Assembly (NCBI GenBank): GCA_024742405.1
Contig: JANSYP010000001.1
Coordinates: 248,001-312,000, forward strand
DNA length: 64,000 nucleotides
Reading direction: 5' to 3'
Origin: Paracoccaceae bacterium
GTDB lineage: Bacteria; Pseudomonadota; Alphaproteobacteria; Rhodobacterales; Rhodobacteraceae
Part shown: one piece after another, positions 1-64,000 of the stretch
How the letters are laid out: every line of letters starts with the position of its first letter
Position numbering within the stretch: position 1 is the first letter of the stretch
The notes under the pieces: generated by a model
What the model saw: the letters and a program-made list of their open reading frames with translations, nothing else
What the model was told of the DNA's origin: nothing
Databases searched by the model: none
Program-made: the position numbers and the translations under genes

Positions 1-384
1 CCTGAGGTGGGGGCCTGAGATCGGGGCCTGTGGTTGAGGCCGGAGACCGGGGGGCCGAGATCGGGACCCTGGGCGGAGGCCTTGGGCGGGGCTTCCGGTC
101 GGGCGGACAGCGATGCCCGTGGCGTGCGCCCCGCATCGGTGCCGAAGCCGTGACCGGAGGCAATCAGGGCACCTCGACGACGCCACGAAAAGGATTGGTT
201 AAGGTTAACATGTTGCGCATTTGCACTGTGTTCCGGTTGCGGAGGCCTGCGTAATTGTTGGAGAATTGCCTTTAGATGCGTTTCAAAGGGCACGCGCAAC
301 GGATGCAGATCTTCACTCAAGTTTCATCTGACCTCCGCAAAGGTGTATGTGTATAGTTGCATTAACGAATTCGGGAGACCCCGC
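1..384. other. Upstream gap, no gene supported
   Basis: The first 120 bases are G-rich and mildly repetitive: a 40-base stretch at 11-50 is loosely repeated at 51-90, both containing GAGATCGGG. A small open frame here has low-complexity composition and no recognisable domain, so I do not call it. Around 199-216 there are two close TTAA words (GGTTAAGGTTAACATG). No confident promoter for the following transpeptidase gene was found. Confidence 0.5.
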
Positions 385-1059
385 ATGTTTTCACGACGCC
401 GGTTCATCGCCACAGGCTCAGCAGCCGTGTCTTCAGCCGCTCTGGCCGCTCCTGCGCTCGCGAGCGACACGAGGATGAAAACCTTCGATCTGCCGGACCA
501 TCTGCAGCCGCGGCGCGTGAAGCTGCGTGCGGAACTGCCGCCGGGGCAGATCCATGTCGATCCGACGACCTTCAGCCTGTACCTGACGCGCCCCGACCGC
601 GAGGCGTTCCGCTGGATGGTGGGGATCGGCAAGCCGGGGCTCTATGAGCCGGGGACCTACTATGTCGGGCGCAAGGCGCGCTGGCCGTCCTGGAAACCGA
701 CGCCGGCGATGATCAAGCGCGATCCCGCGGCCTATGAGAAATACGCTGACGGGATGCCGGGCGGCGTCAACAACCCCCTCGGTGCGCGCGCGATCTATCT
801 CTATGACGACCGGCGCGGCGACACGATGCTTCGCATCCATGGCACCAACAAGCCGGGCACGCTCGGCCGGGCGGTGTCGAACGGCTGCGCGCGGATCGTC
901 AATCAGCAGATCATCCCCTTCTACGACATGGTTCCGATGGGCACGGTCGTCTATCTGCACAACAAGCCTGCCGAAGGCAGCGTGCCGTTCCTGCAGGAGG
1001 CCGATCCCAAAAAGGATCCCATGGGCGAGTTCTTCCGCCGGCTCCGCGGCACCGCCTGA
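385..1059 (+). CDS. L,D-transpeptidase (YkuD/ErfK family), Tat-exported
   Basis: 224 aa. The N-terminus carries a twin-arginine signal (SRRRFIATG) followed by a hydrophobic Ala-rich stretch ending near APALAS, so the product should be exported folded through Tat. The YkuD catalytic region is visible around residues 150-175: an HGTNKPGTLG segment, then SNGCARI with the nucleophilic Cys. The family makes 3-3 cross-links in peptidoglycan or attaches lipoproteins to it. The ATG at 385 is chosen over the upstream ATG at 343 because it begins the Tat signal and has GGGAGA at 373-378. It stands alone; the next gene is convergent. Confidence 0.9.
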   Translation: MFSRRRFIATGSAAVSSAALAAPALASDTRMKTFDLPDHLQPRRVKLRAELPPGQIHVDPTTFSLYLTRPDREAFRWMVGIGKPGLYEPGTYYVGRKARWPSWKPTPAMIKRDPAAYEKYADGMPGGVNNPLGARAIYLYDDRRGDTMLRIHGTNKPGTLGRAVSNGCARIVNQQIIPFYDMVPMGTVVYLHNKPAEGSVPFLQEADPKKDPMGEFFRRLRGTA

Positions 1060-1096
1060 GCCGGTCACCCGTCCTGGGCCCGGGTCCCGCGAGGGT

Positions 1097-1807
1097 TCAG
1101 GGTCCGGCACGGCTGCGCCAGAAGACATGATCCGCGATGCGTCCGATGGCGTCCATCTGGCGGTTCCAGACCGGCGCAACATAGGTCGTATGGTAGTGGT
1201 CGGCGCCCTTGAGTGCCGGCGCCGGGCCGTCGCGCAGTACCTGGGCGGCGATGCGGACGGCGCGTTCCCACGCGTCATGTTCGCGGATGGGCGCAAAGCG
1301 GCGATCCGGCGTCAGGTAGGAAAACTGCACCGGCTGGACCACGGCGCAGGGGCTGTCGCCCCACCGGCCCGGCGTGGCGGCCCGGGTCAGGATGACCGAT
1401 CCCACCGCATATTGACCGGCCGCGGGCTGGTCGCGCGCCTCATGATAGATCGACACCGCGATACAGCCGAGCGCGCCGAGCCCCGCGAAGCTGCGGGGCG
1501 GCGCGTCGATCAGCGTTTGTTCGTCCGGCCCGAGGCGCAAGGGCGGCAGCGACGGTGTGGTCTGTCGGGTCGGGCCGCCGATGAAAGGCCCGGCTGCACG
1601 GGGCTGCACGAAAGTCGCGCCCGTTGATGCCGCAAACAGGCTGCGCGGTGCGGTGCGCAGGATCGGGGCCGATCCGCCATTGCTTTCGGCCCATTTCACC
1701 GTGCCGGCGCCGGGTGTCGCGTGGGACGGGACAGCCATTGCGGCGCAGATCCCCAGGACAAGCGTCCCTTTGCGCCATGCGATTCTTCGCCGTTTTCGTC
1801 CTGCCAT
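1097..1807 (-). CDS. SleB-type cell wall hydrolase
   Basis: 236 aa. A basic N-terminus (MAGRKRRR) and a hydrophobic core ending near PSHA look like a signal peptide or membrane anchor. The C-terminal half matches the Hydrolase_2 (SleB/CwlJ) family: LGCIAVSIYHEARDQ with the catalytic Glu, then the conserved GADHYHTTYVAPVW stretch. These enzymes are lytic transglycosylase-like peptidoglycan hydrolases. The ATG at 1807 has AGGA seven bases upstream; a GTG at 1813 is too close to that site. Its start faces the triple CRP-like operator array, so this gene or the divergent regulator is the likely target. Confidence 0.85.
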   Translation of the reverse strand: MAGRKRRRIAWRKGTLVLGICAAMAVPSHATPGAGTVKWAESNGGSAPILRTAPRSLFAASTGATFVQPRAAGPFIGGPTRQTTPSLPPLRLGPDEQTLIDAPPRSFAGLGALGCIAVSIYHEARDQPAAGQYAVGSVILTRAATPGRWGDSPCAVVQPVQFSYLTPDRRFAPIREHDAWERAVRIAAQVLRDGPAPALKGADHYHTTYVAPVWNRQMDAIGRIADHVFWRSRAGP

Positions 1808-1882
1808 ACCCACATCCTGCGGTGCGATTGTGCCGCTGGAATAGTCGCCGCGGGTTTACGTCGGATGACCAGCGCCCCGATT

Positions 1883-1968
1883 CTGTGTCCTGGGACACAG
1901 ACGACGGCCCGGGTTTGTGTCCTAGGTCACAGACGACGGTTCAAGTTTGTGTCCAAAGTCACAGACGG
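1883..1968. promoter_or_regulatory. Three CRP-like palindromes at a 32-bp period
   Basis: TGTGT-N6-(A/T)CACA occurs three times, starting at 1884, 1916 and 1948, exactly 32 bases apart. The first (TGTGTCCTGGGACACA) is a perfect palindrome; the second and third differ at the inner positions. Copies one and two share the trailing GACGACGG. The form matches the CRP/Fnr-type TGTGA-N6-TCACA site. The array lies between the hydrolase start (1807) and a Crp/Fnr gene (start 2233). A 32-bp period is close to three helical turns, so bound dimers would sit on one DNA face. Confidence 0.65.
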
Positions 1969-2090
1969 GATGCGCAGACTGCGCGACACTGGTTTCACCA
2001 AGGCGCCGCAGATTGCGGCGTAACACTATTTTCCAACGACGGCCCCCGGGCTGGACGGAATTTTTATCACCTGTCTATTAGAAGACTTGG

Positions 2091-2133
2091 CGTGACGGTG
2101 CTGTTCTCTTGCTGGTAGGGCAGCACCGTCGCG
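2091..2133. other. Stem-loop ahead of the Crp/Fnr gene
   Basis: GACGGTGCTG at 2094-2103 pairs perfectly with CAGCACCGTC at 2121-2130. Three further pairs, including one G-T wobble, extend the stem to 2091/2133 around a 17-base loop. There is no T-run, so it is not a classical terminator. It could be a leader structure for the downstream regulator or a DNA operator. Confidence 0.45.
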
Positions 2134-2170
2134 TCAAACCAACTCCCCGGAAAACCAGGTTGCTTTTGTA

Positions 2171-2189
2171 AGTTGACGCAAGATCAACT
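2171..2189. promoter_or_regulatory. FNR-like inverted repeat upstream of Crp/Fnr gene
   Basis: AGTTGA-N7-TCAACT is a perfect 6-bp inverted repeat ending 43 bases before the GTG start at 2233. It resembles an FNR site (TTGA-N6-TCAA) but the spacer is one base longer. It is an attractive autoregulatory operator, though the spacing difference weakens an FNR assignment. Confidence 0.4.
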
Positions 2190-2232
2190 AATGCGAGAAT
2201 GACTTCACTGTTTTGCCTTGGGGGGCGGTTTT

Positions 2233-2907
2233 GTGATCCATTCCAGTGAGCTGGCGAAAATCGGTCTCTTCAAGAATCTGTCTTCCGCGGATCTGGGCAA
2301 GCTTGTGTCCGGTGTCGCGCCGATGCGGGTGCTCAAGGGCCAGACGGTGATGGACAAGGGCGACATGTCCACGGATGTGTTCCTGGTGCTCAATGGCCGG
2401 CTTGTGGGGGTTCTGATCTCGGACGAAGGCAAGGAAGCTGCCTATGCCGAGTTCCGCCGCTCGGCGCATTTCGGAGAGCTTGCCGCCCTTGACCACGGGC
2501 CGCGGTCCCTGACCGTGTTTGCCGCCGAGGAGAGCCTCGTGGGGCGGATCGCCGGGCCGCAGTTCCTGGAATGGTTGGAGAACTTTCCGGGGCTGGCGCA
2601 CAACCTGATGGTCGATCTGGCGACGCGCAACCGGCGCCTGAACGATCGCATATTTGAGCTGGTCGTCCATGACGTGGAGACCCGGGTGAAGCTGCTGCTG
2701 GTGCGGCTGGCGATGGAGGCCGATCAACTCCATGATGGCGGGCTGCTGGACCCGGCGCCCACCCACAGCGATATCGCCTCCCATGTCGGCGCCAACCGCG
2801 AGGCGGTCAGCCGGGTGCTCGCCCGGCTCACCAAGACGGGGATCATCGAGTCCGGGCGCAAGCGGATCACGCTGAATTCCGTCGAGGACCTGGTCGACGG
2901 GCTCTGA
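2233..2907 (+). CDS. Crp/Fnr family transcriptional regulator
   Basis: 224 aa. Residues 1-120 form a cyclic-nucleotide-binding-type beta-roll (FKNLSSADLGKLVSG near the start). A dimerisation helix (ARNRRLNDRIFELVVHDVE region) follows, then a C-terminal winged helix-turn-helix (THSDIASHVGANREAVSRVL). The recognition helix RExVSR keeps the Arg-Glu...Arg pattern used by CRP to read TGTG half-sites, which fits the CRP-like array upstream. There is no Cys cluster for an FNR iron-sulfur centre, so the ligand is unknown. The GTG at 2233 is chosen because GGGGGG at 2220-2225 is well placed; a TTG at 2218 is less likely. Confidence 0.88.
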   Translation: MIHSSELAKIGLFKNLSSADLGKLVSGVAPMRVLKGQTVMDKGDMSTDVFLVLNGRLVGVLISDEGKEAAYAEFRRSAHFGELAALDHGPRSLTVFAAEESLVGRIAGPQFLEWLENFPGLAHNLMVDLATRNRRLNDRIFELVVHDVETRVKLLLVRLAMEADQLHDGGLLDPAPTHSDIASHVGANREAVSRVLARLTKTGIIESGRKRITLNSVEDLVDGL

Positions 2908-2982
2908 GCCGCGCGCCGGCGCGCCGTTCCGACATCGCTGGCCCAAAAGGCGCGGACCGCTCTGGCCCGCGCCGGTGCCGTG

Positions 2983-4821
2983 TCAGTCGCCGAGCGCGAT
3001 GCCTTCGCGGCGCGGGTCGGCGCCGCCGCGCAGCCCGTCCGGCCCGATCGAGATCGCCTGAAGGCCCGAGGTCAGGTCCCGGATTTCGGTCTCGTAGCCC
3101 AGTTTCGCAAGCGGGCCCTGGAGCGCTTCGGCGTCGGTCCCGGCCTCCAGATCATAGGTGCCGAAGCGGTTGACCAGGTGGGGCATGTCGATGGCGGCCT
3201 GCACATCCATCCCCCAGTCGAGATGGGCGATGATGGTCTTGGCGACATAGCCGATGATCCGGGAGCCGCCCGGCGAGCCCACGACCAGCACCGGTGCGCC
3301 GTCGCGCAAAACGATGGTCGGCGCCATGGAGGAGCGCGGCCGCTTGCCCGGTGCGATGGCATTGGCGATGGGCCGGCCGTCGACATGGGTGCGGAAGGAG
3401 AAATCCGTCAGCTCGTTGTTCAGCAGGAACCCGCCCGGCGCCATCAGCCGCGAGCCGAAGCTGTTCTCGATGGTCGTGGTCATCGACAGCGCGTTGCCGT
3501 CGGCATCGACGATGGAGATGTGCGAGGTCGAGGGCAGCTCCAGGCTCTCATCGGGTGCCCAGAGGCTTGCGTGATCGAAGCCGGGGTTGCCGGGGGCGAC
3601 CTCCGGCAGGGCGTCGTCACCGCCCAGAAGCTCCGCCCGTTCGCCCAGATAGGTGGGGTCGACCAACCCGGTGACGGGGACGGCGAGGAAATCGCTGTCG
3701 GCCATGTAGAGACCGCGGTCGGCGAAGGCGAGGCGCGAGGCGTCGCCGATCAGGCGCCAGGTCTCTGGATCGTCGGGAGCGCGGCTGTGGATGTCGTAGC
3801 CCTCGAGCAAGCCGAGGATCTGGCCCACGGTGAGCGCGCCGGAGGAGGGCGGGCCCATGCCGCAGACATCATGGCCGTGATAGGCCACGCACACCGGCGG
3901 GCGCTCCTTCACGCGGTAGGCGGCCAGGTCGCCGAGCACCATCACGCCGGGGTTGTCGGTGAAGCCATGTACCGTTTCGACGATTCCCTCGGCGATGGGG
4001 CCGGTATAGAAGGCGGCCGCGCCGCCGGCTGCGAGGGTTTTCAGGGTTTCGGCATAGGCCGGGTTGGTCAGCGTGGTGCCTGCGGCGATGGGCGTGCCGC
4101 CGGGCAGGAAGTAATCGGCGGTGGGGCCGTGGCGCGCGAGCCGGTCGGCATCTCCGGCAATCAGCGCGGCCTTTCGGGGCGAGACGGCAAAGCCGCCCTC
4201 GGCCAGCGCAATGGCGGTGTCGAAAAGCCCGGCCCAGTCGCTCTGCCCCCAGCGGTCATGGGCCGCCTGCAGCAGCGCCGGGGTGCCGGGAACGCCCACC
4301 GAGCGTCCGCCGACGACGGCGTCGAAGAACTGCATCGGCTCGCCATCCCCGGTCTGAAAGAGCGTGGGTGTGGCGGCGGCGGGGGCGGTTTCGCGCCCGT
4401 CCAGCGTCGTGACCTCGCCGCTCTCCGCATCGTACCAGACGAGAAACGCCCCGCCGCCGAGACCGGAGGATTGCGGCTCCACCAGCCCCAGCACCGTCTG
4501 GACGGCGACCATGGCATCGGCCGCGCTGCCGCCGTCTGCCAGAACCGCGGCGCCGGCCTCGACCGCGAGCGGGTTGGCGGCCGCGACCATCCAGGTGGCG
4601 GCTTCTATCGGCGTTCCGGCGGTTTTTTTGGCGAAGGACGCGGCGGCGGCCTCGCTCAGAGCGGCGGCGCCGCCGGAGAACGCGGCCTCGGGGGCGACGG
4701 CGTCCGCGGCCTCCTGTGCCGGGGCGGCCGTGGCCAGCAGCAGGGCGAGACCCGAGACGAGGCCTGCGGCGAGGAACATCGAATGAAGCGACGGGCGGAT
4801 CGGGGTTGCGATCGGGGGCAT
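2983..4821 (-). CDS. ggt: Gamma-glutamyltransferase (GGT), periplasmic
   Basis: 612 aa, the usual size for a GGT proenzyme. A signal peptide (residues about 13-36, hydrophobic, ending APAQEA) directs it to the periplasm. Visible family marks are DGRETAP (Arg143, binds the gamma-glutamyl carboxylate), the autocleavage site STSHISIVD with nucleophile Thr432, and downstream [10 protein letters not shown]. The enzyme hydrolyses or transfers the gamma-glutamyl group of glutathione. The start at 4821 has GGAG upstream and begins the signal peptide; a longer open frame to 4956 would add an unrelated tail. Monocistronic, convergent with the Crp/Fnr gene. A second GGT begins at 63469. Confidence 0.92.
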
Positions 4822-4982
4822 GGCGGTCTCCAGCGGTTGCGGGCGGTCCATTGGCACACGCACAGGATGACGTACCTCGCGCGCCGGTCCAACCCCTTGA
4901 TGCGGCGCGCGGTCATCGGTTTGCATCCCGGCGGCGCTGCGCGCTATGCGGGGCAAGGCAGCGGCGGAAAGGGAGCCGGGGT

Positions 4983-5585
4983 ATGCGGGCAGGCTTTCCG
5001 GCCGCGCGGGCGGGGCAGGCCATCGGTCTGCTCGGCGGGTCGTTCGATCCGGCCCATCGCGGCCATGTCCATATCACTGCGGAGGCGCTGAAGCGGTTCG
5101 GGCTGGACTGGGTCTGGTGGCTGGTCAGCCCGGGTAATCCGCTCAAAGCCGAAGGACCTGCGCCGATGACGCGGAGGATCGCGGCGGCGCGGGCGCAGCT
5201 GAGCGATCCACGGGTGGTGGTCACGGATATCGAGGCCCGGCTGGGCACGCGATACACGGCCGAGACCCTTGAGGCGTTGCAACGGATCTATCCGGGCGTG
5301 CGGTTCGTCTGGCTGATGGGGGCGGACAATCTGGCCGGGCTGCACCGCTGGGAGCGCTGGCCGACGATCATGGCGCGGGTCCCGGTGGGCGTGCTGGCGC
5401 GCCCCGGGATGCCGGTCTGGGCGCGCACCGCGCGGGCGGCGCGGTTGTTTCGGGGCGACCGGATCGCGCCGTCCGCGGCGCGTCTGCTGCCCCAGGCGGT
5501 GCCCCCGGCCTGGTGCTATCTGCCGGTGCCGATGATGGACATCTCCTCCACGGCGATCCGCCATAGTGGGGACTGGCGCCGGTAA
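4983..5585 (+). CDS. nadD: Nicotinate-nucleotide adenylyltransferase
   Basis: 200 aa. [17 protein letters not shown] near residue 15 is the nucleotidyltransferase signature, with HRGH as the (H/T)xGH motif; MDISSTAIR near the C-terminus is the second (ISSTxIR) motif. The enzyme converts nicotinate mononucleotide and ATP to nicotinate adenine dinucleotide in NAD synthesis. The ATG at 4983 has a G-rich Shine-Dalgarno (GGGAGCC) just upstream. It is divergent from ggt with about 160 bases between starts. The usual rsfS neighbour is absent; dacB follows in the same direction after 180 bases. Confidence 0.93.
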
Positions 5586-5765
5586 GGGGGGGCGCCGGGC
5601 CGGGGCATCGAGCCCCGCCCCGGCGCGTCGCATCCGCTCCGGGCCCCGCATCCCGGCGGGCGAAAGGCCGGGCGGCGGCGCGGTATTTCGAATTCGCGGT
5701 TTCCTCGCGGCATCCTGTGCATGCAGAGCCTTGCGGAAGGGGCCGGGCTTGGGTCATCTGAGCCC

Positions 5766-7250
5766 ATGTCCGATTTGACCCGACGCGCCGTTCTTGCCTC
5801 CGGCCTGGCCCTCGCCGCGACCGCGGCCGGGGCCAATACGCCCCGCTCCGCGGTGCCGCGCCTGCGCCCCGGCGCCGACGATCCGGGCCGGTTGGCCGAC
5901 GCCACGCGGGCGCGGATCGCCGAGGCCCGGCTGGGCGGACGGGTCAGCTATCTGGTGGCCGATGCGCGGACGGGGGCGGTGCTGGGCCTCGGCCAGCCGC
6001 AGCGCCCGATGCCACCGGCGAGCACCGCCAAGTCTATTACGGCGGCTTATGCGCTGGACTTTCTGGGACCCGGCCACCGCTTTGTGACGCAGCTGATTGC
6101 GACGGGACCGGTGCGCGACGGACGTCTGGAGGGTGATCTGGTTCTCGCCGGCGGGGGCGATCCGCTGCTGACCACCGATCACCTCGCCCTGATGGCGGAG
6201 GCGGCCTATGATGCCGGGCTGCGCGAGGTGGCGGGTGGATTTGCGATCTGGTCCGGCGCGCTGCCCCATGTCTGGGAGATCGACCCCGCCCAGCCCGATC
6301 ATCTGCGCTATAACCCGTCGATTTCGGGGCTCAATCTGAACTTCAACCGCGTCCATTTCGGCTGGCAGGCGCGCGGCGATGCCCATGATCTGAGCCTGGA
6401 TGCCCGCACGAACGTGCATGTGCCGCCGATCTCGGTGATTCGGGCGCGGACCGACACGCGCCGCCTGCCGGTCTTTGCCCATGACTACGATGCGAGCGCG
6501 GGGCTGGAGCGCTGGTCGGTTGCCCAGGCGGCGCTCGGCGCGTCGGGGACGCGGTGGCTGCCGGTGCGCCAGAGTGCCGATTATGCGGCCGAGGTGTTCC
6601 AGAGCTTTGCCCGCGCGCGCGGGATCGACCTGCCAAGAGCGGTGGCGCTGGATGCCCCGCCGCGGGGAGCCGTACTCGCCGCGCAGGTCGGCGATCCACT
6701 GACGCGGGTGCTGCGCGGGCTGCTGCGCTATTCGACGAACCTGACGGCCGAGACCGTGGGCTTGTCGGCGACGACGGCGGCACAGGACGGGGTGCCGCCG
6801 GTCAGTCTGCCGGAGTCGGCGGCGGTGATGACCGACTGGGCGCGCGGCGCGCTGGGCATGCGCGACAGCCGGTTCGTGGACCACTCGGGCTTGTCGGGCC
6901 TGTCGCGGGTGACGGCGCGCGACATGGTGGCGGCACTCGTGACGCTCGGGCCTGAGGGCCCGCTGGCGCCGGTGCTGCGCGAGATCACCCTGACCGACGA
7001 TGCGGGCGAACCGGAGCCGATGCGGCTGCGTGCCAAGACCGGAACGCTGAATTTCGTCAGTGCGCTGACGGGCTACATCCGGACGCGGCGCGGGCGTGAT
7101 CTGGCCTTTGCGATCCTGACGGACGCTCCCGTGCGCCGGGCCGCCGTGGCGCCCGATGACCGCGAGGCCCCGGCCGGCACTGCGGTCTGGAGCCGGCGGT
7201 CGCGCGAGATGCAGTTCGACCTCTGCCGAATCTGGGCGGCGACGGCGTAA
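5766..7250 (+). CDS. dacB: D-alanyl-D-alanine carboxypeptidase/endopeptidase (PBP4 family)
   Basis: 494 aa. All three penicillin-binding motifs are present: SxxK as STAK (about residue 80), SxN as STN (about residue 325, RYSTNLTAE), and KTG as KTGTLNFVSAL (about residue 425). The large insertion between the first two is typical of class C PBPs such as E. coli DacB. The N-terminus, SDLTRRAVLASGLALAA, is a twin-arginine-like signal. It cleaves the terminal D-Ala or 4-3 cross-links of peptidoglycan in the periplasm. The ATG at 5766 starts the signal peptide; the frame is open back to 5721. Confidence 0.92.
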   Translation: MSDLTRRAVLASGLALAATAAGANTPRSAVPRLRPGADDPGRLADATRARIAEARLGGRVSYLVADARTGAVLGLGQPQRPMPPASTAKSITAAYALDFLGPGHRFVTQLIATGPVRDGRLEGDLVLAGGGDPLLTTDHLALMAEAAYDAGLREVAGGFAIWSGALPHVWEIDPAQPDHLRYNPSISGLNLNFNRVHFGWQARGDAHDLSLDARTNVHVPPISVIRARTDTRRLPVFAHDYDASAGLERWSVAQAALGASGTRWLPVRQSADYAAEVFQSFARARGIDLPRAVALDAPPRGAVLAAQVGDPLTRVLRGLLRYSTNLTAETVGLSATTAAQDGVPPVSLPESAAVMTDWARGALGMRDSRFVDHSGLSGLSRVTARDMVAALVTLGPEGPLAPVLREITLTDDAGEPEPMRLRAKTGTLNFVSALTGYIRTRRGRDLAFAILTDAPVRRAAVAPDDREAPAGTAVWSRRSREMQFDLCRIWAATA

Positions 7251-7270
7251 GGCTTAGGACGGTGTAACGC

Positions 7271-7720
7271 TCAGATGGTCACGTGCCGCGCCCGGGCGCC
7301 CCGTTCGATCCCCGCCGCATGGAGCCGGTCGATCGAAAGCTCATGGCGGATCTCTTCCAGCAGGCGCAGTTCGGATTCGTTGAGCGTGCCGTCCGCGGCG
7401 GCGACGTCGCAGGCCAGCGCATAGGCGGTCTCCCAGAGCCGCTCCGGCAGCCCGGCGCGGATGAGACCGAAGAGCGCGTCGAGTCCGTCCTCCTCCTCGA
7501 GCAGGTCAAAGACCGTCTGGCTGACGGTCTTGAGCCGATCGATATCGTAGCCCGAAAACACCGGCAGATGGTTTACGATATCTTCGATCTTGATCAGTTC
7601 GGCCGTACGGATGGTTTCGTCCGAGGCGGAAACGGCGACCATGATGGCCGCAAGGCTGTCCTGCGGCGTGAGCGAAGTCGGGGCGATGTCAGACACTGTG
7701 CGTTCGATCCTGGAGGTCAT
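7271..7720 (-). CDS. TerB-like protein
   Basis: 149 aa, acidic and helical, matching the TerB/tellurite-resistance-like domain. It has paired helical repeats and acidic signatures such as SASDETIRTAELIKIEDI and DVAAADGTLNESELRLLEEI, which resemble the metal-binding acidic motifs of TerB. No other ter genes are nearby, so a tellurite role is not supported; stand-alone TerB proteins are widespread and poorly characterised. Convergent with dacB (20 bases apart) and divergent from lysK, separated by about 230 bases. Confidence 0.75.
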   Translation of the reverse strand: MTSRIERTVSDIAPTSLTPQDSLAAIMVAVSASDETIRTAELIKIEDIVNHLPVFSGYDIDRLKTVSQTVFDLLEEEDGLDALFGLIRAGLPERLWETAYALACDVAAADGTLNESELRLLEEIRHELSIDRLHAAGIERGARARHVTI

Positions 7721-7948
7721 GCCGCCTGGTGCGGCGCCCGGACGCTACGGCACTGCGGCGGCGGCAGCAAGCCATGCAGGTGCAATCCGGGCGAGAATAA
7801 CGCAGCGTTGTGCGGCGTCGCGGGGCGTTCGGTGCGTCGTCGCCTGGTCGGAGGATGGCGTCCAAGCAGGTGCCGGTGCGGCCGGCGGCGGTTGACCGCC
7901 GCGGACCGGCGCACTAAGCGACCACGGCCCGCCAGTGGAGCCGTCCCG

Positions 7949-9544
7949 ATGTCCGATCTCACCGATGCCGCACTTCAGTCCAAGGCCTGGCCTTTCGAAG
8001 AGGCCCGGCGGATCCTCAAGCGCTACGAGAAAGCACCGCCCGAAAAGGGCTTTGTTCTGTTCCAGACCGGCTATGGGCCGAGCGGGCTGCCCCATATCGG
8101 CACCTTCGGCGAGGTCGCGCGCACCACGATGGTGCGTCGGGCGTTCGAGCTGCTCAGCGACATTCCCACCAAGCTGATCTGCTTTTCCGACGATATGGAC
8201 GGATTCCGCAAGGTGCCGGGCAATGTGCCGATGCAGGCAGAACTCGCACAGGACCTGCACCTGCCGCTGACCCGCGTGCGCGATCCGTTCGGGACCCATG
8301 CGGGCTTTGCTCAGCACAACAACGCGCGATTGTGCGAATTTCTGGACAACTTCGGATTTGAGTACGAATTCGCCAGCGCGACGGAGTATTACACGTCGGG
8401 CCGTTTCGACGAGATGCTGCTGGTGGCGCTGGAGCGGTTCGACAAGATCCAGGAGATCATGCTGCCGACGCTGGGGCCCGAACGGCGCGAAACCTATTCC
8501 TGCTTTCTGCCGATCAGTCCCAAAACCGGCCATGTGCTGCAGGTCCCGACGCTGGAGCGCAACGTTGCCAAGGGCACGATCGTCTACGCGGAGCCCGATG
8601 GCGAGCGCGTCGAGGTGCCTGTGACCGGCGGGCACGTCAAGATGCAGTGGAAGCCCGACTGGGCGCTGCGCTGGGCGGCTCTTGGAGTGGATTACGAGAT
8701 GTCGGGCAAAGACCTGATCGACAGCGTGACGCAGTCGAGCAAGATCTGCCGCGCGCTGGGCAAGCGGCCGCCCGAAAGCCTGACCTATGAGCTCTTCAAT
8801 GACGAGAACGGCCAGAAAATCTCCAAATCAAAGGGCAATGGCCTGTCGATGGAGGACTGGCTGACCTATGCCGCGCCCGAGAGCCTGCAGTATTTCATGT
8901 TCCAGAAGCCGAAATCCGCAAAGCGGCTCTATTTCGACGTGATCCCGAAGGCGGTGGACGAGTATCACCAGCAGCTGCGTGCCTATCCCGACCAGGATCT
9001 CAAGGCGCAGCTCGCCAACCCGGTGCGCCATATCCACGGGGACACTGTCCCGGCAAGCGACATGGTCGTGTCCTTTGCGATGCTCCTGAACCTCGCCAGT
9101 GTGGCCTCGGCCGAGGACGCGGGGAGCCTCTGGGGCTTCATCCGCCGCTATGCGCCTGATGCGTCGCCCGAGACGCATCCCGGGCTCGATGCCGCGGCGG
9201 GGTATGCCGTGCAGTATTACAACGACTTCGTGAAACCCGCGAAGACCTACCGCCTGCCCGATGACCGCGAGCGCGCGGCGCTGACCGATCTGGCCGACAG
9301 GTTGCGCGGCTGGCAGGGCGCCCCGGACGCCGAAGCGCTGCAATCGGAGGTGTTCGCCGTGGGCAAGGCGCATGGGTTCGACCCGCTCCGGGACTGGTTC
9401 CGCGCGCTCTACGAGGTGCTGCTCGGGGCCAGCCAGGGACCGCGTTTCGGCGGCTTCGTGGCGCTCTACGGGGTCGACGAAAGCGTGGCCTTGATCGAAG
9501 CGGGTCTCTCCGGCGCCCTCGCCGACGGTGCGCCCGCGGATTGA
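7949..9544 (+). CDS. lysK: Lysyl-tRNA synthetase, class I
   Basis: 531 aa. It carries the class I synthetase signatures: GPSGLPHIGTFGE (HIGH-type) near residue 38 and KISKSKGNG (KMSKS-type) near residue 292. It charges tRNA-Lys; class I LysRS replaces the class II enzyme in archaea and many alphaproteobacteria. The ATG at 7949 follows GTGGAGCC. It is transcribed alone, with a small exported-protein gene 52 bases downstream in the same direction. Confidence 0.95.
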   Translation: MSDLTDAALQSKAWPFEEARRILKRYEKAPPEKGFVLFQTGYGPSGLPHIGTFGEVARTTMVRRAFELLSDIPTKLICFSDDMDGFRKVPGNVPMQAELAQDLHLPLTRVRDPFGTHAGFAQHNNARLCEFLDNFGFEYEFASATEYYTSGRFDEMLLVALERFDKIQEIMLPTLGPERRETYSCFLPISPKTGHVLQVPTLERNVAKGTIVYAEPDGERVEVPVTGGHVKMQWKPDWALRWAALGVDYEMSGKDLIDSVTQSSKICRALGKRPPESLTYELFNDENGQKISKSKGNGLSMEDWLTYAAPESLQYFMFQKPKSAKRLYFDVIPKAVDEYHQQLRAYPDQDLKAQLANPVRHIHGDTVPASDMVVSFAMLLNLASVASAEDAGSLWGFIRRYAPDASPETHPGLDAAAGYAVQYYNDFVKPAKTYRLPDDRERAALTDLADRLRGWQGAPDAEALQSEVFAVGKAHGFDPLRDWFRALYEVLLGASQGPRFGGFVALYGVDESVALIEAGLSGALADGAPAD

Positions 9545-9596
9545 CCTTGTCCCGCCGTCCCCTACAGTTCTGTGCCGGACAGTTAGGGATGATTGT

Positions 9597-10016
9597 ATGC
9601 GTAGAACGTTTTTGACCGCGGTTCTTGCGGGTTCGGCGACATTTTGTGCGGTGATCTCGGAGGCCGAAGAGGCTGACGCCACCGCTATCGCCCGGGTGAT
9701 CGGCGATCAGATCGCCGCCTTCCAGTCCGATGATTTCGCCGCCGCGTTCGACTATGCGTCGCCAGGCATCCGCGGGATCTTCGGCACGCCCGAGCGCTTT
9801 GGCCAGATGGTGCGTGACGGTTATCCGATGGTCTGGCGGCCCTCGGATGTGCAGTTCCTGGACCTGCGCCAGGATGGCGGTTCGGTCACTCAGCAGGTTC
9901 TGGTGCGCGATGCGAAGGGTGTGCCCTGGCTGCTCGACTATCAGATGGTGCGCGGCGGTTCCGGCTGGCAGATCAACGGGGTCCAGATCCGTGTCGCGCC
10001 GGCCGTCGGCGCGTGA
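9597..10016 (+). CDS. Exported DUF4864-type protein
   Basis: 139 aa. A signal peptide (MRRTFLTAVLAGSATFCAVI) is followed by a small alpha+beta domain. The stretch IARVIGDQIAAFQSDDFAAAFDYASPGIRGIFGTPERFGQMV is typical of the DUF4864 family, an NTF2-like fold of unknown role. No catalytic residues can be assigned. AGGGAT lies about nine bases before the ATG. It is downstream of lysK and may be cotranscribed with it. Function unknown. Confidence 0.75.
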   Translation: MRRTFLTAVLAGSATFCAVISEAEEADATAIARVIGDQIAAFQSDDFAAAFDYASPGIRGIFGTPERFGQMVRDGYPMVWRPSDVQFLDLRQDGGSVTQQVLVRDAKGVPWLLDYQMVRGGSGWQINGVQIRVAPAVGA

Positions 10017-10019
10017 GCG

Positions 10020-10517
10020 TCAGGCGGCATTCAACCCCAGATCACCCGGCGTGAGCTGGAAGGCCTTGCCGAACCCGCCATTCAGATCGGCGCGCGCCAC
10101 GCGCAGCACAGCAAAGCTGAAATCGGCGAAATCGATATAGAGCTTCGCCTTCGGGTGGGTTTGAAGGTAGTGGGCTCGCAGCGGCGCAAAGCCGGGGGCG
10201 CTGTGCGGGGTGAAGTCGGCACGGCAGACCAGCGTCATGCGCGGATGGGTCAACGGATCGCCCCGCGCGCCGGGCTCGCCCACCAGCAGCGAACAGACCG
10301 GATCGGCCTTCAACGCCCGGGTGTGGGTCGACAGATCCGAAATCAGCGTCAGCGGCTTGCCGTCGGGCGCGCGCGCCACGGCGATGCGGGTGACATGGGG
10401 CACGCCGGTGCCGGGCTCTCGCACCGCGAGCGCGCCGAAGCGGGCCTCGTCGAGCAGCCGGCGCCCAAGGGCGCGGGCCTCCGCATCGGTGTCGCGGATC
10501 GGGTTGATCTCGGGCAT
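10020..10517 (-). CDS. Pyridoxamine 5'-phosphate oxidase-fold (HugZ-like) protein
   Basis: 165 aa. The split-barrel FMN-binding fold is recognisable from EARFGALAVREPGTGVPHVTRIAV, LISDLSTHTRALKADPVCSLLVG and the later HPRMTLVCRADF segment. This order fits the N-terminal domain of HugZ/PNPOx-like heme-utilisation proteins. The C-terminal DUF2470 domain of full HugZ is missing. The family includes flavin reductases and heme-degrading proteins, so the substrate is open. The ATG at 10517 is preferred over an open frame to 10625 that would run into fliI. It lies 68 bases downstream of fliI on the same strand. Confidence 0.78.
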   Translation of the reverse strand: MPEINPIRDTDAEARALGRRLLDEARFGALAVREPGTGVPHVTRIAVARAPDGKPLTLISDLSTHTRALKADPVCSLLVGEPGARGDPLTHPRMTLVCRADFTPHSAPGFAPLRAHYLQTHPKAKLYIDFADFSFAVLRVARADLNGGFGKAFQLTPGDLGLNAA

Positions 10518-10585
10518 GGGCGGCTCCGTTGTCACGTCCCGCCCGACACTAGCGCTGTGCGTGGCAATGGAAACCGTGCGCCGGC

Positions 10586-11899
10586 TCAGGTCAGGATTGT
10601 TCCGAGCCGTTCGAAGCTTTCGCACGCGGGCTCCGGCCCTGTTCCGGCGAGGAACGCGTCGAGCGCCGGCCAGCAGGCGACCGCCCGGTCGATCGCCGGA
10701 TCGGATCCCGCGGTGTAGAGGCCGGACTGGATCATCAATTCCGCCCGGTCATAGGTGCCCAGCAGCGCGCGGGCGTCGGAAATCAGCGTGTTCTCGTCCT
10801 CCGTGGCGGCCGCGGGCAGGCTGCGCGAGACCGAGCGCAGCAGATCGACGGCCGGAAAGCGGCCCCGCTCCGCGATGCGGCGATCCAGGACCGTGTGCCC
10901 GTCCAGCACCCCGCGCAACAGATCGGCCACCGGTTCCTGCATATCGTCGCCCTGGACCAGGACCGAGAAGACCGCCGTGATGTCGCCCATCCCCTCCACA
11001 CCCGGCCCCGCGCGTTCGGCCAGCGACATCAGGCGGTGGGCGAGCGAGGGCGGATAGCCGCGGAAACTCGCGGGCTCGCCCAGGGTCAGGCGCAATTCGC
11101 GGTAGGCTTCGGCGTGGCGCGAAACGGAGTCGATCAACAGCAGGACCTGCCTGCCGGCATCGCGGAAATGCTCCGCCACGGTCATGGCGGAGAGCGCGGC
11201 ACGCGCGCGCTCCAGCGGCGATTTGTCGGAGGTTTCCGTGATGATCACCGACCGCGCGAGCCCCTCGGGGCCCAGCACGTCCTCGGCAAAGGCGCGCAGT
11301 TCGCGCCCGCGTTCGCCCACCAGTGCCAGCACCACCACGTCGGCCTCGATATGGCGCGCGAAGCTTCCCAGGAGCGTGGATTTACCGACCCCTGAGCCGG
11401 CAAAGAGCCCGATCCGCTGGCCGCGGACCAGGGGCAGAAGCGTGTTGAACACGGCAACGCCGGCCTCCAGCCGAGGTCCGAGCGCGCGACGCTGACCGGC
11501 GGGCGGCGGGGCGGCCTGAATGGTGCGCGCCTCGGGCCCGCGTGGCGCCGGACGCCCGTCGAGCGGACGCCCCGCGCTGTCGAGGATGCGCCCGATCCAG
11601 GCGTCGCAGGGTGCGAGGCGGAAGGGGCCCTTGAGCACCGCGGGCGCCTGTACGGTGAAACCGTCGAGATCGCCTTCGGGCACGACATGGACGCAGTCGG
11701 GATCGATGCGCATGATCTCGCCCCGCAAGGGGGCACCTTGAGGGCCTTGCATTTCGACCTGATCGCCAAGCGCTGCGATCCCGTCGAGGCCTGTCACCTC
11801 CACCCGTCCGTCACAGATGCGCGCGACGCGTCCGATCTTTCGCAGCGGTGAAATCTCGCGCAGTCCGGCGCTCAGCGCCGTCAGGTCCAACGTGGTCAA
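10586..11899 (-). CDS. fliI: Flagellum-specific ATPase FliI
   Basis: 437 aa. The Walker A loop GLFAGSGVGKST is at residues 164-175 and the Walker B/DSV region (VLLLIDSVSRHAEAYRE) near 250. The overall layout matches F1-beta-like export ATPases of flagellar type III secretion. It energises export of rod, hook and filament subunits at the cytoplasmic face. I favour the TTG at 11899 because GGAGA sits seven bases upstream; the frame remains open to another TTG at 11923. It is divergent from flgB, with 95 bases between starts. Confidence 0.93.
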   Translation of the reverse strand: MTTLDLTALSAGLREISPLRKIGRVARICDGRVEVTGLDGIAALGDQVEMQGPQGAPLRGEIMRIDPDCVHVVPEGDLDGFTVQAPAVLKGPFRLAPCDAWIGRILDSAGRPLDGRPAPRGPEARTIQAAPPPAGQRRALGPRLEAGVAVFNTLLPLVRGQRIGLFAGSGVGKSTLLGSFARHIEADVVVLALVGERGRELRAFAEDVLGPEGLARSVIITETSDKSPLERARAALSAMTVAEHFRDAGRQVLLLIDSVSRHAEAYRELRLTLGEPASFRGYPPSLAHRLMSLAERAGPGVEGMGDITAVFSVLVQGDDMQEPVADLLRGVLDGHTVLDRRIAERGRFPAVDLLRSVSRSLPAAATEDENTLISDARALLGTYDRAELMIQSGLYTAGSDPAIDRAVACWPALDAFLAGTGPEPACESFERLGTILT

Positions 11900-11994
11900 A
11901 GGGGTTTCTCCAGATGAGAACAAGGCATGAACAACGCTTTCTTAAACGAATCACGGTTAAGCAGCAGTTGAACATAGTCGAGGGAGAAGCCCCG

Positions 11995-12384
11995 ATGCAC
12001 AGCGACCTGAGCATATTCAGGTTGGCGACGGCGAAAGCGGAACATGCTGTCGCTCGCCAGAACATCACCGCGCAGAACATGGCCCATGCGGACACGCCGG
12101 GCTACAAGGCGCGTGATCTGCCTCCGTTTGCCGAGGTCTACAGCGCACCGCGCGGGGACAACGGTCTGCGCACCGTGCACCCGGCACATTTTCGCACCGG
12201 GCTGAGCGGGTCTGCGCCGGATGCGCGCGCCGATCCCGTCGCCGGCAACGCCTCGCCCAATGGCAATACGGTGTCCATCGAAACGGAAATGATCCGCGCC
12301 AGCGAGATCAAACGCAGCCACGATCTCGCTCTGACGGTCTATGGCAGCGGCCTGAAACTGCTGCGCGCAGCGATCGGGCGCTGA
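11995..12384 (+). CDS. flgB: Flagellar basal-body rod protein FlgB
   Basis: 129 aa, the usual FlgB size. The N-terminal rod motif reads ARQNITAQNMAHADTPGYKARDL, and the C-terminal coil carries EMIRASEIKRSHDLALTVYG. It is a proximal rod subunit. The ATG at 11995 follows GAGGGAGAAG. It begins a tightly packed plus-strand run (flgB-flgC-fliE-fliQ-flgF-flgG-flgA-flgH-fliL). Two TTAA words at 11942-11960 lie upstream with an 11-base spacer, not the 7-base spacer of a canonical CtrA site. Confidence 0.93.
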   Translation: MHSDLSIFRLATAKAEHAVARQNITAQNMAHADTPGYKARDLPPFAEVYSAPRGDNGLRTVHPAHFRTGLSGSAPDARADPVAGNASPNGNTVSIETEMIRASEIKRSHDLALTVYGSGLKLLRAAIGR

Positions 12385-12395
12385 GGGGAGCTGCG

Positions 12396-12788
12396 ATGTC
12401 GGATCTCATGCAGAGCCTTGCGATTTCCTCCAGCGGGATGCGCGCCCAGGCCACCCGCCTGCGCCATGTCGCCGAGAATATCGCCAATGTCGACACGCCC
12501 GGATATCGGCGCAAGACGGTCGCGTTCACCACGGAACGGATGCCGGACAGCGACTCGTCGCGGGTCAGCACCGGGCGGGTGCGTCTGGACCGCAGCGAAC
12601 TTCAGCTGGTCTACGATCCCAGCCATCCGCTGGCCGACGAGACCGGCCACTATGACGGCTCCAACGTCAATCTGACGGTGGAAATCGCCGACAGCCGCGA
12701 GGCGCAACGCAGCTACGAAGCCAACCTGAAGATGTTCGACCAGGCCCGGAAAATGTCCGGCGCTCTGCTTGAACTGCTCAAGCGTTAA
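12396..12788 (+). CDS. flgC: Flagellar basal-body rod protein FlgC
   Basis: 130 aa. The N-terminal AENIANVDTPGYRRKTV motif and the C-terminal coiled region (SREAQRSYEANLKMFDQARKM) identify a rod-type axial protein, and position after flgB with this length fits FlgC. It joins FlgB and FlgF in the proximal rod. GAGGGGAGC precedes the ATG, and flgB ends 11 bases earlier. Confidence 0.93.
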   Translation: MSDLMQSLAISSSGMRAQATRLRHVAENIANVDTPGYRRKTVAFTTERMPDSDSSRVSTGRVRLDRSELQLVYDPSHPLADETGHYDGSNVNLTVEIADSREAQRSYEANLKMFDQARKMSGALLELLKR

Positions 12789-12800
12789 GGAGGGTCCAGA

Positions 12801-13091
12801 ATGGACATCACAACCGGACTAGCGAGCCGAAGCTACGCGACCGCCCAGGCGGCACTTCGCCCCGAAACGACCCCAGACGGTGCCGCGGCAGTCGCCGGCC
12901 GCGCGGCGGACAGTTTCGCGGCCACGCTGCAAAGGGCCGAAACGACCGCTGCCGCAACCCTCACCGGCGACGCCGACCCCCATGCCCTCGTCGATGCGCT
13001 GGCCCAGTCCCAGCTTGCGGTCGAGACGGCGGTGACGGTGCGCAACAAGGTCGTCGAAGCCTATCAGGAAATCCTGCGGATGCCGGTCTGA
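12801..13091 (+). CDS. fliE: Flagellar hook-basal body adaptor FliE
   Basis: 96 aa. The C-terminal half (DPHALVDALAQSQLAVETAVTVRNKVVEAYQEILRMPV) is the conserved FliE helix-turn pattern ending in the typical YQEIxxMPV. FliE connects the MS ring/export gate to the rod and is the first exported rod protein. A near-consensus AAGGAGGG lies before the ATG at 12801. Only three bases separate it from fliQ. Confidence 0.93.
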   Translation: MDITTGLASRSYATAQAALRPETTPDGAAAVAGRAADSFAATLQRAETTAAATLTGDADPHALVDALAQSQLAVETAVTVRNKVVEAYQEILRMPV

Positions 13092-13094
13092 GCC

Positions 13095-13361
13095 ATGACC
13101 GAGGTTCAGTTCTACGACACCCTCCGGCAGGGCCTCTGGATCGCCGTGGTGATCTCGATGCCGATCCTGACCGTCGCGCTGGCCGCCGGCCTTTTCGTCG
13201 GTCTGTTCCAGGCGCTGACGTCGATTCAGGAGATGTCGCTCACCTTCGTGCCGAAGCTGCTCGCCATCGTCGTCGCCTTCTGGATCAGCATGGCCTTCAT
13301 GACCACGTCCCTGTCGGAGTTTTTCACCGACACGATCATTCCGCTCGTCATCGGGTCCTGA
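13095..13361 (+). CDS. fliQ: Flagellar export gate protein FliQ
   Basis: 88 aa with two transmembrane helices (about residues 14-40 and 52-75) and the family stretch GLFQALTSIQEMSLTFVPKLLAI. It is a component of the FliPQR export gate in the inner membrane. FliR is encoded on the opposite strand at 18039-18815, while FliP is not in the window. The stop (TGA at 13359) nearly abuts the flgF start. Confidence 0.94.
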   Translation: MTEVQFYDTLRQGLWIAVVISMPILTVALAAGLFVGLFQALTSIQEMSLTFVPKLLAIVVAFWISMAFMTTSLSEFFTDTIIPLVIGS

Positions 13362-13362
13362 A

Positions 13363-14082
13363 ATGGAAAATGCAGCCTACGCCACTCTGACGCGCCAGTC
13401 CGGTCTCAAGGCCGAACTACAGACGCTTGCCAACAACATCGCCAACGCATCTACCGTCGGGTTCCAGCGCGAGGGCGTCCTGTTCGCCGAGTATGTCACC
13501 GCGCTGGAGGATCCCAACACGTCGCTCTCCATGGCGCGGGCCGAAGGCCGTTTCACCGACACCTCCTTTGGCGGTCACCGCAATACCGGCGGACGGTTCG
13601 ACTTTGCCATCTCCGGCGAGGGCTACTTCCAGATCCAGGCCGAAGACGGCCCCCGCCTGACACGGGCGGGCGCGTTTGCGCCGGACGCCAACGGAGATCT
13701 TGCGACGCCGGTCGGACATTTGCTGCTCGACGCCGGGGGAACGCCCGTTCCGATCCCGCCGGGCGCGGAGAGCGTGACTTTGTCCGGCGACGGAACGCTC
13801 AGCATCGACGGCTTTCCGGTGACGCAGCTGGGCCTGTTCCTGCCGACGGACCCCAATAGCCTGCAACGCGCCGGAGATACGAGCTTCCGGACCGAGGGTG
13901 GTATCGAAGCCATTGAAAACGGACAAATCCTGCAAGGGTTTCTGGAGGATTCCAACGTCGACCCGATCTCCGAAATCACCCGGCTGATTGAAGTGCAGCG
14001 CGCCTATGAGAAGGGCGGTAATTTCCTCGGAAAAGAGGATGAGCGCATCCGCTCGGTGATCCGAACTCTTGGCAGCGCCTAA
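13363..14082 (+). CDS. flgF: Flagellar basal-body rod protein FlgF
   Basis: 239 aa. The N-terminal axial motif is TLANNIANASTVGFQREGVLF, a central flagellar hook/basal-body domain includes FDFAISGEGYFQI, and the C-terminal motif is NVDPISEITRLIEVQRAYEKG. The shorter length than FlgG and position before it support FlgF, a proximal rod protein. The start codon lies one base after the fliQ stop, implying translational coupling. Confidence 0.92.
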   Translation: MENAAYATLTRQSGLKAELQTLANNIANASTVGFQREGVLFAEYVTALEDPNTSLSMARAEGRFTDTSFGGHRNTGGRFDFAISGEGYFQIQAEDGPRLTRAGAFAPDANGDLATPVGHLLLDAGGTPVPIPPGAESVTLSGDGTLSIDGFPVTQLGLFLPTDPNSLQRAGDTSFRTEGGIEAIENGQILQGFLEDSNVDPISEITRLIEVQRAYEKGGNFLGKEDERIRSVIRTLGSA

Positions 14083-14097
14083 CGAAGGAGCCCCACC

Positions 14098-14883
14098 ATG
14101 CGTCCCCTGAAAATCGCCGCCACGGGCATGGCCGCCCAGCAGATGCGCGTCGAGGTCATCGCCAACAACCTCGCGAACATGAGCACCACGGCCTACAACG
14201 CGCGACGGGCCGAATTTGCCGATCTGCACTATCAGCAGATGGAAAAACCCGGCTCGATCATTGCCTCGGACGGCACCGTGCTGCCGACGGGGATCCAGCT
14301 CGGGCTCGGCGTGCGGCCGACGTCCGTGGCGCCGATGCTCGCCCAGGGCGCGATGAAACAGACCGGCAACGATCTCGACATCGCGATCGAGGGGGAGGGC
14401 TATCTGGAGGTGACATTGCCATCGGGCGACTCCGGCTACACTCGCGACGGGGGTCTGCGCCGGAATGGCGAAGGGGTGGTCGTCACCGCCGACGGGTTCC
14501 CGATCGAGCCCGAGATTGCCATCCCGGAAGAGGCCGTTTCGCTTTCGGTGAATGCCAACGGCGAGGTCTATGCCTATTTCACCGGCGAGGCCGAGGGGGA
14601 GTTGCTGGGACGCATCACGCTGGCCACCTTCATCAATCCTCGCGGTCTGGAAGCCACGGGGAGCAACCTGTTCGCCGAGACCGAGGCGTCGGGCCCGCCG
14701 ACGATCGGGGACCCGGGGGAGGACGGCGTCGGCATGCTCCGCCAGGGCTATGTCGAGGAGTCCACCGTCGATGCCGTGCGGGAGGTGACCGAGCTCATCG
14801 AGGCGCAGCGCGGCTACGAGCTGAACGCAAAGGTCATCACTGCGGCTGATGAGATGATGGCCGTCACGGCACAGGTCCGTTGA
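14098..14883 (+). CDS. flgG: Flagellar basal-body distal rod protein FlgG
   Basis: 261 aa, standard for FlgG. The N-terminal MAAQQMRVEVIANNLANMST motif, the central DLDIAIEGEGYLEVTLP and the C-terminal STVDAVREVTELIEAQRGYELN are all typical. It builds the distal rod that passes through the peptidoglycan and outer membrane. A strong GAAGGAG precedes the ATG. The stop overlaps the flgA start (TGATG). Confidence 0.95.
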   Translation: MRPLKIAATGMAAQQMRVEVIANNLANMSTTAYNARRAEFADLHYQQMEKPGSIIASDGTVLPTGIQLGLGVRPTSVAPMLAQGAMKQTGNDLDIAIEGEGYLEVTLPSGDSGYTRDGGLRRNGEGVVVTADGFPIEPEIAIPEEAVSLSVNANGEVYAYFTGEAEGELLGRITLATFINPRGLEATGSNLFAETEASGPPTIGDPGEDGVGMLRQGYVEESTVDAVREVTELIEAQRGYELNAKVITAADEMMAVTAQVR

Positions 14884-15314
14884 TGATCAGACTTGGCATC
14901 TTTCTGGGCGTGGCGCTGGTCGCAGCCGGGGGTGTCGCCGCCGACACCGTGGTCGCCGCGCGCACATTGCGCGCAGAGACGCTCATCGGCCTGTCGGATC
15001 TGCGGCTTCTGGAAGACACCACCCCCGGCGCGCTGAGTCGGCCCGAGGATGCCGTGGGTCTGGAAACCCGCCGCAATGTCTACGCTGGTCAGGTCCTGCG
15101 GGCTCTCGATCTGGGCCCACCGGCCATCGTTTCGCGCAACGATATCGTTGTGCTGAGTTACTTCCGCAGCGGAGTCGCAATCCAGACCGAAGGCCGCGCC
15201 ATGGGGCGTGCCGGGGTCGGCGACCGCCTGCGGGTGATGAACCTGACGTCGCGCTCGGCCGTGACCGGGACCGTTTTGTCCGACGGCACGGTCGAAGTCG
15301 CCGGGCCTCGCTGA
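14883..15314 (+). CDS. flgA: Flagellar P-ring assembly chaperone FlgA (short form)
   Basis: 143 aa with a signal peptide (MIRLGIFLGVALVAAGGVAA). It contains an SAF-like segment (VVAARTLRAETLIGLSDL) followed by the C-terminal beta region NVYAGQVLRALDLGPPAIVSRNDIVVL, ending GTVLSDGTVEVAG. This is the SAF/ChapFlgA core; the N-terminal domain of the longer enteric FlgA (about 220 aa) is missing. It is periplasmic and assists P-ring (FlgI) assembly; flgI is not in the window. The ATG overlaps the flgG stop. Confidence 0.88.
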   Translation: MIRLGIFLGVALVAAGGVAADTVVAARTLRAETLIGLSDLRLLEDTTPGALSRPEDAVGLETRRNVYAGQVLRALDLGPPAIVSRNDIVVLSYFRSGVAIQTEGRAMGRAGVGDRLRVMNLTSRSAVTGTVLSDGTVEVAGPR

Positions 15315-15338
15315 ATTTCGCTCCAAGGAGGACGCAAC

Positions 15339-16070
15339 ATGAAACCGCTTCTGGGATTACTCTGCGGCGCCGTCGTCGCTGTCGCGGGCTGCGGTCGACT
15401 CGACCATGTCGGCAAGCGTCCCGAGTTCACACCGTCCGACACTGGCCGCGAGCATCTCGCCATGGCCGTGCCGGGCATTCCGCGAACTCTGGAGCGCCGC
15501 CGCAACATCGACCAGGCATCGCTATGGAGCGGTGGGCGCAACTCTCTGCTGGGCGACCAGCGCGCGGGTGAACGGGGCGATATCCTGACTGTTGTTGTGG
15601 AGATCGACGAGAAGGCCGAGATTTCCAACTCTTCCTCGCGCGAACGCTCAGCCGAAGAGAAACTGGCCCTGAAAGAGCTGCTCGGTATTCCCCAACGCAT
15701 AAACAACAGCCTGCCTGAAGGCGCCCTTGCCGCCGAGGCCATCGACATCGACACCGACAGCTCCCACGCCGGTGAAGGTCAGGTCCGGCGCAACGAAAAA
15801 CTCACCTTGCGGATAGCGGCCACGGTCACCGACGTTCTGCCGAATGGTGTTATCCGTCTGCAGGGCTCTCAGGAAGTGCGGGTCAATTTCGAGATCCGCG
15901 AACTCCTCGTCGAGGGCTTTGTCCGTCCAGAGGATATCACGCGCCAGAACGAGGTCACATACGACAAGATCGCCTCCGCAAGGATCTCCTATGGCGGTCG
16001 CGGACAAATCTCGGACGTGCAGCAGCCGCGCTATGGCCAGCAAATCGCCGACATCATCCTGCCGTTCTGA
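15339..16070 (+). CDS. flgH: Flagellar L-ring lipoprotein FlgH
   Basis: 243 aa. The lipoprotein signal is MKPLLGLLCGAVVAVAGCGR with the acceptor Cys near residue 18. Family stretches include SLWSGGRNSLLGDQRAGERGDILTVVVEIDEKA and the C-terminal LVEGFVRPEDITRQNEVTYDKIASARISYGGRG. It forms the outer-membrane L ring. AAGGAGG precedes the ATG. A strong Shine-Dalgarno for the following fliL gene overlaps its end. Confidence 0.95.
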   Translation: MKPLLGLLCGAVVAVAGCGRLDHVGKRPEFTPSDTGREHLAMAVPGIPRTLERRRNIDQASLWSGGRNSLLGDQRAGERGDILTVVVEIDEKAEISNSSSRERSAEEKLALKELLGIPQRINNSLPEGALAAEAIDIDTDSSHAGEGQVRRNEKLTLRIAATVTDVLPNGVIRLQGSQEVRVNFEIRELLVEGFVRPEDITRQNEVTYDKIASARISYGGRGQISDVQQPRYGQQIADIILPF

Positions 16071-16081
16071 AGGAGGCCTCC

Positions 16082-16579
16082 ATGGCGAAACTGCTTCCGA
16101 TCCTGCTTGCTGTCGTCGGAGTCGCTGGTGGGGGCGCGGCGGGCTATGTCCTGCGCCCCGACCCGGTGGACACAGTTCACGACACTTCAGTGCATCCCGA
16201 TTGCCCACCGTCCGAGACGGCCATCGCCGCAGTTGCGCCCACGGTCGCCCAGGGCGAGAGCGCGTTCGTCAAATTCGACAATCAGTTCGTCGTCCCGGTG
16301 ACGTCGTCGGACGCGGTGGTCTCTCTCGTCGTGTTGTCGCTGACGTTGGAGGTCGCCGAAGGGGCCCAGGACGGCGTCTTCGCCCGTATGCCCAAGTTGC
16401 GCGATGCATTTCTCGGGGTGCTTTTCGATCACTCTTCGGCGGGCGGGTTTTCAGTCGACTTCGTCAACGGCAAGGGGCTCGATACCCTGCGTGGACTACT
16501 CAGGGAAACGGCGGTCGGAACCGCCGGACCCGAGATTGTCGACGTCTTGATCGTTGACCTCGTCAAGCAGGACGTCTGA
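16082..16579 (+). CDS. fliL: Flagellar basal body-associated FliL family protein
   Basis: 165 aa. One N-terminal transmembrane helix (LLPILLAVVGVAGGGAAGYVL) precedes a periplasmic domain. FVKFDNQFVVPV followed by LSLTLEVAEG and MPKLRDAFLGVLFDH matches the FliL pattern of a stomatin-like periplasmic ring subunit around the stator. It starts after a consensus AAGGAGG, 11 bases after flgH, and ends the plus-strand flagellar run. Divergent sequence makes the assignment slightly less firm than its neighbours. Confidence 0.82.
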   Translation: MAKLLPILLAVVGVAGGGAAGYVLRPDPVDTVHDTSVHPDCPPSETAIAAVAPTVAQGESAFVKFDNQFVVPVTSSDAVVSLVVLSLTLEVAEGAQDGVFARMPKLRDAFLGVLFDHSSAGGFSVDFVNGKGLDTLRGLLRETAVGTAGPEIVDVLIVDLVKQDV

Positions 16580-16613
16580 ACCGCGAGTTTCCAGCCCTGC
16601 CCAGGTGACGGGC

Positions 16614-16958
16614 CTATTCCTGTTTGCAGATCTTTTCCAAAACGCGGCGCCGCGCTTCGGCGCGCGCATGGGTGCGGCGCGCGGCATCGGCGGCAAGCCG
16701 CGCCCGCGCCGCGAGAATGCCCAGCCGACGCCGCTCCTTAACCTGCCAGATGTGCCACAATTGCGCGGCGCCGCTGGCGGTGAACTGCAAGCCGCTGTTG
16801 TCCGACGACGGGAAGGGTTGGTCGAGCGCTGTGAGCCGGTCGGCCAGTTGAGTGTCCTGGGCCGTCTTGGTCCGAAGGTCAGCAGCACTTCGTTGTGCGG
16901 CCAGTTCTGCAAGAACGGCAAGCTGACGTAGGCGTTTGCGATCCGCGTCACTTGCCAT
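16614..16958 (-). CDS. FliJ-like coiled-coil protein downstream of flhB
   Basis: 114 aa, strongly helical and Arg/Ala-rich (ADRKRLRQLAVLAELAAQRSAADL near the start, RAEARRRVLEKICKQE at the end), consistent with an antiparallel coiled coil. The size and position after flhB suggest a FliJ-like export chaperone/ATPase stalk, but sequence identity to known FliJ is not evident by eye. The ATG at 16958 lies inside the last codons of flhB (11-base overlap), implying translational coupling and a flagellar role. Confidence 0.6.
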   Translation of the reverse strand: MASDADRKRLRQLAVLAELAAQRSAADLRTKTAQDTQLADRLTALDQPFPSSDNSGLQFTASGAAQLWHIWQVKERRRLGILAARARLAADAARRTHARAEARRRVLEKICKQE

Positions 16959-18039
16959 GGCGGTGCCGCGCCGCGAGGCGCATTTTCTCGGCAAACCGAA
17001 TGGCCGCGGCGACGGCGCGATAGTATTCCGGCGCGATCTGTTTGCCAATGTCGGTCGTCGCGTGGAGCGCCCGTGCTGTCGGCGGATCGCGGTGGATGGG
17101 CACAGAGGCCTCCGTCGCGATCTCTCGGATCTGCAAGGCGATGTGGTCGACCCCTTTGGCGATGCAAACAGGGGCTGATCCGGGACTGCGGTCCCAACTG
17201 AGGGCGACGGCGTAGTGCTCGGGATTGACTATCACCACGTCCGCATCGGGAACATCGGCAAGCATGCGGTTGGCCGCGATCGCCATGCCGCGTTGGCGCC
17301 GCTCCTGCTTGAGGAACGGATCGCCCTCGCTCTGCTTGGTTTCGTCCATCAGTTCCTGATGCGACATCCGGTGTTTGCGGAGATGCTCGGCGTACTGCCA
17401 AAGGTAGTCGACAAGCCCGATCGCCGCGCCGATCCCGATCACCGCGGCCAGAAACTCGACAGACAGCTGCATCATCACGGCAGCGCCGGACCGCGCCTCG
17501 AGCGCCATGGACTGCATCAGGACGGGCCAGCGAAAACTGAGAAAAGCCGCCAACGCCAGCGAAATCACAACGAGCTTTGCTGAGCTCTTGGCAAACTCGA
17601 AGAGCCCACTGCGTCCGAACTTGTTCTTGAAATTCTCCAGCGGCGAGATCCGCGACAGTTTGGGTTCCAGCTTTTCACCGCTTGGCGCGAAGCCGCGTTG
17701 AGCAAGGACGACCAGCAGCGCCATACCCGCCGGAAGCAAAAGCCAAGGCGCCATGGCAGCACCGATGCCGAGCATCATCGTGCCGGCAAGACTGCTGCCG
17801 CCATCATCGAGCAGGACAGGCCCAAGATCCGCACTCCGGTCGAGCATCACCGTGAGAGCCTGGCCGAAAAGCTGGAGGCTGGACGTTCCAAAGACAGACG
17901 CTGCCAAAAAAAACCCGCCATAGGCGCCTGCGGCGATCAGATCCTGCGACCGGGGGATTTCGCCGCGGCGGCGTGCATCTTCGAGTTTGCGCGGGGTCGC
18001 TTCATATGGCTTATCGCCGTCGTCTTCGGACTGGCTCAT
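16948..18039 (-). CDS. flhB: Flagellar export switch protein FlhB
   Basis: 363 aa. The cytoplasmic N-tail has YEATPRKLEDARRRGEIPRSQDL, four membrane segments follow (about residues 35-55, 88-112, 150-175 and 190-213), then a cytoplasmic C-domain. The autocleavage loop reads NPEH (residues 272-275, bases 17215-17226) where most family members have NPTH; the cleaved Asn-Pro bond is kept. It controls the switch of export from rod/hook to filament substrates. The ATG overlaps the fliR stop. Confidence 0.93.
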   Translation of the reverse strand: MSQSEDDGDKPYEATPRKLEDARRRGEIPRSQDLIAAGAYGGFFLAASVFGTSSLQLFGQALTVMLDRSADLGPVLLDDGGSSLAGTMMLGIGAAMAPWLLLPAGMALLVVLAQRGFAPSGEKLEPKLSRISPLENFKNKFGRSGLFEFAKSSAKLVVISLALAAFLSFRWPVLMQSMALEARSGAAVMMQLSVEFLAAVIGIGAAIGLVDYLWQYAEHLRKHRMSHQELMDETKQSEGDPFLKQERRQRGMAIAANRMLADVPDADVVIVNPEHYAVALSWDRSPGSAPVCIAKGVDHIALQIREIATEASVPIHRDPPTARALHATTDIGKQIAPEYYRAVAAAIRFAEKMRLAARHRHGK

Positions 18040-18815
18040 TACGGCGCACCGAAGGGGAAGGCGAGCGCCCGGTCCAGCCGGTCGAGCCAAAGCGTCAGGA
18101 TGAGCGGCGCGGCCAGGGCAAGAAGCGCGAGGCCCCCGGCGGTGATGGCCGGCGCGCCCACGAAGGCGACCATCAGCTGCGGCATGGCGCGATTGATCGC
18201 ACCGAGCGCCATATTGTAGAGCAGCGACGCGATCGCGAAGGGCGCGGCCAGCGAAAAGGCGAGGGCAAACGCGGACGTGACCTCATCCACGGCCCAGCCG
18301 GTCATGCCGGACGCCAGCGGGAGGGTTCCAAGGGGCACGAGCGTGTAGCTTTCTATCAACGCGGCGGCGATGCGTGTGTGAAATCCGGCCATCATCGCAA
18401 GGGCCAGACCCGCGACGGCAAAAACCTGGGCGATCGCGGGTTGCGGGTCGACCGCCGCTGCGCCGAGGATCTGGGAAAGTGATGTGGATTGCGCGGCGAT
18501 CGTGCCCAGGATCTGCAGGATCCAAATCGTCAGCCTGACAACAAAACCGAGGCACAGACCGGTCACGGTCTCGCTCACCAACGCGGCGGCGAAAGCCCCG
18601 AAGTCCGCGTCCACGAAGGGCTGAGGAACTGCGACCGCCGGTGCCACGATGAGAGCCAGCGCGACCGTGAGCGCGAGGCGGATGCGCATCGGTACCGCCT
18701 GCGCGCTGAAGCCGGGCAGAAGAAACACCGCGGCGCCAATGCGCAGAGCGACCAGGGCCCCCGCCCAGAGCCATGGCGCCAGAAGCTCGGCAAGGGCCTG
18801 GAGTTCGACCGTCAC
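18039..18815 (-). CDS. fliR: Flagellar export gate protein FliR
   Basis: 258 aa with about six hydrophobic helices and family stretches RIGAAVFLLPGFSAQAVPMRIR near residue 25 and FALAFSLAAPFAIASLLYNMALGAINRAMPQL near 190. It forms the export gate with FliP and FliQ in the inner membrane. It begins with GTG overlapping the flhA stop (GTGA), and its own stop overlaps the flhB ATG, so flhA-fliR-flhB is a coupled operon. Confidence 0.93.
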   Translation of the reverse strand: MTVELQALAELLAPWLWAGALVALRIGAAVFLLPGFSAQAVPMRIRLALTVALALIVAPAVAVPQPFVDADFGAFAAALVSETVTGLCLGFVVRLTIWILQILGTIAAQSTSLSQILGAAAVDPQPAIAQVFAVAGLALAMMAGFHTRIAAALIESYTLVPLGTLPLASGMTGWAVDEVTSAFALAFSLAAPFAIASLLYNMALGAINRAMPQLMVAFVGAPAITAGGLALLALAAPLILTLWLDRLDRALAFPFGAP

Positions 18816-20914
18816 GCGGGTACGACTCCGACGACGGCCGGGCGCGCATCCATGCCGATTTCCTCATAGGAGAGGACCGGCGCGGTTAGGCCACCGGCGC
18901 GCGCGACGGTGCGCAAAAACCGCCGCCTGTGGGCCCCGGTGACGAGTGCAGGAGATGTTTCGGCATCGGTAGATGCTGCAATGCGCTCCGCCAAGCCGCT
19001 GGCGAGGCGGTTGAATTCGTCTGGTGGCAAAGCCACGTCGCGGCGGCCCTGATCGGTTTCGACCTGATGCGCCTCGAAGCGGCGTTCCCACTCCGGGGCG
19101 AGCTGGACCAGCGGCAGACTGCCGTCTGAACGGGTGCATCCTGCGATGATCTGGAACCCGAGGCGCTGGCGGACATGTTCCACAATCGCCTCTGCACTAC
19201 CCACCACGGGCTTCGCTTCAGCGATCGCTTCCAGGATCAGCGGCATGTTTCGGATCGAGACCCGTTCGTCGAGCAAGAGCCGGAGCACTGACAAGAGAAG
19301 ATCCATCGGCACCTTGTCGGGGATCAACTCGTCGAGCAGGCGGCGGTTGGATGCCGCGCGGGTCTGGTCGCTCACCGACGTCATCTGATCGAGCAGATTG
19401 CGCAAGCTGCTGAGCGTCATCAGGCGCGACAGTGAGGTCTTGATCACTTCGAGCAGATGGGTGGAGATGACCTCTGTCGGGGTGACGACGGTGAGGCCCT
19501 CCAGCGTGGCCTTCTCGCGCATATCCGCGTCGATCCAGCGCGCGGGTGCGCCATAAACCGGCTCGCGCACGTCTTCGCCGGCGGGCAGACTTGCGTCCGA
19601 GCCTTGCAGCAAGGCCAACACATTGCCTGGCCGGACCCTGCTGCGCACGGCTTCGACGCCTTGGAGTTTAACCACATAGGTGCCTTCTGAAAGCTCGGGG
19701 TCGTCAGTGAGGCGGATCTCGCTGAGCAATACCCCGTAGCTCTCTGCCAGATGGGTGCGCATGTTCGAAATCCTGGCATCCAGACCGATCGCCGGGTCGA
19801 GCACCATGGGAACGAGATTAGGCGCAAAGAGCAGGTGGATCTCTTCCAAGGCCAACACATCGCCCAGGCGTTCCGCGGGAGGTTCATCCTTGGGTTGCTC
19901 GGCGCCGAGCGCTTCGTTTGCCCGGGTGGCGCGTTCGCGCCGCCAAGCTGCATGGGCGAAGGCGCCAAGGGCAAGCCCCCCGGCGAGGAAGGGCAGCATC
20001 GGCAGACCGGGTACGAACCCCAATAGCGCCATCAACATCGCAACGGTGGCAAGCGCTGCGGGATTGCGGCCGAGTTGTGCAGCCAAGGCTGTGTCTGTCG
20101 CGCCGGTTGCACCGCCTCGAGCCAGCAGGAGTGCCGAGGCGATGGATATGATCACAGCGGGAATTTGCGTCACGAGTCCGTCGCCGACGGTCAGAATGGC
20201 GTAGGTCGTGAAGGCGTCCGAAATGGGCATTCCGTGAAGCGTGAGCCCGATGACCAGGCCCATCACGAGGTTGAGCGCGGTGATGAGAAGACCGGCAACC
20301 GCGTCCCCTTTCACAAACTTGGACGCGCCGTCGAGGGATCCGAAGAAGGTCGTTTCTGATTGCTCCTGGGTCCGCCGTGCTTTGGCTTCTTCATGGGTGA
20401 TCGCGCCTGCAGACAGATCGCTGTCGATGGCAAGCTGTTTGCCCGGCATCCCATCGAGAGCAAATCGTGCGCCGACTTCCGCCATGCGGGCCGCACCTTT
20501 GGTGATCACGACGAAGTTCACGATCAACAGCACGCCGAACACAACAAGACCGATGAGCACGCTGCCGCCCATCACGAACATTGCAAAGCCTTCAATCACT
20601 TCTCCCGCGGCGTCGGTGCCGGTGTGACCTTGCCCGATAATCAACTTGGTCGACGAGACGTTGAGCGACAGCCGCAACATCAACGAAGCGAGCAAAACAG
20701 TCGGAAAAGCGGAGAAATCGAGAGGGCGCTCGACGAAAAGCGTCGTTGTGAAAATCAGGATCGCGAGCGCAAAGGAGGCGGCAAGCCCGATATCGAGGAC
20801 CCACGCCGGCATCGGCAGGATCATCATCACAATGATCGTTAACAGCGCCAGAGCGAGCAATACGGTTGGCTGAAACAACTGATGCAGGTCGATCGGCAGC
20901 GCGAGTGCTTTCAC
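18812..20914 (-). CDS. flhA: Flagellar export apparatus protein FlhA
   Basis: 700 aa. The first 330 residues hold about eight transmembrane helices and the family signature region around RPLDFSAFPTVLLASLMLRLSLNVSSTKLI and GVVFGVLLIVNFVVITKGA. The C-terminal cytoplasmic domain (about 360-700) binds late-export chaperones. It is the ion-driven part of the type III export gate. The start is GTG; AGGGG lies about 11 bases before it. First gene of the flhA-fliR-flhB-fliJ-like transcript. Confidence 0.95.
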   Translation of the reverse strand: MKALALPIDLHQLFQPTVLLALALLTIIVMMILPMPAWVLDIGLAASFALAILIFTTTLFVERPLDFSAFPTVLLASLMLRLSLNVSSTKLIIGQGHTGTDAAGEVIEGFAMFVMGGSVLIGLVVFGVLLIVNFVVITKGAARMAEVGARFALDGMPGKQLAIDSDLSAGAITHEEAKARRTQEQSETTFFGSLDGASKFVKGDAVAGLLITALNLVMGLVIGLTLHGMPISDAFTTYAILTVGDGLVTQIPAVIISIASALLLARGGATGATDTALAAQLGRNPAALATVAMLMALLGFVPGLPMLPFLAGGLALGAFAHAAWRRERATRANEALGAEQPKDEPPAERLGDVLALEEIHLLFAPNLVPMVLDPAIGLDARISNMRTHLAESYGVLLSEIRLTDDPELSEGTYVVKLQGVEAVRSRVRPGNVLALLQGSDASLPAGEDVREPVYGAPARWIDADMREKATLEGLTVVTPTEVISTHLLEVIKTSLSRLMTLSSLRNLLDQMTSVSDQTRAASNRRLLDELIPDKVPMDLLLSVLRLLLDERVSIRNMPLILEAIAEAKPVVGSAEAIVEHVRQRLGFQIIAGCTRSDGSLPLVQLAPEWERRFEAHQVETDQGRRDVALPPDEFNRLASGLAERIAASTDAETSPALVTGAHRRRFLRTVARAGGLTAPVLSYEEIGMDARPAVVGVVPA

Positions 20915-21492
20915 TGACTGAAACCCCTAAATTGCTGGCGATCTGCCAAAAAGGTGCGTGCAATACAGAGCGGTGTATGCGTTGAGCACGCGCCGTTTTT
21001 AGGACTTATCGGTTTAATTTTGCGTTATTCGGCATGGAGACAACGGTGCGTTCGACCATGCCAATCGGTCGGGTTACTGCGCCAACGCGTCTGCGCGATC
21101 GAAAACCATTGCTATGTCGCGCTTGCAGAGGCTGAAAACAGTCCTGTTGAAGAAAAGCGATGGCCGAATGGGACCGTGCGGCGGTCCGAAACGAAAAAAA
21201 TCCGTCAAATTGTCGAGGCTTTTTCAAACAAAACGTGTTTCGAAATTGGTGCCGGCCGAAAAAGCGTGGCCTTTCGAGTTCTGTCGCTAGGGATCAAGCT
21301 TGGTGAACGGCTTTGTAAGCCTGCCACCATCCCCGAAACCTGCCGAAACGGAGCGGTTCCAGTACGCCGCGGTCTTTGACGACGTGAGTGGAGGAGCCCT
21401 GGGAGAGGTCGCGCTTGAACGCACGTCAAAATACGCCGCCACCTCGCCGCAATCCGCTCGCGCGGCTGACAGCCGCTAGACTTTTGCCATGT
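20915..21492. other. Gap between flhA and flbT operons
   Basis: This 578-base stretch has lower GC than the surroundings around 20990-21260. I see no credible gene on either strand. It holds the flhA promoter region (reading left) with a CtrA-like motif at 21014-21028. Just past the flbT stop there is a small perfect stem GCGGCT/AGCCGC at 21462-21476 that has no T-run in the flbT reading direction. Confidence 0.5.
21014..21028. promoter_or_regulatory. CtrA-like site upstream of flhA
   Basis: TTAA-N7-TTAT matches seven of eight bases of the CtrA consensus TTAA-N7-TTAA. It sits about 100 bases upstream of the flhA start in an AT-richer patch. Many alphaproteobacterial flagellar operons are CtrA-dependent, so this is plausible, but one motif match is weak evidence. 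Confidence 0.35.
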
Positions 21493-21897
21493 CTATGCCT
21501 GGTCTCCACCGAGCAACTCGGCTTCAATGGGAAGCAAGCCGCGAAGCGCTTTCAGCACCTGGTAGAACTGCCCGGATGCTAGGTGTTTTGCCGCCGACCG
21601 GAGACGCGCTGAACTGTCGTCATCACGAAGCACTTTGGACAGTTGCGCAATTCCACGCGCGATCTGACCACCGCCTTCCGCTGCATCCACATCTCCAGAG
21701 AGCACCAGCTGGGTGACATAGCAAACCCTGCGTACGGGCGTATCCGCCTCCTCGGGGTGGATTGCGTCCTTTAGCCGGAGTATATGCGCATTGGGCGTGA
21801 CGATGTTCAAACGGGAGCGACGGTCGCCGTTTTCAATGACAGCGCCATTGATCAGGATCCGTTCCCGCGGACCGAGCTTTAGGACAAGCCCCGTCAT
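21493..21897 (-). CDS. flbT: Flagellin mRNA regulator FlbT
   Basis: 134 aa. The N-terminus GLVLKLGPRERILINGAVIENGDRRSRLNI and the later TPVRRVCYVTQLVLSG are characteristic of FlbT. In Caulobacter FlbT binds the flagellin mRNA leader and promotes its decay until the hook is finished. The ATG at 21897 overlaps the flaF stop by four bases, so the two are coupled. The flagellin gene lies directly upstream on the same strand, and its leader contains two stem-loops. Confidence 0.93.
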   Translation of the reverse strand: MTGLVLKLGPRERILINGAVIENGDRRSRLNIVTPNAHILRLKDAIHPEEADTPVRRVCYVTQLVLSGDVDAAEGGGQIARGIAQLSKVLRDDDSSARLRSAAKHLASGQFYQVLKALRGLLPIEAELLGGDQA

Positions 21898-22271
21898 TCG
21901 TCCGAGCCGCTGGTGCGCAGGCCCTCCATCACGGCGAGATTGATCTCGATGAGAATGTCGGGGTTGGCGTCCTTGCGCAGTACCTTGCTCGTATGTGCCG
22001 TACAGAAATCGGCGAGATATCCGAGCTTCGCGCGCAGTTCCAAAGGCAGTTCGTTGCCGCTGTCGGTTACGGTTGCGCCCAGCAGGATCCACAAACGACG
22101 GTTTTCGTGGAGGGCAGGGACCAGGGCGCTATAGCCCTGTTTGCCTTTAAGAGCGGCTTTTCTCAGGGCGCGTGTGGTTCTCGCCAGCGCTTCGTACTCG
22201 ACGCTCCGCGGCGTACGAATTGGGGCGCGGACAGACCCATAGGCCGTTTGGGCCAGATCAACAGCGTTCAC
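21894..22271 (-). CDS. flaF: Flagellar biosynthesis regulator FlaF
   Basis: 125 aa. The family pattern is visible: AYGSVRAPIRTPRSVEYEALARTTRAL near the start and ENRRLWILLGATV in the middle, with an all-helical tail. FlaF acts with FlbT in flagellin synthesis and secretion in alphaproteobacteria. Translation probably starts at GTG 22271. It lies 94 bases downstream of the flagellin stop. Confidence 0.92.
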   Translation of the reverse strand: MNAVDLAQTAYGSVRAPIRTPRSVEYEALARTTRALRKAALKGKQGYSALVPALHENRRLWILLGATVTDSGNELPLELRAKLGYLADFCTAHTSKVLRKDANPDILIEINLAVMEGLRTSGSDE

Positions 22272-22327
22272 GTCATATCCTTCCGATGACGGTGTTCAGA
22301 CACGGATTTCATCCGGGAACAGGGGGT

Positions 22328-22354
22328 GGGCGCGCCCTAAAACCGGGCGCACCC
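22328..22354 (-). terminator. Hairpin after the flagellin gene
   Basis: Twelve bases past the flagellin stop, GCGCCC/GGGCGC plus an outer GGG/CCC (one mismatch between) form a stem around a 7-base loop. There is no strong T-run, so it may attenuate rather than stop transcription into flaF-flbT, or protect the abundant flagellin mRNA 3' end. Confidence 0.45.
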
Positions 22355-22365
22355 GATGTGTCAGA

Positions 22366-23628
22366 TCAGCGGAAGAGCGACAGGATGCTCTGCGGCTGCT
22401 GGTTGGCGATCGACAGCGCCTGAATGCCCAGCTGCTGCTGCACCTGCAGGGCCTGGAGACGCGCGGAGGTTTCCTCCATGTCGGCATCCACGAGCGAGCC
22501 GATCCCGGATTCCATCGAGTCCATCAGCTTACCAACGAAGTTCGACTGAATTTCGATCCGGTTCTGGGAGGAACCGAAGGCAGCTGCGCTGTCGATGGAG
22601 TTCTGGATCAGGCCTTCGATTGCCCCGAGGGCTGCGGCCGCGCCGTCCTCGGTTGTCACATCGACCTGGCTGAGCAGATTGAGACCACCGCCGGCAGTGC
22701 CACCTGTGTTGGTCGCTACTGCGGACGTAAGACCTGCACCGGTGTTGTTGGTGATCGTGATGTCGGCGCCGGAAACGCTGACCGCCATATCCGTCACACC
22801 GTCTTCGGCGAGCTGGAATGCCATGCGATCGCCGAGAGCTTTCGCGATATCATTCACCGTATCGCCGTCGCGCGCGACATACTGCACATCAGCGGAAAGG
22901 CTTCCGAAGGCGTCGATCTGGTAGCTATCGCCTGCCAACACCGCGTTTCCACCACGTCCCGCTGTCGCGGTGTCGCCCGCCACTGAGAGTGTTCCGGACG
23001 CGCCATCGGCGATTGCGCCTGCTCCCGCAAACGCAGCGGCAGCAATATCGGTACCTGCGCCAAATGTCTGGTCGTTGACCCCGAGGTCCTGCTTGGCGAC
23101 GCCAATGTCGCTCGCTGTGACTGTTCCGTTCGCTGCCCGGTCGAGGGAGGACAGAACGCTGACATTGCCGCTGCCGACATTGTCGACGATGTCCGCGATG
23201 GCGGTGCCGCCGGTCTCCTGATTTGACAGCAGGTTAAGGCCGTTGAACTGCGCCGCGCCGACGACCGACTCGATCTGATCGGTCAGGAATTCGATGTCGG
23301 TCTGGATTTTTGCGCGATCGACGTTTTCTTCCTGCGAGCCGACGATCTTCGACTTGATGTCTTTCAGCAGGTCGGTGACGGTTTCGGAGGCGTCCCGCGC
23401 AAGGGCCACGGTCGACTCTCCGAGCGACAGGCTGTCGGAGATCGCCTTGAACCCGGTCACATCGGCTTCCATCACTTTCGAGATCGCCCAAACAGCAGCG
23501 TTATCTTTTGCGCTGCCGACTTCCTTGCCGGTGGAGATCATCGACTGGGTCTTCTCGAGCCCGCTGTTGATCCCTTTGAGCGTCTGCAGCGCGACCATGG
23601 CGCTGTTGTTTGTCAGAATACTGGACAT
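22366..23628 (-). CDS. fliC: Flagellin
   Basis: 420 aa. The conserved N-terminal D0/D1 region (SSILTNNSAMVALQTLKGIN, then EKTQSMISTGKEV) and C-terminal D0 (LQALQVQQQLGIQALSIANQ, ending ILSLFR) flank a variable, Ala/Gly/Thr-rich middle of about 200 residues. It is the filament subunit exported through the FlhAB/FliPQR gate. GGGGAAA stands before the ATG. The 5' leader carries two stem-loops, and flaF-flbT follow on the same strand, a standard alphaproteobacterial arrangement. Confidence 0.95.
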   Translation of the reverse strand: MSSILTNNSAMVALQTLKGINSGLEKTQSMISTGKEVGSAKDNAAVWAISKVMEADVTGFKAISDSLSLGESTVALARDASETVTDLLKDIKSKIVGSQEENVDRAKIQTDIEFLTDQIESVVGAAQFNGLNLLSNQETGGTAIADIVDNVGSGNVSVLSSLDRAANGTVTASDIGVAKQDLGVNDQTFGAGTDIAAAAFAGAGAIADGASGTLSVAGDTATAGRGGNAVLAGDSYQIDAFGSLSADVQYVARDGDTVNDIAKALGDRMAFQLAEDGVTDMAVSVSGADITITNNTGAGLTSAVATNTGGTAGGGLNLLSQVDVTTEDGAAAALGAIEGLIQNSIDSAAAFGSSQNRIEIQSNFVGKLMDSMESGIGSLVDADMEETSARLQALQVQQQLGIQALSIANQQPQSILSLFR

Positions 23629-23647
23629 TCGTATTTCCCCAGAGAGG

Positions 23648-23689
23648 CGGACGCTTTGCGTCCGGTTGCGTCAGCCGCCTGACGGCGGC
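23648..23689 (-). promoter_or_regulatory. Two stem-loops in the flagellin leader
   Basis: Reading the minus strand towards the flagellin ATG (23628), a perfect 6-bp stem GCCGCC/GGCGGC (23674-23689, 4-base loop) is followed by a perfect 7-bp stem CGGACGC/GCGTCCG (23648-23664, 3-base loop). The ribosome site comes about 10 bases later. Structured flagellin leaders are the known target of FlbT in Caulobacter; that this pair is the target here is inference. Confidence 0.55.
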
Positions 23690-23836
23690 ACCCTCGGCCT
23701 TTCTGACCTCCTGCGATTCCGAATTCCGGTATCGCGCCACCCGCTTGGAGTGCGCCTTGGGTTTGACGCGAGATCTCCTAAGCATCGCTAAACGCCAAAG
23801 GGTGGAATAGGGAAGATTCGACGCAAATCCCTCGGG

Positions 23837-24190
23837 TTATGCCCGCTTCTCCAGGGACGAGGCACGGAGTGGTGTGGGCCGGCGCCCTTCAGCATCGTAG
23901 CTTACGTTGCCCGTGCGGGCGTCACGAATCTCCTGCAGTCGCTGACGCACCGCGGCGATCCCGCGCGCCGCACCCGCGAGAAGCGACTGATTGCGCGCGG
24001 CTTTCTCGCTCAATTGTGCATAGGATTCAGGGCTCAGACCCGCCCGGTGCTCCAGAAGGCTGGCAAGCAACTCCTCCTTGCGGTCCTTGAGATCGCGAAC
24101 CGCGTCGAAATCCCCCTCGAGTAAAGCGTCGCGCTCGGCGTCCAGCAGGTCTTCGATCTCGGCGGCATTGTCGTTGATCAGGTTATCCAT
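23837..24190 (-). CDS. FlgN-like flagellar chaperone
   Basis: 117 aa, almost entirely helical: LINDNAAEIEDLLDAERDALLEGDFDAVRDLKDRKEELLASLLEH and a second long helix to LQEIRDAR. The acidic, coiled-coil layout and length match FlgN-type export chaperones for hook-associated proteins. The flgK and flgL clients are not in the window. The ATG overlaps the end of the rod-binding protein gene by eight bases, so both belong to one small operon reading towards flagellin. Confidence 0.65.
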   Translation of the reverse strand: MDNLINDNAAEIEDLLDAERDALLEGDFDAVRDLKDRKEELLASLLEHRAGLSPESYAQLSEKAARNQSLLAGAARGIAAVRQRLQEIRDARTGNVSYDAEGRRPTPLRASSLEKRA

Positions 24191-24470
24191 GGACTCGTCC
24201 TTTCAGGCTCTCAAAAATCTGCTCGGCAAGTCCGATCCCGCCCGACTGCGCCATTTGCTCTGCCTGTTCTCTGCGCAGGAAGGACGCAAACTGCGCCTCG
24301 CCGGTGCCGCCCGAGAAGCTGCCTTTGGTTTCCCCGAGCCCGGCGGATGTAAGCATCTCCGCCAGAAAGGACGCTTCCAGAGCCACCGCGGCGGCGCGCA
24401 GTTTGTCGAGGTCTCCGGCATGCTGAGGCGCAGGGGGCGGGATCATTGCGTTCGAAGGGATCGCGGTCAT
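24183..24470 (-). CDS. Rod-binding protein FlgJ-like (N-terminal domain only)
   Basis: 95 aa. KLRAAAVALEASFLAEMLTSAG followed by GEAQFASFLRREQAEQMAQSGGIGLAEQIFESL is the FlgJ rod-binding (Rod-binding/DUF) motif. The C-terminal muramidase domain of gammaproteobacterial FlgJ is absent, as is usual in alphaproteobacteria, where a separate SltF-like enzyme acts; no such enzyme is here. AAGGAA six bases before the ATG at 24470 sets the start. Confidence 0.82.
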   Translation of the reverse strand: MTAIPSNAMIPPPAPQHAGDLDKLRAAAVALEASFLAEMLTSAGLGETKGSFSGGTGEAQFASFLRREQAEQMAQSGGIGLAEQIFESLKGRVHG

Positions 24471-24581
24471 GGTGGGTTCCTTCAATTCGATGCAGTTTCC
24501 CTGTCGTGCCCCGTGGGCCGTAAAGATTGAGTAACTCTGCTGGGGAATGCTGACGCCAACCGGAAGAACTCCGAGGGCGAG

Positions 24582-26315
24582 ATGGATTTCGTGACGTCAG
24601 TAACAGCGGCCAAGACAGGCCATACAGCGTCGCCGGGAAGGGGCGGTTCGGAGGCGGATCGCGACGCATCAGCGCAAATACCTGCCTTTGAGGAAGAAAT
24701 TGCAACGCTTCGCGATCTGGCGGTTGAAGCGCAGTCCTCGAAAGATGAGTCGATTCCGACCGCTCAGGCGGGCGTCACCGGTGACGATCAGGCCGAAGCT
24801 GACGTCGTGATCGAGCCCGACGCCGCCGCCGCGCTGGACTCTTCTGATTATGATGCGGCGGTTGCCGACGTCACGGAAAGGATGGGCCGTGACGCTACTG
24901 GTGAACTCGTTCCTAAGGGCGGATCGTCGGCAGAGGCGGTAGTGCCGCTGTCAGATGTGTTTCCGCATGCTGCATCTGTAAGCCAGGCCGGAACTCAGAC
25001 ACCCTCCCAAGCGCTGGGGTCGGCGGATGTGAACTCTGTTCCGGCTCCAAGCGCTGGAACGAGTGCTGTTGAGACACCGAAAACCGGAACAGGCGAGGCG
25101 CGCGATCCGGCATCCCACTCCGCCGTGGTCCGATCAGATACGTCGTTCGCTTCTGCCAACTCCGCTTCAGGGGCAGGGAATGCGCGCGCCGACCTGCCTG
25201 CCGCAGCAACCGTCGTGCGTGCCGAAGACGCGCCAACCTCTCCGTTCTCTGGTCAGCTTAGTGCAGCCGGGGTGCGCGGAGCGACCTCCGAGCAAGTCGC
25301 GTTGGCAACATCACAGCGTGCGTCGGGGGAGGGCGGCGCGGATCAGACCACGACGGCGTCGAAATCCGAACTCGCGACGCGGGCAAGTGCGGGGCCGGGC
25401 AACATGGCACCTGTGGTGCCAGGCGGGGTGCCTTCTGCTGCGACCAGTGTGCCGGATGAACTGCCTCCCGGCTCTCTCCCAACTGAGACTGCGCTTCGAA
25501 CTGCGGCGACCGGCACTGGAGTGGGGCTTCAAACCGCGGCGGCACAAATGCTCGCGTTGCGAGACGGCCGTTCGGACGCACGGGGGACGGTTGGGCCTCA
25601 GTCTGTATGGACGCGGGAGAATGGCCTAGACGGTGTACCAATGCGGTCGAGCTCCTCTGCTCAGTCTGCTGAAGGCGTCGAATCTGCGACACAGACCAGC
25701 GGGTCACCGCTGCCGCCGGCCTTATCCGGCAATCCCGCACTGTCGCAGGCCTTTGTGCCTGCCACGCCAGCCATGACGCCGCTCTTTGCGTCACCGGGGG
25801 GCACCGCGCGGGAAGGTACAGGTGATGCCGCGTTCGTTGGCGCAGATCTTGCCGCGTTGGACACTGGACGTGCCCAGTCTGGTGCATTCCTGGCAGCAAC
25901 GGCGGTTCCGGCAGAGCCCCGTGCGATCGTGCGCCAGATTGCAGACGCGATGATTGCGGCCCATGAGAATGGGATCGACCTGCAACTCAGCCCCGAAGAG
26001 CTGGGCCGGGTCAGACTGTCGATTACACCGGGAGAGGGCGGTTTTTTGGTCACCGTGAGCGCGGACCGCCCCGAAACGCTCGAGTTGCTCCGGCGCCATA
26101 TCGACCTGTTGGGTGAGGAGTTTGCCGCGCTCGGGCTTGGCGATACGGCCTTCAGCTTCAACGATCCGCCAGGCCATCCGGCTCAGGACGATGAGCATCG
26201 CTCGCAGACCGATGCGACGCTCGTCGGTCTGGGCGAGACCGCTGAACCGGAGACCCCGGTGCCGCCAGCCCCACACCCCCGAGCGCAGTCCGGTTTGCTC
26301 GATATCCGTCTATAG
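24582..26315 (+). CDS. fliK: Flagellar hook-length control protein FliK
   Basis: 577 aa. Residues 1 to about 440 are low-complexity, rich in Ala, Ser, Thr, Gly and Pro, and look disordered. The C-terminal domain (about 445-545) carries the FliK switch motif: IDLQLSPEELGRVRLSITPGEGGFLVTVSADRPETLELLRRHIDLL. It is secreted and measures hook length, then triggers the FlhB substrate switch. Base composition of the long linker is a little lower in GC than neighbours. Followed 18 bases later by flgD. Confidence 0.88.
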   Translation: MDFVTSVTAAKTGHTASPGRGGSEADRDASAQIPAFEEEIATLRDLAVEAQSSKDESIPTAQAGVTGDDQAEADVVIEPDAAAALDSSDYDAAVADVTERMGRDATGELVPKGGSSAEAVVPLSDVFPHAASVSQAGTQTPSQALGSADVNSVPAPSAGTSAVETPKTGTGEARDPASHSAVVRSDTSFASANSASGAGNARADLPAAATVVRAEDAPTSPFSGQLSAAGVRGATSEQVALATSQRASGEGGADQTTTASKSELATRASAGPGNMAPVVPGGVPSAATSVPDELPPGSLPTETALRTAATGTGVGLQTAAAQMLALRDGRSDARGTVGPQSVWTRENGLDGVPMRSSSSAQSAEGVESATQTSGSPLPPALSGNPALSQAFVPATPAMTPLFASPGGTAREGTGDAAFVGADLAALDTGRAQSGAFLAATAVPAEPRAIVRQIADAMIAAHENGIDLQLSPEELGRVRLSITPGEGGFLVTVSADRPETLELLRRHIDLLGEEFAALGLGDTAFSFNDPPGHPAQDDEHRSQTDATLVGLGETAEPETPVPPAPHPRAQSGLLDIRL

Positions 26316-26333
26316 TCTGTCAGGAGTTGCCAA

Positions 26334-27032
26334 ATGGATGCCGTTCAATCCCCTGTCACCACGACTTCCCGCCCGAACTCTTTTACCAGCGACAGTTCGG
26401 CTGCCGAGGCTGAGGCCAGTGCCCAGTCCGGGCAGCCGGTCAGCTCGGATTTCGAGACCTTTCTGGTGATGCTGACCGCACAGATCCAAAATCAGGATCC
26501 GCTCAACCCGATCGACAGCACGGACTATGCGGTGCAACTGGCCACCTTCTCCAGTGTCGAGCAGCAGGTGCTCACCAACGAGTTGTTGGAAACCATGACG
26601 CCCGGAGGACCGGGTCTTGGAACTCTCACCGAGCTTGCCGGCTGGATCGGCATGGAGGCGCGCGTGGCCGGTCAGGCACCGCTGACGGGCGACGGGGTAG
26701 CCTTGTCCTTCGAGGTTCCACCGGATGTGAGCAAGGGCGCGGTGGAAATCAAGAACGCGTCCGGCGACATCCTGGCGAGCCTGCCGGTGGAAGCCGGCGA
26801 CCGCTCGGTCTTCTGGGACGGCCGCAACGAGGCCGGCGCGCGCCTGCCCGACGGCAGTTACAGCGTCACCCTGACCGGTCCCGACGCCGACGGCGAAACC
26901 GTTACTGCCGATGTCTTTGCCTTTGTGCGAGTGGCCGAGGTTCGAATGGGCTCCAGTGGCGGAGAACTCCGCCTTTCTGATGGCCGTATCATCATGCCCG
27001 ATACCGTGACCTCACTGCGCGAGGCGCAGTAG
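26334..27032 (+). CDS. flgD: Flagellar hook capping protein FlgD
   Basis: 232 aa. The N-terminal signature is DFETFLVMLTAQIQNQDPLNPIDSTDYAVQLATFSSVEQQV. A FlgD Ig-like/tudor region (VFWDGRNEAGARLPDGSYSVTLTG) follows. It caps the growing hook and is needed for its assembly; FlgE is not in this window. CAGGAG precedes the ATG. It is the last flagellar gene of the island. Confidence 0.94.
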   Translation: MDAVQSPVTTTSRPNSFTSDSSAAEAEASAQSGQPVSSDFETFLVMLTAQIQNQDPLNPIDSTDYAVQLATFSSVEQQVLTNELLETMTPGGPGLGTLTELAGWIGMEARVAGQAPLTGDGVALSFEVPPDVSKGAVEIKNASGDILASLPVEAGDRSVFWDGRNEAGARLPDGSYSVTLTGPDADGETVTADVFAFVRVAEVRMGSSGGELRLSDGRIIMPDTVTSLREAQ

Positions 27033-27068
27033 GACGGAGCGTTCACGCTGGATTTGACGATCAGGCGA

Positions 27069-27560
27069 TCAGTCGATCTCGGGCGTTGTGGCGCCCCAAA
27101 GATCGCTCACACCCACCCACCCGCGATGGGATCCGGCCGACACGCGGCACCACTGGGCGCTGCACCGCGTGATCCTGACGACCGCATCGCGTTCCGCACG
27201 GGCGACGACCGGGGCCTGGGGGTCTGGTTGGCGGCGCAACTCCGTCATATCGGAGACGACAACGGCCGTCCGAGCACCTGAAAGCATCGCATAGTGCATC
27301 CAGCCGCCGATCCCGTCGCGGTCCCGGACTCGACGCCAATGGCCGTATTCGGCCGTCACCATGAGCGGCAGACCACGATGCCGGAACACCCAATCGACAC
27401 GATGTGTCAGGGACGGACCACGACGCACATTCGCCTCGCCGGCCTTCATTGACACGAAACGGGGCAAGGGCCGCTGGGTTTCGGAACCGAGCGTTTCACC
27501 CAAAGCCGGTGCGGCGCCAAGCACCGCTCCCAACAGCATCGTAATCACAATTCGTCTCAC
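27069..27560 (-). CDS. Exported SH3-domain protein
   Basis: 163 aa. Starting at GTG 27560 gives a clear signal peptide (MRRIVITMLLGAVLGAAPALG); an ATG at 27539 would truncate its basic head. Two bacterial SH3-like repeats follow: FVSMKAGEANVRRGPSLTHRVDWVFRHRGLPLMVTAE and VVVSDMTELRRQPDPQAPVVARAERDAVVRITRC. Such proteins sit in the periplasm and often bind peptidoglycan or act with hydrolases. Convergent with flgD and divergent from the hydroxyacid dehydrogenase. Confidence 0.82.
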   Translation of the reverse strand: MRRIVITMLLGAVLGAAPALGETLGSETQRPLPRFVSMKAGEANVRRGPSLTHRVDWVFRHRGLPLMVTAEYGHWRRVRDRDGIGGWMHYAMLSGARTAVVVSDMTELRRQPDPQAPVVARAERDAVVRITRCSAQWCRVSAGSHRGWVGVSDLWGATTPEID

Positions 27561-27698
27561 CGGTCGCGGTCTACCTGCATCCTTGCCCAATGTCGCCCGG
27601 GATTTCTTTCGATCGCGCGGGGATGTCGCTTGTGCGACGCTGTTCTTTTCTACAGTTTGCCACCCGGACCGCGCCAAAGAAATGAGAAGGAAGAGCCC

Positions 27699-28685
27699 AT
27701 GTCCGCTGAACCTCTGAGTGTTGTCGTTACGCGACGGTTGCCCGAACCCGTCGAGAAGCGGCTGGGCGATCTTTTCAACGTCACTTTGCGAAGCGACGAC
27801 TCGCCGATGAGCCGCGCCGAACTGACTGACGCCATGCAATCCGCCAATGTGCTCGTCCCGACAGTGACCGACCAGATCGACGCCGGCATGATGGCGCAGG
27901 CCGGCCCTGACATGCGGCTGATTGCAAGTTACGGCGCCGGGGTCGACCATATCGACGTGGCCACGGCCCGGCAGCGCGGAATCCTTGTGTCCAATACTCC
28001 CGGGGTCGTCACCGAAGACACCGCCGACATGACCATGGCACTGATCCTCAGCGTGACCCGCCGCATTCCCGAAGGTTTGGCGCTGATGCAGGCGGGCGAC
28101 TGGTCGGGATGGGCGCCCACCGCGCTTCTGGGCGGCCGGGTCGGCGGACGGCGGCTCGGCATCCTCGGCATGGGCCGGATCGGACAGGCGGTCGCGCGCC
28201 GGGCAAAGGCTTTCGGCATGCAGATCCACTATCACAACCGTCGCCGCGTCGCCGCCGAGATCGAGACGGAGCTGGGCGCCACCTACTGGGATGATCTCGA
28301 TGCAATGGTCAGCCGCGTCGACATCCTGTCGGTCAACTGTCCGTCCACGCCGGAAACGTTCCATTTGATGAATGCGCGTCGCCTGAAGCTGATGAAGCCG
28401 TCGGCGGTGATCGTGAACACCTCCCGCGGCGAGGTGGTCGATGAAAACGCCCTCGCGCGGATGCTGCGCACGGGCGAATTGGCAGGCGCCGGGCTCGACG
28501 TATTCGAGTTCGGCACGGAGGTGAACAAGGACCTGCGCGATCTGCCCAATGTCGTCCTTCTGCCGCATATGTCCTCGGCCACGGAAGAGGGGCGGATCGA
28601 GATGGGCGAAAAGGTGATCATCAACATCAAGACTTTCGCCGACGGCCATCGTCCGCCCGATCTGGTCGTGCCCGGCGTGCTCTGA
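27699..28685 (+). CDS. D-2-hydroxyacid dehydrogenase (glyoxylate reductase-like)
   Basis: 328 aa. The NAD(P)-binding motif GRRLGILGMGRIGQAVARRA is near residue 148. The catalytic set is also visible: Arg in IVNTSRGEVVDE, Glu in the following helix, and the active-site His in LPHMSSAT. The subfamily (with HNRRR after the dinucleotide loop, suggesting NADPH preference) includes glyoxylate/hydroxypyruvate reductases. GAAGGAAGAG precedes the ATG at 27699. Two bases of spacing plus direction suggest cotranscription with the membrane protein gene downstream. Confidence 0.88.
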   Translation: MSAEPLSVVVTRRLPEPVEKRLGDLFNVTLRSDDSPMSRAELTDAMQSANVLVPTVTDQIDAGMMAQAGPDMRLIASYGAGVDHIDVATARQRGILVSNTPGVVTEDTADMTMALILSVTRRIPEGLALMQAGDWSGWAPTALLGGRVGGRRLGILGMGRIGQAVARRAKAFGMQIHYHNRRRVAAEIETELGATYWDDLDAMVSRVDILSVNCPSTPETFHLMNARRLKLMKPSAVIVNTSRGEVVDENALARMLRTGELAGAGLDVFEFGTEVNKDLRDLPNVVLLPHMSSATEEGRIEMGEKVIINIKTFADGHRPPDLVVPGVL

Positions 28686-28689
28686 TCCC

Positions 28690-29619
28690 ATGGTCCGCCT
28701 GCGCCACTGGCCGCTTGCCGCAGCTTTGCTCTGCGCGATTCTGGTCTGGAAGCCTGTCTTCATCGGCGCGGCGGAGCATTACAACGCGGAGGTCTTCGGC
28801 AGCGCCATCCGGGTCTATGCTGTGCTGCGTGGCATCAATGCCGCCCTGTCGGTCGCCAAGGAAACCGAGATCGGCGTCGGCCTCGTCGGGTCCATCACCG
28901 CGCAACCTGCGATGGTGCTGGACCCCATAGACGAAACGGTGGCCCGGGTGTCGGATCTGGTGTTCGTGCTCGCGGCGACCTCCGGCATGCTGGAGATCGC
29001 CTTTGCCCCGCTCGCGCAGCTGGGCGCCGTCGCCGCGGCGATTGGCTTCGGGTTACTCTATCTGCCGGTGATCGCACCAGCCGCAGCAGGTGTCGTTTCC
29101 GGGTTGGGCCGCACGCTGGCGGGGTTCGGTCTGATGCTGGCTCTCGCATTGCCGCTGGGGTACGGGTTCGGTGGACAGCTTGGGGCCTATTGGACCGAAG
29201 ACCTGCGGGCCGAGGCAGAAAGGACGTTGCAGGGATCGGCAGACACGATCGAAGCTGCCATCGAGACGGTGCCGAGCACACCGCCCGCCGAGATCGCCGA
29301 CCCACCTGCCGGTCCGCCACCGGAAGAAGCTCAAGACGGGTGGCTCGGCAGTCTCGTCAGTCCGATGCTCGATGGTTATGATCAGGCCCGGGGCGCGGCC
29401 GCCGATGCGTTCGCCGGGGTTGCAGCCGGGGTCGGCTCCGCTGGTCAGGCCGTGAGCGACGCCGTTCCAGACATGGCGGCGGTTCAGGCGCGCGGAAGCG
29501 AAATCTTCGAGAGCTCGCTTACGCTTGTGGCGATCTACGGCTTTCGGCTGTTCGTTTTGCCTTTGGTGCTACTGTGGATCCTGACGGCGCTCGCACGCCG
29601 TGCAATTGCAAAGCCCTGA
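28690..29619 (+). CDS. Membrane protein of unknown function
   Basis: 309 aa. The N-terminal signal or anchor (WPLAAALLCAILVWKPV) is followed by three hydrophobic helices around residues 92-160. A Pro/Ala-rich soluble loop (about 185-285, PPAEIADPPAGPPPEEAQDG) comes next, then a C-terminal helix (RLFVLPLVLLWILTALARRAI). I do not recognise the family. It sits four bases after the hydroxyacid dehydrogenase and 12 bases before the asparaginase-like gene, so all three are likely one transcript. Confidence 0.7.
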   Translation: MVRLRHWPLAAALLCAILVWKPVFIGAAEHYNAEVFGSAIRVYAVLRGINAALSVAKETEIGVGLVGSITAQPAMVLDPIDETVARVSDLVFVLAATSGMLEIAFAPLAQLGAVAAAIGFGLLYLPVIAPAAAGVVSGLGRTLAGFGLMLALALPLGYGFGGQLGAYWTEDLRAEAERTLQGSADTIEAAIETVPSTPPAEIADPPAGPPPEEAQDGWLGSLVSPMLDGYDQARGAAADAFAGVAAGVGSAGQAVSDAVPDMAAVQARGSEIFESSLTLVAIYGFRLFVLPLVLLWILTALARRAIAKP

Positions 29620-29631
29620 AGGACAATGACC

Positions 29632-30150
29632 ATGGCAGATTTCGGCCCCCCCGTCCGCATCTTCGTCACCGGAGGCACGATCGACAAGATCCATGACCCG
29701 CGGTTGGAGGCGCTGATCTTTGCCAAGGACGGCGCCACTCAGATCCCGGAAATCCTTGCTATGGGCCGCTGTGATTTCCCCTCGGTGCAGCGGCTCATGC
29801 TCAAGGACAGCCTCGATTTCGTCGATGCCGATCGTGAGGCCATCGCCGCTGCCGCATCCGGCGCGCCCGAAGCGCATCTGGTCATTACCCACGGCACCGG
29901 CACGATGGGCCAGACCGCGCGTGTGTTGGCGCAGCATCTCGATGGCAAGACCGTCGTGCTGACCGGCGCGATGCGCCCGCACTCGCTCAGCGCGTCCGAC
30001 GGCGGTTTCAACCTGGGCGGGGCGCTGATCGCAGCGCAGATCCTGCCGCCGGGGATCTACGGGGTGATGAACGGCCGAGTGATCCCGGCCGCGTCGCTGG
30101 ACAAGGATACAGAGACCGGCCGGTTCGTGCCGGCCGGCCAGATTGCATAG
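29632..30150 (+). CDS. One-domain asparaginase-like protein
   Basis: 172 aa. Both N-terminal asparaginase motifs are present: VTGGTIDK near residue 12 and THGTGTMGQTARVL near residue 82. HGTGT replaces the usual HGTDT, so the catalytic Asp of the second motif is Gly. The C-terminal domain of full asparaginases (about 330 aa) is absent and the gene ends naturally with TAG, so this is a short family rather than a truncation. Activity is uncertain. The ATG at 29632 is preferred because GAAGGA is eight bases upstream. Confidence 0.78.
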   Translation: MADFGPPVRIFVTGGTIDKIHDPRLEALIFAKDGATQIPEILAMGRCDFPSVQRLMLKDSLDFVDADREAIAAAASGAPEAHLVITHGTGTMGQTARVLAQHLDGKTVVLTGAMRPHSLSASDGGFNLGGALIAAQILPPGIYGVMNGRVIPAASLDKDTETGRFVPAGQIA

Positions 30151-30161
30151 TATCGCGAGGC

Positions 30162-30989
30162 CTAGCGGTAGACCTGATCCTCGGTCGGGAAACTGCGGGC
30201 CCGCACGTCTTCGGCATAGGCGCTGACGGCCTCTTCGATCATCGGACCGAGCTGGCCGTAAACCTTGACGAATTTCGGAGTCCAGGGATTGAGGCCCAGC
30301 ATGTCCTCCAGCACGAGGATCTGGCCATCGCACTGGGCGCTGGCCCCGATGCCGATGGTCGGGATAGGGATCTGTTCGGTGATCTTCGCCGCCAGGGGTT
30401 CCACCATGCCTTCGAGCACGACGGCGAAGGCGCCGGCCTCGGCCACGGCCCGGGCGTCGGCCTCATGCGCGGGCCACGTATCCTCGCTGCGTCCCTGGGT
30501 CTTGAAACCGCCCATGACATGGGAGCTTTGCGGCGTGAGGCCGGTATGGGCCATGACCGGGATGCCACGCTCGGTCAGGAAGCGGATGGTCTCGGCCATG
30601 CGGGTGCCGCCTTCGAGCTTGATCGCGCCGCAGCCGGTTTCCTTCATCACGCGGGCTGCGTTGCGAAAGGCGGCGCCGGGGCTTTCTTCATACGTGCCGA
30701 AGGGCATATCGACCACGACCAGCGAGCGCTGCGTGCCGCGGACGACAGCCTTGCCATGCATGATCATCAGATCGAGCGGCACGCCGACGGTCGTTTCCAT
30801 GCCGTGCATGACCATCCCGAGGCTATCGCCGACCAAGATGAAATCGGCATGGCGGTCCACGATCGCGGCAGTGTGCGCATGGTAGGAGGTCAGCGACACG
30901 ATGGGGGCGCCGCCTTTGCGCGATGCGATCTGTGGCACGGTGATGCGCCGGACGGCGGCGGCTGGGCTGGGCTTTTCTTGCGCGCTCAT
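30162..30989 (-). CDS. panB: 3-methyl-2-oxobutanoate hydroxymethyltransferase
   Basis: 275 aa. PanB signatures include [30 protein letters not shown] (metal/substrate site) and [10 protein letters not shown] with [11 protein letters not shown]. It makes ketopantoate from 2-oxoisovalerate and methylene-tetrahydrofolate, the first step to pantothenate. The ATG at 30989 has GGAG nearby, and the gene is 19 bases after panC on the same strand, forming panC-panB. Confidence 0.95.
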
Positions 30990-31008
30990 GGGGTCTCCGG
31001 GTTGGCGG

Positions 31009-31860
31009 TCAGGCGGGCGATACCACCCGCTGGTCGATGAGTAGGACGGGCTCGAAGCGAACGGCAAGCAGGATCACGGCGGGCAGCGCGAGCGGACCGC
31101 TGAGATCGGCGAGCGTTGCGGCGTCCTGGATGTCGACGCTTTCGGTGCAGGAAAGTGGTTCGGTGGCGAGATGGGCCTCGATCTCGGCCTGCAGTGCCTC
31201 GACCGGCGTCTGCGGGTCAGCGCGCAGCAGGGACTCGGCGCGGGCGAGGGAGGCGGCAAGGACCGGAGCCGCGGCGCGCTGCGCCGGGTTCAGTCGGACA
31301 TTGCGCGAGGACAGCGCGAGGCCGTCGGGGGCGCGCTGCGTCGGCACGCCGATGATCTCGACGGGCATGTCGAGATCGCGGACCATCGTGCGGATGACCA
31401 GAAGCTGCTGGTAGTCCTTCTCGCCGAAAAACGCGCGATCCGGCTGGATCAGGTTGAAAAGCTTTGTCACCACTGTCGCCACGCCACGGAAATGGCCGGG
31501 CCGGAGCGCGCCCATGAGCCGGCCGGCGAGATCGGTGGTCTCGACGATGGTCTGCGCCTGCGGGTGATACATGCTTTCCGGATCGGGCAGGAAGACTGCG
31601 TCGACGCCTTCGGCGCGCAGGAGTGCGAGATCGCGGTCGGTATCACGGGGGTACTTGGCCAGATCCTCGGCATCGCCGAACTGGGTCGGATTGACATAGA
31701 TCGAGGCGATGACCCGGTCGCAAGCCGCGCGGGCGGCGCGGGCGAGGGCCAGATGACCCTCGTGCAGATAGCCCATGGTCGGGACCAGCCCGAGCGTGCC
31801 GCCCGCCCGCAGGTCCGGCAGGGCGGTGCGGAGCGCGGATTTCGTCTCGTAGAGCTCCAT
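31009..31860 (-). CDS. panC: Pantothenate synthetase
   Basis: 283 aa. [19 protein letters not shown] near residue 27 holds the HxGH nucleotidyltransferase motif. [20 protein letters not shown] and the KMS-like LSSRNVRL (residue about 185) follow. It condenses pantoate and beta-alanine with ATP. It is upstream of panB in a two-gene operon; fabI ends 115 bases upstream behind a stem-loop. Confidence 0.95.
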
Positions 31861-31937
31861 GGTGTGTTGTCCTCCCTCCGGTCAGGGGGTGCTCCCGCCA
31901 GGCTGCGTCCCCTGCCGGGGCCCCAGCCCGTTGGGCC

Positions 31938-31959
31938 GCGCACCGCGGGCGCGGTGCGC
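31938..31959 (-). terminator. Stem-loop between fabI and panC
   Basis: A perfect 9-bp stem GCGCACCGC/GCGGTGCGC with a 4-base loop lies 15 bases beyond the fabI stop. It lacks a T-run, which is common in GC-rich alphaproteobacteria. It probably ends or weakens fab transcription before panC. Confidence 0.5.
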
Positions 31960-31974
31960 TCGTACCGCTGGCCG

Positions 31975-32763
31975 CTACAGGTTCTCCGGTTGCGGCATGC
32001 TCAGCACGTGGTAGCCGCCGTCCACCGCGATCACCTCGCCGGTGGTGCAGGCACCGTAATCGGAGGCCAGGTAGACCGCGGTTCCGCCGATCGCCTCCAG
32101 CGTCGCGTTGGCGCGCAGCGGGGCGTTGGCTTCGGTCGTGCGGTAGGTCTTGCGCGCTCCGCCGATGGCCGCGCCTGCGAGCGTCTTCATCGGACCCGGC
32201 GAGATTGCGTTGACGCGGATCCGCTGGGGGCCGAGATCGTTGGCCAGATAGCGCACAGCACTTTCCAGCGCCGCTTTGGCGACACCCATGACGTTGTAAT
32301 AGGGCGTTACCCGGTTGGAGCCCTGGTAGGTCATGGTCAGGATCGTGCCGCCCTCGGGCATCAGCGGGGCCGCGCGCCGCGCCACATCGATCAGCGAGTA
32401 GCAGGAGATGTTCAGCGAGTTGGTGAAGTTCGCCCGACTGGTATTGATGAACCGGCCTGTCAATTCCGTCCGGTCGGAAAAGGCGATGGCGTGGATCACG
32501 AAGTCGAGGCGCCCCCAGCGATCGCGAAGTGTTTCGAAACAGGCGTCCAGGCTCGCGTCATCGGTCACGTCGACATCGACCAGCAGGTCCGAGCCGAGGC
32601 TTTCGGCCAGCGGCTGCACGCGCTTGCCGAACGCATCCCCCTGATAGCTGAAGGCCAGCTCCGCGCCCTCGGCCGACATCGCCTTTGCGATGCCCCAGGC
32701 GATGGAACGGTCGTTGGCGACGCCCATCACAAGCCCGCGTTTTCCGGTCATCAAGTCAGGCAT
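31975..32763 (-). CDS. fabI: Enoyl-ACP reductase (NADH)
   Basis: 262 aa. The FabI-type short-chain reductase fold begins GKRGLVMGVANDRSIAWGIAKAM. The catalytic Tyr-x6-Lys reads YYNVMGVAKAALE near residue 155, and LRANATLEAIGGTAVYLASD follows. It performs the last reduction of fatty acid elongation. It is seven bases after fabB in a fabA-fabB-fabI operon reading left, with irr divergent from fabA. Confidence 0.95.
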   Translation of the reverse strand: MPDLMTGKRGLVMGVANDRSIAWGIAKAMSAEGAELAFSYQGDAFGKRVQPLAESLGSDLLVDVDVTDDASLDACFETLRDRWGRLDFVIHAIAFSDRTELTGRFINTSRANFTNSLNISCYSLIDVARRAAPLMPEGGTILTMTYQGSNRVTPYYNVMGVAKAALESAVRYLANDLGPQRIRVNAISPGPMKTLAGAAIGGARKTYRTTEANAPLRANATLEAIGGTAVYLASDYGACTTGEVIAVDGGYHVLSMPQPENL

Positions 32764-32770
32764 CGGAATT

Positions 32771-33997
32771 CTACCCGTTGTAGCGGCTCATGATGAGCGA
32801 TGCATTGGTTCCGCCAAAGCCGAAGCTGTTGGACAGGATCGAATCAATTTCGACGCCTTCGCGCGTCTCGGTCAAAACCTCGTCCGTCCGGATCGCCGGA
32901 TCGAGTTCGGTGATGTTGGCAGAGCCCTGCAGGAAGCCGCCCTGCATCATCAATAGGCAATAAATCGCTTCCAGAGCGCCGGTCGCCCCCTGGGAATGGC
33001 CTGCAAGCGATTTCGAGGAGGAGATCGGCGGCACGTTGCCCTCGCCGAACACGCGCCGGATCGCTTCGACCTCGATCACATCGCCGACGGGCGTCGATGT
33101 GCCATGAGCGTTGATATAGGTGACCTTGCGGTCGCCGAGGGTGCCGATCGCCTGCTTCATCGCCCGCTCGCCGCCTTCGCCCGAGGGCGCGACCATGTCG
33201 GCGCCGTCCGAGGTCGCGCCATAGCCGGTGACTTCGGCATAGATCTTGGCGCCGCGCGCCTTGGCGTGCTCCAGCTCCTCGACCACGACCATGCCACCGC
33301 CGCCGGAGATCACGAACCCGTCTCGGGTGGCATCAAAAGGACGGGAGGCGGTCTCAGGCGTATCATTATACTTGCTCGACATCGCGCCCATCGCATCGAA
33401 GAGGCAGGAGAGCGTCCAGTCGACCTCTTCGCCGCCGCCGGCAAAGACCATGTCCTGCTTGCCCCATTGGATCTGTTCCACCGCGTTGCCGATGCAATGC
33501 AGCGAGGTCGAGCAGGCCGAGGTGATCGAATAGTTGATGCCCTTTATCTTGAACGGCGTTGCGAGACAGGCCGAGACGGTCGAGGACATACAGCGCGTCA
33601 CCATGAAGGGGCCCATACGCTTGGGCGCGCCTTTCTCGCGAACCACATCGAACGCTGTCAGAAAATTCGAGGTGGACGGTCCCCCGGACCCGGCGATGAG
33701 GCCCGTGCGCTCGTTACTGACCTCCGCCTCGGACAGGCCGGCATCCTCGATCGCTTGCTGCATGGCCAGATAGGCATAGCCCGCGGTCGGCCCCATGAAC
33801 CGCAACTGCCGTTTGTCGATGGCCTCCTTCAGGTCGATCTGGGGGATGCCGGCGACCTGGCTGCGAAATCCGAGCTCGCCATAGCGTTCCTCGCGACGAA
33901 TGCCGGACCGGCCGGTGCGCAGGCTCTCGGAGACCTCGCCCGCGGTGATGCCGAGGGGCGAGATCACCCCCAGTCCGGTGATTACGACACGGCGCAT
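32771..33997 (-). CDS. fabB: 3-oxoacyl-ACP synthase I
   Basis: 408 aa. The catalytic Cys is in [15 protein letters not shown] (about residue 163) and the two His in [11 protein letters not shown] (about 298) and [13 protein letters not shown] (about 333), the Cys-His-His triad of condensing enzymes. With FabA it feeds unsaturated fatty acid synthesis. It lies 25 bases after fabA on the same strand. Confidence 0.95.
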
Positions 33998-34022
33998 GAC
34001 GCTCCCTCCCGATCGGTCCCGA

Positions 34023-34529
34023 TCATTCGCTGAACAGCCCGACCTTCAGGTTTTCAGTGGCATAGATCTGTTCGCCATCGGCCAGCATCCGGCCATTGGC
34101 AATTCCCATCTTCAATCGCCGGTCGATGACGCGGCTGAACTCGACCACATAGGTGACCAGTTTCGTCGCCGGGGTCACCATGCCGGTGAATTTTACCTCG
34201 CCCACGCCGAGCGCACGACCGCGTCCCAGCATGCCGCGCCAGCCCAGATTGAAACCCGTCAGCTGCCACAGGGCATCCAGTCCAAGGCAGCCGGGCATCA
34301 CCGGGTCGCCCGGAAAATGGCAGTCGAAGAACCACAGTTCCGGCGTGATATCGAATTCGGCGACGACATGGCCCTTGCCGTTTGGGCCGCCGTCCGAGGA
34401 GATCTCGGTGACGCGGTCGACCATGAGCATCGGCGGCTCGGGGAGCTGCGGATTGCCGGGGCCGAATAGCTCGCCCCGGGCGCATTTCAGCAGCTCATCC
34501 CGGTCAAATTGCGTGGGAAATCCGGCCAT
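34023..34529 (-). CDS. fabA: 3-hydroxydecanoyl-ACP dehydratase/isomerase
   Basis: 168 aa, a standard FabA length. The catalytic His lies in [28 protein letters not shown] and the Asp in the GxxD part of the same stretch. It dehydrates 3-hydroxydecanoyl-ACP and isomerises it to the cis-3 form, committing carbon to unsaturated fatty acids. First gene of fabA-fabB-fabI, and divergent from irr across a 138-base region. Confidence 0.95.
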
Positions 34530-34628
34530 TCAGCCCGCCCTCGTCGATTAGTATCGTGCAGCCGTGACCCTGTAACACTCCCCTTTCGCCGGTGGCAAGG
34601 GCAGGTCCGGAGCATGCGGCGAAACGGG

Positions 34629-34660
34629 AATTGCGCCTGCGACGCAATTCGCCCTATATA
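34629..34660 (+). promoter_or_regulatory. irr promoter with overlapping operator
   Basis: A TTGCGC (34631-34636), 18-base spacer and TATATA (34655-34660) form a plausible sigma-70 promoter whose -10 ends only seven bases before the irr ATG (34668). A transcript from it would be leaderless or nearly so. A perfect inverted repeat AATTGCG-N7-CGCAATT (34629-34649) covers the -35 region and looks like a repressor site. Confidence 0.5.
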
Positions 34661-34667
34661 CATAAGC

Positions 34668-35105
34668 ATGGCACAGGCAGACAGCTATACCCAAACCGAG
34701 CGCACCAAGCGGGCCACGCACTGGCTTGCCGAGGGCGGATTGCGTCCGACCCGGCAGCGCGTTGTCTTGGCGTCCCTTCTCGTCGGCGACGGCAAGAACC
34801 GGCATGTCACGGCAGAAAGCCTTTATGCGCTGGCGATGGGGCGGGGCGAAAAGGTGGCGCTTGCTACGGTCTATAACACGCTGCGCGCCTTTTGTGGGGC
34901 CGGGCTGATGCGCGAGATCACGGTCGACGGGACCAAGTCCTATTTCGACACACGCACCGACGACCACCCGCATTTCTTTTGGGAGGACGCCATGCGGCTG
35001 ACCGATGCGCCCGCCGAAGAGCTGGAAATCTCCCGCCTGCCCGAAATCCCCGAGGGGGCCGAGGTCGCCTCTGTCGACGTTGTGATCCGCCTGCGTAAAG
35101 TGTGA
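34668..35105 (+). CDS. irr: Irr-type Fur family regulator
   Basis: 145 aa. The Fur winged-helix region is clear: ATHWLAEGGLRPTRQRVVLASLL and KVALATVYNTLRAFCGAGLMREI. The C-terminal metal/heme region has TDDHPHFFWED, not the HHH of rhizobial Irr, and there is no N-terminal heme-regulatory Cys-Pro motif. The adjacency to fabA-fabB-fabI is typical for Irr in this order. It represses iron-consuming or heme genes under low iron. No ribosome site is seen, which fits the leaderless promoter. Confidence 0.88.
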   Translation: MAQADSYTQTERTKRATHWLAEGGLRPTRQRVVLASLLVGDGKNRHVTAESLYALAMGRGEKVALATVYNTLRAFCGAGLMREITVDGTKSYFDTRTDDHPHFFWEDAMRLTDAPAEELEISRLPEIPEGAEVASVDVVIRLRKV

Positions 35106-35167
35106 ACGCGCGCGCTCAAGCCCCGTCGCGGTCGGTCTGACCCAACTCTCTGAGATGCAGCTCTGAC

Positions 35168-35719
35168 ATGACCCTGGCGGGCTTTCTGCTCTATTTCGGC
35201 ACGAATATCGACAATGCGCTGGTGCTCATTGCGTGCTTGGCCGGCCATGACCATGGACGTCGCCGGGCGGTGATAGCGCTGTTTTGTGCGGGGCTCCTGG
35301 TCCTGCTCGTCTCGCTGGTGCTGTCGGAGGCGCTGGACGATTTCGGCGCCTGGCCGCTCAACCTCTTGGGCCTCGCACCTCTCACTCTGGGCCTGTGGGG
35401 TCTCTGGTCGGGGTGGGACGGGGCGCATGCCGCAAAGCACACCGGCACGCTGGCCATGATCGGGCTGACGCTGTCCAACAGTACCGACAGCCTTGCGACG
35501 ATGGTCAGTCTTCTGGCCGAACGGCCCGATTACGTCCGCCTCCCGGTGGCGGCGGGATACATCGCTGGGATGCTGGCAATGATGGCCGTGGTCGGGCTCC
35601 TGCTCAATCGGCTGGCCGGCGCTGAACGGTTGAAACGCTGGGCCGGCCGCATCGGGCCACTGGTGATGATCGGCTTCGGGCTCTTTATTCTGGCTGACAC
35701 CGCCGGGGATCGGCTCTAG
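35168..35719 (+). CDS. CadD-like cation transporter
   Basis: 183 aa with about five to six transmembrane helices. Two inverted-repeat signatures, [13 protein letters not shown] near residue 12 and [15 protein letters not shown] near residue 104, match the cadmium-resistance (CadD) family of the LysE superfamily, where the N-x-x-D motifs line the transport path. Cadmium is the family prototype; the real substrate is unknown. It lies 62 bases after irr on the same strand, so a metal link is attractive but unproven. Confidence 0.75.
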
Positions 35720-35856
35720 CGGCATCTCCCACCTTGAACCGGGTCTCGCGCACCACCGCGCGGTCACCCGTCTTCGGCGCTGCGCGCGATCCATTGCACG
35801 CTGATCCGCGATCGGGTACGCGAGCAGGGTTCCCGACCTCTTATCGCAGGCTTTCC

Positions 35857-37191
35857 ATGGCGGACGGCAAGAAGCTCTTCATCAAGACCTATGGCTGTCA
35901 GATGAATGTCTATGACAGCGAACGCATGGCCGAGGCGCTGGCGCCCGAAGGCTATAGCCAGACCCAAGACGCGTCCGAGGCGGACCTGATCTTGCTCAAC
36001 ACCTGCCATATCCGCGAAAAAGCAGCCGAAAAGGTCTATTCGGAGTTGGGCCGCCTGAAGCCGCTCAAGGCTGCCAATCCAGACCTGAAGATCGGCGTTG
36101 CCGGCTGCGTTGCGCAGGCCGAGGGCGAAGAGATCACCGCCCGCCAGCCGATGGTCGATCTGGTCGTAGGGCCCCAATCTTATCACCGCCTGCCCGAAAT
36201 GCTGGCCCGGACGCAGTCGGGCCGAAGGGCTATCGACACCGAGTTTCCCGAAGAGGACAAGTTCGCCCGGCTTGGCGCCCGGTCCACGCGCGGCATGCCC
36301 ACGGCCTTTCTGACGGTGCAGGAAGGCTGCGACAAGTTCTGTGCCTTTTGTGTCGTGCCCTACACCCGCGGTGCCGAGGTCAGCCGGCCGGTGGCCCAGG
36401 TGATGGCGGAGGCGCGGGAGCTTACCGCGCGCGGGGTGCGTGAAATCACGCTGCTGGGCCAGAACGTCAACGCTTATCACGGTGCGGACGAGAGCGCGAC
36501 ATGGGGGCTGGGCCGTCTGCTGCGCGCCCTAGCCAGGATCGAGGGGCTGGAGCGGATCCGCTACACCACCTCACATCCCAACGACATGGATGACGATCTG
36601 ATCGCCGCCCATGCCGATTGCGCCGAGGTGATGCCCTATCTGCACCTGCCCGTGCAGTCCGGCTCCGACCGCATTCTCAAGGCGATGAACCGCAAGCATA
36701 CCGCCGCCCAATATCTCGACCTGATCGCCCGCATTCGCAGCGCGCGGCCCGACATCCTGCTCTCGGGCGACTTCATCGTCGGTTTCCCGGGCGAAACGGA
36801 GCGTGACTTTGCCGACACGCTCGCGCTTGTCGAGGCGGTGGGCTACGGGCAGGCCTATTCGTTCAAGTATTCGCCGCGTCCCGGCACACCGGCGGCGGAA
36901 AAGCCCGAGATCGCCGCAGACGTCGCGAGCGACAGGCTGCAGCGTCTGCAGGCGCTGCTCGCCGACCAGCAGGCGGCCGCGCAAAGGGCGATGGTCGGCC
37001 GTGAAACGGCCGTGCTCTTCGAAAAGCCGGGCCGGGAACCGGGCCAGCTTGTCGGCAAGTCGGAATATCTTCAGGCGGTCCACGCCTTGGCGCCAGCCGA
37101 TATGATCGGACAGATCGCGCGCGTACGGATTACCGCAGCGGCGCCCCATTCTCTGGCTGGTGAGCTTGTTGCGGTATCAGAACCTGTCTGA
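35857..37191 (+). CDS. miaB: tRNA-2-methylthio-N6-dimethylallyladenosine synthase
   Basis: 444 aa. The UPF0004 domain holds three Cys (YGCQMN, NTCHIR, GCVAQ) for one 4Fe-4S cluster; the radical-SAM domain has CDKFCAFC (CxxxCxxC) for the second; a TRAM domain ends the protein. It adds methylthio to A37 of tRNAs. The ATG at 35857 is chosen as the family start. It begins a run of RNA and envelope genes (miaB, phoH, ybeY, corC, lnt). Confidence 0.96.
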
Positions 37192-37415
37192 GCGCCGGCC
37201 GGTGGTCTTGACGCGGTCCGGCGGAGACGGTCGCGCGGGCGCTGGCCCCGTTTCGGTGTCACGCGTCCCGGCAAAGCCGTATGGCGCGGACGCAGGACAG
37301 CCCGCATTATCGCCCGGGCCGTACAATCTGCGTGAATCGCATGACAATCTCCACGCTGCGCTTGCACGCCGCGCGCGAAATTGGCACGGTTTTTGATGAA
37401 CCTAGGGGAACGTGC

Positions 37416-38444
37416 TTGCCAGTCACACCATTGACGACCACCGCTCCGGCCGGCGACAGCGGCAGTGAGCAGCTAGAATTTCCGGATAATCGGCTCCTCA
37501 GCAGCCTTTGCGGTGAAGTTGGGCGTAACCTCGCCCAGATCGAAGCCGCGTCCGATGTTCAGATCGTACAACGCGGGAATCGGCTCGACCTGTTTGGTGG
37601 GCTCGAGGATCGGCGCCGCGCCGCAGAGGTGCTGATCGATCTTTATGAGCGGCTGGAGGCCGGGCGCGAGATCGAACCGGGCGATATCGACGCCGCCCTG
37701 CGCATGGGGCCGCGCCCCGTGCCGCCGGAGATGCGCGCCGGGATGACAAGCGGCGATCAGCTCGAGATGTTCAAGCCCGGCGCGGTGGAGATCAAAACCC
37801 GCAAGAAGCTGGTCGAGCCGCGCACAGCGGCGCAAAAGGCCTATGTCGACGCGCTTTTCCGCCACGAGCTGGCCTTCGGCATCGGTCCGGCGGGCACCGG
37901 CAAGACCTACCTGGCCGTAGCCGTGGCGGTGTCGAAATTCATCGGCGGCGAGGTCGACCGGATCATCCTGTCGCGCCCGGCGGTGGAGGCGGGCGAGCGG
38001 CTCGGCTTCCTTCCCGGGGACATGAAGGACAAGGTCGATCCCTATATGCAGCCGCTCTACGATGCGCTGAACGACTTCCTGCCCGGAAAGCAGGTGACCA
38101 AGCTGATCGAGGAAAAACGGATCGAAATTGCGCCCTTGGCCTTCATGCGCGGGCGGACGCTGTCGAACGCCTTCGTCGTGCTCGACGAGGCGCAGAACGC
38201 CACCACGATGCAGATGAAGATGTTCCTGACGCGGCTCGGCGAAGGCTCGCGCATGGTCATCACTGGCGACCGCAGTCAGGTCGACCTGCCGCGCGGGGTC
38301 CAGAGCGGGCTGCGCGATGCCGAACGGCTGCTCGGGAACATCGACAAGGTCAGTTTCAGCTACTTCACCGCAAAGGATGTCGTGCGCCATCCGCTGGTTG
38401 CCGCGATCATCGAGGCCTATGACGCTGACGCCCCCGCTGGTTGA
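37416..38444 (+). CDS. phoH: PhoH-like ATPase
   Basis: 342 aa. The Walker A region is FGIGPAGTGKTYLAVAVAV and the Walker B is NAFVVLDEAQNAT; the N-terminal KH-like part has EFPDNRLLSSLCGEVGRNLAQIE. The role is thought to be in RNA metabolism, with YbeY as usual partner. The TTG at 37416 is preferred since AGGGGA is six bases upstream; the frame is open to ATGs at 37341 and 37281. Its end overlaps ybeY by 26 bases. Confidence 0.92.
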   Translation: MPVTPLTTTAPAGDSGSEQLEFPDNRLLSSLCGEVGRNLAQIEAASDVQIVQRGNRLDLFGGLEDRRRAAEVLIDLYERLEAGREIEPGDIDAALRMGPRPVPPEMRAGMTSGDQLEMFKPGAVEIKTRKKLVEPRTAAQKAYVDALFRHELAFGIGPAGTGKTYLAVAVAVSKFIGGEVDRIILSRPAVEAGERLGFLPGDMKDKVDPYMQPLYDALNDFLPGKQVTKLIEEKRIEIAPLAFMRGRTLSNAFVVLDEAQNATTMQMKMFLTRLGEGSRMVITGDRSQVDLPRGVQSGLRDAERLLGNIDKVSFSYFTAKDVVRHPLVAAIIEAYDADAPAG

Positions 38445-38994
38445 CTGCATGATCGAGGATCCCCGTTGGGACGCCACCGGCCTGGAGCACTGGGCCGAGG
38501 ACAGTGCCCGTGCGGCGCTCGGCGCCGTCCTGGGGGACACGGGCGCTGCGACGGAGGGGTTCGAGATCAGCTTGCTGGCCTGCGACGACACACGGATCGC
38601 GGAGCTCAACAATGCCTTCCGCGGCAAACCCATGCCGACCAACGTACTCTCCTGGCCGGCAGAGACCCGTGCCCCCGCACATCCAGGCGCTGCCCCGGTA
38701 CCTCCTGATCCAGGCGGGCCCGGGCAACCGGTGGAGCTTGGCGATATCGCCCTGGCCTTTGACACCTGCGTACGCGAGGCCGACGCGGCCGCGCGGAGCC
38801 TGGAGGCCCACGGCCGTCACCTCATCGTGCACGGCGTGCTACATCTTTTGGGATACGATCACGAAACCGATCCAGATGCCCTCTTGATGGAGCGGCTCGA
38901 GGTCGGGATACTTGCCCGGATGGGCGTCGCCGACCCCTATGCGGCTGAGACAATCCTCGCAGAAAGCGACAAGGCGGAAAAAAACGATGGCTGA
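38419..38994 (+). CDS. ybeY: Endoribonuclease YbeY
   Basis: 191 aa. HGVLHLLGYDH provides the three His of the zinc site (H-x3-H-x5-H), and ISLLACDDTRIAELNNAFRGKPMPTNVLSWP is the conserved N-terminal stretch. It processes rRNA ends and takes part in 70S quality control. It starts inside phoH and ends inside corC, so three genes are translationally coupled. An extra Pro-rich loop (APAHPGAAPVPPDPGGPG) lengthens it compared with E. coli (155 aa). Confidence 0.94.
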   Translation: MTLTPPLVDCMIEDPRWDATGLEHWAEDSARAALGAVLGDTGAATEGFEISLLACDDTRIAELNNAFRGKPMPTNVLSWPAETRAPAHPGAAPVPPDPGGPGQPVELGDIALAFDTCVREADAAARSLEAHGRHLIVHGVLHLLGYDHETDPDALLMERLEVGILARMGVADPYAAETILAESDKAEKNDG

Positions 38995-39865
38995 GGCCAC
39001 CCCCCCGAGCGATGGACGCCCCCCGATCTCCGAGGGCGCGGGGTCCAGATGGTCGTTCGGACTACGCAACCTATTCGGCGTCTTCCCGGGCAAGTCAAAC
39101 ACGGACGGCAGCGGTGCGGTTGCTGTCTCCGAACCCGCACAGACGGCGCCGGGCATCTCGAACCTGCGCCGCCTGCGGGTCGAAGACGTCGCCGTGCCCA
39201 AGAGTGAAATCGTCGCGCTCGAAGTGTCGACGCCCGAGGACGAGGTGTTCTCGACCTTCCGCGAGAGCGGCTTTTCGCGTCTGCCGGTCTATGAGGGCAC
39301 GCTCGACATGCCGCTGGGCATGATCCACCTCAAGGACGTCGCCCTGCGCCATGTCTTCAACGGAAATGGCGACAGCTTCGATCTGCGCCCAATGGTACGC
39401 CCGCTTCTCTATGCGCCCCCGTCGATGCCGATCGGTGTGCTGTTGCAGAAGATGCAGAACCAACGGATGCATATGGCGCTCGTGATCGACGAATATGGCG
39501 GCACCGACGGGCTGGTGACGATCGAGGATCTGATCGAGCAGGTCGTCGGCGAGATCGAGGACGAGCACGACACCGACGAGGACGCGCTCTGGTCCGAAGA
39601 GGCGCCCGGTTGCTATCTGGCACTCGCGCGGACGCCCCTTGCTGAATTCGAGGCGATGAGCGGTGTGGATCTTTCGGGCGTCGATGTCGACGAGGAAATG
39701 GACACTCTGGGCGGGCTGATCTTTCTGCTGATCGGCCGCGTGCCGGCGCGCGGTGAGGTGATCCCCCACCCCTCCGGCGTGGAATTCGAGGTCATCGACG
39801 CCGATCCGCGACGGATCAAGCGACTGCGTATCCGCCTGCCCAAGACGGACGGCGATGGGCGGTGA
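38987..39865 (+). CDS. corC: CorC/HlyC-type CBS-domain protein
   Basis: 292 aa. Two CBS domains ([21 protein letters not shown] and [49 protein letters not shown]) are followed by the CorC_HlyC domain. There is no DUF21 membrane part, so this is the short cytosolic form. It is implicated in magnesium/cobalt efflux or membrane homeostasis. It overlaps ybeY at its start and lnt at its end (11 bases). Confidence 0.92.
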
Positions 39866-41372
39866 CGCGGCCAGCCGCCCGCGCCCGTCGATCCGCCGTG
39901 CTGTAGCCGTCCTGGCCGGGGCCGTCGCGGCGCTCGGTCTGGCTCCGTTTTCTCTGCCGCTGCTGACCGTTGCCGCCCTGGCAGTCTTGATCTGGCACCT
40001 TGCGCGGCAGGCGGCCGGCCCGAGCGGTGCGGCACGGGCCGGCTTTTTCTTTGGTCTGGGCTATTTCCTCGTTGCGCTGCACTGGATCGTGCAGCCTTTT
40101 TTCGTCGATGCCGCGCGCCATGGCTGGATGGCGCCCTTCGCCTTGGCCGGGCTCGCGGGCGGAATGGCGCTTTTCTGGGCGGCAGGCCTGTGGGTCGCGA
40201 CGAGGCTTGCCGGGCGCGCCGGGCCGGTTTCGGCGGTGCTCGGGCTGGGGCTGGCTGAAATGGTCCGGTCGGGGTTCTTGGGCGGCTTTCCCTGGGCGCT
40301 CATCGGCAGTGTCTGGGTCGACAGTCCCGCCCGGGCCGCCGCCGCCTGGGTTGGCGTTCATGGGCTGACGCTGTTGACTCTGGGGCTCGCCGCAGGCCTC
40401 GCTGCGGCGGTCGGAACGCGCAGCCGGGCAGGGGGCGCGCTCGCGGCGTTTTGTGCCGCGACGCTTGCCGGGGCCGCGCTGATCGCACCCACGCCGGTCC
40501 CGCCGGAGCCCGACGCGCTCCGCGTGCGGGTCGTTCAGGCCAACGCCGCACAGCATCTGAAGTGGCGCACCGACATGATCCCTGTCTTCTGGGAGCGGCG
40601 GCTACAGCTTACCTCCGCGCCGGCGGACCGGCCCCCCGATGTCGTCGTCTGGCCAGAGGTCGCACTGCCCTATCTGGCAGGCACCAACCCCGACGCCGAC
40701 CGCGAAATCGCCTTGGCTGCCGGGGGCGCGACGGTGCTGGCGGGCGCCCAGCGGCGTGGAGAGGGCGCGCTTTTCAACTCTCTGGTTGCAATCGATCCGG
40801 ACGGGGCCACGACCGCCACCTATGACAAGCACCACCTTGTGCCCTTCGGCGAATACTTCCCCGGCGGCGCACTTGCCGCGCGTCTGGGATTTGCGGGGCT
40901 GGCCACCGATGCTCTGGGCGCCTTCACGCCTGGATCCGGGCCGCAGGTGTTGGATCTGACTGGGCTCGGGCTCGGAAGGGTCGCTCCGCTGATCTGCTAC
41001 GAGGCGATCTTTCCGCGCTATGGCCGTGCCGCTTTGCCCCGCGCCGATTGGATCGTGCAGGTGACAAACGACGCCTGGTTCGGCAGCTTTGCCGGGCCTC
41101 AGCAGCATCTCGACCTCGCCCGGTTGCGCGCCGTGGAGCAGGGGCTGCCCCTGGTGCGGGCGGCCAATACCGGGATTTCCGCGGTGATCGGCCCGGACGG
41201 GCGCGTGCTGGGAGAGATCGCGCTCGACAATGCCGGCTTTCTCGATGTGGATCTTCCGAGGTCGTTGCCGCCCACGGGATACGCCCGCCTCGGGACGGCA
41301 CCGGTCTGGGCGGTGCTTGCGGTTCTGGCTGGGCTTTTGCTGTTGCGCCGCAGACAGATGCGGTCTGCTTGA
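39855..41372 (+). CDS. lnt: Apolipoprotein N-acyltransferase
   Basis: 505 aa. Six or so membrane helices in the first 200 residues are followed by a nitrilase-like periplasmic domain. The triad is visible: Glu in VVWPEVALPYL, Lys in TYDKHHLVPFGEY and Cys in LICYEAIFP. A final helix (WAVLAVLAGLLLLRRR) ends the protein. It N-acylates the lipid-modified Cys of lipoproteins, the last maturation step. The start overlaps corC. Confidence 0.95.
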   Translation: MGGDAASRPRPSIRRAVAVLAGAVAALGLAPFSLPLLTVAALAVLIWHLARQAAGPSGAARAGFFFGLGYFLVALHWIVQPFFVDAARHGWMAPFALAGLAGGMALFWAAGLWVATRLAGRAGPVSAVLGLGLAEMVRSGFLGGFPWALIGSVWVDSPARAAAAWVGVHGLTLLTLGLAAGLAAAVGTRSRAGGALAAFCAATLAGAALIAPTPVPPEPDALRVRVVQANAAQHLKWRTDMIPVFWERRLQLTSAPADRPPDVVVWPEVALPYLAGTNPDADREIALAAGGATVLAGAQRRGEGALFNSLVAIDPDGATTATYDKHHLVPFGEYFPGGALAARLGFAGLATDALGAFTPGSGPQVLDLTGLGLGRVAPLICYEAIFPRYGRAALPRADWIVQVTNDAWFGSFAGPQQHLDLARLRAVEQGLPLVRAANTGISAVIGPDGRVLGEIALDNAGFLDVDLPRSLPPTGYARLGTAPVWAVLAVLAGLLLLRRRQMRSA

Positions 41373-41406
41373 GTTTCGCGCAGCAATCGCCTATGGCGCG
41401 CTACCG

Positions 41407-41453
41407 CTGTCACAACGGCTTCCTGGCGTGACAGTTCACATCCAACGGAGCGT
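41407..41453 (+). ncRNA. SAM/SAH riboswitch upstream of metK
   Basis: A 7-bp stem CTGTCAC (41407-41413) / GTGACAG (41428-41434) encloses AACGGCTTCCTGGC. A short linker then leads to GGAGCG (41447-41452), the metK Shine-Dalgarno, seven bases before the ATG. Loop plus downstream GGAGC reproduce, almost base for base, the core of the SAM/SAH class described upstream of metK in Rhodobacterales. In that class the loop pairs with the Shine-Dalgarno as a pseudoknot when ligand is bound, blocking translation. The linker (AGTTCACATCCAAC) is the variable part. Confidence 0.88.
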
Positions 41454-41459
41454 TTTCCA

Positions 41460-42641
41460 ATGACCCGCCAGAATTACACCTTCACGTCGGAGTCCGTCTC
41501 CGAAGGCCATCCAGACAAGGTTTGCGACCGGATTTCAGATGCCGTCCTGGACGCGTTCCTGGCGGAAGAACCCGAGGCGCGCGTCGCCTGCGAGACCTTT
41601 GCCACCACTGACCGCGTCGTCGTCGGCGGCGAGGTCGGGCTCAGCGATCCCGAAAAGCTCGGCCAGTTTCTCGACAAAGTCCCCCTGATCGCGCGCGAAT
41701 GCATCAAGGATATCGGTTACGAACAGGACGGGTTTCACTGGTCCAGCTGCCATGTCGACAATTTCCTGCACCGCCAGTCGGCCCACATCGCCCAGGGCGT
41801 CGATGCGGCTGAGGGCAAGGACGAGGGCGCGGGCGACCAGGGCATCATGTTCGGCTACGCCGTGGACGAGACGCCCGAGCTGATGCCCGCGCCGATTCAC
41901 TATTCCCACGCGGTGCTGCGGCGGCTGGCCGAGGCGCGCAAGTCCGGCGCCGAGCCGACCCTGCGCCCCGACGCCAAAAGCCAGATTTCGCTGCGCTACG
42001 TGGACGGCAAGCCGGTCGAGGCGACCTGCATCGTGCTCTCGACCCAGCATGCCGACGAAAGCCAGGGCTCCGACGATATCCGCGCAGTTGTGGAGCCGTA
42101 TATTCGCGAAGTTATGCCCGAGGGCTGGATCACGCCGGCGACCGAGTGGCACGTGAACCCCACGGGCACCTTTGTGATCGGCGGGCCCGACGGCGACGCC
42201 GGGCTGACGGGACGCAAGATCATCGTCGACACCTATGGCGGCGCGGCTCCCCATGGCGGCGGCGCGTTTTCCGGCAAAGACCCCACCAAAGTCGACCGCT
42301 CGGCCGCTTATGCCGCGCGCTATCTGGCCAAGAACGTTGTCGCCGCGGGACTCGCCACCCGTTGCACGATCCAGCTCAGCTATGCCATCGGCGTCGCCCA
42401 TCCCCTGTCGATCTACGCCGACACCCACGGGACAGGCGAGGTCGATGAGGCCGCGATCGAGGCCGCGCTGGACCGCGTGATGGACCTCACCCCGCGCGGG
42501 ATCCGTCTGCATCTGGGTCTGAACCGCCCGATCTATTCGCGCACCGCGGCCTATGGTCATTTCGGGCGCGCGCCCGAGGCCGACGGCGGCTTCAGCTGGG
42601 AACGCACTGACCTGATCGACGCGCTCAAGGCGGCGGTCTAG
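41460..42641 (+). CDS. metK: S-adenosylmethionine synthetase
   Basis: 393 aa. Signatures are [22 protein letters not shown] at the N-terminus, the ATP-site [12 protein letters not shown] near residue 121, and [19 protein letters not shown] near residue 262. It makes SAM from methionine and ATP. Translation is probably controlled by the riboswitch overlapping its Shine-Dalgarno, which closes a feedback loop on SAM. Confidence 0.97.
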
Positions 42642-42740
42642 AAGGTATCCTCAGCACGTCCGTTTGAGGCGCGACCATCGCTTTGGGAGCACCACAGGCC
42701 GCACGGCTCTGGGGCTCGATCCGGTGGCACGAGCGCGCCC

Positions 42741-42761
42741 GCAGCCCGCAAAGCGGGCTGC
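42741..42761. terminator. Stem-loop between metK and trmB
   Basis: GCAGCCCGC/GCGGGCTGC is a perfect 9-bp stem with an AAA loop, 100 bases past the metK stop in a 221-base intergenic region. No T-run follows. It could end metK transcription, or be part of a dispersed extragenic palindromic element. Confidence 0.45.
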
Positions 42762-42862
42762 GCGGCCCAACCCGATGACGGCGCCGCGTCAGCGGCAACG
42801 GAAGACGGGCGGGAGCGCCCCCTACTTGACCCCGGCGTCCTGCCGCGCCATCCCGCGACCCG

Positions 42863-43582
42863 ATGACCAAGACCTCCCCCTCCGGCGCTCCGTGGCGCAA
42901 TTTCTACGGCCGTCGCCGTGGCAAAGGGTTGCGCGACAGCCAGAAGGGCTATCTGGCCAGCGATCTCGCCGAACTCGCGCTCCGGAATGTGAGCTGGGCG
43001 GAAAACCCCGATCGCGCTCCGCTCGATCTGACCGCAGACTTTTCCGACCGGCCGGTGTGGCTGGAGATCGGCTTTGGCGGTGGTGAGCACATGGTCCATC
43101 AGGCGTTGGCCAACCCGCAGGTCGCGATGATCGGCTGCGAACCCTACATCAACGGCGTGGCGATGCTGCTGGGCAAGATCCGCAAGTCCGGTGCCAGGAA
43201 CATCGCCATCCATCCCGGCGACGCGCGGGATCTCTTCGATGTGCTGCCTGTAGGCGCGATCGAAAAGGCGTTCCTGCTCTATCCCGATCCCTGGCCGAAG
43301 AAACGCCACCACCGCCGCCGTTTCGTCACACCCGAGCATCTTACCCCGCTCGCCCGGACCTTGGCGCCGGGGGCCGAGCTGCGCATCGCCACCGACACAC
43401 CCGACTATGTCCGCCAGGCCCTGGAACAGGTTCCGCGCCATGGTTTCGACTGGCTGGCCGAGCGCCCAAGGGACTGGCGGCAGCCATGGGACGACTGGCT
43501 CTCCACCCGCTACGAGCAAAAGGCCCTACGCGAGGGGCGCACCCCGCACTACCTGACCTTCCGCCGGGACAGCACCACCTAA
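42863..43582 (+). CDS. trmB: tRNA (guanine-N7-)-methyltransferase
   Basis: 239 aa. The SAM-binding motif I is WLEIGFGGGEHMVHQAL near residue 70. FLLYPDPWPKKRHHRRRFV, the TrmB catalytic/tRNA-binding stretch, is near residue 138. It methylates G46 in the tRNA variable loop. The N-terminal tail (TKTSPSGAPWRNFYGRRRGKGLR) is basic. No strong Shine-Dalgarno is seen before the ATG at 42863. It uses the SAM made by the upstream metK product. Confidence 0.94.
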   Translation: MTKTSPSGAPWRNFYGRRRGKGLRDSQKGYLASDLAELALRNVSWAENPDRAPLDLTADFSDRPVWLEIGFGGGEHMVHQALANPQVAMIGCEPYINGVAMLLGKIRKSGARNIAIHPGDARDLFDVLPVGAIEKAFLLYPDPWPKKRHHRRRFVTPEHLTPLARTLAPGAELRIATDTPDYVRQALEQVPRHGFDWLAERPRDWRQPWDDWLSTRYEQKALREGRTPHYLTFRRDSTT

Positions 43583-43604
43583 CGGCTGGCGCATCCGGGC
43601 ACGA

Positions 43605-43898
43605 TTGGCGAAACTCGCGCCAGGCTTGGATAAATGGCTGAGTCGCAACCACAGGCTGTCCATCGTGCTCTACCTCATCGCCCTCCTGATCCCGCCGCTG
43701 GGCGTTTTCCTCATCGGACGGCCCATAACCGCGATCATCATGGCGTTGGTCTGGATCATCTCGCTACCCTTTACCTTTGGCTCATCGCATATTCTGTTCG
43801 TGATCATCGCCTGGCTCATCATCTTCCAGACCCGCGAAGACCGGCGTGCCAATCGCCTGATCCGGGAGTCTCAGCGCAACCGCGACGAGCTCGACTAG
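43605..43898 (+). CDS. Small membrane protein, Pmp3-like pattern
   Basis: 97 aa from a TTG at 43605; the true start may be a little downstream. Two hydrophobic helices (YLIALLIPPLGVFLIG and LFVIIAWLIIF with TAIIMALVWIISLPF between) are followed by a charged tail (TREDRRANRLIRESQRNRDELD). The IPPLGVFL core resembles Pmp3/YqaE small membrane proteins linked to membrane potential and stress, but similarity is short. No clear ribosome site. It lies 22 bases after trmB. Confidence 0.55.
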   Translation: MAKLAPGLDKWLSRNHRLSIVLYLIALLIPPLGVFLIGRPITAIIMALVWIISLPFTFGSSHILFVIIAWLIIFQTREDRRANRLIRESQRNRDELD

Positions 43899-43973
43899 CG
43901 CTGCGCCCATTACACGCCATGGACGCTCCCGCAGGCTTGCTCTAGACGGGCCCCGCACAACAGGAGAGCCCAG

Positions 43974-45329
43974 ATGTCCGCCCACGGAGCGCCCCGGACG
44001 CTTGCGTCCCACCCCGTCACCGGCCTGCATGGCACCGCCGACATTCCCGGCGACAAGTCGATTTCGCACCGGTCGCTGATCCTCGGCGCTCTGGCCGTGG
44101 GCGAGACCCGCGTGACGGGTCTACTGGAGGGCCAGGACGTGCTCGACACCGCGGCGGCCATGCGTGCCTTCGGGGCCGAGGTCACGCGCCACAGCCCCGG
44201 CGCCTGGTCCATCCACGGCGTGGGGGTCGGTGGGTTCGCGGAACCAGAAAACGTCATCGATTGCGGCAATTCAGGGACTGGCGTGCGGCTGATCATCGGG
44301 GCGATGGCAACCTCGCCCATCACCGCGACCTTCACCGGGGACGCGTCGCTCTGCAGCCGGCCGATGGGCCGTGTCACCGATCCATTGGCGGGGTTCGGGA
44401 CGGCGGCCCATGGACGCGCCGGCGGCCGGCTGCCGATGACCATCGTCGGTGCCGCAGATCCAGTGCCGGTGCGATATAGCGTGCCGGTGCCCTCGGCGCA
44501 GGTGAAATCGGCGGTGCTGCTCGCCGGTCTGAACGCGCCGGGCCAGACGGTGGTGATCGAGCGCGAAGCCACGCGTGACCACAGCGAACGGATGCTCGCA
44601 GGATTCGGGGCTGAGATCGCGACCGAGGACACGCCCGAGGGCCGCGTCATCACCCTCACCGGCTATCCCGAACTGCGTCCCCAGCAGATCACCGTGCCGC
44701 GCGATCCCTCTTCGGCGGCCTTCCCGGTTTGTGCCGCCCTGATCGTACCGGGCTCCGACATTCTGGTCCCCAATATCGGGCTGAATCCGACCCGGGCGGG
44801 GCTCTACCAGACCCTGCGCGACATGGGCGCGGACCTCACATTCGAGGATCCGCGTGAGGAAGGCGGCGAGCCCGTCGCCGATCTGCGCGTCCGTTTTTCC
44901 GGCACCCTGAAAGGCATCGAAGTGCCGCCCGAGCGCGCGCCGTCGATGATCGACGAATACCCCGTGCTTTCGGTGGTCGCGGCAAATGCCGAGGGCACGA
45001 CCGTGATGCGCGGGATCAAGGAATTGCGCGTCAAGGAAAGCGACCGGATCGATGCCATGGCCCGCGGGCTGGAGGCCTGCGGCGTGCGCCTCGAGGAAGA
45101 CGAAGACACGCTCATCGTCCATGGGCGCGGGCCCGGCAGCGTACCCGGCGGGGCCACCTGTGCGGCGCGCCTCGACCACCGGATCGCCATGTCCTTTCTT
45201 GTGCTTGGCATGGCGGCACAAACGCCTGTGACCGTTGATGATGCCGGGCCCATCGCTACGAGCTTTCCCATCTTCGAGGATCTGATGGGCGCGCTCGGCG
45301 CCCAGTTCTCGGAGATGGCAGATGCCTGA
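43974..45329 (+). CDS. aroA: 3-phosphoshikimate 1-carboxyvinyltransferase (EPSP synthase)
   Basis: 451 aa. [22 protein letters not shown] is the shikimate-phosphate site, and [16 protein letters not shown] is the RDHxE-type motif of class II EPSPS (as in CP4). In the PEP/glyphosate loop it reads [10 protein letters not shown], with Gly101 at the site where glyphosate-tolerant CP4 has Ala100; this predicts ordinary glyphosate sensitivity. It makes EPSP in aromatic amino acid synthesis. AGGAGA precedes the ATG; the end overlaps the GFA gene by eight bases. Confidence 0.95.
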
Positions 45330-45735
45330 CCCGGTCACCGGCAGCTGCCTGTGTGGTGCGGTGACCTATGAAGTGACCGGGCCGCTGCGCCCCGTTGTGG
45401 CCTGCCATTGCCGTCAGTGCCGCAAGACCTCGGGCCATCATGTGGCGGCAACCAGCGCCGCGCGCGAACATGTCCGGATCAAGGGGGATGTCCAATGGTT
45501 CGCGTCGTCCGAGAGCGCGAAACGGGCGTTTTGCCCGATCTGCGGCAGCAATCTCTTCTGGGACGGTCCCGGCAGCCACCTTTCGATCTTTGCGGGCACC
45601 CTCGATGGCCCCACGGGACTGCAGATGGTGGGACACATCTTTTGCGCCGACAAGGGGGACTATTATGAGATCGCCGACGGTCTCCCGCAGATCGATCAGG
45701 ACGATCCGGAACTGACGACGCAGGTGCAGCCGTGA
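45322..45735 (+). CDS. GFA family zinc protein
   Basis: 137 aa. The Cys ligands of the glutathione-dependent formaldehyde-activating (GFA) fold are plain: [23 protein letters not shown] and [11 protein letters not shown]. The founding member condenses glutathione with formaldehyde, but most family members are uncharacterised and the enzyme role itself is disputed. It sits between aroA and cmk with overlapping start and stop, so it is cotranscribed. Confidence 0.87.
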
Positions 45736-46358
45736 ACGACGCCCCCTTCACCGTCGCCATCGACGGGCCCGCAGCGGCGGGCAAGGGCACCATCGGGCGG
45801 GCGCTCGCGGCGCATTTCGGCTTTGCCCATCTCGACACGGGGCTGCTCTACCGTGCGACGGGCGCGCGCATGATGGCCGGCGAAAGCGCGGTCGCAGCCG
45901 CACGCGGGCTGCGCGCCGAGGACCTTGACCGGACCGACCTGCGCACCGCCGAGATCGGGCAGGCCGCCTCTCAGGCCGCCGCCTTGCCCGACGTGCGGGC
46001 CGCGCTGCTGCAGTTCCAGCGCGATTTTGCCCGCCGCCCGGCGGGCGCGGTCCTCGACGGGCGCGATATCGGCACGGTGATCTGCCCGCAGGCAGAGGTG
46101 AAGCTCTTCGTGACGGCATCGGATGATGTCCGGGCCGCGCGGCGCTTTCTCGAGCTCTCCCCAGGCAACCCTGGCCTGACCCTCGAAGCGGTCCGCGCCG
46201 ATCTGCTGGCGCGCGATGCGCGGGACGCCAACCGGGACGATGCGCCCATGCGTGCTGCAGCGGATGCGATGGTGCTGGATACGACGGATCTGGGCATCGA
46301 TGCAGCCGTGGCCGAGGCGGTCGAGGCCGTCCGGCACCGTTTGGAGCGCAGCGCCTGA
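45732..46358 (+). CDS. cmk: Cytidylate kinase
   Basis: 208 aa. The P-loop is [17 protein letters not shown] at residues 7-23; [32 protein letters not shown] is the typical CMP-kinase centre. It phosphorylates CMP and dCMP. The GTG start overlaps the GFA stop (GTGA). The aroA-cmk-rpsA order is widely conserved in bacteria; here marC is inserted on the opposite strand before rpsA. Confidence 0.95.
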
Positions 46359-46379
46359 GCGCGCTACTGGCCTCGCCTG

Positions 46380-47018
46380 CTACTGCATCGACGACAGGTG
46401 GTAGGCGACCGTCCCAGCGACCCCTTCAAGAATGAATTCGACCCCGAGCGCGCCGACGATCATCCCCAACAGCCGATTCAGGACCGTCTGCGCGGTCTGC
46501 CCGATCAGGTGACCGACCAGCGACACCATGAAGAGCCCGGCGGCAACGCAGGCGCTGACCACCAGAATGATGAGCGACACATGGGCGTCATGGCTGTCGC
46601 TGACATCGGCCTGGTGGGCATAGATCATCACCGCCGTAATCGCACCCGGCCCGGCCGAGAGCGGCACAGCCATGGGGAATATGCCGGTGGCGATGGCGTT
46701 CGGATGCTCCGCCACCCGGTAGCTTCCGTGGGGATCGCCGATGAGACCGAGCATTTCTAGCGCGATGAGCAGCATCACGATGCCCCCCAGAATGCGGAAC
46801 GCATCGATCGTGATGCCGAGGGTGGACAGGATCAGTTGCCCGAAATTCGCGAAGACCAGCAGAACGGCCGCCGTGGCGACACCGGCGACAATCGCCGTAA
46901 GCCGTCGCGCGCCCGGGCTCATCGGCCCGGTTTGCTGCAGAAAGATCGGCACTGTACCGGGGATATCGATCACCGCGATGAGCGCGATTGTCAGTTTGAT
47001 GAATTCCGGCCAATCCAT
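46380..47018 (-). CDS. MarC family membrane protein
   Basis: 212 aa with six membrane helices. Family stretches: FIKLTIALIAVIDIPGTVPIFL at the N-terminus and GIFPMAVPLSAGPGAITAVMI near residue 110, followed by LLGMIVGALGVEFILEGV. MarC (UPF0056) proteins are inner-membrane proteins whose transport role is unsettled. Convergent with cmk; its start faces the rpsA leader. Confidence 0.88.
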   Translation of the reverse strand: MDWPEFIKLTIALIAVIDIPGTVPIFLQQTGPMSPGARRLTAIVAGVATAAVLLVFANFGQLILSTLGITIDAFRILGGIVMLLIALEMLGLIGDPHGSYRVAEHPNAIATGIFPMAVPLSAGPGAITAVMIYAHQADVSDSHDAHVSLIILVVSACVAAGLFMVSLVGHLIGQTAQTVLNRLLGMIVGALGVEFILEGVAGTVAYHLSSMQ

Positions 47019-47328
47019 GGGCGCCCCCGCGGTTCGTGACAGCCTTTTGGCCTTGAACCGACCTGCCGCGAACTGATCGTCCGGCGCAAGGCTGGTTGCG
47101 GTGTTCGGCGTTTCCGACCGGTCATGTGCGGCGGTCTTGCCACCGGGGCGTGCACAGTGTATGCCCACGCCGTCTCACAAAGGCACTGTTTATTGGTGAG
47201 CTGACCTGGGTCGGGGAATACCTCGGCCCTTGTTGTTTTCGTAAACGTGCTTCGACCAACCAACCCAAGACCGGCGGAGACAACCGCGTGGCCTGCATAT
47301 CGTGAACCTGAAGGAAACTGACAGCTTA
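47019..47328. other. marC-rpsA divergent region
   Basis: This 310-base stretch carries the rpsA leader with AAGGAAAC at 47311-47318. I see no small gene or clear stem-loop. The promoters of marC and rpsA must lie here, but no strong -35/-10 pair stands out. Confidence 0.4.
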
Positions 47329-49008
47329 ATGTCCGAGAACACATCCATGGAGGAATTCGAAGCCCTCCTGCAAGAAAGCTTCGAGATCGACACGCCCAAC
47401 GAGGGCACCGTCGTCAAAGGCCGCGTCATCGCCATCGAGGCGGGCCAGGCCATCATCGATGTCGGCTATAAGATGGAAGGCCGCGTCGAACTCAAGGAAT
47501 TCGCGAATCCCGGCGAAGCCCCCGAAATCGAGGTGGGCGATGAGGTCGAGGTGTTCCTCCGCCAGGTCGAAAATGCCCGTGGCGAAGCCGTCATCAGCCG
47601 CGAGATGGCCCGCCGCGAAGCCGCCTGGGACCGTCTGGAAAAGGCTTATGCCGACGAAAACCGCGTCGAAGGCGCGATCTTCGGCCGGGTCAAGGGCGGA
47701 TTTACCGTCGACCTCGGCGGTGCCGTGGCCTTCCTGCCCGGCTCCCAGGTCGATGTCCGCCCCGTGCGCGATGCCGGCCCGCTCATGGGCCTCAAGCAGC
47801 CGTTCCAGATCCTCAAGATGGACCGTCGTCGTGGCAATATCGTGGTGTCGCGTCGCGCGATCCTCGAGGAGTCCCGCGCCGAGCAGCGCGCCGAGGTCAT
47901 CGGCCGCCTGAAGGAAGGCGACGCCGTCGACGGTCAGGTCAAGAACATCACCGAATACGGCGCCTTCGTCGATCTCGGTGGGGTGGACGGCCTGCTGCAT
48001 GTCACCGACATGGCTTGGCGCCGGGTCAATCACCCGTCCGAGATCCTCGCCATCGGCGAAACGATCAAGGTGCAGGTCATCAAGATCAACAAGGAAACTC
48101 ACCGTATCAGCCTGGGCATGAAGCAGCTTCAGGACGATCCGTGGAACACGGTCGAAGCCAAGTTCCCGCTCGATTCGGTGCACAAGGGTCGCGTGACCAA
48201 CATCACCGACTATGGTGCGTTCGTGGAGCTGGAGCCGGGCGTCGAGGGCCTCGTCCATGTCTCCGAGATGTCCTGGACCAAGAAGAACGTCCATCCCGGC
48301 AAGATCGTCTCCACCTCCCAGGAGGTCGAGGTCATGGTGCTGGAGATCGACACCGCCAAGCGTCGCGTGTCGCTCGGCCTCAAGCAGACCATGCGTAACC
48401 CGTGGGAGCTCTTCGAAGAGAAGCACCCCGTGGGCAGCCAGGTCGAAGGCGAGGTCAAGAACATCACCGAGTTTGGCCTCTTCATCGGGCTGGACGACGA
48501 GATCGACGGCATGGTGCACCTCAGCGACCTGACCTGGGAAGGCCGGGGCGAGGACGTGATCGGCAACTACCGCAAGGGCGAGCTGGTTCAGGCCGTCGTC
48601 ACCGAGGTGGATACCGACAAGGAGCGCATCTCGCTCTCGGTCAAGGCGATGGAAGGCGATCCGTTCGAGGAAGCCACCACCGGCGTCAAGCGCGGCTCGA
48701 TCATCACCGTGGCTGTGACGGCGATCGAGGATGGCGGCATCGAAGTGGAATATGAGGGCATGAAGTCCTTCATCCGCCGCTCGGACCTGTCGCGCGACCG
48801 TGGCGAACAGCGTCCCGACCGCTTCGGCGTGGGCGACAAGGTCGACGTGCGCGTCACCAATGTCGACCCGAAGACCCGCCGGCTCGGCCTGTCGATCAAG
48901 GCACGCGAAATCGCCGAGGAGAAAGAGGCCGTACAGCAGTATGGCAGCTCGGACAGCGGCGCGTCGCTGGGCGACATCCTGGGTGCGGCGCTCAAGGACA
49001 AGACCTGA
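47329..49008 (+). CDS. rpsA: 30S ribosomal protein S1
   Basis: 559 aa. Six S1 RNA-binding repeats are visible, for example GTVVKGRVIAIEAGQAIIDVGYKMEG, GAIFGRVKGGFTVDLGGAVAFLPGSQVD, NITEYGAFVDLGGVDGLLHVTD, NITDYGAFVELEPGVEGLVHVSEMSW and NITEFGLFIGLDDEIDGMVHLSDLTW. It brings mRNA to the 30S subunit. The ATG at 47329 follows AAGGAAAC; a shorter form from 47347 is possible. A clean terminator stands 27 bases after the stop. Confidence 0.97.
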   Translation: MSENTSMEEFEALLQESFEIDTPNEGTVVKGRVIAIEAGQAIIDVGYKMEGRVELKEFANPGEAPEIEVGDEVEVFLRQVENARGEAVISREMARREAAWDRLEKAYADENRVEGAIFGRVKGGFTVDLGGAVAFLPGSQVDVRPVRDAGPLMGLKQPFQILKMDRRRGNIVVSRRAILEESRAEQRAEVIGRLKEGDAVDGQVKNITEYGAFVDLGGVDGLLHVTDMAWRRVNHPSEILAIGETIKVQVIKINKETHRISLGMKQLQDDPWNTVEAKFPLDSVHKGRVTNITDYGAFVELEPGVEGLVHVSEMSWTKKNVHPGKIVSTSQEVEVMVLEIDTAKRRVSLGLKQTMRNPWELFEEKHPVGSQVEGEVKNITEFGLFIGLDDEIDGMVHLSDLTWEGRGEDVIGNYRKGELVQAVVTEVDTDKERISLSVKAMEGDPFEEATTGVKRGSIITVAVTAIEDGGIEVEYEGMKSFIRRSDLSRDRGEQRPDRFGVGDKVDVRVTNVDPKTRRLGLSIKAREIAEEKEAVQQYGSSDSGASLGDILGAALKDKT

Positions 49009-49034
49009 GTCCGACGCCCGATATGAACGATTTG

Positions 49035-49059
49035 AAAGGACCCTCCGGGGTCCTTTCTT
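49035..49059 (+). terminator. rpsA terminator
   Basis: AAAGGACCC (49035-49043) pairs perfectly with GGGTCCTTT (49048-49056) over a 4-base loop. The stem ends in T's (TTTCTT), giving a Rho-independent terminator 27 bases after the rpsA stop. It separates rpsA from ihfB. Confidence 0.85.
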
Positions 49060-49257
49060 GATTCGCGAGACAGCGAGCCGGCTGCATTTCGCCGGGTCAA
49101 CATGTAGGCGCATCGGCGGAAAGCTGTCACTTTCAGCACGTTAGACCGGGATTTCCTGTGGATCGGCGGGAATAGACCCTTCTCACGTCTCGGGCCTCGG
49201 GGTAGGCTGACCCCGGTGTAGCCGCACGGCAGCGGCGGGGGCGGGGGAGACTGGGTC

Positions 49258-49539
49258 GTGATCAGATCGGAATTGATTCAGAAGATTGCGGACGAAAACA
49301 CGCATCTCAACCACCGCGAAGTCGAGAAGATCGTGAACACCATTTTCGAGGAGATCATCGAGGCGATGGCCCGCGGTGACCGGGTCGAGTTGCGGGGCTT
49401 CGGGGCCTTCTCGGTGAAACGGCGCGATGCCCGGGTCGGACGCAATCCGCGCACCGGAGACTCTGTCGATGTCGACGAAAAGCATGTACCATTCTTCAAG
49501 ACCGGCAAATTGCTGCGAGAGCGGCTGAACGAAGAGTAA
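49258..49539 (+). CDS. ihfB: Integration host factor subunit beta
   Basis: 93 aa. [29 protein letters not shown] and the beta-arm [39 protein letters not shown] are diagnostic of IHF-beta. It bends DNA with IHF-alpha. The start is GTG 49258. It follows rpsA, as in many Proteobacteria, and leads into a lapA-like gene 14 bases later. Confidence 0.94.
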
Positions 49540-49552
49540 AAGGACACCAGAC

Positions 49553-49912
49553 GTGCGCACCATCAGACTTCTCCTAGTGGTTTTGATCGCGATCGCGCTC
49601 ATCATCATCGGGTTTGCCAACCGGGACATCGTAACCCTCACGCTTCTGCCGCCGGACGTGGCGCATTTCGCGGGCTACAACTATTCGGTGTCTGTGCCGC
49701 TCTATGTCGCGATCTTCGGTGGGATCGGGATCGGTCTTCTGCTCGGTTTCTTCTGGGAATGGCTGCGCGAGTCCAAGCATCGCGATGCCGCGACCCGCGA
49801 GCGCCGGCAGCGCGCGCAGCTCGAATCGGAGAACAAGAAGCTCAAGGCCGAGAAGCACGCCGACAAGGACGAGGTCCTGGTCCTGCTCGAGGACGGCGCG
49901 TCCGCGCGCTGA
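49553..49912 (+). CDS. LapA-domain (DUF1049) membrane protein
   Basis: 119 aa. Two membrane helices ([19 protein letters not shown] and [24 protein letters not shown]) are followed by a cytoplasmic coiled coil ([20 protein letters not shown]). This matches the LapA/YciS family, which in E. coli aids lipopolysaccharide assembly. GTG start at 49553. Between ihfB and trpF on the same strand; seven bases separate it from trpF. Confidence 0.87.
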
Positions 49913-49919
49913 TCCTCCC

Positions 49920-50573
49920 ATGTTGGCCGCGACCTCCGGCCCGAAAGTCAAGATCTGCGGCATCACCGACAGGCACGCACTCGACGCCTGTGTGTCCGCG
50001 GGTGTGGCCTATGTCGGGCTGGTCTTTTTCCCCAAATCGCCGCGTCATCTGACGCTGCCTGCCGCCGCAGCGCTGGCCGCCGTGGTTCCGCCGGGGATCG
50101 CCAAGGTCGCGCTGACGGTCAACATGCCGGACGCGGATCTCGACGCGCTGCTTGGCGCCGTGCCGATCGATGTGCTGCAGCTCCATGGCGGCGAGACGCC
50201 GGAGCGGGTGGCCGAAATCAAGGCGCGGTTCGGTCTGCCGGTGATGAAGGCGGTCGGTATTGCGGGGCCCGGCGACCTGGCTGCGCTGGCGGACTACGGA
50301 TCCGTCGCCGACATGTTGCTCGTGGATGCCAAACCGCCCAGGGATGCGGAGCTTCCGGGAGGCAACGGCCTGACCTTCGACTGGCGCCTGATCGCCGGGC
50401 GCCGCTGGCCGGTGCCCTGGATGCTGGCGGGTGGGCTGACAGAGGATACGGTCGCCGAAGCGGTGCGCCTGACCGGCGCGCCCCAGGTCGATGTCAGCTC
50501 CGGCGTCGAAAGCGCGCCGGGGGTCAAGGATCCTGACCTGATTGCCCGGTTCGTGGCTGCGGCGCGGGGATGA
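49920..50573 (+). CDS. trpF: Phosphoribosylanthranilate isomerase
   Basis: 217 aa. [36 protein letters not shown] at the N-terminus has the catalytic Cys, and VDAKPP / [12 protein letters not shown] / [15 protein letters not shown] are the phosphate-binding and Asp regions. It performs the Amadori rearrangement in tryptophan synthesis. Its stop overlaps the GNAT gene (ATGA), and trpB follows that gene. Confidence 0.95.
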
Positions 50574-51028
50574 GCCTGACCTTTCGCGAGGCGACCGAGG
50601 CCGACATCCCGGAGATCGTGGCGCTTCTGCGCGACGATGAGCTTGGCGCGGCACGCCAGCCCGACATTCCTGCCGAATATGCGCGTGCGTTCGCGCGGAT
50701 CGAGGCCGACCCGACCACGGCACTGATCGTCGGGCTGCAGGGCGGGCGGATCATGGCGACCTACCAGCTCGACATCCTCCATGGGCTGTCCCGCGCGGGC
50801 GCGACCCGAGCCCAGATCGAAGCGGTACGCGTGGCATCGGAACTGCGCGGACAGGGGGCGGGGGGCGTGCTTTTCGAAGACGCCCGCAAAAGAGCCGTTG
50901 CAGCGGGCGCGAGCCTGCTGCAATTGACGTCCGATATGTCCAGACAGGAGGCTCACGCCTTCTATGAGCGGTTGGGATTCGTCGGATCCCATATCGGGTA
51001 TAAGTTGGACCTGAGGGAGAGGGAGTGA
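50570..51028 (+). CDS. GNAT family N-acetyltransferase
   Basis: 152 aa. The acetyl-CoA site is [27 protein letters not shown] (R/Q-x-x-G-x-G/A). A C-terminal [22 protein letters not shown] strand-helix is typical of GNAT. Substrate unknown. It is inserted between trpF and trpB with a 4-base overlap at its start and 4 bases to trpB, so it must be expressed with the tryptophan genes. Confidence 0.88.
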
Positions 51029-51032
51029 GCGC

Positions 51033-52262
51033 ATGCCCGAAGATCTGATCAACAGCTACAAGACCGGCCCGGACGAGAACGGCCGCTTCGGCCTCTTTGG
51101 CGGGCGTTTCGTGTCCGAGACGCTGATGCCGCTGATCCTGGAGCTTGAACGCCAGTATGAGCATGCCAAGACCGACGACAGTTTCTGGGCCGAGATGCAC
51201 GATCTCTGGACCCATTATGTCGGGCGCCCCTCGCCGCTCTATTTCGCCGAACGGCTGACCAAACGCTGCGGCGGGGCCAAGATCTATCTCAAGCGCGATG
51301 AGCTGAACCATACCGGCGCGCACAAGATCAACAACGTGATGGGCCAGATCATTCTCGCCCGCCGCATGGGCAAGACCCGTATCATCGCCGAAACCGGCGC
51401 CGGCCAGCACGGGGTTGCGACGGCCACGGTCTGCGCCAAGTTCGGTCTGAAATGCGTGGTCTATATGGGCGCCCATGATGTGGAGCGGCAGAAACCCAAC
51501 GTCTTCCGGATGAAGCTGTTGGGGGCGGAAGTGATCCCGGTGACCTCGGGCCGCGGTACGCTGAAGGACGCGATGAACGACGCGTTGCGCGACTGGGTGA
51601 CCAATGTACGCGATACCTTCTACTGCATCGGCACGGTCGCGGGTCCGCATCCCTATCCGGCGATGGTGCGCGATTTCCAGGCGATCATCGGCCAGGAGGC
51701 CCGCGCTCAGATGCAGGAGGCCGAGGGTCGTCTGCCCGACACGATCATCGCCTGCATCGGCGGCGGCTCCAACGCGATGGGACTGTTCTATCCGTTTCTC
51801 AACGACAATGACGTGCGGATCATCGGCGTGGAGGCCGGCGGCAAGGGCGTCAACGATCGGATGGAGCATTGCGCGAGCCTGTCGGGCGGGCGTCCCGGTG
51901 TGCTCCACGGCAACCGGACATACCTGCTGCAGGACGCGGACGGGCAGATCCTCGAAGGACACTCGATTTCAGCCGGTCTCGACTATCCCGGCATCGGTCC
52001 CGAACATGCCTGGCTGCACGATATCGGCCGGGCGGAGTATGTCGCCATCACCGATACCGAAGCGCTGGCGGCCTTTCAGGTCTGCTGCGAGGAAGAGGGC
52101 ATCATTCCGGCGCTGGAGCCGTCCCACGCGCTGGCCCATGTGCTCAAGATCGCGCCGGAACTGCCGGCTGATCACATCATCTGCATGAATATGTGCGGGC
52201 GTGGCGACAAAGACATCTTCACCGTCGCCAAGGCGCTCAACTTCGACATCGCGGGGGACTGA
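51033..52262 (+). CDS. trpB: Tryptophan synthase beta chain
   Basis: 409 aa. [22 protein letters not shown] holds the PLP Lys, [20 protein letters not shown] the catalytic Glu, and [12 protein letters not shown] the phosphate loop. It makes tryptophan from indole and serine as the alpha2beta2 enzyme; trpA is not in the next positions, so it must be encoded elsewhere. The ATG at 51033 follows GAGGGAGAGGGAG. Confidence 0.96.
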
Positions 52263-52293
52263 GCGCGGCTGCAGGCCGTGCGCGGTCCCGGGA

Positions 52294-52737
52294 TCAGAGA
52301 GAAAAGCCGATATCGTTGCGCGAACTGACGCTTAAGCCAGTGAGGCAGAAATCATGCTCACCCGTCTCGGACCGGCATTCGGCGACGTCATTGACCAGCA
52401 CCCGGCTGATGCTCGCGCAGTCGCGGTCTTCAAGGACGAATTGAACGACCTTGGTCTTGCCTTCGGGGATGCTGCCGAATTCGAACAGGAGGAACCCGTC
52501 ATCGGGCACGATGCCATCGGGGTCATAGAGCACGATCTCATAGGACAGCCCGGCAAGGTTCACACCGGTGCCGTTGGTCGCGACATAGGTCAGCCGGCAG
52601 GCGCCCTCGACATCGGTGGCGTTGTTGAGCTCCAGCGCCAGCGTCGCGCCGGCGTCCTGCGCCGCGGCCGGGCCGAAACTAACGGCGGCGGCGAGAGCGA
52701 GGATCAGGGCACGGGTCGGGGGCGTCGAGGCTGTCAC
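52294..52737 (-). CDS. Exported protein of unknown function
   Basis: 147 aa. A signal peptide (ALILALAAAVSFGPAAAQ) precedes a beta-rich domain with Cys at four sites (GACRLTY, DRDCASI, AECRSE, FCLTG), which may form two disulfides. The pattern LELNNATDVEGACRLTYVATNGTG suggests an Ig-like or fibronectin-type fold. I do not recognise a named family. GTG start at 52737 with GGAGA upstream. Convergent with trpB and divergent from recO. Confidence 0.7.
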   Translation of the reverse strand: MTASTPPTRALILALAAAVSFGPAAAQDAGATLALELNNATDVEGACRLTYVATNGTGVNLAGLSYEIVLYDPDGIVPDDGFLLFEFGSIPEGKTKVVQFVLEDRDCASISRVLVNDVAECRSETGEHDFCLTGLSVSSRNDIGFSL

Positions 52738-52837
52738 GTTGGTCGTCTCCGCGGGGATCTGAAGGGATCGCGTTGTGGTTTCGGACTAAGTGCCAGAGGC
52801 GGTCAGACTGTCAACCGCCTTTGCGGAGGGGCTCGGG

Positions 52838-53575
52838 GTGGAGTGGTCGGATAGCGGCAGCATCCTGGGGCTGCGTCCCCACGGCGAAACGGCGGCGCTC
52901 GTTGAGGTTTTCACGGCCCAGCACGGGCGCCATGCCGGGATCCTGCGGGGCGGTGCCAGCCGGCGGCGCGCCGCCGACCTGCAGCCCGGCACGCGGGTGG
53001 TGGTGACCTGGCGCGCGCGTCTCTCCGAACATCTCGGCGTCTTCACGCTGGAGGCGGAACGTGGGCGCGCGGCGGCCTTGATGGGTGACCGGCTGGGGCT
53101 CGCCGGGCTCGCCGCCGTATGTGCGCTGGCGCAACGGGCCCTGCCGGAACGGGCGCCCTTCCAACAGTTGCAGGTTCAGACCGAGACCCTTCTCGACCTA
53201 TTGCCACTCACGCCGGCCTGGCCGCTGGCCTATCTGCGATGGGAGCTGGCGTTGCTGGAGGCGCTCGGCTTCGGGCTCGATCTGCGCAGCTGCGCTGTCA
53301 ACGGGACGACGGAGGACCTGGTCTATGTTTCGCCGCGCACCGGGCGTGCGGTGAGTGCCGCCGGGGCCGGGGACTGGTCCGACAGGCTGCTGCCCCTGCC
53401 GGGCTGCATGCTGGGCAACGGGAATGCGACGGATGCCGAGATCCTGCAGGGGCTGGACGTGACGGGACACTTTCTGGATCGGGCGCTCGGTCAAGAGGTC
53501 GGGGGGCTTCCCGGCGCGCGGGAGCGCCTCGTCGCGGTCCTGACGCGTCACTCCGACGGGGCGAAAACCATCTGA
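52838..53575 (+). CDS. recO: DNA repair protein RecO
   Basis: 245 aa. The N-terminal OB-fold stretch VEWSDSGSILGLRPHGETAALVEVF and the later DLLPLTPAWPLAYLRWELALLEALGFGLDL match alphaproteobacterial RecO. It loads RecA on SSB-coated DNA with RecR. The GTG at 52838 is favoured because GGAGGG is seven bases upstream and it begins the conserved domain; an open frame reaches back to 52790. The C-terminus overlaps the convergent META gene by 28 bases. Confidence 0.9.
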   Translation: MEWSDSGSILGLRPHGETAALVEVFTAQHGRHAGILRGGASRRRAADLQPGTRVVVTWRARLSEHLGVFTLEAERGRAAALMGDRLGLAGLAAVCALAQRALPERAPFQQLQVQTETLLDLLPLTPAWPLAYLRWELALLEALGFGLDLRSCAVNGTTEDLVYVSPRTGRAVSAAGAGDWSDRLLPLPGCMLGNGNATDAEILQGLDVTGHFLDRALGQEVGGLPGARERLVAVLTRHSDGAKTI

Positions 53576-53943
53576 GCCCCATCCGGAGAGGACAGAACCA
53601 GCATGCCGTCCTGGATCTCGGCGCGAGTGATCAGTTCGAGCGCTGCCAGATAGGCCATTTCCGTACTCATATCAGGACAGAGCATCTGGGTTGCCGCCAC
53701 AGGGCCCAAGAGGAACTCGGGCAGGGTCGCGCTGTTCGTGCCCGCATACTGGTTGCACGACGCGTTGCCGCTAACCGCACCATCGGCGCCGATCTGCAGC
53801 GTGACATCGCCATTGACGGGCGCCCCGGCAACGCTCTCCAGCTTCCAGACCGTGTCCGGCGGAATATCCTGGGCTATGACCGCTAGCGGCACCGCGCAGA
53901 CGGATCCGGCCAGCAGGGCGGCGGTGAGGTAATTGCGGGACAT
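53548..53943 (-). CDS. Exported META-domain protein
   Basis: 131 aa. After a signal peptide (LTAALLAGSVCAVPLAVIA) comes a META/HslJ-type domain: TVWKLESVAGAPVNGDVTLQIGADGAVSGNASCNQYAG, PVAATQMLCPDMSTEMAYLAAL and a final strand. HslJ in E. coli is linked to novobiocin resistance and heat shock; the function of most members is unknown. It overlaps recO tail-to-tail. The ATG at 53943 is chosen for the signal peptide. Confidence 0.82.
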   Translation of the reverse strand: MSRNYLTAALLAGSVCAVPLAVIAQDIPPDTVWKLESVAGAPVNGDVTLQIGADGAVSGNASCNQYAGTNSATLPEFLLGPVAATQMLCPDMSTEMAYLAALELITRAEIQDGMLVLSSPDGAQMVFAPSE

Positions 53944-54036
53944 CGGGTCATCCTCATCCATTGATGTCCCGGCAAGATATGTGCGTCGCGGCGGTGGAAC
54001 CAGAGGCCGACGGCGTCTTGGCGGCATGTCGCCGCG

Positions 54037-55734
54037 TCAGGGCAGGATGCGGAAGGCGGTCACATCGACCATCCCGCGATCGGTGATCTTGAGCGCGGGG
54101 ATCACCGGCAAGGCGAGGAACGCGAGCTGGAGAAACGGCTCTTCCAGCGTCACACCGAGGCTGCGGGCGGCACTGCGCAGAGACAGCAGTTTTTCGTGAA
54201 CAATCTCAAACGGTTCTGGGCTCATCAATCCGGCGATGGGCAGGGCGAGGTCGGCCAGGATCTCGCCCCCCGCGGCCACGGCGAAACCACCGCCAAGTGT
54301 GCCGAGGTGGTTTGCGGCGAGCGCCATGTCATCGTAATCCACCCCGACCACCGCGAGATTGTGGTGATCGTGGCAGACGGTGGAGGCGATGGCCCCGCGC
54401 TTGAGTTCGAACCCGCGCACGAACCCATTGGCAATATTGCCGTTTTTGCCATGTCGCTCGATCACCGTGATGCGCACCAGATCGCGCGCGGCGTCGGGGA
54501 CCTTGTCGCCATCGACGATGGGGATGTCTTCGGTCAGATGCTCGGTCAGGATCTTGCCGGGCAGGATGCCGATTACCGGGGTTTCGGATCGGTTGGAGCG
54601 GTCGCGGAAGGTTTCCGAAGTAATTTCAGGAAGATGCACGCTGTGACCGCCCGGGGCGGGCAGGGGCGCGGAGCGCGCGTCCGCGGTGGGATCGACGCGG
54701 CGCCCACCTGTGATCACAAATCGTGCATCGCAGGCCTCTAGGCTGCCGAGCGCCACGATATCGGCGCGGCGGCCCGGAGCGATCTGGCCGCGATCCTTCA
54801 ATCCGAAGGCTTCGGCGGCCGACAGGCTCGCGGCGCGGTAGACAGCGAGCGGCGACACCCCGCGGGCGATGGCGGTCCGGATCATGTAGTCGAGATGACC
54901 GTGTTCTTCGATGTCGAGAGGGTTCCGGTCATCGGTGCACAGACACATGTAGGCCGAGGTGCGTTCGGTCAGCAGCGGCAGCAGCGCGTCGAGATCCTTG
55001 CTGACGGAGCCCTCGCGGATGAGGATGCGCATGCCGCGGCTGAGCTTTTCGCGGGCCTCTTCGGCGCTGGTCGCCTCATGCTCCGTCCGGATGCCGGCCG
55101 CGAGATAGGCGTTGAGCTCGCGGCCCCTCAGAAGCGGTGCGTGCCCGTCGATATGGCGGCCTTCGAATATCTCCAGCTTTTCCAGGCATTCCGGGATGTT
55201 ATGGACGACGCCGGGGTAGTTCATGAACTCCGCCAGACCGATGACGGCAGGATGGTCCATCAGCGCACGCAGGTCGTCTGCCGTGATCTCGGCGCCCGCG
55301 GTTTCCATGTCCGTGGAGGGCACGCAGGAGGACAGGTTCACACGCAGATCGAGCATCGTATGGGCGCCGGCGTCGAGGAAATAGCGGATGCCGTCAGGGC
55401 CCAGCACATTGGCAATCTCATGGGGGTCGCAGATCGCCGTGGTGATGCCCCGGCGGGCGACGCAACGGTCGAATTCGAAGGGCGTGACGAGGGAGGACTC
55501 GACATGGAGATGCGTGTCGATGAAGCCCGGCACGAGGGTCAGGCCGGTCGCGTCGATGGTCTCGACGCCCTCGTAGCTTTCGCCGATCCCGACGATCTGG
55601 TCGCCGCAGATCGCGACATCCCCTGTGATCACATCGCCTGTGATCACATCCAGAACCTGCCCTCTTGTGATCACAAGGTCGGCGGCGCCCCGGCCCGCGG
55701 CCTGGTCTATCCGGGTGCTGAGCGGTCGGGACAT
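54037..55734 (-). CDS. ade: Adenine deaminase
   Basis: 565 aa. [21 protein letters not shown] and [13 protein letters not shown] provide amidohydrolase metal ligands, and the family tail ([35 protein letters not shown]) is typical of Ade, converting adenine to hypoxanthine. The gene has four copies of TGTGATCACA, each encoding Val-Ile-Thr with the rare ACA codon. The ATG at 55734 is chosen as the family start. It is divergent from marR. Confidence 0.92.
55624..55675. repeat. Three TGTGATCACA palindromes at the 5' end of ade
   Basis: The 10-bp perfect palindrome TGTGATCACA occurs at 55624, 55639 and 55666 (the last extended to TTGTGATCACAA). A fourth copy lies at 54709-54718, also within ade. 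Each reads Val-Ile-Thr as GTG-ATC-ACA. They could be intragenic operators or simply a duplicated VITGD peptide. Confidence 0.6.
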
Positions 55735-55804
55735 GGGCAGTCTCCTCGACAGGGTTGTGCGAAGCGTATCGGCGCGGGAGGGGGCCGTGCAAGGGGCCGT
55801 AAAG

Positions 55805-55842
55805 GAACGTACGAAACGTCCAAATCGTCTTTTTGTACGTTC
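55805..55842. promoter_or_regulatory. Inverted repeat between ade and marR
   Basis: GAACGTAC (55805-55812) is the exact reverse complement of GTACGTTC (55835-55842), with 22 bases between. It lies about 70 bases upstream of the ade start in the divergent region. It may be an operator for either gene or form a hairpin. Confidence 0.4.
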
Positions 55843-55916
55843 GTGTTCGCGGTTTGTGCGCGTTTCGCACCAAGCGCTCGGTGGTCGGAGTGCGGCGCGC
55901 ATGGCCGAGCTTATAT

Positions 55917-55954
55917 TGACAATAATAATGTCGGTATGACACTGAAGATGTCAT
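55917..55954. promoter_or_regulatory. Two TGACA-N7-TGTCA operators overlapping marR start
   Basis: TGACA-N7-TGTCG (55917-55933) and ATGACA-N7-TGTCAT (55936-55954) are two copies of one palindrome, 20 bases apart. The second covers the marR ATG (55953). The size and placement fit MarR dimers binding side by side on one DNA face and repressing their own gene. Confidence 0.6.
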
Positions 55955-56402
55955 GAAGCCCGCTGAGTCCCTCTATCATTTGGTCTGGTCCTCCCGGCCG
56001 CTGATGCAGCGCGCCGAAGCGCTGGTCGATCGCCACCTTGCGGGCACCGGCCTGACCGTTCGCATGCGCGCCGTGCTGGAGATCCTGGAGCGCGATGGAG
56101 ACCTCACGGTCCCCGATCTCGGGCATCGGTTGGAGATCCAGCGCCAGTATGTGCAGGTCATGGTCAATGAGGTGATCGCCGTGGGATATGCCCGCAAGCG
56201 GAACAATCCGAGGCACAAATCCTCGCCATTGATCTCGCTTTCCGCAGCCGGCAACGACCTGATCCGCGGTGTCCTGGCACGCGAACGCGCGGTCGTCGCG
56301 CGGATGGCGAAGGCTCTGGACCCGGGCGACGTGGAGACGGCCATGGCGGTCGTTTCCCGGCTTCTGGACCTGCTGGACGATGAGATCGGGAGGGAGCCTT
56401 GA
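55953..56402 (+). CDS. MarR family transcriptional regulator
   Basis: 149 aa. The winged-helix centre reads GLTVRMRAVLEILERDGDLTVPDLGHRLEIQRQYVQVMVNEVIAVGYARKRNNPRHKSSPLISLSAAG, with the beta-wing Arg/Lys and N-C-terminal dimer helices typical of MarR. The ligand is unknown. Two matching palindromes overlap its start. Its stop overlaps the start of the hydrolase gene (TTGA), so it probably controls that gene. Confidence 0.9.
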   Translation: MKPAESLYHLVWSSRPLMQRAEALVDRHLAGTGLTVRMRAVLEILERDGDLTVPDLGHRLEIQRQYVQVMVNEVIAVGYARKRNNPRHKSSPLISLSAAGNDLIRGVLARERAVVARMAKALDPGDVETAMAVVSRLLDLLDDEIGREP

Positions 56403-57052
56403 TCGCGTGGGTGTTGGCCGGTTTAATTACCCTGCCGATCCTCTGGCTGGGCTTTGGGATCTGGCAGATCGGGCGGGTGAGCGCGGGCGCGCGGATCCCG
56501 GAGCGATCGGGGACGGCGGTCCTGATGATCGATCTTCAGACGGTGTTCTGGCGGGACGGACCCTATGGTGCGGCGGACAAGGCCAGGATCGAGGCCGCGG
56601 TCCGGGCCCATGTGGCGGCAGCGAAGCGCGCGGGCTATCCCATCATCGCATTGCGCCAGGAATGGTCGCAGCCGGCCACGCGCGCCGTCGCGCGGGTGAT
56701 GATGCGTGGAAAGGCGATTGCGGGAACGCCGGGCACAGAGCTTGCCGCGCCGTTCCAAGGGCTGGCCGACCATGAGCTCGTCAAGCGGGTACAGGACGGG
56801 TTCGAGACCGGAGCGCTCGACCCATTGCTGGCCGATCTGGATGTCGGACAGCTCCGGATCATGGGGCTCGATGGCGAGTACTGCGTCGCGCGGACAGCCA
56901 TCGCGGCCCTGGCGCGGGGTTATGAGGTTGCGCTGTGCGTGGACGCCATCGCGACGGCCCGACCCGGCAAGCAGGACGCCGTCCTTGCCCGGCTGACGGC
57001 GATGGGCGCCACGGTGTGTGACGCTTCTGCCGGAGCCCGTGGCTGTCGCTAG
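56399..57052 (+). CDS. Membrane-anchored isochorismatase-like hydrolase
   Basis: 217 aa. An N-terminal helix (WVLAGLITLPILWLGFGIWQI) precedes the cysteine hydrolase domain. The triad is visible as Asp45 (LMIDLQ), Lys129 (LVKRVQDGF) and Cys162 (GEYCVARTA). The family includes isochorismatases, nicotinamidases and related amidases; the substrate is unknown. It starts with TTG overlapping the marR stop, with a good GGAGGGAG site. An added membrane anchor is unusual for this otherwise cytosolic family. Confidence 0.85.
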   Translation: MIAWVLAGLITLPILWLGFGIWQIGRVSAGARIPERSGTAVLMIDLQTVFWRDGPYGAADKARIEAAVRAHVAAAKRAGYPIIALRQEWSQPATRAVARVMMRGKAIAGTPGTELAAPFQGLADHELVKRVQDGFETGALDPLLADLDVGQLRIMGLDGEYCVARTAIAALARGYEVALCVDAIATARPGKQDAVLARLTAMGATVCDASAGARGCR

Positions 57053-57389
57053 GTCCCGTCGGTTGCAGGCAACAGGTCGCCCGTAGCCCTTGTCACGACC
57101 GGAGTGATCGCGACCCTCGCAAGGGCGCCGGGCGCCGGGCGCCGGGCGCCGGGCGCCGGGCATCGTGGCGAGGGACGGAATGCCGTGAACTGCGTCCTCC
57201 GGCAGCCTCTCTGCACGGTGGTTGGGTTTGATGCGCCGCGATGTGCTCGACGGGAGGTCCGCGCGGTATGTGATGCGCGGTTCGTCCGTCCCGCCTGTAG
57301 GGTCCGGTGGATTCGGTGAGGCAGGACCGACAACCGGTCTGTCTGGGTGAAGCTTGTGACGCGCCGCCCCCTGACGCTACGCTGCGCCC
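57053..57389. other. Gap with heptamer repeat
   Basis: A 337-base stretch between the hydrolase and the DUF2161 gene. It holds the GGCGCCG tandem repeat at 57123-57160. I see no convincing gene or promoter. Confidence 0.5.
57123..57160. repeat. GGCGCCG tandem repeat (five copies)
   Basis: Five perfect head-to-tail copies of the heptamer GGCGCCG, plus a partial copy (GGC). Each unit contains the palindrome GGCGCC. Such short repeats vary in copy number by slippage; here it lies outside genes. Confidence 0.85.
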
Positions 57390-58076
57390 ATGATCAAAGA
57401 GACTGCGCTTTATGCTCCGGTGAAGGCCTTTCTGGAGGCACAAGGCTATGACGTGAAGGGCGAGGTCGGGGCCTGCGATATCGTGGGCTGCCGCGACGGC
57501 GACGATCCGGTCATCGTCGAACTGAAGCTGGGGTTTTCCCTGAGCCTCATTCAACAGGCCATCGCCCGCCAGTCGATCTGCGACGATGTCTATGTGGCGG
57601 TCCCCCGCAAGCCCGGAAAACCCTTCCTGAAAGCGCTGAAGGAAAACGCCACGCTTTGCCGCCGGCTCGGACTGGGGCTCATCACCGTGCGCCTGTCCGA
57701 TGGGCTTGTCGAAGTGCATCTGGACCCGGCGCCCTACCGGCCGCGGAAGTCCAAGGTCCGCAAGGGGCGTCTTTTGCGCGAGTTCGCGCGCCGGGTGGGG
57801 GATCCGAACACCGGCGGACAGACCCGCGTGGGGCTGATCACGGCCTATCGTCAGGACGCCCTGAAATGCGCGCGCCACCTGGCCGTCGAGGGCGTCAGCA
57901 AGGGCGCGGCCGTCGCTGTTGCGGTGCAGGTTCCGACGGCGACGCGGATCATGGCGGCGGATCATTACGGGTGGTTCGAGCGGGTCCGGGTCGGCCACTA
58001 TGCCCTGACGCCGAAGGGGCACGCAGCGCTGGACAGCTATGGAACCGGCGCGGCCCCGGAAGACGGCGGAGGGTAG
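57390..58076 (+). CDS. DUF2161 family protein, putative PD-(D/E)xK nuclease fold
   Basis: 228 aa. The N-terminal half has GEVGACDIVGCRDGDDPVIVELKLGFSLSLIQQAIARQ, which fits a PD-(D/E)xK core with Asp30, Glu44 and Lys46. A winged-helix-like C-terminal part (TRIMAADHYGWFERVRVGHYALTPKGHAAL) may bind DNA. Members are annotated as DUF2161 and have unknown function in alphaproteobacteria. It stands alone after a 337-base gap and before a 450-base gap. Confidence 0.8.
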   Translation: MIKETALYAPVKAFLEAQGYDVKGEVGACDIVGCRDGDDPVIVELKLGFSLSLIQQAIARQSICDDVYVAVPRKPGKPFLKALKENATLCRRLGLGLITVRLSDGLVEVHLDPAPYRPRKSKVRKGRLLREFARRVGDPNTGGQTRVGLITAYRQDALKCARHLAVEGVSKGAAVAVAVQVPTATRIMAADHYGWFERVRVGHYALTPKGHAALDSYGTGAAPEDGGG

Positions 58077-58526
58077 GCGGCGCGACCCGGGTCGCAGGCC
58101 GGCCACCGGGCGCGGGCCGGTTTCTTCGGAGGCAGGTCCACGGGCATATGGGGCGCGCGGGTTCTGCAGGAGCATCATTCTGTCCGCGTCCAGCGTTCCG
58201 TGCGCCGCTGTCCGCGATGCTCGAACCTGCGGCGCAGTAGCCGGCGGCGCGCCCGGATCTGTGGCGGGCCGACGGCGGGTTCTCAGTTTCTCCACTTTGC
58301 CTCGGTCGCGATCATGCGCAGCGGTGCGCCGTTCCTGCCGCCAAGCCGCGCGCGCGGACGTTCGAACGCCGCCGCCATTGCCGAAGCAACGCGCGATCTC
58401 GAGACGCGTCGGCGTGGAAAGAACGTCCACATAGACTTTTTTGATGATGCACAAAAAAAATCATGATTGGAGCACTGTCCCGGTTTCATGAAACAGTTGC
58501 GGGATGGACATCTCCGGGAGTGACCC
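58077..58526. other. Upstream region of the TRAP operon
   Basis: A 450-base gap. It begins with GCGACCCGGGTCGC (58082-58095), a perfect 14-bp palindrome. The last 120 bases are AT-rich (TTTTTTGATGATGCAC then A8) and should hold the TRAP promoter; the palindrome GTTTCATGAAAC lies near the start. No gene is supported, although a short frame at 58280-58466 reads without stops on both strands. Confidence 0.5.
58483..58494. promoter_or_regulatory. Palindromic operator candidate before TRAP operon
   Basis: GTTTCATGAAAC is a perfect 12-bp palindrome that ends 32 bases upstream of the dctP-type ATG (58527). GntR- and IclR-type regulators of TRAP operons often use such sites. No regulator gene is next to the operon in the window. 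Confidence 0.45.
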
Positions 58527-59516
58527 ATGATCAAGAAACTCGAAGTGACGGCCATCGCTGTCGCCATCGCACTGCTTGGGCAGACCGCCTTTGCCGAGAC
58601 ATGGCGCATGGCCACCAAGATGCCCGTCGACAGCCCTGAAGGAAAAGTCTTTCAGGCCATCGCCGACAAGACCGCCGAGTATTCCGGCGGCACGCTCGAA
58701 ATCCAGGTGTTCCCCAACGAACAGCTCGGCAAGGAAGACGCCGTTCTGGAACAGCTGCAGAGCAACGTCGTGCAGATCTATGCCGAAGGCTTTGGATTCC
58801 TGAAGAAATGGGTGCCCGAAACGACCTGGTTCAGCGCGGCCTTCATGTTCGACGATCGCGACCACTGGGCGCGTTTCGTCAATGGCGATCTGGGCCAGGA
58901 GTGGTTCCAGAGGGTCGAGGACGAAGCCGGCGTGACAGTGCTGGGCGATCCGACCAAGATCCTGCGCGGCCCCTATCGCGTCATGGTTTCCGGGCCGAAA
59001 GTGAGCGGTCTGGACGATATCTCGGGGCTCAAGCTGCGGATGCATCCCAACCAGCTGGCCATCGCCACATGGTCCCATCTCGGGGCCGAAGTGATCACGC
59101 TGCCCTGGACGGACGTCTATCAAAGCATCGACAAGGGCCTGATCAGCGCGGTGAACAGCCCGGTGGCGCTCGTGGAATCCATGCGCTTCAACGAGGTGGC
59201 CGAAAACATCGCCCGCACCGACGAGTACCATCAATCCATCGGGCTGATGGTCAATGCCGGGGCGCTCGCCGCGCTGGACGACCAGCAGCGCGACGCCCTG
59301 ATGCGCGCCTATGACGAGGCGGCGGAGCTGAGCGTTCAACTCATGAACCAGGCGACCGAGGACAGCATGGCGCGGATGACCGCGGCCGGCATCGAGTATG
59401 TCGAGCTCGACACAGCGCCTTTCGTCGCGCGCATGGGCGAGTTCTACGACGATCTCGACGCCAAGGGCGAACTGCCCGAGGGCTTCCGCGCCGCGGTCGA
59501 GGCTGCGCGCCAATGA
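58527..59516 (+). CDS. TRAP transporter substrate-binding protein (DctP family)
   Basis: 329 aa. A signal peptide (VTAIAVAIALLGQTAFA) is followed by the DctP fold: YSGGTLEIQVFPNEQLGKEDAVLEQLQ, GLDDISGLKLRMHPNQLAIATW (with the Arg that binds substrate carboxylates) and DVYQSIDKGLISAVNSPVALVES. It captures an organic acid in the periplasm. GGGAG precedes the ATG. The stop overlaps the small permease start (ATGA). Confidence 0.92.
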   Translation: MIKKLEVTAIAVAIALLGQTAFAETWRMATKMPVDSPEGKVFQAIADKTAEYSGGTLEIQVFPNEQLGKEDAVLEQLQSNVVQIYAEGFGFLKKWVPETTWFSAAFMFDDRDHWARFVNGDLGQEWFQRVEDEAGVTVLGDPTKILRGPYRVMVSGPKVSGLDDISGLKLRMHPNQLAIATWSHLGAEVITLPWTDVYQSIDKGLISAVNSPVALVESMRFNEVAENIARTDEYHQSIGLMVNAGALAALDDQQRDALMRAYDEAAELSVQLMNQATEDSMARMTAAGIEYVELDTAPFVARMGEFYDDLDAKGELPEGFRAAVEAARQ

Positions 59517-60076
59517 GCCAAAGCTCCCGCCCTGTCCCCAAGGCCATCGCGATTGCCGATGCCACCCTGCTGGGGATCGGGCGGGGGTTTTCGTGGATGT
59601 GTTCCTTCTGCCTGCTCGCGATGCTGGCGCTGACCGCCGCGACCATCCTGCTGCGCCCCCTGGGCGTCAGCTTCTACTGGATTTTTCCGTGGGTCATGGT
59701 GCTGTTTGTCTGGCTCAGCTTTTTCGGGTTTTTCCCGGCGATGATCTTTGGCCGCGACATCCGCATCGATTTCGTCGCGCGGCTGTTCGGAGACACCGGC
59801 ATGCTGGTAACGCGCATCGTCGGACAGGTCGTCGTGCTGTTCGTGCTCTACTGGCTGCTGCTGGAATTGCCGGCCATCGTGGCGCGGCAATCGGGCAGCG
59901 TCGACGGCGCGCTCCTGCCTTGGGGCGGGGAGGTCAAACGGCGCATGCTGTCGCTGCCGCTGCTGTTGTCGTGCCTGTGCATCACGGCCGCCCTGCTGTT
60001 GGACATCGCGAAGATGCTGCTCGGCCTGCCTGAGCGCGGGTCCGATCGGCTCCCCGGCGAAGTCGGAGACGCGTAG
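59513..60076 (+). CDS. TRAP transporter small permease (DctQ family)
   Basis: 187 aa with four membrane helices (for example FCLLAMLALTAATILLRPLGVSFYWIFPWVMVLFVWLSFFGF and VVVLFVLYWLLLELP). The FPWVMVLFVWLSFFG stretch is the DctQ signature. It forms the membrane complex with the large subunit. It overlaps dctP and lies three bases before the dctM start. The basic N-terminus (SRPVPKAIAIAD) is longer than usual. Confidence 0.9.
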   Translation: MSQSSRPVPKAIAIADATLLGIGRGFSWMCSFCLLAMLALTAATILLRPLGVSFYWIFPWVMVLFVWLSFFGFFPAMIFGRDIRIDFVARLFGDTGMLVTRIVGQVVVLFVLYWLLLELPAIVARQSGSVDGALLPWGGEVKRRMLSLPLLLSCLCITAALLLDIAKMLLGLPERGSDRLPGEVGDA

Positions 60077-60079
60077 TCC

Positions 60080-61378
60080 TTGGCCATCCTGCTCTTCACC
60101 GTCTTCATCGCGCTGATCCTGCTGCGCGTTCCGGTCAGCTTTGCCATCGGCGCGGCCGTGGTCGCGGCCTTTCTGACCTCGGATTTCTCGAACGCGATGC
60201 AGGTCATCCCGCAGCAGATCCTCGAAGGCGTCAACAAGGCGTCGCTGACGGCCGTGCCCTTCTTCATCATGGCGGGAAACCTGATGAACGCGGCGGGCGT
60301 CACCGACCGTATCTTCAATTTTGCCAATGCGCTGGTGGGCCATTTCAAAGCCGGTCTGGCGCAGGTCAATGTCCTGTCGTCGATGATCTTTGCAGGCATC
60401 TCCGGCGCTGCCGTCGCCGATTGCGCGGGCCTCGGCGCGATCGAGATCAAGGCGATGCGCGAACGCGGCTACAAACCCGAGTTCGCCGCCGCCATCACCG
60501 TCGCGTCGGCCGTGATCGGCCCGTTGATCCCGCCCTCCATCGGCCTGGTGATCTATGCCTTTCTGGCCCAGCAAAGCATTGACCGGATGTTCCTGGCCGG
60601 CGTCGTGCCCGGTGTGCTCGTCGGGCTGTCTCTGATGCTCTGGGTGCGCGGGATCGCCAGCTTCAAGAGCTTCCCGACCCAGCCGCGCGCGCCCGTCCGC
60701 GAGGTCGCGCGCACCGGGGTCGACGGGTTTCTCGCGCTCATGGCCCCGGCGATCATCCTGGGCTGTATCCTGACGGGCTTCGTCACCGCGACGGAGGCCG
60801 GCGTGCTGGCCTGCATCTACTGCATCGGGCTGGGTCTGTGGTACCGGGAGCTGACCTGGAAATCCTTCTGGGGGGCGTTGAACGAGACCGCCATGATGAC
60901 CTCGGTCATCATGATCATCATCGGCTTTTCCATCGCGATGGGCTGGCTTCTCGCCATCGAGCAGGTGCCCCAGGGCGTCGCCGAGTGGGTCTTCAGCCTG
61001 ACCGAGAGCAGGGCGGTGTTCCTCGCACTGATGATGGTTTTCGTGCTGCTGATCGGTTGCGTCGTCGAAGGTGTGCCGGCCAAACTGATCCTGGTGCCGA
61101 CGCTCTTGCCGCTGGTCGATCTCTACGGCATCGACCGCGTGCATTTCGGCATCGTTCTGCAACTGGCGCTCCTGATCGGCATTGCCACGCCGCCCATGGG
61201 CATCGGGCTCTACATCGTGTCCGAAGTGGGGCGCGTGGCGTTCGACAAGGTCGCGCTGGCCACGTTGCCGCTGCTGATCCCGCTGATCGTCGTGCTGATC
61301 ATGCTGGCCTATATTCCGGCGCTTTCGACCTTCCTGCCCAACCTGATCCTCGGGCCCGACACCACCATTCTCCCCTGA
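60080..61378 (+). CDS. TRAP transporter large permease (DctM family)
   Basis: 432 aa with about twelve helices. Signatures: VPFFIMAGNLMNAAGVTDRI near residue 65, IFAGISGAAVADCAGLGAIEIKAM near 112 and ASAVIGPLIPPSIGLVIYA near 145. It moves the substrate into the cytoplasm with a sodium gradient. The start is TTG 60080. It lies 15 bases before the RraA-fold gene. Confidence 0.93.
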   Translation: MAILLFTVFIALILLRVPVSFAIGAAVVAAFLTSDFSNAMQVIPQQILEGVNKASLTAVPFFIMAGNLMNAAGVTDRIFNFANALVGHFKAGLAQVNVLSSMIFAGISGAAVADCAGLGAIEIKAMRERGYKPEFAAAITVASAVIGPLIPPSIGLVIYAFLAQQSIDRMFLAGVVPGVLVGLSLMLWVRGIASFKSFPTQPRAPVREVARTGVDGFLALMAPAIILGCILTGFVTATEAGVLACIYCIGLGLWYRELTWKSFWGALNETAMMTSVIMIIIGFSIAMGWLLAIEQVPQGVAEWVFSLTESRAVFLALMMVFVLLIGCVVEGVPAKLILVPTLLPLVDLYGIDRVHFGIVLQLALLIGIATPPMGIGLYIVSEVGRVAFDKVALATLPLLIPLIVVLIMLAYIPALSTFLPNLILGPDTTILP

Positions 61379-61393
61379 CCGGAAAGGTACCGA

Positions 61394-62068
61394 ATGTATA
61401 AGATGCGTCCTCTGCCCACTGCCGTGGATCAGAGCTATTTGGACCGCCTCGCCCGTCTGGAGACCGCCACGATCGGCCATACCCATCAGTTCGGATTTGC
61501 CGACCCGTCGCTGCAGTCGGTGATCCCCGGCACGACTGCCGTCGGCACAGCGGTGACGCTGGCCCTGCCCGGACAGGATTCCACCCTGTTGCACCACGTG
61601 ATCGCCCAGCTTCGCCCCGGCGACTTTCTGGTCATCGACCGGCTCGGCGACATGCGCCATGCCTGTTTCGGCGGCGGTGTGGCGCTGGCCAGCAAACAGC
61701 AGGGGTTCGCGGGCGCGGCGGTCGACGGTGTGCATACCGACACGTCCGAGATCGCAGAGCACGGTTTCGCGCTCTGGTCGCGCGGGGCGTCCCCGATCAC
61801 GACGCGGCTCTATGACATCGGTGGCGGTTTCAACATCCCCGTGTGCTGCGCCGGGGCCGCGGTCCTGCCCGGCTATGCGGTGCTGGCCGATGAAAGCGGT
61901 GTGCTCTTCATCGCCCCGGACGATCTGGAGGAGGTGATCTCCACCGCGGAGGTCAAGACCGAGCGCGGCCTCGCCACGATCCAGCGTCAGAAGTCCGGCG
62001 AAAAGCTCGGCGTGATCAGCGGCGCGACGGAAAAGGTCGAGACGCGACTGGCCGCAGCCGGGGGCTGA
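61394..62068 (+). CDS. RraA-fold protein (HMG-aldolase-like)
   Basis: 224 aa. The RraA/4-hydroxy-4-methyl-2-oxoglutarate aldolase fold is clear: LRPGDFLVIDRLGDMRHACFGGGVALASKQQGFAGAAVDG. In the active site, family members read DGxxRD; here it is DGVHTD, with Thr115 replacing the substrate Arg while Asp116 (metal) is kept. So aldolase chemistry on a carboxylate substrate is doubtful. It is cotranscribed with the TRAP genes and an FAD dehydrogenase. Confidence 0.8.
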   Translation: MYKMRPLPTAVDQSYLDRLARLETATIGHTHQFGFADPSLQSVIPGTTAVGTAVTLALPGQDSTLLHHVIAQLRPGDFLVIDRLGDMRHACFGGGVALASKQQGFAGAAVDGVHTDTSEIAEHGFALWSRGASPITTRLYDIGGGFNIPVCCAGAAVLPGYAVLADESGVLFIAPDDLEEVISTAEVKTERGLATIQRQKSGEKLGVISGATEKVETRLAAAGG

Positions 62069-62071
62069 TCC

Positions 62072-63472
62072 ATGCCGGATCTGGTCTCATCGCTCGCGTC
62101 CGTTCTGGGCGACGCGGGTCTGATCACCGACCCGGCCGAGATGGCCCCCTACCTCACCGACTGGCGCGGCGAATGGCGCGGGCGCGCCCGGGCCATTGCG
62201 CGGCCCGCGACGGCGCAGGAGGCGGCCGGGGTCATCAGACTTTGTCGCGGCGCGCGTGTGCCGCTGTCGGTGCAGGGGGGGAACACGGGCCTGGTCGGCG
62301 GCTCGGTTCCCGGTGCGGACGCGGCGGGAGTGCTGCTGCAAACCGGTCGCCTGCTGGCGCCGCAAACCCTCGACCCGGAAGAGGCGACGCTGACCGTGGG
62401 CGCCGGCACGCCGCTGGCTGCCGCCGAAGCCCTCGCCGGCACCGCGGATCTGCGCATCGGCCTGCGCCTCGGGTCCGAAGGCACCGCACAGATCGGCGGG
62501 CTGATCGCGACGAATGCCGGCGGCAGCCACGCGATGCGCTTTGGCATGATGCGCGCACAGGTGCGCGGGATCGAGGCCGTCCTGCCCGATGGTACGATCC
62601 TTGCCAGCGCCGGCGGGTTGCCGAAGAACAATTTCGGCCCCGACATGGCGCAGCTCTTCATCGGCTCCGAAGGCGCGTTCGGCCTGATCACGGCGGCGAC
62701 GCTTGCGCTGCATCCCCGGCCTGCGGCCACCGCGACGGCGCTGTGCGCCCTCTCCGGTCTGGCCGCGCTCCCGAAGCTCGTGCGCCGCGCCAAAGCCCTG
62801 GGACCCGCGGTGGAACGCATCGAGTTCATGTCGCGCGCGGGCATCGTGCTGGCGCAGGCGCATATCCCCGAGACGCACGTGCCGTTCGGGGCCCCGCCGG
62901 AATGGTGTGTCCTGATCGAGCTGACGGGATCCGATGCCGAAACCACCGAAGGCCAGCTTCTTGCCCTGTTCGAGGACGCGCTGGAGGCCGGCTGGGTCAC
63001 CGACGGTCACCTTGCCGCCAGCCTCGCCCAGGCCGAGGCGTTCTGGCATTTGCGCGAAGCGGTGGTCGAAGGACAGCGGCGCCATGGTCCCCAGATCAAG
63101 CATGATGTCGCCGTGCCGGTCGCGCGGATCCCCGCCTTTATCGACGAGACGACCGTCGCGCTCGCGGCCGCACAGCCCGGCCTGCTCGTCAATCCGTTCG
63201 GCCATGCCGGCGACGGGAACGTGCATTTCAATGTCTCGCCCGGTGCGCATCACGACCCTGCGCGGATCACCGCGATCGTCCACGAACATGTGCGCCGCTA
63301 CAGCGGCTCGCTGGCCGCAGAACACGGGATCGGCAGGCTGAAAGGCGCGCTCTTTCGCGATAGTCTGAGCCAGGCCGCGGAAACGCTGATCTACGGGCTG
63401 CGCCGGCATCTCGACCCTCAGGGGCTCTTCAACCCGCATATCCTTCCGCTTCCGCCACAGGAGGTTTCATGA
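62072..63472 (+). CDS. FAD-linked D-2-hydroxyacid dehydrogenase
   Basis: 466 aa. The PCMH-type FAD domain (VPLSVQGGNTGLVGGSVPG, LRLGSEGTAQIGGLIATNAGGSHAMRFGMM) and FAD-oxidase C domain (NPFGHAGDGNVHFNVSP, AEHGIGRLKGALF) match the D-2-hydroxyglutarate/D-lactate/glycolate dehydrogenase family. The His in HAGDGNVHFN bind the metal. It oxidises a 2-hydroxyacid to a 2-oxoacid; which one is unknown. ATG 62072, three bases after the RraA-fold gene; its stop overlaps the GGT start. Confidence 0.88.
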   Translation: MPDLVSSLASVLGDAGLITDPAEMAPYLTDWRGEWRGRARAIARPATAQEAAGVIRLCRGARVPLSVQGGNTGLVGGSVPGADAAGVLLQTGRLLAPQTLDPEEATLTVGAGTPLAAAEALAGTADLRIGLRLGSEGTAQIGGLIATNAGGSHAMRFGMMRAQVRGIEAVLPDGTILASAGGLPKNNFGPDMAQLFIGSEGAFGLITAATLALHPRPAATATALCALSGLAALPKLVRRAKALGPAVERIEFMSRAGIVLAQAHIPETHVPFGAPPEWCVLIELTGSDAETTEGQLLALFEDALEAGWVTDGHLAASLAQAEAFWHLREAVVEGQRRHGPQIKHDVAVPVARIPAFIDETTVALAAAQPGLLVNPFGHAGDGNVHFNVSPGAHHDPARITAIVHEHVRRYSGSLAAEHGIGRLKGALFRDSLSQAAETLIYGLRRHLDPQGLFNPHILPLPPQEVS

Positions 63473-64000
63473 ACCACGACACCGAACAGTGGACAGTCTC
63501 CAAATCCGCCACCAGGCACGCGGACGGTATGGTCAGTGCGCAGCATATCCTTGCCGCGCGGGCAGGGGCCGCGATGCTGGAGCAGGGCGGCAACGCGGTG
63601 GATGCCGCCGTTGCGGCCGGTCTCGCGCTCGGGGCTGTCGAGCCGTGGATGTGCGGTCTGGGCGGCAGCGGTCTCATGGTGATCTGGCTCGCGGCCGAAA
63701 AGCGCGCGGTGACGCTCGACTTTCAGGGCGTTCTTGCCGAGGCGACGAGCTTTGCCGACTACCCCGTCGATCCCGATTTGCCGCAGACGCTGATGGGCTT
63801 TCCGACGGTCAGGGACAATGCCAATGTCGAAGGCTATCGCGCGATCACGGTCCCGGGGGCGGCGGCCGGGTTCGACCATGCCTTGTACAAATGGGGGAGC
63901 CTGCCGCGCGCCACGGTCGCGGAACCCGCGATCGCGCTGGCGCGGAACGGGGTCGAGGCGACCTGGTTCACCACCCTGCAGATCGCGCTGGCCAGCCCGG
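63469..64000 (+). CDS. Gamma-glutamyltransferase family protein, partial (runs off window)
   Basis: 177 codons present before the window edge. MVSAQHILAARAGAAMLEQGGNAVDAAVAAGLALGAVEPWMCGLGGSGLMVIW is the GGT N-terminal pattern (xxGxGxxGGGxxMV-like). The usual DxRExAP Arg region reads LDFQGVLAEATSF, so the Arg of glutathione-type GGTs is absent and a different substrate is likely. No signal peptide is seen. CAGGAGG precedes the ATG, which overlaps the dehydrogenase stop. The catalytic Thr is beyond the window. Confidence 0.8.
   Translation, partial: MNHDTEQWTVSKSATRHADGMVSAQHILAARAGAAMLEQGGNAVDAAVAAGLALGAVEPWMCGLGGSGLMVIWLAAEKRAVTLDFQGVLAEATSFADYPVDPDLPQTLMGFPTVRDNANVEGYRAITVPGAAAGFDHALYKWGSLPRATVAEPAIALARNGVEATWFTTLQIALASP

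Follow-up and report, generated by a model that had tools for sequence, protein, structure and literature searches.

What does a run of six tightly packed genes at the 3′ end of the window, a 64,000-nucleotide stretch of a Paracoccaceae bacterium genome, take up and break down? The original prediction read them as a single catabolic unit that fits no described pathway. It named a TRAP transporter, an RraA-fold protein, an FAD-dependent dehydrogenase and a GGT-family hydrolase, in genes that overlap or nearly touch. Coordinates and strand are as it claimed: all six genes lie on the + strand, neighbours overlap or stand 3-15 nt apart, the families are backed by Pfam (Table 1), and DctP, DctQ and DctM of the transporter are all present. 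The proposed extension past position 64,000 was carried out and brought in a GhrA-like dehydrogenase, a LysR gene, an HpcH/HpaI aldolase and a second TRAP system. The surroundings of the operon are transporter-rich (the second TRAP system and TctA/TctC). In the open-access literature we found no described pathway with this gene set, no paper on GGT, TRAP and RraA, or on TRAP and RraA, in one operon, and none on RraA with TRAP and a dehydrogenase or on creatininase with GGT and a 2-hydroxyacid dehydrogenase. Papers on RraA-family proteins, judged by their titles and opening abstract lines, did not deal with such an operon either. The conserved gene set probably imports and dismantles an amide-bonded compound.

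Table 1. Genes of the operon and its 3′ flank, in window coordinates continued past 64,000 (the extended locus is L009; L009 position = window position - 56999)
Gene	Position	Strand	Evidence or remark
DctP, TRAP solute-binding protein	58527-59516	+	Pfam DctP, 172 bits
DctQ, TRAP small permease	59513-60076	+	Pfam DctQ, 33.2 bits; 4 nt overlap with DctP
DctM, TRAP large permease	60080-61378	+	TIGR00786, 393.6 bits, above cut-off
RraA-like protein	61394-62068	+	Pfam RraA-like PF03737, 92.6 bits (cut-off 24.5); Thr-Asp in place of aldolase Arg-Asp
FAD dehydrogenase (GlcD/D2HGDH-like)	62072-63472	+	Pfam FAD_binding_4 and FAD-oxidase_C
GGT-family Ntn hydrolase (530 aa)	63469-64000 (5′ part), to window-equivalent 65061	+	Pfam G_glu_transpept
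GhrA-like 2-hydroxyacid dehydrogenase (NAD-type)	65058-65987	+	3′ of window; 4 nt overlap with GGT-family gene
LysR gene	65990-66913	-	3′ of window
HpcH/HpaI aldolase	67019-67783	+	3′ of window
Second TRAP system, DctQ-DctM-DctP	67780-70560	+	3′ of window
Two MmgE/PrpD genes, TctA, TctC (other strand)			3′ of second TRAP system

The gene set was looked for in other genomes. Its linkage exceeds chance, because the gene order recurs in two of them. One (L123) has every gene, the FAD gene at 73% identity and the others at 80-95%; the other (L041) has the same order without the FAD gene (identities 79-96%). The predicted unit is therefore kept in relatives, and in complete form it is rare: only 6 of 295 family genomes have a GGT-family protein at least 50% identical, and the single further genome in the same genus gave no match at E ≤ 1e-60. 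Neighbourhoods in the relatives are mosaic. The GhrA, GGT, RraA and TRAP genes stay together in a family member with a genome of 2.4 Mb (G136), and survival of the module there hints at a common environmental substrate. Genes were called by longest ORF in loci below 57% G+C and in L130.

The TRAP transporter and the RraA-like protein form a tight unit of the cluster. A search with DctP alone found it at 55% identity or more in 8 of the 295 family genomes; in all eight an RraA-like gene adjoins the TRAP genes or, in G002, stands one gene away. Three genomes with DctP at 40-45% identity had no clear RraA-like gene. All eight also carry a C-N hydrolase within 10 kb, of differing fold (GGT, creatininase or nitrilase). 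The DctP residues R171, W194, S211 and E87 are invariant in 19/19 sequences, whichever hydrolase accompanies them. The best matches of the DctP profile, as sequence neighbours, are 4p1e and SiaP-type proteins; R171, W194 and S211 align with positions of a SiaP-like protein that we take to be ligand contacts, and E87 aligns beside one. With DctP constant while the hydrolase varies, a single DctP ligand screen would narrow the pathway for all variants. AlphaFold models made with three near-identical sequences each reached pLDDT 36.9 for DctP and 30.5 for the RraA-like protein, too poor for a fold search.

The RraA-like protein shares a Pfam family with its best PDB match, the HMG/CHA aldolase 3NOJ, and falls below every NCBIfam cut-off listed. 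In the HMG/CHA aldolase/oxaloacetate decarboxylase, Arg-123 is essential and stands beside the metal-binding Asp-124 (PMC5065237). The alignment places Thr115-Asp116 of the window protein there, so that the Asp is retained and the Arg lost. The Arg is missing from 47/47 RraA-like sequences (25/25 from the family and 22/22 held out), with Thr in 46 and Ala in one; the metal-binding Asp is itself Gly in 4 of the 22 held-out sequences. Because the essential Arg is lost throughout, these proteins are, judged by their active-site residues, not ordinary aldolases. The suggestion that the window protein is an ordinary splitting enzyme did not hold, and the roles of oxaloacetate decarboxylase and aldolase were ruled out on the same residue.

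The GGT-family protein (P0001) was predicted to lack a signal peptide, and none is recognisable at its start when read by eye. It belongs to the sequence family of E. coli GGT (EcGGT) and shares with it the nucleophilic Thr (T330, equivalent to EcGGT T391; T348 is also present) and the tandem Gly of the oxyanion hole (G413-G414, the second Gly being Ala in orthologues L047 and L048). It differs from EcGGT in scoring below the TIGR00066 equivalog cut-off (258.3 against 357.85 bits), in having no visible signal peptide, and in its substrate pocket. In EcGGT, R114, N411, Q430, D433 and S462/S463 bind the gamma-glutamyl group (PMC8062742); in our alignment the first four become Q86, L350, A369 and Y372, and S462/S463 become S392 (kept) and N393. 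Q86, L350 and Y372 are the same in 10/10 orthologues, in an alignment that passed over 18 of 43 candidate loci (stops or short) and left 8 of 43 aligned rows unused (wrong strand in L021, L038, L067, L068, L075, L076 and L077; wrong gene in L134_ggt2). On these residues the suggested gamma-glutamyl substrate is not supported, and a gamma-glutamyl route was rejected. Among the ten orthologue loci, four have no RraA (L042, L044, L046 and L047, the last only 8.5 kb long). P0001 also matches 5hft, which we take to be the oxamate amidohydrolase HpxW. HpxW is a GGT-family amidase without a gamma-glutamyl role, as P0001 may be, but P0001 is much closer in sequence to true GGTs (170 bits) than to HpxW (a weak 47.7 bits).

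Two dehydrogenases accompany the hydrolase. The FAD enzyme has FAD-binding and FAD-oxidase_C domains and carries HxGDGNxH and EHGIG, presumably the motifs of GlcD and D-2-hydroxyacid dehydrogenases; its best PDB matches (3pm9, 6lpn) are D-2-hydroxyglutarate dehydrogenases, and it scores 174.5 bits against the cut-off of 567.9 for the glycolate oxidase GlcD equivalog (TIGR00387). The original prediction gave it the key oxidation step. Although kept in L123 as the 73% homologue, its gene is missing in L041 and a fragment in L040. This loss and decay in close relatives ruled it out as a core enzyme; it is a dispensable, optional part. The GhrA-like enzyme is better conserved, scoring above 300 bits in 11 of 25 RraA loci and pairing with the GGT orthologues in 9/10 loci. 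Around distant GGT homologues a GhrA match, a weak one, was found in 1/35 loci.

At 23 of the 25 family RraA loci (the best 23 of 37 matches plus L040 and L041) there is a C-N hydrolase (GGT, nitrilase, creatininase or N-formylglutamate-amidohydrolase type) no more than 10 kb away, a descriptive count whose search seeds come from the same loci. A 24th is supplied by the far contig end of G183, where the contig ends overlap (1120/1120 bases) and the replicon is therefore circular. With the hydrolase seeds fixed, RraA loci held out from other families gave 9/20 against 3/34 controls (Fisher one-sided p = 0.003, which overstates independence, the held-out loci including near relatives; the controls are not random but lie around distant GGT homologues, and L050 has a weak RraA match of 38.6 bits). 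One of the 27 held-out matches is the window's own, two each in G565:C46 and G641:C30 were left out, and the rest are covered by the 20 stretches. Of the 11 held-out loci in which the fixed seeds found none of these hydrolases, four (L182, L187, L188 and L189) contain N-acyl hydrolases or peptidases of other kinds according to Pfam; at the remaining seven, Pfam saw no hydrolase among the annotated genes, which are part of the genes present. Among 144 neighbours of family RraA genes (L126:5860-7533 omitted for size), Pfam found GGT 10 times, 2-hydroxyacid dehydrogenase 10, nitrilase 4 and creatininase 4. These four are absent from the best 25 of 162 families, down to two members, among 147 control genes (150 less three L097 genes). 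The 141 held-out neighbours, two proteins above 700 aa omitted, gave nitrilase 8 and DctM 8. One genome (G162) holds both GGT with GhrA (L047) and nitrilase with RraA and TRAP (L132), which argues against simple replacement of one hydrolase by another.

Our preferred reading, held with somewhat better than even confidence, is a module for uptake and amide hydrolysis whose hydrolase is exchangeable and which feeds a 2-hydroxy or 2-oxo acid to a dehydrogenase and an aldolase. In the order we infer, TRAP would import a carboxylate bearing an amide or cyclic amide bond, and a cytoplasmic C-N hydrolase would open that bond. Here this would be the GGT-fold Ntn hydrolase without a gamma-glutamyl pocket, which is predicted to autocleave before Thr330. 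Its place in relatives would be taken by an enzyme of creatininase or nitrilase type, which may act on the same bond. The GhrA-like NAD enzyme would oxidise or reduce the freed acid, assisted here by the optional FAD D-2-hydroxyacid dehydrogenase in a direction that is likewise putative, and the HpcH/HpaI aldolase would probably split the resulting 2-oxo acid. The RraA-like protein, as the transporter's constant partner, may act on the imported compound or on a product, by something other than the known pyruvate-aldolase chemistry. More tentatively, and at a little less than even confidence, the Arg-less (Thr) RraA-like proteins would be a new, non-aldolase enzyme type. Together with one importer clade they would form the constant part of an amide-catabolism module found across Alphaproteobacteria, in which at least four unrelated families supply the amide cutter. 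The cluster gives an address to three sets of little-understood proteins: non-GGT members of the GGT family, RraA-fold proteins other than ordinary aldolases, and a TRAP clade without a known ligand.

Three narrower forms of this module were weighed. The substrate could be a cyclic amide (lactam, hydantoin or imide), its ring opened by creatininase- or hydantoinase/oxoprolinase-type enzymes and the open-chain amide cut by GGT- or nitrilase-type ones. Creatininase in 8 of the 25 family RraA loci, plus G183 through its other contig end, points this way, as does the G183 cluster, which also has a second type of GGT along with hydantoinase/oxoprolinase A and B. However, creatininase has no match in the window's cluster, L040, L041, L123, L045 or L048, nor in the nitrilase-linked family loci except L140, and hydantoinase/oxoprolinase appears in 1/26 family stretches and 0/20 held-out loci; we consider this form unlikely. 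Little credence goes to a D-2-hydroxyacid amide such as pantothenate, cut to D-pantoate and beta-alanine, with pantoate passing through ketopantoate to 2-oxoisovalerate and formaldehyde by the aldolase. Ketopantoate belongs to the 4-hydroxy-2-oxo acids, the kind of compound that HpcH/HpaI aldolases use as substrate, and a pantothenate-cleaving enzyme exists for which we know of no gene. In L178, with TRAP genes close by, the RraA-like gene and a PanE-family gene overlap, and class-III aminotransferases adjoin RraA in L180 and lie near it in L182. These are PanE in 1/46 stretches and aminotransferase in 2/46, neither in the window's cluster, and PanE-family members also reduce other 2-oxo acids. 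An amide formed from ethanolamine or a different N-alkyl amine, resembling the plant signal HEHEAA, would give a C2 acid (glyoxylate or glycolate) interconverted by the GhrA- and GlcD-like enzymes, whose families do work on these acids. L137 and L138, like PipR loci, join an RraA-like gene to a LuxR-type regulator and a pip-like hydrolase, together with nitrilase, HpcH aldolase and an ABC importer; in L183 the surroundings of RraA include a gene for the large subunit of ethanolamine ammonia-lyase as well as pip-like and nitrilase genes, and in L124, L125 and L126 they include DAO-type FAD oxidases. The window's cluster, in contrast, has no LuxR or pip-like match, EutB occurs in 1/46 stretches and none in the family, and HEHEAA lacks the carboxylate on which TRAP binding proteins usually depend in a ligand. 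A text search of two published PipR/HEHEAA accounts found no mention of RraA, and we regard this form as quite improbable.

Two further readings were considered. Under the earlier suggestion of a gamma-glutamyl/hydroxyglutarate pathway, a true GGT would cleave a gamma-glutamyl amide and the FAD enzyme would oxidise 2-hydroxyglutarate; a GGT-family gene and a D-2-hydroxyglutarate-dehydrogenase-like gene do stand side by side. Given the replacement of the EcGGT residues R114, N411, Q430 and D433, the GGT score below the equivalog cut-off and a FAD gene that is not conserved, it is very improbable. The genes might instead be a generic scavenging island, where genes for transporters and enzymes have gathered without one shared pathway, as the second TRAP system, TctA/TctC and mosaic neighbourhoods would allow. 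We assign this a low probability: DctP pairs with RraA in 8/8 genomes and GGT with GhrA in 9/10 loci, reading frames overlap, and GhrA, GGT, RraA and TRAP are still together in the 2.4 Mb genome.

Spanning bases 248001-312000, the window is part of a 1.94 Mb contig in a 5.02 Mb genome. Among named organisms the nearest to this genome are members of the Rhodobacteraceae, such as Roseobacter sp. H9 and Kandeliimicrobium roseum. The six-gene operon predicted at its 3′ end is borne out, each gene matching its description, and the operon continues past position 64000 in L009, the window's own locus extended downstream. There a GhrA-like 2-hydroxyacid dehydrogenase gene (GhrA) overlaps the GGT-family gene; next come LysR on the opposite strand and, divergent from it, an HpcH/HpaI aldolase gene and a second TRAP system.

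The gene set was also sought in other genomes. Locus L123 (genome G744) retains the entire order (DctP-DctQ-DctM-RraA-FAD-GGT-GhrA, LysR, HpcH-DctQ-DctM-DctP), with 73% identity for the FAD gene and 80-95% for the remaining genes, and L041, from an uncultured Rhodobacteraceae, retains it minus the FAD gene at 79-96% identity. At L040 (Roseobacter sp. H9) all that is left of the FAD gene is a C-terminal piece within a 320-base gap, and after LysR the second TRAP system is matched only as a piece of DctP. The FAD dehydrogenase, originally predicted to be the oxidising step, is therefore optional, being kept in L123, missing in L041 and a fragment in L040.

Two tight pairs of genes emerge. GhrA lies within 10 kb of the GGT-family gene in nine of the 10 loci of its orthologue group (the window's own, L040, L041, L123, L042 and L044-L048; the exception is L044), the relatives' proteins being 50-84% identical to the window's; among 35 loci of more distant homologues, at or below ~47% identity (L049-L063 and L083-L102), there is a single GhrA match, a weak one of 80 bits. 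The second pair is TRAP and the RraA-like protein. With DctP alone as query, 11 of 295 family genomes matched at E <= 1e-70, and in all eight with DctP at least 55% identical (G000, G183, G067, G088, G014, G002, G162 and G136) the RraA-like gene adjoins the TRAP genes, with a LysR gene between them in G002. The three genomes with DctP at 40-45% (G149, G260, G211) have no clear RraA-like neighbour: G260 has an RraA match of only 46 bits at a distance of ~5 kb, and the G211 contig carries a subfamily member ~40 kb away.

A C-N hydrolase (GGT, nitrilase, creatininase or N-formylglutamate-amidohydrolase type) was found within 10 kb in 23 of 25 family RraA-like loci, a set made up of L040, L041 and the 23 best of 37 matches from 394 genomes. 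The two without, L125 and L136, lie at cut contigs; L201, the other end of the same G183 contig, supplies L125 with a creatininase, a second-type GGT and hydantoinase/oxoprolinase A and B. Because the hydrolase seeds derived from these same 25 loci, for a test we used 20 held-out loci, located by RraA profile search in other families of the class (19 of 385 genomes matched, including the window's own). With the seeds fixed, a C-N hydrolase was present at 9/20 held-out loci versus 3/34 control loci, which were not random but centred on distant GGT homologues, the central GGT itself being left out (Fisher one-sided p = 0.003), and Pfam counts of RraA neighbours agree in direction. Among the 11 other held-out loci, L187, L188 and L189 carry aspartoacylase/succinylglutamate-desuccinylase-type genes (L188 additionally an M20 hydrolase); L182 has both a histone-deacetylase-type gene and one for an M17 aminopeptidase; in the remaining 7 of the 20 no such hydrolase was seen among the annotated genes, annotation being partial. 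TauD-type dioxygenases make up 6 of the 141 held-out RraA neighbours (Pfam).

Within the DctP clade the hydrolase is GGT in the window's cluster and G136, creatininase with a second-type GGT in G067 and G183, creatininase in G088, and nitrilase in G014, G002 and G162. Across these differing hydrolases R171, W194 and S211 of DctP are invariant (19/19 sequences); their counterparts in a SiaP-like protein are R147, F170 and N187, residues that contact the ligand. E87, Y85 and K94 do not vary within the clade, and the three DctPs outside it have other residues there; E87 aligns beside the SiaP E67 position. Since these residues stay constant whichever hydrolase is present, they suggest one ligand class served by different amide-cutting enzymes. 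Counter to this reading, G162 carries nitrilase, RraA and TRAP at one locus (L132) and GGT with GhrA elsewhere (L047).

The usual catalytic motifs are present in the GhrA-like dehydrogenase, the FAD enzyme and the HpcH/HpaI aldolase, all three of which are therefore probably active. The GGT-family protein still has T330 as its nucleophile, T348 as the second Thr, and the tandem Gly, of which the second is Ala in the L047 and L048 orthologues. However, where E. coli GGT has R114, N411, Q430 and D433 (roles from PMC8062742), this protein has Q86, L350, A369 and Y372, which speaks against the gamma-glutamyl substrate first considered; Q86, L350, Y372, S392 and N393 are identical in all 10 orthologues, and the protein is probably an Ntn hydrolase of different specificity. 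The original suggestion for the RraA-fold protein was that it may split or isomerise the acid. In HMG/CHA aldolase, according to PMC5065237, Arg-123 -> Ala abolishes detectable activity and Arg-123 -> Lys lowers kcat 181-fold; its Arg-123-Asp-124 corresponds to Thr115-Asp116 here. The Arg position is Thr in 25/25 aligned family sequences and, among 22 held-out copies, Thr in 21, Ala in one and Arg in none; the adjacent Asp has become Gly in the tandem pairs of L187 and L189, four copies in all. With Thr or Ala replacing Arg in all aligned sequences, an aldolase of known mechanism was rejected. Judged by sequence, the RraA-like proteins are a distinct subfamily with conserved motifs of their own (VDR..D, GG, T136, N147).

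The operon is most economically read as a module for uptake and amide hydrolysis. The TRAP transporter and RraA-like protein would set the substrate, the C-N hydrolase would free an acid, GhrA (at times with the FAD enzyme) would interconvert its 2-hydroxy and 2-oxo forms, and the HpcH/HpaI aldolase would cleave the 2-oxo acid. As to the substrate we have leads only, none seen in more than a few of 46 stretches and some in just one. Cyclic amides are one such lead, suggested by the creatininase and hydantoinase/oxoprolinase of some relatives. A pantothenate-like hydroxyacid amide would fit a ketopantoate-reductase-type gene near TRAP genes in L178 and the L180 and L182 aminotransferases, while an amide of ethanolamine or another alkylamine would fit L137 and L138, which resemble plant-signal PipR loci, the ethanolamine ammonia-lyase gene of L183, and the presence of DAO-type oxidases at L124, L125 and L126. 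L182 perhaps serves the use of acetylated polyamines.

Features located in the extended window locus (L009) and in RraA-like loci of other genomes
Locus	Position	Feature	Remark
L009	13587-19589 (window-equivalent 70586-76588), - strand	MmgE/PrpD-family gene pair plus TctA-like and TctC-like genes	Further organic-acid cluster adjoining the operon
L040 (Roseobacter sp. H9)	9680-10001 and 13528-13965	FAD dehydrogenase and second-DctP remnants	Signs of loss
L137; L138	10586-13907; 5968-9261	RraA-like, LuxR-type regulator with autoinducer-binding domain, pip-like alpha/beta hydrolase, nitrilase, HpcH aldolase, ABC importer	
L178	3344-4947	PanE-family gene overlapping RraA-like gene	
L182	7704-13024	RraA-like beside histone-deacetylase-type gene, alpha/beta hydrolase, M17 aminopeptidase, class-III aminotransferase	
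L183	5854-12386	RraA-like near ethanolamine ammonia-lyase large subunit gene, pip-like hydrolase, nitrilase	Sole EutB match in 46 stretches
L184; L186	1689-3243; 9587-11127	TauD/TfdA-type dioxygenase gene directly adjoining RraA-like gene	
L187; L189	8733-11125; 8227-10627	RraA-like tandem pair (Thr-Gly, not Thr-Asp) adjoining aspartoacylase/succinylglutamate-desuccinylase-type gene and ABC importer genes	

Catabolic gene clusters as a kind are already known. In the open-access literature we found no publication describing this gene set, nor, in line with the original prediction, a pathway joining these genes; to judge from that literature, neither a constant transporter-RraA core combined with different C-N hydrolases nor the Arg-less RraA subfamily appears to have been described.

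Beyond the second TRAP system in L009, the MmgE/PrpD, TctA and TctC genes lie on the opposite strand, the latter two assigned by reading. In G183 the cluster genes are split between the two ends of one contig (C5; L125 and L201), which is a circular replicon, since the ends overlap by 1120 identical bases. This replicon of ~92 kb, where several DAO-type FAD oxidoreductases, a creatininase and hydantoinase/oxoprolinase accompany the TRAP-RraA-GhrA cluster, is probably a catabolic plasmid.
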